Shown here: in pieces, positions 1-13,832 of the stretch
Layout: the number at the start of each line of letters is the position of its first letter
How positions within the stretch are numbered: position 1 is the first letter of the stretch
Assembly (NCBI GenBank): GCA_030631975.1
Contig: DAOVKD010000005.1
Location: forward strand, 1-13,832
Length of the DNA: 13,832 bases
Reading direction: 5' to 3'
Source of the DNA: Candidatus Woesearchaeota archaeon
Lineage (GTDB): Archaea > Nanobdellota > Nanobdellia > Woesearchaeales > GW2011-AR4
The notes under the pieces: model-generated
Told to the model about the DNA's origin: nothing
Seen by the model: the letters and a program-made list of their open reading frames with translations, nothing else
Databases searched by the model: none
Made by a program: the position numbers and the translations under genes

Positions 1-152
1 CAGACAAAAATATTTATACAGCGAAAACCCACAGACTATTTTGTCTCGGTTTTCTGGGCTTCCTTCAGAAACCAACGAAAAGCAACAGACTAATTGAACA
101 GCTTTTCTGGGTTTTCTTATGGAAACCAATAGTTGTCTGTTCGTAATACGAA
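1..152. repeat. Tandem 54-bp repeat with hairpin-forming arms
   Basis: Two imperfect 54-bp units lie head to tail at 23-76 and 77-130. Unit 1 has GAAAACC (23-29) pairing with GGTTTTC (48-54), with an inner AGAC (33-36)/GTCT (43-46) pair. Unit 2 has GAAAAGC (77-83) pairing with GCTTTTC (101-107). The C28-G49 pair of unit 1 becomes G82-C102 in unit 2, so the change is compensated. CAGACAA (1-7) can pair with TTGTCTG (133-139) and close the whole region. A perfect hairpin TTCGTA-A-TACGAA follows at 140-152. A weak TATA-like tatttata sits at 11-18. The unit is 18 codons long and plus frame 3 is open from 3 to a TAA at 144-146, so the tail of a repeat protein starting outside the window cannot be excluded. 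No known RNA family is recognised. Confidence 0.55.
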
Positions 153-208
153 AAAACACTTTGTTTGTACCCTTTGGAATGCAAAAATTTGCGTCATTTA
201 CTATAATT

Positions 209-218
209 ATAAAAAAAG
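209..218 (-). terminator. Poly-T stretch after the membrane gene
   Basis: Read on the minus strand, a run of seven T residues (211-217) lies about 16 bases past the stop codon of the 219-aa membrane protein. Archaeal transcription often ends at such T-runs without a hairpin. This is a weak call in an AT-rich genome. Confidence 0.3.
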
Positions 219-232
219 AGATAATAAAATTT

Positions 233-892
233 TCAGGCAATGCTGGAATGTTTTGCTTTTTTATGCATTTTAAAATGGGGGTTCTCAAGCTTCAGTATAG
301 AACATATTGTAAAGAAAATTGGGCCCATTGCAAAATAAGCAGCCTGTACCCAGCGTGTAGCATGGATACAATCGCATATTGGCAGCCCTTGATATGCTGC
401 GGTCGCGATGTTACGGATATCAAAAAAATGATATGCAATAGTTTCAGCGCCAATAAGAAATGGAAAATAAAAGGCTGTAAACAGCAATAATTTTCGAACA
501 AAACCTTGTTTATTCAGAATATGCTCATAATGGGAGTATATAACATAAATCCCAAACAAACCTGTTGCCCATGCAAACAGCGGAAATAGATTGATGCCGG
601 CTAATGTCAGAAAATCTTGATTATATCCATATTCATTTTTTGCTATCAGCACCCAAATAAGCGCCACTAAAAAGGAAACCGCCAGGTGATAAAATAAAAT
701 CCTGCGTTGTGTAAGGATAAGATAAGGAATAATAAGAAAAAATGCAGCAATCACAACATAGTCAGGGCTGACTAATCCAAAGAACAGAATAACAAGAATA
801 ATGAGTATCTTATCTGCGATAAGGAGCTGATTCTTCCATTTATGGAATTCATATCCAATTTCTTTTTTTAAATTTACTTTTGGTTGAATCAT
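233..892 (-). CDS. Six-helix integral membrane protein, unknown function
   Basis: The 219-aa protein has about six hydrophobic segments near residues 26-41, 45-61, 66-84, 98-120, 132-154 and 182-201, so it is an integral membrane protein. The N-terminus (MIQPKVNLKKEI) and C-terminus are polar and rich in lysine. Charged and polar residues within or beside helices (E150, H155, D158 and the cluster P171-C173-D174-C175-H177) look conserved in character and could form an active or binding site. I do not recognise the family; the spacing recalls small polytopic enzymes but nothing supports an activity. The ATG at 892 is chosen because a TATA box (rev-comp of 913-925) lies 21-33 bases upstream, implying a leaderless transcript. 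It is divergent from the acyltransferase gene. Confidence 0.8.
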   Translation of the reverse strand: MIQPKVNLKKEIGYEFHKWKNQLLIADKILIILVILFFGLVSPDYVVIAAFFLIIPYLILTQRRILFYHLAVSFLVALIWVLIAKNEYGYNQDFLTLAGINLFPLFAWATGLFGIYVIYSHYEHILNKQGFVRKLLLFTAFYFPFLIGAETIAYHFFDIRNIATAAYQGLPICDCIHATRWVQAAYFAMGPIFFTICSILKLENPHFKMHKKAKHSSIA

Positions 893-912
893 TCAGAAAT
901 TATTGACAGGCC

Positions 913-925
913 CATATATATAACT
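913..925 (-). promoter_or_regulatory. TATA box for the 219-aa membrane protein
   Basis: On the minus strand this reads approximately GTTATATATATGG and is centred about 27 bases before the ATG at 892, the spacing of an archaeal TATA box for a leaderless mRNA. Confidence 0.5.
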
Positions 926-1017
926 TTCCACCCATATGGGGCAGCTTCTTTCAAAATCATAAAATTTATAACCCTCATATAGTTTTCTGTTTACAGTTTA
1001 AATTTAGGTGGTCTATC

Positions 1018-1641
1018 GTGGTTTATCCTATTCTTAAAAAGACACTTTTCCCGCTTGTAAGGCTGTTTTTAAAAGAAATAAAAGGTATGGAAAATATTCC
1101 GAAAAATGGGCCTTTTATCATAACTTCTAACCATGAAAGCTACATGGATCCTTTCCTGATAGACTCGATAATAATACCTATGTTAAACAAAAAAATACAT
1201 TTTCTTGTAAATAAAGGCCGTTTCTGGAATTTCTTTGGCTATAAAATAGCAAAGGATTGGGCAGGATGCGTTCCTTTGGACGATGGAAAAGAAAAAGCAT
1301 TGGAAGAACTTTCATCACTATTAAAAAAAAAGGAGATTGCAGGTATTTTCACAAGTTTAAGAAGCTTGGATGGCAGCCTAAGAAGGGGAAAAACAGGCGT
1401 TGTAAGGTTAGCGCTTAAAGCCCATGTTCCAATTCTGCCCATAGGCATTATTGGAGCATTTGAAATAGCTCCAGGAAATAAATTAATGCCAAAACTTAAA
1501 AGAGCAAAATTAAATATAGGCAAATTAGTCTATCTAAACAAATACTATAAAAAAAATATAAACAGCAATCTACTAAGAAAACTAACAGATGACTTAATGG
1601 AGGTTATATCAGAACTTACGGCTAAGCCCTATAATTACTGA
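1018..1641 (+). CDS. PlsC-like lysophospholipid/glycerol-phosphate acyltransferase, altered block III
   Basis: This 207-aa protein matches the PlsC/LPLAT family, whose members move an acyl chain onto lysophosphatidate at the membrane. Block I is the HX4D motif N38-H39-E40-S41-Y42-M43-D44. Block IV is VPILPIGI at 137-144, and the stretch RRGKTGVVRLALKAHVP fits the family. Block III, normally FPEGTRS, reads FTSLRS at 111-116: the glutamate that helps bind the substrate phosphate is gone and one residue is missing. The protein may therefore have a changed substrate or be impaired. The start is a GTG, chosen because AGGTGG at 1006-1011 gives a Shine-Dalgarno match seven bases upstream; no nearby ATG fits. 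It converges on the CDP-alcohol phosphatidyltransferase gene with a 7-bp overlap, so the pair may both act in lipid synthesis. Confidence 0.82.
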   Translation: MVYPILKKTLFPLVRLFLKEIKGMENIPKNGPFIITSNHESYMDPFLIDSIIIPMLNKKIHFLVNKGRFWNFFGYKIAKDWAGCVPLDDGKEKALEELSSLLKKKEIAGIFTSLRSLDGSLRRGKTGVVRLALKAHVPILPIGIIGAFEIAPGNKLMPKLKRAKLNIGKLVYLNKYYKKNINSNLLRKLTDDLMEVISELTAKPYNY

Positions 1642-2267
1642 CTTCCATGGACGGTAAAAAGCTTAAAGCCATCATAAACTGTAAAAAATCCCCTTATGAT
1701 GCAAAATGCAACTGTAAATAACACCACTGAATAGGCAACACCTTTGAAAATCCCAATGCCTGCATATGAGATTCCAGCCAGATACAACTGGAGCGCAAGC
1801 AGTATAAAAGCCAGTGTTTTCACAATGCCGTATAATGCCCTGCTAAACCGTGAAGAAACAAAAAATATTCCTATGCTGCCCCTCATCATTGACTTCTTTC
1901 CAAAAGCAGTTTTTCCTTTTGACAAAGCGTAGCTTCTGAAACCATCTGTTATGAAACTCCTGGTAAGCACAACAATAGGGATCCATAAGGGTATCACCTC
2001 TGTAAATGCAAATGTGAGCCATAAAACATTTTCCACTATCCTGTCACCAACAATATCAAGCGCTCCGCCGAATTCTGTAACAGAGTTTAATTTTCTTGCA
2101 ACAATCCCGTCAACGCCATCCAGGACTATAAGAATAAAAATTAAAACTGACGAAATTAAATAAATCTTAGTATTTCCCAGCAAAAGCAGGTATGCAATAA
2201 CAAAAACCAGAATAATTCTGGCAAAAGTCACAGAATTAGAAAAATTAAAAATTGTTTCTTGCTCCAT
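1635..2267 (-). CDS. CDP-alcohol phosphatidyltransferase (PgsA-like)
   Basis: This 210-aa membrane enzyme belongs to the CDP-alcohol phosphatidyltransferase family, which transfers a phospho-lipid group from a CDP-lipid to an alcohol head group. The full signature D50xxD53-G54xxA57-R58...G67xxxD71xxxD75 is present; the four aspartates bind two metal ions. About six hydrophobic helices surround it. The segment RSFITDGFRSYALSKGK resembles PgsA-type (glycerol-phosphate) enzymes, but the head group cannot be fixed from sequence; archaetidyl-glycerol, -serine or -inositol phosphate synthesis are all possible. The frame is open up to an ATG at 2306, but that codon lies inside the shared TATA box (2305-2313), so the ATG at 2267 is preferred; it also gives the usual short N-terminus ending in the NxVTxxR motif. 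Confidence 0.88.
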   Translation of the reverse strand: MEQETIFNFSNSVTFARIILVFVIAYLLLLGNTKIYLISSVLIFILIVLDGVDGIVARKLNSVTEFGGALDIVGDRIVENVLWLTFAFTEVIPLWIPIVVLTRSFITDGFRSYALSKGKTAFGKKSMMRGSIGIFFVSSRFSRALYGIVKTLAFILLALQLYLAGISYAGIGIFKGVAYSVVLFTVAFCIIRGFFTVYDGFKLFTVHGSQ

Positions 2268-2304
2268 TTTTGTAACAACAATAATGAGATGATAACTGAA
2301 AAAC

Positions 2305-2313
2305 ATTTAAATA
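2305..2313. promoter_or_regulatory. Palindromic TATA box shared by divergent genes
   Basis: The core ATTTAAAT is its own reverse complement. It lies 23-31 bases before the PHP gene start (2336) on the plus strand and about 38-46 bases before the phosphatidyltransferase ATG (2267) on the minus strand. One box may serve both directions, giving a leaderless PHP mRNA and a short 5' leader on the other side. Confidence 0.5.
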
Positions 2314-2335
2314 CTTTATTATTCTTTCAGGAAAA

Positions 2336-3031
2336 ATGACCTCAAAATCCCTGCATAAGAGAATGAAATACGACTTGCACAATCACACTCATTACTCTCC
2401 TTGCAGCAGCCTCAAGCCGGAAATACTGCTTAAACTTGCAAAAAGAAAAGGCATGAACGGCATTGCAGTTACAGACCACAATAGCATAAAAGGAGCCCTT
2501 AAAGTAAAAAAACTGAACAAGGACAAGGATTTCGAGGTTATTATTGGAGATGAAGTGCGGACAAACTATGGTGATGTCCTCACCTATTATTTGCAGGAAG
2601 AAATAAAATCCCGGGATCTTTTTTCTGTCATTGATGAAGTTAAAGCGCAAGGTGGCTTAATAGCCGTTGCTCACCCTTTTAGAATATCTATAAACCCGAC
2701 TCTTAGGTTCAGATATCCTATAGAAAAAATTAAAAATAAAATTGATGCTGTAGAATGCTTTAACGCGAGAATGCTTTTTCCATGTGACAACAAAAAAGCG
2801 CAAAAACTGGCAAAAAAACTGGATATAGCCGGAATTGGTGGTTCAGATGCCCACTTCAAGTTCGATGTAGGCAGGGCATATACGATTTTTGACGGCAATT
2901 TAAGAAGAGCCATAAAACAGAACAAAACAAGCTATGAAGGTACAATCTTTTATGGGCCTCTTAGCGGAACATTAAGCTTTTTAAGGAACAGAATCTTTTC
3001 CAAGTTTAAATCTTATATGGGCTATCATTAA
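2336..3031 (+). CDS. PHP-domain metal-dependent phosphoesterase
   Basis: This 231-aa protein is a stand-alone PHP domain, a trinuclear-metal phosphoesterase fold used by nucleotide and small-phosphate hydrolases. The metal ligands are visible in order: D13-L-H15-N-H17, T46-D47-H48-N49, E73 in GDEV, H113 in AHP, and D171-A-H173 in GGSDAH. E140 in AVECFNAR fits the family. The substrate is not evident; related bacterial proteins include 3',5'-bisphosphate nucleotidase/oligoribonuclease enzymes of the YciV type. The start at 2336 is supported by the TATA box about 27 bases upstream; an internal ATG at 2363 is the alternative. The 3' end overlaps the convergent NAD kinase gene by 26 bp, so the two transcripts are antisense at their ends. 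Confidence 0.9.
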   Translation: MTSKSLHKRMKYDLHNHTHYSPCSSLKPEILLKLAKRKGMNGIAVTDHNSIKGALKVKKLNKDKDFEVIIGDEVRTNYGDVLTYYLQEEIKSRDLFSVIDEVKAQGGLIAVAHPFRISINPTLRFRYPIEKIKNKIDAVECFNARMLFPCDNKKAQKLAKKLDIAGIGGSDAHFKFDVGRAYTIFDGNLRRAIKQNKTSYEGTIFYGPLSGTLSFLRNRIFSKFKSYMGYH

Positions 3032-3818
3032 ATGAGATGCAGTATAAAGGTTTTTTTGACATCCTGACCACAACCTTATTCCTTGCTTTAAATTTATGCT
3101 CGCTGCTCAAAGAATCCGCAATCAAAATGCCATTCCCAACCTCAAATGTAATTTCTATCTTTTCATCTTTGTTTAGGATTCCCCTGAATAAATCGCACCT
3201 TGCGCAGGTCCTTCCATAGTATGGCTCCCTTATTAGGTATTCAAATTTACGCTTTTCTAAAGGCAGGATTTTTCCGCCAGCGCTTTTTATCCACGCATTG
3301 CTGCCTGTTGCAGTTGAAATCAAAATACCGCTGCTCTTCTGTCTTTCTCTTTTTCCCCTTACACTAAGAAAATATATTGCTGTATGGTACGGCTTCTCAG
3401 ATGCTATATAGAACTCATTCAGCGCAAGCTCGCTGATTTTTTTATCATTTATGTATGCCTCAAGCCTCTGGAGTTTCTTTATTTTATACTTTCCCTTCAT
3501 AGTACTTTTAAACTTCTCTTCAAGATCATTTTTAGAAGCGGCCATTAAAAAACCCTCCTTATACCTTGGGTCTGAATTAACTCCAAGCACGGGTGTCTTA
3601 TCAAAAATAAAACGAGAAGCCCTTATAAAAGTGCCATCCCCTCCAACAGCAACAACCAAATCTGTATTTTGAAACAGCTTTTTGCTTAGCTTGCCCCTAT
3701 GCGCGCCCTTATAATTAATTTTATATTTTTTTAATGTTTTTTTTACTAATTCCAATGTTGATTTTTCCGCATTATTCTTTGGATTTGTATATACTACAAG
3801 AGCATTGTTTATTTTCAT
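3006..3818 (-). CDS. nadK: NAD kinase
   Basis: This cytosolic enzyme phosphorylates NAD to NADP using ATP or polyphosphate. The 270-aa protein shows the diagnostic G59-G60-D61-G62-T63 motif, the N134-E135 pair that contacts NAD, and the segment S162-S163-G164...T171-G172-S173-N174-A175-W176, the conserved TGS region of the family. A beta-rich C-terminal half follows, also as expected. Length is normal. Two ATGs are possible. The one at 3818 starts directly with the family-like MKINNALVVYTNP and has a TATA-like CATATAAAC (rev-comp of 3841-3849) 23-31 bases upstream. The ATG at 3839 would add seven residues. NADPH made from its product is the cofactor of PanE, encoded elsewhere in this window. 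Confidence 0.92.
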   Translation of the reverse strand: MKINNALVVYTNPKNNAEKSTLELVKKTLKKYKINYKGAHRGKLSKKLFQNTDLVVAVGGDGTFIRASRFIFDKTPVLGVNSDPRYKEGFLMAASKNDLEEKFKSTMKGKYKIKKLQRLEAYINDKKISELALNEFYIASEKPYHTAIYFLSVRGKRERQKSSGILISTATGSNAWIKSAGGKILPLEKRKFEYLIREPYYGRTCARCDLFRGILNKDEKIEITFEVGNGILIADSLSSEHKFKARNKVVVRMSKKPLYCISFNDSPYKI

Positions 3819-3840
3819 AGTTTGTCTTGAAGTTGACATT

Positions 3841-3849
3841 GTTTATATG
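3841..3849 (-). promoter_or_regulatory. TATA-like box deciding the nadK start
   Basis: On the minus strand this reads about CATATAAAC and lies 23-31 bases before the ATG at 3818. It would overlap the 5' leader if translation began at 3839, so it favours the downstream start. Confidence 0.4.
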
Positions 3850-3906
3850 CTTTATTATTTTTCAATATATTATGTAATAAAATTTTTAAATTTTAATAAA
3901 AAACTA

Positions 3907-4152
3907 CTAATGTTTATTCTTTAAAATGGAAATTAGTTTTATTACTCCAACTAATCCCCATATTATATTTAGAACTGTGAAAATGTAACTTCTAATAGAA
4001 AGTGCATAGAGTGCTAGTAAAAATGCTCCAATGGAGTTAAAAATACTGTAGAAAGGCGATGTTGTTTTTAGAATACCAACCGCATTTAGAGAAAATGCCA
4101 TTAACAAGACTACTAAACCAGTTGTTCCTATAATCAATTGCAGCTTTATCAT
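3907..4152 (-). CDS. Small three-helix membrane protein, CBU_0592-like
   Basis: An 81-aa protein made almost entirely of three hydrophobic helices (about residues 5-25, 34-53 and 56-76). The pattern F-x2-F-N-x2-G-A-x-L-L-x-L-Y-A...F-x2-L-N-x2-W-G-x-V-G resembles the CBU_0592 family of small bacterial and archaeal membrane proteins of unknown function, where paired asparagines and a tryptophan recur in this way. The match is made from memory of the pattern and is moderate. The frame continues to a TTG at 4164, but the ATG at 4152 is preferred: GGTGG lies just upstream and GAGGTGG further up, so this is one of the few genes here with a Shine-Dalgarno-like leader. It is divergent from the winged-helix gene. 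Confidence 0.7.
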   Translation of the reverse strand: MIKLQLIIGTTGLVVLLMAFSLNAVGILKTTSPFYSIFNSIGAFLLALYALSIRSYIFTVLNIIWGLVGVIKLISILKNKH

Positions 4153-4268
4153 AAACCACCACAACCACCTCTTTTCTCTATTTTGAGAGTCGCTTAATTG
4201 TTAAATAAGATAGGTTTAAGATGAAATAAACCAAAAGGTTTATTAATATAAACTCATTCGTTGATTTT

Positions 4269-5114
4269 ATGATAGGAGTAAAATTACCATCTTTAGGACA
4301 AAATAAGCAGTCTGCAGCCGACATGATCGTTAATGTCCTTACTACACATTGGCCGCTTAGCGCTAAGAAAATTTACAATAGGATAAAGCAAGAATACCAA
4401 TTTGGATCAACTTATCAAGCAGTGCATAAGTCGTTAAAACATCTTCAAAAAGAAGGTATATTACTAAAGCAAGGTAAAGACTACCAGATAAATTTAAAGT
4501 GGCTCGATAAAATTGTTGGTTTTGCTAATAATGTAAGGAAAAACTATTTAGCCAAAGAAGACAAGACATTCTCAAGCAATATACCCAACATAGCAACTAG
4601 TGGAAATGCGAGTATACTAACTTTTAATACAATAAAAGATGCAGATTTATTTGTTATAAATTTTGAAAGAAGAACAAACAAGACAGCTGTAGGCCATGCC
4701 AGGCATTTTTGGTGGGCACTTTTCTATCTTAAAAAGACATTTGACAAACATCTTATAGGAATTAATAAAAAAACATATGGTCTATGTAGAGGTGCTACTG
4801 CGCTTGACAAATGGTGTGTTGAATTTGAAAACTCAATAGGTCTGTCCTCAAAATGTGGTATTGACGTAGCACAGGATTGCGACCTCTATGTGTACGATGA
4901 CTATGTTATTCATGTATTTATGCCATTGGAATTAGTAAAGAAGATTGATGAGTTATTTGAAAACTCTACAAGAATTCTAGATATAAACTTCAGAAAACTG
5001 TTTGATGAGATATATGAAAAGAAAACCACTGTTCAAGTTATTATGAATAAAAATCCTCAACTTGCGGGCAGGGTTAGAAAGGAAACCATTGTCCATTTTT
5101 CTGCTAAAAGTTAA
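4269..5114 (+). CDS. Winged-helix DNA-binding protein with unknown C-terminal domain
   Basis: The 281-aa protein begins with a winged-helix domain at about residues 15-72: helix AADMIVNVLTTHW, then SAKKIYNRIKQEY, recognition helix STYQAVHKSLKHLQKEG, and a wing with LLKQGKDYQINLKWL. This is the layout of small archaeal regulators. Residues about 95-281 form a second domain of mixed strands and helices (including ARHFWWALFYLKK and CGIDVAQDCDLYVYDDYVIHVF) that I do not recognise; it may sense a ligand. The C-terminal domain contains several cysteines and histidines but no clear metal motif. A TATA-like stretch at 4239-4252 precedes the ATG. It lies immediately upstream of the structured accessory region and could be the last gene of the stable chromosome or part of the accessory block. 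Confidence 0.8.
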   Translation: MIGVKLPSLGQNKQSAADMIVNVLTTHWPLSAKKIYNRIKQEYQFGSTYQAVHKSLKHLQKEGILLKQGKDYQINLKWLDKIVGFANNVRKNYLAKEDKTFSSNIPNIATSGNASILTFNTIKDADLFVINFERRTNKTAVGHARHFWWALFYLKKTFDKHLIGINKKTYGLCRGATALDKWCVEFENSIGLSSKCGIDVAQDCDLYVYDDYVIHVFMPLELVKKIDELFENSTRILDINFRKLFDEIYEKKTTVQVIMNKNPQLAGRVRKETIVHFSAKS

Positions 5115-5279
5115 TTTTCAACCAAACTGAATAATTATAAAATTAGTTGACACTCAAACTGGATTTTAGTAATAACGCTTTGACACGATAAAAATATTTT
5201 CGACTTCTTCGTTTCTCAAAAGAAAATTTATTTGAGCTTTGTATAGGGAAATAAATTATCATCAAGTAATTGTTGGCGA
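5115..5279. other. Gap before the first structured element
   Basis: No gene is visible. The stretch is AT-rich and holds a weak inverted repeat CTCAAA / TTTGAG within 5216-5240. It leads directly into the first attC-like element, with which it makes a gene-free gap of 436 bases ending at 5550. Confidence 0.4.
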
Positions 5280-5412
5280 TTTATCGACCACAAGGCAAAT
5301 AAAAAATTACGCATAACATATAAAATTAAGCGAAGTTCCGTAGGAATTTGGGTGAGTAACGCAGGGGCGTTGATGCCGAGCATCCCGCAACCGCATAATT
5401 CCTGTTATACGT
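5280..5412. repeat. attC-like folded element, copy 1
   Basis: This element has an outer stem ACGCATAACA (5309-5318) with TGTTATACGT (5403-5412), one mismatch. A small internal loop follows, then an inner stem AATTAAGCG (5324-5332) with CGCATAATT (5392-5400), one mismatch. The branched tip contains AAGTTCC (5333-5339) pairing with GGAATTT (5343-5349). Copy 2 at 7235-7401 is homologous throughout: TTTAyCGAC, AAAAATTACGyATAAC, GCGAAGTTC, GAATTTGGGTG, TTGATGCCGA and CGCATAATTCCTGTT occur in the same order. The arrangement equals the R, central spacer, L, variable-tip layout of integron attC sites. A structured RNA or a decayed inverted-repeat element would also fit. Confidence 0.6.
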
Positions 5413-5450
5413 AGCGAACCTTTGATGGTGAGCGGAGTTTTTAAGCCACC
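5404..5450. repeat. Left terminal inverted repeat of unit A
   Basis: GTTATACGT (5404-5412) and TTTTTAAGCCACC (5438-5450) recur as exact reverse complements at 7264-7272 and 7249-7261. On the left the two blocks are separated by a 25-base insert that folds as GC-GA-ACC-TTTGAT-GGT-GA-GC (5414-5433); on the right they are two bases apart. Confidence 0.75.
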
Positions 5451-5488
5451 GAAAATGCGTTACTGCCGTAGTTTTTGATTAGTTTATA
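5449..5488. repeat. Left inverted-repeat arm around the DUF4145 gene
   Basis: CCGAAAATGC (5449-5458), GTTACTGCC (5459-5467) and TTTTTGATTAGTTTATA (5472-5488) each reappear inverted and in reverse order at 6369-6378, 6355-6363 and 6247-6263 (the last with one mismatch). They bracket the DUF4145 gene. Confidence 0.7.
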
Positions 5489-5550
5489 CCTTATAGATAA
5501 CTGCCAAAGGCAGACTAGAGTTCTAAAGAGTAAGATTAGCCTTTATTATA

Positions 5551-6180
5551 TTATTTATTATCTCGTTTACCAATTCCATTAACCTTTTTATCAGGTAAAC
5601 TCTCATAAATCTCTTTAATTTCTTTAGGTTGAGTAATCATGACTTGAGCAATAATATTTATTAAATTAAATAATTTAATTGTAATTTCTTTATTATTTTC
5701 CAAATCCAATTCTCCTGGATGAACAGCTTCATTTCCAATAACTCTAACACTATCTAATGCTTGTTGGATTGTTGGTGATAAACCCTTTTTAACAAGGTTG
5801 CCAATGTCATCATTAAGATTCTCCCCAGATTCTCCTAATTGAACACACAATTTTTGTATGGCCAGTCGTAATAAAGCAGAAGCACCTCTTGGAGACTTAT
5901 GGACTATACTTCCTGCTTCGAGATAGTCTCTTTTTATATCCTCATTTAAATCTTGGTTTGGAGGAGGTATCCCTGAAAAATCTGGATATATAATCTTATC
6001 AGAAAACCATAATGTAAGATTTTTACAGCGTTTACATTTTGAAATTTTGAAATCATTTTGGTCATTATAATATGAATCTTCATTTTGGATGTACAATCCT
6101 GACCAATGTTGGTGTGCATAACTATTACAATAAGGGCAATGGAAAGCAGTTTCATCTAATTTTGGTGTAACATAATCCAT
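5551..6180 (-). CDS. DUF4145 protein with N-terminal zinc ribbon
   Basis: The 209-aa protein starts with a zinc ribbon, C15-P-Y-C18 and C49-K-R-C52, followed by a short linker and an all-helical domain. The helical part matches DUF4145: SPRGASALLRLAIQKLC at 96-112 and the signature IGNEAVHPGELDL at 148-160. As I recall, DUF4145 belongs to the HEPN-like helical superfamily and often occurs beside or fused to restriction enzymes and other defence proteins; its biochemical role is not settled. The ATG at 6180 is used. A GTG three codons upstream (6189) fits a TATA-like GTTATAATTT (rev-comp of 6213-6222) better and is a real alternative. The gene is the only one inside a private inverted repeat in unit A. 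Confidence 0.87.
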   Translation of the reverse strand: MDYVTPKLDETAFHCPYCNSYAHQHWSGLYIQNEDSYYNDQNDFKISKCKRCKNLTLWFSDKIIYPDFSGIPPPNQDLNEDIKRDYLEAGSIVHKSPRGASALLRLAIQKLCVQLGESGENLNDDIGNLVKKGLSPTIQQALDSVRVIGNEAVHPGELDLENNKEITIKLFNLINIIAQVMITQPKEIKEIYESLPDKKVNGIGKRDNK

Positions 6181-6246
6181 ATTTATCACTTATAATAAGG
6201 GATTCATTGAAGAAATTATAACTTTTTCGGTTTTAATAGAGTTTTC

Positions 6247-6378
6247 TATAAAGTAATCAAAAATTTGGGTGAAGCGAAGCGTAACCGTTTAACGCTGGTT
6301 AGACAAAGTTTTAATTTTGTCGTCTTTAGTTTTTTCTTTATGGCGTTAAGCGAAGGCAGTAACAATTAGCATTTTCGG
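6247..6378. repeat. Right inverted-repeat arm around the DUF4145 gene
   Basis: The three blocks of the left arm (5449-5488) occur here inverted: TATAAAGTAATCAAAAA (6247-6263), GGCAGTAAC (6355-6363) and GCATTTTCGG (6369-6378). About 90 bases with their own hairpin are inserted between the first and second block, and a 5-base insert separates the second and third. Confidence 0.7.
6287..6351. repeat. Two-stem hairpin inserted in the right arm
   Basis: GTTTAACGCT (6287-6296) pairs with GGCGTTAAGC (6342-6351) using two G-T pairs, and GACAAA (6302-6307) pairs with TTTGTC (6316-6321) inside it. The outer arms GTTTAAC and GTTAAGC match the attC R-box consensus RYYYAAC ... GTTRRRY, and the 65-base span is in the attC size range. 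The match is suggestive only. Confidence 0.4.
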
Positions 6379-6408
6379 CGTTAGCCCTTGCTTTCTCGAA
6401 GAAAACAG

Positions 6409-6424
6409 AAAATTTGGGGCAAAT
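6409..6424. repeat. 16-bp perfect inverted repeat, left copy
   Basis: AAAATTTGGGGCAAAT here is the exact reverse complement of 7140-7155. The two copies bracket the six-helix membrane gene tightly: the repeat ends on the first base of its stop codon. Confidence 0.8.
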
Positions 6425-7107
6425 TACAATTTGTTCTTACCTATCAATTGATAAGTTATATATAAAAAACATAATGGGAGGATAACTTTCAGAATTCTTT
6501 GAACTGTAGCTTTTATTCCGCTACCGACAATATCCCAATTTGCGATTAGATATCCTCTACCCATTGAGATTACAAAAGATTCTTTAAAATTCATAATGTC
6601 AACAAATATGACAAACATCAGTATTAGGCTACTCAATACAAATGTTGCTTTAACTTTTTTATGTTTAGACAAAAAAGAGATTAAAGCAGAAACTATAAGA
6701 TACATCATGGGGTAATGAATTTGTTTTTGTTCCAATAAATCAGAACGAACTTCCTCAACTTCCATATCAATGCCATGATATATCACTTCTTCGTATGTTG
6801 TTGGATTAAAAAGTGTCAAGATTAATGTGATTACTGTAAGTACTCCAATCAAAATAAAAGTAGAATCTTTGGTTACTTCTTTTTCGATATGTTTTTCATC
6901 TAAAACAAATTTGAGAATGACAATTGAAATAAAAGGTACAGACATCAAATAAAGTACACTCTTCCAATCAGTGTAAAAAGCAATAAAATCAGAATAACTG
7001 TTACTAGATAGATAAATAATAAAAGCTAAAATAAAAAATGATGCTAATATTATATTTACTTTATACTCTTTACATGTATTTAATATTTTTTTGAATAAAC
7101 CTTCCAT
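6424..7107 (-). CDS. Multi-pass membrane protein, unknown function
   Basis: A 227-aa protein with about six hydrophobic helices, near residues 14-36, 45-67, 83-102, 131-147, 154-172 and 206-222. The loop between helices 3 and 4 is acidic (EEVIYHGIDMEVEEVRSDLLEQKQIHYP) and is the only sizeable polar region. I recognise no family. The ATG at 7107 is supported by a TATA-like TATTAAATAC (rev-comp of 7131-7140) 24-33 bases upstream. The gene with its promoter fills the space between the two copies of a 16-bp inverted repeat, so it looks like a single-gene inserted unit within unit A. Confidence 0.8.
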   Translation of the reverse strand: MEGLFKKILNTCKEYKVNIILASFFILAFIIYLSSNSYSDFIAFYTDWKSVLYLMSVPFISIVILKFVLDEKHIEKEVTKDSTFILIGVLTVITLILTLFNPTTYEEVIYHGIDMEVEEVRSDLLEQKQIHYPMMYLIVSALISFLSKHKKVKATFVLSSLILMFVIFVDIMNFKESFVISMGRGYLIANWDIVGSGIKATVQRILKVILPLCFLYITYQLIGKNKL

Positions 7108-7130
7108 TATACATAATAAACATGATTGAA

Positions 7131-7140
7131 GTATTTAATA
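7131..7140 (-). promoter_or_regulatory. TATA box for the 227-aa membrane protein
   Basis: On the minus strand this reads TATTAAATAC, 24-33 bases before the ATG at 7107, and it abuts the right 16-bp inverted repeat. The unit therefore carries its own promoter. Confidence 0.45.
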
Positions 7141-7155
7141 TTTGCCCCAAATTTT
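7140..7155. repeat. 16-bp perfect inverted repeat, right copy
   Basis: ATTTGCCCCAAATTTT is the exact reverse complement of 6409-6424. It closes the 227-aa membrane gene unit and begins the 528-base gene-free gap that holds copy 2 of the attC-like element. Confidence 0.8.
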
Positions 7156-7182
7156 GCAGATTAATTTATAATTAATCGATTG

Positions 7183-7210
7183 TTCTAAAAAGCTTTGATG
7201 GTTTTTAGAA
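7183..7210. repeat. TTTGAT-loop hairpin
   Basis: TTCTAAAAA (7183-7191) pairs perfectly with TTTTTAGAA (7202-7210) around a loop that contains CTTTGATG. It is one of five hairpins in this region that present TTTGAT at the tip. Confidence 0.6.
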
Positions 7211-7234
7211 TTTTCATCGAGAAATTTTGAGGAG

Positions 7235-7405
7235 TTTACCGACGAGAAGGTGGCTTAAAAATTACGTATAACCTCGGAATTATGCGAAGTTCAATTTTCC
7301 ACGAGGCTCGATTAATCTGAGACTCGTGCTGAAAATTGAATTTGGGTGGAGGAGCTTTCGAGCTTTGATGCCGAAAGCGACGGAACCGCATAATTCCTGT
7401 TTCCC
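7235..7405. repeat. attC-like folded element, copy 2
   Basis: The inner stem is 11 perfect base pairs, GGAATTATGCG (7276-7286) with CGCATAATTCC (7387-7397). The tip holds a long hairpin: AAGTTCAATTTTC (7287-7299) with GAAAATTGAATTT (7331-7343), extended by CACGAG (7300-7305) with CTCGTG (7323-7328); in copy 1 the same hairpin is only seven pairs. A second tip hairpin is GCTTTCG (7354-7360) with CGAAAGC (7372-7378) and a TTTGAT loop. The outer left arm ACGTATAAC (7264-7272) does not pair with its own right arm GTTTCCC (7399-7405) but pairs perfectly with the right arm after copy 1. Confidence 0.6.
7249..7272. repeat. Right terminal inverted repeat of unit A
   Basis: GGTGGCTTAAAAA (7249-7261) and ACGTATAAC (7264-7272) are exact reverse complements of the two blocks at 5438-5450 and 5404-5412, so unit A (5404-7272) has matching inverted ends. 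It lies inside copy 2 of the attC-like element. Confidence 0.75.
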
Positions 7406-7570
7406 GAAGTATGACGCAGTTCTTGAGGGCTTTGATGCCCGAAAGAACGAGTAATATTTGTAAAGCGAACCGAAACCCTTTGATGGGTTGAGGGTACCCC
7501 ACTAAAAGCGTAGTTCGTATATCGTTCTAAGACAAAGAGGCACAGTAATAGAAAAGTGCGGAGTGGGGTA
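7398..7570. repeat. Left terminal inverted repeat of unit B, with hairpin inserts
   Basis: TGTTTCCC (7398-7405), GTAAAGCGAACC (7460-7471), CCCCACT (7497-7503), TTCGTA (7514-7519) and GACAAAGAGGCACA (7531-7544) recur inverted, in reverse order, at 10135-10194. Extra sequence on this side forms two hairpins with TTTGAT loops: GTTCTT-GA-GGGC-TTTGAT-GCCC-GA-AAGAAC at 7419-7448 and AACCC-TTTGAT-GGGTT flanked by GA at 7472-7491. TACCCCACT (7495-7503) can also pair locally with AGTGGGGTA (7562-7570). Confidence 0.75.
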
Positions 7571-7603
7571 AAGTTTAGAGACAAAAAGAATGAGAATAGG
7601 AAA

Positions 7604-7612
7604 ATTTAAATT
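7604..7612 (+). promoter_or_regulatory. TATA box for the 111-aa protein
   Basis: ATTTAAATT lies 24-32 bases before the ATG at 7636, consistent with leaderless transcription of the first gene of unit B. Confidence 0.5.
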
Positions 7613-7635
7613 CATAAGCATAACATAATTAGATT

Positions 7636-7971
7636 ATGTCAAAAACTCCAGAATTTTTTAAAAATTTAAAATTGAATAAATACTATAAAGTATTCTTATA
7701 CACATTCGGCATAATACTCATATTATCCTTTATTGTTGAATTTAAAAATGTAGATGTGGAGCATCTCCGTATTATTTGTTATTGGATTATTTTTACTTCT
7801 GCTGGAGTTTGGCTTTTGGAAGACTTATTTTATATGTTGGCTATGTATATTGATGGAGCAGTATCATATAAGGATCAAGATGCAGTTGCTTTTATATTAA
7901 TAACAATATATTATGGATTACAGGCTTTTGTTTGGATTTATATCATGAGAAATGTTTTAGATTTATTCTAA
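7636..7971 (+). CDS. Small three-helix membrane protein, unknown function
   Basis: A 111-aa protein with three predicted membrane helices at about residues 16-35, 43-72 (long, or two short ones) and 83-104. It has a short basic N-terminus (MSKTPEFFKNLKLNKYYK), and the loop DGAVSYKDQD lies between the last two helices. No family is recognised. The ATG is supported by the TATA box at 7604-7612. It is the first of three plus-strand genes in unit B and, like the next, has its own TATA box, so the first two may be transcribed separately. Base composition is visibly more AT-rich than in the flanking housekeeping genes. Confidence 0.75.
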   Translation: MSKTPEFFKNLKLNKYYKVFLYTFGIILILSFIVEFKNVDVEHLRIICYWIIFTSAGVWLLEDLFYMLAMYIDGAVSYKDQDAVAFILITIYYGLQAFVWIYIMRNVLDLF

Positions 7972-7997
7972 CAAAAAGATGTAAAATAACCAAAAAA

Positions 7998-8006
7998 ATT
8001 TAAATT
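7998..8006 (+). promoter_or_regulatory. TATA box deciding the start of the 377-aa protein
   Basis: ATTTAAATT lies 23-31 bases before the ATG at 8029. The alternative TTG start at 8005 would fall inside this box, so 8029 is preferred. Confidence 0.5.
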
Positions 8007-8028
8007 GTTTAGTATTAATACTCTTAAA

Positions 8029-9162
8029 ATGCCTAAGAAAGAAGATTGTACTAGATATTTACCAACAATAAATTTTTTATGTAACAAATTAGGTGTAGAT
8101 TTTAATAAAGTTGACTTTAAAGATAATTCTAAAGAATACGTATCTGCAACCATAGTATGTCTTGAAGAACCAATAAATTTTAGTATCACGTTGGATTGTT
8201 ATGAAGGGTTTCCAGAAGTTTCTTTAGAAATAAAAGATATAAATTCTCCAATTGTACATTATTTTTCTATACATAATAAAAATGAGACATTTAGTGAAAG
8301 ATGGATTGATAAATGCTTAGCAGAACTGAATAGTAAAAAAAACAAATTAGAATATTATGTTAATAAATATGGATTTAAAATTGGAAGTGACTATGGAGTA
8401 TCCCCTCATGGTTCAAACTCATTTGTGAGGGATTTAAGGGGGTTGCTATCACAGAACCCTAAAATAATTTATGTTCTAAAAATAATGCATATAAGGGAAG
8501 ATGACTATTATAGGGCTTTTAGTTATGGTATCTTTGATTTTAAGAATAATGAATGGATAATTTACCCTTATTGTGGTAGTTTAGATTCTGGTGGTGGTTG
8601 GATTTCAGAAGGAATAATAAAAAAAGAGATAGAAGCAGTTAAAGAATGTTATAATGTTAAAATTATAGAATTAAATGAGGATTTAGACCTATTTTGCAGA
8701 TTCTTTAATGTCAATCTAGACAAAATTGACTTTAATTTTAATGATTTAGAATTTATTTCTAGTTTCAAACATGAAGGGGAAAAAATTGCCCACCACATAA
8801 ATTTAAAAGAATATTTTGATGCTATAAGGCTCATGAGAATTTTAATAGATAGTATGTGTAAAGAATTAATTAAAAAAGAAAAATTAGAATATGATTATAC
8901 AAAAAACGATAAATTACAATCAATCTTTAATTTTCTATGCAGTAAAACTATATTGTCTACAATATACATTAAATATTTAGAACTATTTTTGTTAATTGCT
9001 AATCAAGCCCAGCATAATCTAACCAAACAATTCTGGTACTTTTTTGAAGAGGTAGAAAATAAAAATGAGTTCTTATTGAGTTCCCTATATGTTGGAAAAA
9101 TACTAGTTAATTATTTAGATAGGAAATTAAACCCAACAAAAAATAAGGGTATAATTAAATAA
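8029..9162 (+). CDS. Unrecognised 377-aa protein with helical C-terminal domain
   Basis: The first roughly 120 residues (MPKKEDCTRYLPTINFLCNKLGVDF...) are a compact mixed domain, followed by a strand-rich central part with a glycine-rich turn (GSLDSGGGWISEG). The last 120 residues are all-helical, ending in YIKYLELFLLIANQAQHNLTKQFWYFFEEVE and a final helix ending in NYL. The latter pattern, a polar N-x-A-x-H-N patch between helices, recalls the C-terminal end of DUF4145 and other HEPN-like domains, but the resemblance is weak and inferred. There are no membrane helices and no obvious catalytic motif. The ATG at 8029 fits the TATA box; the following gene starts 23 bases after the stop, so both are probably co-transcribed. 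Confidence 0.75.
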   Translation: MPKKEDCTRYLPTINFLCNKLGVDFNKVDFKDNSKEYVSATIVCLEEPINFSITLDCYEGFPEVSLEIKDINSPIVHYFSIHNKNETFSERWIDKCLAELNSKKNKLEYYVNKYGFKIGSDYGVSPHGSNSFVRDLRGLLSQNPKIIYVLKIMHIREDDYYRAFSYGIFDFKNNEWIIYPYCGSLDSGGGWISEGIIKKEIEAVKECYNVKIIELNEDLDLFCRFFNVNLDKIDFNFNDLEFISSFKHEGEKIAHHINLKEYFDAIRLMRILIDSMCKELIKKEKLEYDYTKNDKLQSIFNFLCSKTILSTIYIKYLELFLLIANQAQHNLTKQFWYFFEEVENKNEFLLSSLYVGKILVNYLDRKLNPTKNKGIIK

Positions 9163-9185
9163 TAAAATCAATTAAATTTAGGTAA

Positions 9186-10118
9186 ATGAAGGAAAAAAGC
9201 ATACCCAATCTAAGAAAAGGCATGAAGGATAAGTATTATTATGTCTATCCTAGCTTATTTAAAGAAATCTATGATTTTTTATTGGAAGCTGATAGTCTAT
9301 TCCCAATATTAATGTGGCACAACTCTTGTAAAACAGTAAATTTTTCTCCAACGCCTCATGCTATTTCTGTTGATATTTTTGAAGACGTTGATTTAAACGT
9401 GGGATACATAACGGAGGAAATATTCGACGATTTATTGGCTTTTTTCCATTGTTTTAATCATGGATTTATCAAACAATCTCAAGGAATCCTAAGGACTGCA
9501 TTAGAACTTTTAGTCATATTAATATTTCTAAAATATGGCCAAGTCAAAGACAAGACTTTTATTTCTTGGAAAAAAGGAGAATTTGGAATTGTAAATTCTG
9601 GTGAAAAGATAGATGAGTTGAAAAAAGTGGACAATATAGTAATTAAAAAATTAAAGTTAAAAAATCTTTATAATCAACTATGTTCCTCAACTCATTCTCG
9701 TAAATATCAAATGAATTCAATCAATTCTGACAGTGGTACGGTAATTAATAGAGCAAGTTTTAATCCACTTTTAACTCTTCAGAGTAAAGCTCTATTTTGG
9801 ACTTTGGTATCTTATATAATCCTAGCTATCAAAGAGATAATATCTGAAGATTATTACACAGAACACAAAAAAGAGCTTTATCTATTACTAAGAAATTTAG
9901 AAAGAAAAGCTTCAAAATATGATAAGCTTATTAGATTAGTTGAAAAAGGATATTTAATATTCCACAGACAATTTAATTATAAATCAAAAAATATAATGTT
10001 TTCTGTTAAAATTGATGGGAGTAGGGAGTTTAAAACAAAAATTAAATGTACAATTGATGAAAAAACTCAAATCAATAAAAAAATTGATACAATAATCTTT
10101 TATGAGCCTAAAAAATAA
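9186..10118 (+). CDS. Unrecognised 310-aa helical protein, possibly HEPN-related
   Basis: A largely helical protein. The segment FHCFNHGFIKQSQGILRTALELLVILIFLKYG (about residues 88-119) followed by LKNLYNQLCSSTHSRKYQMN (about 157-176) resembles the arrangement of DUF5677-like/HEPN-type domains, in which an R-x-x-x-E helix is followed by a tyrosine-serine-histidine patch. This assignment is inferred from the pattern and is uncertain. A further hydrophobic helix SKALFWTLVSYIILAIKEII lies near 202-221, and the last 60 residues are strand-rich. AGGT lies just before the ATG at 9186. The stop is only 16 bases from the right inverted repeat of unit B, so the gene fills the unit to its edge. Confidence 0.75.
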   Translation: MKEKSIPNLRKGMKDKYYYVYPSLFKEIYDFLLEADSLFPILMWHNSCKTVNFSPTPHAISVDIFEDVDLNVGYITEEIFDDLLAFFHCFNHGFIKQSQGILRTALELLVILIFLKYGQVKDKTFISWKKGEFGIVNSGEKIDELKKVDNIVIKKLKLKNLYNQLCSSTHSRKYQMNSINSDSGTVINRASFNPLLTLQSKALFWTLVSYIILAIKEIISEDYYTEHKKELYLLLRNLERKASKYDKLIRLVEKGYLIFHRQFNYKSKNIMFSVKIDGSREFKTKIKCTIDEKTQINKKIDTIIFYEPKK

Positions 10119-10134
10119 ATGACTTTTATAGATA

Positions 10135-10194
10135 TGTGCCTCTTTGTCGTCGGTAGTTATTACGAAGTGGGGTTCGCTTTACGTATGGGAAACA
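10135..10194. repeat. Right terminal inverted repeat of unit B
   Basis: TGTGCCTCTTTGTC (10135-10148), TACGAA (10161-10166), AGTGGGG (10166-10172), GGTTCGCTTTAC (10171-10182) and GGGAAACA (10187-10194) mirror the blocks at 7398-7544. This compact arm lacks the TTTGAT hairpins found on the left. The reverse complement also matches copy 1 of the attC-like element (ATACGTA followed by AGCGAACC). Confidence 0.75.
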
Positions 10195-10261
10195 CCAATT
10201 AGACGAACTTGTTGATTTTAGGTTCTGAAAGCTTAGAATTAAAAGGTGTCAGAAACTTTCC
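10188..10261. repeat. Possible third folded element at the end of unit B
   Basis: GGAAA (10188-10192) can pair with TTTCC (10257-10261), CACC (10193-10196) with GGTG (10244-10247), and GAAC with GTTC inside, around a tip containing TTGAT. It follows the layout of copies 1 and 2, but the stems are short and the expected G-TT at the right outer arm is missing. Confidence 0.3.
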
Positions 10262-10273
10262 AAAGCTTTGGAA
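10258..10273. repeat. 16-bp perfect palindrome
   Basis: TTCCAAAGCTTTGGAA is its own reverse complement. It lies 52 bases before the nucleotidyltransferase-like gene and upstream of its TATA box, so it could be an operator, or part of the unit B boundary. Confidence 0.5.
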
Positions 10274-10292
10274 TAAGACAGTTAAAGCAAAC

Positions 10293-10301
10293 TTTTTATA
10301 G
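10293..10301 (+). promoter_or_regulatory. TATA box for the nucleotidyltransferase-like gene
   Basis: TTTTTATAG lies 24-32 bases before the ATG at 10325; a second AT-rich box, CTATATAAG (10306-10314), is too close to the start to act as TATA. Confidence 0.45.
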
Positions 10302-10324
10302 AGTTCTATATAAGATAAGTTAAT

Positions 10325-10849
10325 ATGCCACGTTCATTTGAACCAATTACCGAGCAGGATTTAAATGAGTTATTGAAACTTGCTTTAGAGGAGCATGAAG
10401 CTTTCTTCAAAAGAAAACCAGAGTATGAATCTTTCTACAAAAACAATCTTCTGGCTATTGTATTGGGACAAGGGGCTGCTTTACATTATCTTAATGGTAA
10501 ATATGGTGTTAATGATTTTGATGTCTATCTTTTTTATAGAGATAATCCAGAGAAAAAGATGTCGATAAGACGACCCAAACATATAAAATCCCATTTAGAT
10601 AAATTTGATAATCCAAAAGTAGACTTTATACGAAAAGCTATTAATACAAAGTACATAGTTAGCAATGAAGACAACCCACAAAAGATTATTGAGAAACTAT
10701 TGAACGAATCTAAGAAACCATTTGTTAAATATTTGACCATCTGGGCTAAAAAAGAGAAGAATAGGACAAGAAATGTTGTTATTGGATTGTACCCAAAACC
10801 AATATTTAAAATGGTTTTGTGGGATGGGGAAGTTCAAAAGATATTTTAA
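10325..10849 (+). CDS. Nucleotidyltransferase-like protein of unknown role
   Basis: A 174-aa soluble protein. GQGAALHYLNGKYGVNDFDVYLFY at about 48-71 has the G-x-G, then D-x-D layout of the minimal nucleotidyltransferase fold, the two aspartates (D63, D65) being the metal-ligand candidates. The overall plan resembles a widespread family of uncharacterised bacterial proteins with the same G-Q-G-A-A-L-H-Y and D-x-D-V segments. In that family a later basic helix and a C-terminal G-x-x-W are also seen; here NESKKPFVKYLTIWAKK and VLWDGEV. The match is from memory. A third catalytic carboxylate could be D102 (residue count approximate) in KVDFIRK. No HEPN partner adjoins it directly, but HEPN-like genes lie upstream. 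It converges on the zinc-ribbon gene with a 10-base gap. Confidence 0.75.
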   Translation: MPRSFEPITEQDLNELLKLALEEHEAFFKRKPEYESFYKNNLLAIVLGQGAALHYLNGKYGVNDFDVYLFYRDNPEKKMSIRRPKHIKSHLDKFDNPKVDFIRKAINTKYIVSNEDNPQKIIEKLLNESKKPFVKYLTIWAKKEKNRTRNVVIGLYPKPIFKMVLWDGEVQKIF

Positions 10850-10859
10850 CTGTTATAGT

Positions 10860-11039
10860 TTATCCTTGATTTTCTCTATAGAAACATCCTTCACAAAAAG
10901 ATTTTACAGTTTTAGTTTTGTAATCATCAAAATGGATTGTTGCTTCTTTTCCGCATTTGCAATTTTTATCTGCATTTTTCCAAGTTTCTTTAAATATTTC
11001 TTCACACTTTTTACTACAAATCATATCTTCTGCTCTCAT
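10860..11039 (-). CDS. 59-aa zinc-ribbon-like protein
   Basis: A short gene beginning MRAEDMICSKKCEE. Six cysteines stand as C8-x3-C12, C27-x-C29 and C49-x2-C52, spaced as in small zinc ribbons; H36 could serve as a further ligand. Its function is unknown; small proteins of this kind often bind nucleic acid or act as adaptors. The ATG at 11039 is the only in-frame start after an in-frame TAA, and a TATA box TTTAAATAA (rev-comp of 11066-11074) lies 27-35 bases upstream. It sits directly after panE on the same strand, with its own promoter, and converges on the nucleotidyltransferase-like gene. It is the first gene on this side that looks like stable chromosome again. Confidence 0.65.
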   Translation of the reverse strand: MRAEDMICSKKCEEIFKETWKNADKNCKCGKEATIHFDDYKTKTVKSFCEGCFYRENQG

Positions 11040-11065
11040 TAATGCATGCTCATTTTATTAAAGAA

Positions 11066-11074
11066 TTATTTAAA
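11066..11074 (-). promoter_or_regulatory. TATA box for the zinc-ribbon protein
   Basis: On the minus strand this reads TTTAAATAA, 27-35 bases before the ATG at 11039. It suggests transcription separate from the leuS-panD-panE operon. Confidence 0.45.
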
Positions 11075-11090
11075 CTCTTCGATAATTGGG

Positions 11091-11981
11091 TTATATGCTG
11101 CCGCCTTTTTCCATCTCCTTCACTATCATAACCAAACCCCCATTAACCGGGCATTTAATCCTGTATTTTCTGCCGAGCTCAACAACAGCGCCGTTTAAAT
11201 AGTCAATTTCTGTCTTCCTGCCTTTAATTATATCCTGCTGCATTGAAGACATATTTCCTGAGTCTTTAATCATCTCATTCACCATTTTAACAAAATCAAT
11301 GTCAAGCTTTATTCCGTCTTTTTCAGATACTTTTAAGCATTCATCCGCAATAAGTTTTTTTAACGGATTTAGCTTTTCATCAGCTACTGCCATATTTTTC
11401 TTTCCAAGTATTACAGAAATAGGATTAATCAAACAATTTATTATTAATTTTTTCCATTCTTCATACTTAATGTTTTCAGAAACATCACATTCAAAACCGC
11501 ATTTCCTAAACCGCTCTGCAAGATCATCACTTATCCTGCTTTTCTCAATAACAGTATAGTCGTGTGTATTATATTGCACCGCGCCAGGTTTCAAAAAAGC
11601 CGCTCCAACATTGCTAATCCCTCGCAAAACAAGGCATTTATCCCCAATAACATCTTTTACAATATCCTCGCTGTAAAGCCCGTTCTGAAGGCATAAAATT
11701 ATTGTATCTTTTTTAACCAGATTTTTAATGCCCTCAACAGCCTCCCTGCTGTCATACATCTTTGTAGTCAGTAATATTAATGTATTGTCCCCTATTTTCT
11801 CAATTTTTGTTATCGCTCTTAATTTATACGCGTTATTTTCCAGTCCCGTAACCTTTAACCCATTTTTATTTATTTCATCAGCATGATTCTGCCTGGCAAT
11901 TAATGTAACATCACAGACCTTTGATAATTTTGCCCCGTATAGGCTTCCAATAGCGCCCGCGCCAAGAACTATGATTTTCAT
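11091..11981 (-). CDS. panE: 2-dehydropantoate 2-reductase (ketopantoate reductase)
   Basis: This soluble 296-aa enzyme reduces ketopantoate to pantoate with NADPH, a step toward pantothenate and coenzyme A. The Rossmann start MKIIVLGAGAIGSLYG carries G7-x-G9-x-x-G12. N100 in LCLQNG, the catalytic K178 with N182 and N186 (the K-x3-N-x3-N pattern in WKKLIINCLINP), S246 and E258 in SSMQQDIIKGRKTEIDYLNG all match residues known from the E. coli enzyme, with spacing kept. Length is normal. It follows panD after three bases, so the two are translated from one message and their products feed the two halves of pantothenate, beta-alanine and pantoate. Confidence 0.95.
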   Translation of the reverse strand: MKIIVLGAGAIGSLYGAKLSKVCDVTLIARQNHADEINKNGLKVTGLENNAYKLRAITKIEKIGDNTLILLTTKMYDSREAVEGIKNLVKKDTIILCLQNGLYSEDIVKDVIGDKCLVLRGISNVGAAFLKPGAVQYNTHDYTVIEKSRISDDLAERFRKCGFECDVSENIKYEEWKKLIINCLINPISVILGKKNMAVADEKLNPLKKLIADECLKVSEKDGIKLDIDFVKMVNEMIKDSGNMSSMQQDIIKGRKTEIDYLNGAVVELGRKYRIKCPVNGGLVMIVKEMEKGGSI

Positions 11982-11984
11982 ATT

Positions 11985-12326
11985 TTATAGAAACCTTACA
12001 AATTTATTGTTCTTATCAACAAGTATGTTTTTTTCCTTGATTGGCTTGTCAGTCAGTTCAAAACCCATAACAATTATCTCTTCTCCAGCCTTAATCAAAT
12101 GAGCGGCGCCGCCATTCATGCAAATAACCCCGGAACCTTTTTCACCAGCTATTGCATAAGTCTCTAATCTTGCGCCAGTTGTATTGCTCGAAACCAAAAC
12201 TTTTTCTCCTGGCCAAAAACCAGCTTTCTCCATCAAATCCCCATCAATAGTGATGCTTCCAATATAATCTACATTAGCCTCAGTTACAATTGCTTTATGA
12301 ATTTTTGACCTTAACATCCATCTCAT
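11985..12326 (-). CDS. panD: Aspartate 1-decarboxylase (pyruvoyl-dependent), proenzyme
   Basis: The enzyme converts aspartate to beta-alanine for coenzyme A. The chain is made as an inactive precursor and cuts itself before a serine, which becomes the pyruvoyl group. With the ATG at 12326 the protein has 113 residues and the cleavage site is G23-S24 in YIGSITID. K8, H10, Y21, R53, T56, Y57 and N71 correspond one for one, offset by a single residue, to the active-site residues of E. coli PanD (K9, H11, Y22, R54, T57, Y58, N72). The frame also allows a TTG at 12332, two codons upstream; ATG is preferred. It starts 9 bases after leuS. Many archaea instead use a different decarboxylase for beta-alanine, so this bacterial-type gene is of note. 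Confidence 0.95.
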   Translation of the reverse strand: MRWMLRSKIHKAIVTEANVDYIGSITIDGDLMEKAGFWPGEKVLVSSNTTGARLETYAIAGEKGSGVICMNGGAAHLIKAGEEIIVMGFELTDKPIKEKNILVDKNNKFVRFL

Positions 12327-12335
12327 TGTCAATAA

Positions 12336-13832
12336 TCACTCAACCAGAATAGCAACCTTGCCAGGGATTGCCTGTTTTGCCTTTTCCTCTTGTGTTTGCT
12401 CTGCCTTCACTATCTCAACTTTGCAGTCAAACTCTTTTTCAATTGCCTTTTTGTTTTCATTAAGAACCTCTGCCTCATTCTCAATAACAACTTCTGGAAT
12501 CTTTTTTGCATCCTTAACAAGTTTTGGAACTAAGGCAGAAATATCCCTGCCATGCTCTTTAACCATAACAGCCTTGATCAGCTCTCCAACATTCCTTGTT
12601 TTTTCCATCTCTTTTTTCAGTTTCTTGAAAAAATTATATTTCCATTTTTCTGCTGTAAACAGCTTTATTTTCACTGGCTTTTCAACCTTCGCAAGCTTCA
12701 TCACAGCTATTATGTCAGAGATTGTGTTTTGCGTTAAGTCATCTTCTGCGTCAATTTTTTTGTCAATCTTTTTCTCATCATATTCCGGCCATTTTTGCAT
12801 GCTCGCAAATTGCTTATTCCCGGTTTTCTCCCACAGCTCCTCACTTAAATGAGGTGTAAAAGGATTCAGCAAAAGCGCAGCCGCCTCTAAGCTCTTTTTC
12901 ATTACCTCATTTTTTGAGCTCAGATAGTTTACAAACTCCATTAAATATACCAGCGCAATATTGAATTTGAAATTTTCAATATTCTCTGTAACAAGCTTTA
13001 TTGTTTTGTGCGTCTTGCTTTCCATTTTTGCGTCTTTGCCGCCTACAATCTTTTTTTCACACAAACTCATAACCTTATTCAGAAACCTGTAGCTCCCCAA
13101 TATTGCTTTGTCATCCCATTCCATATCCTTGTCAGGGCCTGATACAAACAGCAAAAAGAATCTTGCAGTATCAATCCCATATTTTTCAGCGATCTCATCC
13201 TGCGTAATAACATTTCCTTTGCTTTTGCTCATTACCACGCCATTTTTGTGCAGCATTCCCTGGTTAAAAAGGTTCAATGCTGGTTCGTCAATTTTCAATA
13301 AGCCTATATCCCTTAGAAATTTTGTAAAGAATCTAAAGTAAATCAAATGCATTGTTGCATGCTCTTTCCCGCCTATGTACATGTCAACAGGCATCCAGTA
13401 AGCAGCCTTCTTCTTATCAAAAATTTCCTTGTTGTTTTTAGCATCGCAATACCTCAGGAAATACCATGAGGAATCAACAAAAGTATCCATTGTATCCGTC
13501 TCTCTTCTTGCTTTCCCACCGCACTTTGGGCATTTTGTGTTTACAAACTCCTTGCAGCGCTTTAAAGGATTTCCTTTGCCAATTGCAAACTTGTAGTTTT
13601 CTGGAAGTTTTACTGGAAGATCTTTCTCAGAAACAGGAACTGCGCCGCATTTGCCGCAATATACTGCCGGAATTGGACACCCCCAGAATCTTTGCCTGGA
13701 AATAAGCCAGTCCCGGAGCTTGTACTTCACGGTTTTTTTGCCAAGACCTTTTTTCCTCAAAGAATTGGTAATTTCATCAGCCGCATCCCTGCTGCTCATG
13801 CCGTCAAAATCACCTGAATTTATCAAAACCCC
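12336..13832 (-). CDS. leuS: Leucyl-tRNA synthetase, C-terminal part, bacterial type
   Basis: The visible 498 residues run off the window at the 5' side; the start lies beyond 13832. They begin inside the catalytic core at GVLINSGDFDGM, a segment typical of LeuRS, followed by YKLRDWLISRQRFWGCPIP. A zinc site C59-x2-C62 ... C101-x2-C104 and then SSWYFLRYCD follow. The ATP-binding KMSKS loop is VMSKSKGN (M201-K205). A helical anticodon-binding domain and a small C-terminal domain ending IPGKVAILVE complete it. Linker style and motif order match bacterial-type rather than archaeal LeuRS, which suggests transfer in this lineage or an old acquisition. The codon at 13826 is an internal TTG leucine, not a start. 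It heads the leuS-panD-panE operon. Confidence 0.95.
   Translation of the reverse strand, partial: GVLINSGDFDGMSSRDAADEITNSLRKKGLGKKTVKYKLRDWLISRQRFWGCPIPAVYCGKCGAVPVSEKDLPVKLPENYKFAIGKGNPLKRCKEFVNTKCPKCGGKARRETDTMDTFVDSSWYFLRYCDAKNNKEIFDKKKAAYWMPVDMYIGGKEHATMHLIYFRFFTKFLRDIGLLKIDEPALNLFNQGMLHKNGVVMSKSKGNVITQDEIAEKYGIDTARFFLLFVSGPDKDMEWDDKAILGSYRFLNKVMSLCEKKIVGGKDAKMESKTHKTIKLVTENIENFKFNIALVYLMEFVNYLSSKNEVMKKSLEAAALLLNPFTPHLSEELWEKTGNKQFASMQKWPEYDEKKIDKKIDAEDDLTQNTISDIIAVMKLAKVEKPVKIKLFTAEKWKYNFFKKLKKEMEKTRNVGELIKAVMVKEHGRDISALVPKLVKDAKKIPEVVIENEAEVLNENKKAIEKEFDCKVEIVKAEQTQEEKAKQAIPGKVAILVE

Follow-up and report, generated by a model that had tools for sequence, protein, structure and literature searches.

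Integron-like gene cassettes in a woesearchaeal contig and a XerA-type integrase that probably serves them

The window (the whole 13,832-nucleotide stretch of woesearchaeal DNA analyzed here) holds two copies of a hairpin site whose outer arms pair across copies, which raises the question of whether its genes travel in cassettes and, if so, which recombinase would move them. Our analysis places the window within a series of mobile, integron-type gene cassettes in an uncultured archaeon, and we consider it likely that it holds a portion of an integron-like array from a DPANN-type archaeon, run by a XerA-type integrase.

Sites, cassettes and cross-paired arms in the window

The following features were delineated, with cassette boundaries as placed in this study.

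4269..5114, plus strand: ORF of 281 aa; judged from the left arm 5309-5317, it probably lies within a third cassette ending at 5316
5309..5412, plus strand: attC-like site 1 (R'' 5309-5317, L'' about 5321-5337, a TTGATG hairpin loop, L' about 5390-5402, R' 5404-5412); 95.1 bits with covariance model R1, a match by construction because the site is one of its 8 seeds
5317..7271, minus strand: cassette A, 1955 bp, from its perfect 9-nt complementary arms and break-point analysis
5404..5480, plus strand: conserved cassette end with a C-TTTGAT-G hairpin
5551..6189, minus strand: ORF of 212 aa with DUF4145 (E = 1.2e-13)
6424..7107, minus strand: ORF of 227 aa, membrane-like, no family over the cut-off
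7174..7272, plus strand: conserved opposite cassette end, shared with relatives L043 and L046
7264..7407, plus strand: attC-like site 2 (R'' 7264-7272, L'' about 7276-7292, L' about 7387-7397, R' 7399-7407); 85.2 bits with R1, of which it is also a seed, and stem finder score 11
7272..10192, minus strand: cassette B, 2921 bp, from the arms GTTTCCC/GGGAAAC, with site 2 at its inner end
7636..7971, plus strand: ORF of 111 aa, membrane-like, no family
8029..9162, plus strand: ORF of 377 aa, no family
9186..10118, plus strand: ORF of 310 aa with a weak DUF5677 match (E = 0.023, below the cut-off)
10187..10211, plus strand: right junction, with a left-arm remnant GGGAAAC, the 6-nt spacer CACCAA (10193-10198) and then TTAGACGAACTT

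The two genes of cassette A each point away from the right junction, and the three of cassette B all lie on the plus strand; the initial annotation had given the same gene counts, which agree with the ORF list. Most cassette proteins of the window received no family assignment from Pfam and NCBIfam. The other end of the putative third cassette was looked for and not found.

The plus strand of the window contains GTTATACGT (5404-5412) a single time and likewise ACGTATAAC (7264-7272), its full complement (expected number, 0.09 per 9-mer). The same holds for GTTTCCC (7399-7405) and GGGAAAC (10187-10193; expected number, 0.38), a pairing that spans 7 nt and not 9. Within site 1, ACGCATAAC (5309-5317) is one position off from pairing with the site's own right arm, and the arms of site 2 agree at 2 of the 6 variable positions. 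The cross-pairing of outer arms described in the initial annotation is real and proved to be a rule of the whole family. Counting a match as perfect when all 6 variable positions agree, we found that a site's right arm perfectly complemented the left arm of the following site in 36 of 59 consecutive pairs, against 3 of 87 cases for the two arms of a single site. Perfect matches were found in 5 of 207 comparisons of nonadjacent sites of the same locus and in 2.9% of those between loci. Array regions that had given the model no sequence supplied 52 of the 59 pairs, and 32 of these 52 were perfect. Sixteen of the 59 pairs agree at 4 or fewer of the 6 positions, and at one locus (L179) only 2 of 8 consecutive pairs are perfect. 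This count rests on 72 of 75 R1 hits (those removed were one hit of just 30 nt and two truncated by contig ends) and on 15 of 25 hits from a second set of regions. Cross-complementary arms, with one arm per site coming from the neighboring cassette, are characteristic of integrons, and the window pair shows them at 9 of 9 positions.

Homology between loci extends more than 20 nt beyond the right arm in 101 of 183 alignments and beyond the left arm in 16 of 183 (alignments tallied from each side, not independent of one another; L199 was omitted as a duplicate of L138). Moreover, the half-site adjoining the integrase sits to the right of the more variable left arm (pairwise identity, 0.61 versus 0.48 in nine sites). 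On these two grounds we place the cut, probably, at AA|C of the left arm, which reads G|TT on the minus strand. The boundaries first proposed (5405-7399 and 7400-10194) are replaced by 5317-7271 and 7272-10192, with minus-strand reading. Thus, the two adjacent cassettes with complementary arms and their integron logic stand, but the original boundaries and reading direction probably do not. Like the initial annotation, we infer mobility by site-specific recombination. On our part, catalysis, a single-stranded substrate and present mobility are likewise inferences.

Site structure and distribution in the order

Model R1, whose E-values are rough, was built from 8 sites, two of them from the window. 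In the L''/L' stem, compensatory changes were seen at 9 of 11 pairs, with 97.2% paired, in an alignment fitted to the model; this stem covariation was seen in 75 further sites. For the whole structure, 284 double-changed cells were counted, against 77.6 in shuffles and 16 to 39 in slid controls; by one other measure, which counts how many pairs carry double changes, 90 of 500 shuffles reached the observed value. Hairpin sites with paired L'' and L' arms, as in integron attC sites, are therefore a feature of this family. Site 2 folds well (z = -6.8 on the plus strand and -5.2 on the minus strand), site 1 moderately (-2.5 and -2.8, respectively) and the right junction stretch poorly (0.27).

With free spacers, the initial stem finder returned 36 hits, compared with 27 in the reversed sequence, and it was replaced. 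The stricter version gave 17 hits against 10 in the reversed control at a score of at least 9 and 10 against 0 at a score of at least 11, a level that site 2 attains and no reversed-control site does. The arms of integron sites follow the consensus RYYYAAC/GTTRRRY. Calling plain attC sites by eye from RYYYAAC alone was too loose. AAC/GTT is nearly constant in the arms found here, and the flanking letters, judged by eye, often misfit the consensus, a possible difference from integrons. Rfam gave no match at the gathering threshold, and a lax search gave chance-level matches only. In the source genome, a pattern search matched both window copies exactly and returned four additional matches carrying 3 mismatches, a level also reached in the control; two of these four look coding.

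At E ≤ 1e-4, R1 matches were present in 101 of 352 genomes of the order, often in tandem arrays. The 75 hits in 20 array regions lie on one strand per region. One contig (G405:C18) has hits on both. Among related cassettes, L046 and L048 have no R1 site and L047 has just a weak 35-nt hit. The end at 5404..5480 recurs with different cargo: 30 of 352 genomes, the source genome included, match 5396-5485, and its stem covaries by eye. The opposite end adjoins a recombinase gene region in relatives G006 and G020. Site-to-site distances range from 0.3 to 5.8 kb (median, 0.9 kb) in 40 cassettes, these being the 43 whose arms match at 5 of 6 positions or more, minus three without an ORF of 50 aa. The longest ORF points away from the integrase end in 24 of the 40 and toward it in 16, a difference from integrons. 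Cargo varies across arrays; restriction-modification and other methyltransferase families are among the 49 cassette-borne or neighboring proteins examined.

The recombinase beside the arrays and the dif-like half-sites

No integrase was found on the window contig: none of the 8 window ORFs searched is a recombinase, and the right junction, which resembles the integrase-adjoining site of relatives (compare L138, 4838-4861), is followed by an ORF at 10325-10849. PF00589 gave two hits in the metagenome-assembled genome (MAG), both on other contigs, and no array-type integrase was seen. The MAG is 64% complete, which is perhaps why the gene was not found. Lack of an integrase, which the initial annotation would have counted against its reading, thus holds for the window contig but not for relatives, in which an integrase and an attI-like site lie beside the array. 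In all 9 recombinase-positive loci of a 28-locus site set, the recombinase gene lies beyond the final site, at its R' side, and shares its strand; L167 and L129 (a fragment only) agree with this placement. Of the 20 array regions, 7 gave a recombinase and 13 gave none with the three queries used; some of the regions run to the edge of their contig. Ahead of the gene lies an arm that complements the final R', at 9 of 9 nt in six loci and 8 of 9 nt in two; L191 reaches 7 of 9 at best. The matching arm lies 1524 nt (L184) and 584 nt (L193) from the gene in an uncontrolled search, for which integrase positions were taken from tblastn ranges and not from annotated starts. Around related recombinases (80 named loci), sites were present at 5 of the 16 archaeal loci and at none of the 64 bacterial ones, and all 11 sites lie upstream on the gene's strand (L199 repeats L138).

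The array recombinases group with archaeal XerA and outside the IntI clade. That clade (18 rows, support 100/99) excludes all 17 rows labeled as array enzymes, of which L011, L046, L061 and L088 had no R1 hit on the stretch examined. The 18 IntI rows were labeled by their insert, and three were checked with NCBIfam; four short rows and the L184 recombinase, whose alignment falls into two pieces, were left out. The distance from GKG to HxLR is 54 to 61 aa in the 11 of 17 array enzymes in which the motifs were found, versus 100 to 101 aa in the 18 IntI proteins. Where measured, the array integrases thus lack the IntI insert. Neither the additional domain nor the clade membership that mark an IntI was found, and searching for the IntI extra helix, as had been suggested, fails as a check: the relatives' array integrases do not have it where measured. 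The array enzymes do not form one clade and enclose housekeeping XerA, so that adjacency is no proof that the enzyme acts on the sites.

In sequence, the L'' box is similar to the right half-site of the dif-like sites that lie upstream of xerA. Nineteen regions upstream of xerA-type genes were scanned, with 11 candidate dif sites found and none in the other 8; the candidate of L082 looks false, and the remaining 10 right halves were used as a matrix. By this matrix, 68 of 87 L'' boxes exceed the 99th background percentile and 0 of 87 L' boxes do; the figure is 65 of 87 with all 11 halves and 55 of 72 in nonseed regions, and the L'' motif was partly selected by R1. The three best matches in the window are its three junctions, and the right junction is the top match on either strand (17.8 bits). 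The likeness to chromosomal dif expected of Xer/dif modules is thus present, and their 11-6-11 layout with an equal 6-nt spacer at both ends is not. The distance from TAA to the best half-site is 8 nt in 79 of the 87 sites, 9 nt in seven and 6 nt in one. At the ends of cassette A the spacers read TTCCTG and CCTCGG, by reading and not by systematic count.

Competing explanations and relation to known integrons

In the mechanism that we propose, each cassette would consist of one or a few genes and one hairpin site. A XerA-type tyrosine recombinase would bind the dif-like half-sites (TTATGCGAAGTT beside ..TAAC) and cleave at AA|C, read as G|TT on the minus strand. Excision and insertion of cassettes would take place between attC-like sites and the attI-like site located 5' of the gene for this recombinase. 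With the crossover inside an arm, one arm per site would come from the neighboring cassette, and hence the cross-pairing.

Plain Xer/dif elements were our early working idea: double-stranded 11-6-11 modules moved by the housekeeping XerA, as in Xer-exploiting integrative elements. The half-sites do match dif-like sites upstream of xerA genes, and at some junctions the halves are separated by precisely 6 nt (10193-10198 in the window). Covariation and spacer length spoke against this idea, which we now regard as unlikely: the second, inverted arm pair covaries strongly, and a simple dif needs none; the spacer in most sites is 8 nt and not the 6 of dif-like sites; and, by reading, a cassette does not carry the same spacer at both of its ends. 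Less probable still is a classical integron whose true IntI is missing from the MAGs, with the adjacent XerA a bystander. IntI integrons in archaeal MAGs and attC sites in Nanoarchaeota are reported (PMC9668308). However, 0 of 352 genomes of the order had an IntI over the cut-off (E ≤ 1e-60), a search in which its own control genomes also gave nothing, while three bacterial IntI proteins score 454 to 505 bits. The position of the XerA-type gene, constant in end and strand across all 9 loci, also argues against a bystander, as does the matching arm (8 or 9 of 9 nt) that precedes it in 8 of them. Dispersed hairpin repeats or transposon ends without cassette exchange would fit the C-TTTGAT-G ends scattered in relatives and the cassettes that stand alone; set against the arm rule, the tandem one-strand arrays, the integrase at a fixed end and the varied cargo, they are very improbable.

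An integron-like array with a XerA-type integrase remains the preferred reading. In a classical integron, the integrase lies beyond attI from the cassettes and is transcribed away from them. The arrays share this layout, with an attI-like site 5' of the integrase. They also share tandem cassettes, hairpin attC-like sites, complementary arms and the AAC/GTT core with bacterial chromosomal integrons and with the archaeal integrons of Ghaly et al. 2022 (PMC9668308), and some R1 sites may be among the 539 attC sites of that paper. They differ from integrons in the enzyme, which groups with archaeal XerA. The window resembles a CALIN (at least two attC sites within 4 kb and no integrase) in having two sites 1.85 kb (1852 bp) apart and no integrase found, provided that R1 sites count as attC; unlike a CALIN, the arrays of relatives include an integrase. 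Recombinase family and half-site sequence are those of XerA/dif and Xer-dependent mobile elements, from which the arrays differ in their folded paired-arm sites, multiple cassettes and 8-nt spacers.

Integron recombination is said to require the extra domain of IntI (PMC9668308, citing earlier work). Among titles and abstract openings of the open-licence PMC literature, we recognized no archaeal XerA-type integron. We lean toward the broader view that XerA-integrons are a widespread means of gene capture in DPANN archaea, in which a XerA-type enzyme without the IntI domain uses folded attC-like sites made from dif half-sites, and which either arose independently of bacterial integrons or is a relic dating from before IntI acquired its extra helix. 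Our results suggest that integron-style gene capture can run on a different enzyme than in bacteria. If so, these arrays would represent another route to recombining hairpin sites, the origin of integrons from Xer/dif would become testable, and, with sites in 101 of 352 genomes of one order, small-genome archaea would have a common route of gene gain.

Arm pairing and cassettes in the window

The window is a complete contig of a MAG that is 64% complete (937 kb in 186 contigs), and a reading of the ORF list places archaeal housekeeping-like genes in its outer parts. The initial annotation had proposed two adjacent mobile cassettes from the pairing of arms across sites. The arms it cited lie at the correct coordinates, and each occurs once on the plus strand of the window. 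The left arm of copy 2 is the exact complement of the right arm of copy 1 over 9 nt, and the right arm of copy 2 has a 7-nt complement at 10187-10193. The two adjacent cassettes stood, but from alignment extensions their limits probably lie at the positions below and not at 5405-7399 and 7400 to about 10194.

Features of the window
5309-5412: copy 1, attC-like site
5317-7271: cassette A, apparently read on the minus strand, leftwards from the right junction; DUF4145 protein and membrane-like protein
7264-7407: copy 2, attC-like site
7272-10192: cassette B, apparently read in the same way; three proteins, none with a firm family
10187-10211: right junction
5412-5432, 7193, 7363, 7417-7450 and 7465-7490: TTTGAT-loop hairpins

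In 183 between-locus alignments spanning the whole site interior, homology extended beyond the right arm by more than 20 nt in 101 and beyond the left arm in 16; the right extension exceeded the left in 44 of 61 sites, although these alignments are not independent. Since homology continues past the right arm, a site's interior apparently moves as one with the cassette to its right, and the crossover seems to fall inside the left arm.

Cassette A has further internal features. The two halves of an inverted repeat (about 16 nt; 6409-6425 and 7139-7155) lie on either side of an ORF at 6424-7107 that is absent from the homologous cassette ends of two other genomes (G006, locus L011; G020, locus L046), as though this ORF had been inserted separately. 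A site-like stretch at 6286-6357 (dif-like half-site score of 11.2 at 6299) is kept in G020 and in part in G006, and a weak match (14.1 bits) to R1, our covariance model of attC-like sites, lies at 6214-6306; cassette A may be a fusion of two. In the hairpins near cassette ends, a C-G pair closes the TTTGAT loop and a GA/GA internal loop is frequent; the stems vary among cassettes with pairing kept. Such hairpins also occur at 7567 and 7617 of locus L049.

A family of sites in arrays

In the same family and order, DNA searches found the ends of cassette A on cassettes that carry different cargo; they also found the inter-cassette stretch elsewhere with arms that had changed yet still paired. 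A strict site finder (AAC, 2-4 nt, stem, loop, stem, T, GTT) run on 580 kb of partly overlapping loci gave 10 sites at a score of at least 11, versus 0 in reversed sequence, and 17 versus 10 at a score of 9. Eight sites, both window copies among them, were aligned and used to build R1; in this alignment, 8 of 28 predicted pairs still pair through changes at both sides. With E-values that are rough, and in genome sets that overlap, R1 matched 101 of 352 genomes of the order (E ≤ 1e-4) and 73 of the 371 genomes sampled from the phylum (E ≤ 1e-7). Twenty fetched regions held 75 matches, on a single strand within each region; outside these regions, one contig (G405:C18) has matches on both strands. 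The alignment of the 75 sites was fitted to R1, which favors its covariation figures: pairing in the L''/L' helix reached 97.2%, 9 of its 11 pairs showed compensatory changes, and the whole-structure covariation score was 0.387 versus 0.131 for shuffled and 0.03-0.075 for slid alignments. The count of pairs with double changes (17) was matched by 90 of 500 shuffles.

The arms of 72 of these matches and 15 other sites were compared. The right arm agreed with the left arm of the next site at all six variable positions in 36 of 59 pairs and at five or more in 43. Full agreement was seen between a site's own two arms in 3 of 87 sites, between nonadjacent sites within one locus in 5 of 207 comparisons, and between different loci in 2.9%. 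In the 20 fetched regions, which contributed no R1 seed, consecutive arms were perfect in 32 of 52 pairs. The window's own genome has a second site pair on contig C171 (53.2 and 24.0 bits) whose arms match at 9/9 positions; this array (locus L279, 3702-4752) begins directly after a dxr-like gene. Forty cassettes had well-matched arms and an ORF; their median length was 908 bp, and the longest ORF pointed away from the integrase end in 24 of them and toward that end in 16. At three loci with the same end family (L046, L047, and L048), one end of the cassette has no complete hairpin site, which may reflect insertion at secondary sites.

The adjoining recombinase and dif-like half-sites

A tyrosine recombinase match was found in 9 of 28 site-set loci, in all nine beyond the last site, on the R' (right-arm) side and on the same strand. 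Locus L167 agrees in side and strand, as does L129, where the gene is a fragment. Three queries found a recombinase in 7 of the 20 array regions and not in 13, several regions stopping at a contig end. In an uncontrolled search, the gene was preceded in eight of the nine loci by an arm that complements the last R' (six loci with 9/9 nt and two with 8/9 nt); in L191, the best match is 7/9 nt. The arm-to-gene distance is 126-207 nt in six of the eight, 584 nt in L193, and 1524 nt in L184. Applied to 80 named loci that surround related recombinases, R1 found 11 sites, all upstream and on the gene's strand, in 5 of 16 archaeal loci (one a repeat of L138) and 0 of 64 bacterial loci. The named archaeal records are labeled archaeon, Nanoarchaeota, Woesearchaeota, Pacearchaeota, and Aenigmatarchaeota, which makes a DPANN archaeon the probable host of the window. 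By eye, several array integrase genes are preceded by a motif, sometimes a palindrome like CTGGAC-N-GTCCAG, that may be an operator.

CACTGGAC-like motif upstream of array integrases
L138: 4964
L011: 279
Also in L064, L183, L193, and L198

All 11 aligned enzymes matched both the NCBIfam XerA model (NF040815) and the integron integrase model. Two examined in detail scored 209 and 221 bits against the former (cutoff, 220) and 187-188 bits against the latter (cutoff, 265). Residues 168-190 of the G006 enzyme align opposite residues 175-239 of the integron integrase structure 2a3v, and hence the IntI insert is absent from it. The GKG-to-HxLR distance was 54-61 aa in 11 of 17 array enzymes (both motifs found) versus 100-101 aa in 18 IntI. 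In a 93-row tree, IntI formed one clade (100/99); array-labeled rows were placed outside it, with archaeal XerA, and did not make up a single clade. No IntI above the cutoff was found among the order genomes searched. Related recombinases of about 257-274 aa without the IntI insert occur in many Bacteroidota loci (L204-L278).

Upstream of the family's xerA-type genes, an imperfect dif-like palindrome (e.g., AGTTCGTATAA-TACGGA-TTAGGCGAAGTTT) was present in 10 of 19 regions, each scanned over 130 nt, and the right halves of these 10 were made into a half-site matrix. Against this matrix, 68 of 87 L'' boxes exceeded the 99th background percentile (nonseed regions alone, 55 of 72), whereas none of the 87 L' boxes, scored in the reverse direction, exceeded it. 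The contrast between the two boxes points to the left arm plus L'' as the working core. Such a core fits the integrase-proximal sites: across genomes, the six bases to the right of AAC show somewhat higher similarity than the six to its left (identity, 0.61 versus 0.48; nine sites). On both window strands, the top three matrix matches (10199, 7280, and 5326) are the three junctions. The spacer from TAA to the half-site differs, being 6 nt in dif-like sites and 8 nt in 79 of 87 array sites (9 nt in seven, 6 nt in one).

Relationship to known integrons

Relevant passages of Ghaly et al. 2022 (PMC9668308) report integrons, CALINs for the most part, in 75 archaeal MAGs, with 539 attC, a set that may include some of our sites. 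Six archaeal IntI with the IntI-specific domain are described there, three of which were excluded from the tree of that study as short or with the domain partly covered. Integrons are also mentioned in a review on the tyrosine recombinases of archaea (PMC8371274), which contains neither the word DPANN nor the word cassette; the passages concerned describe no archaeal cassette system. Among titles and abstract beginnings in the open-license PMC literature, we recognized no archaeal XerA-type integron. By the integrase criterion, the system of the window falls outside the IntI integrons. From its anatomy, we infer that it functions like an integron, and it is most likely an integron-like system with a XerA-type recombinase as its putative catalyst.
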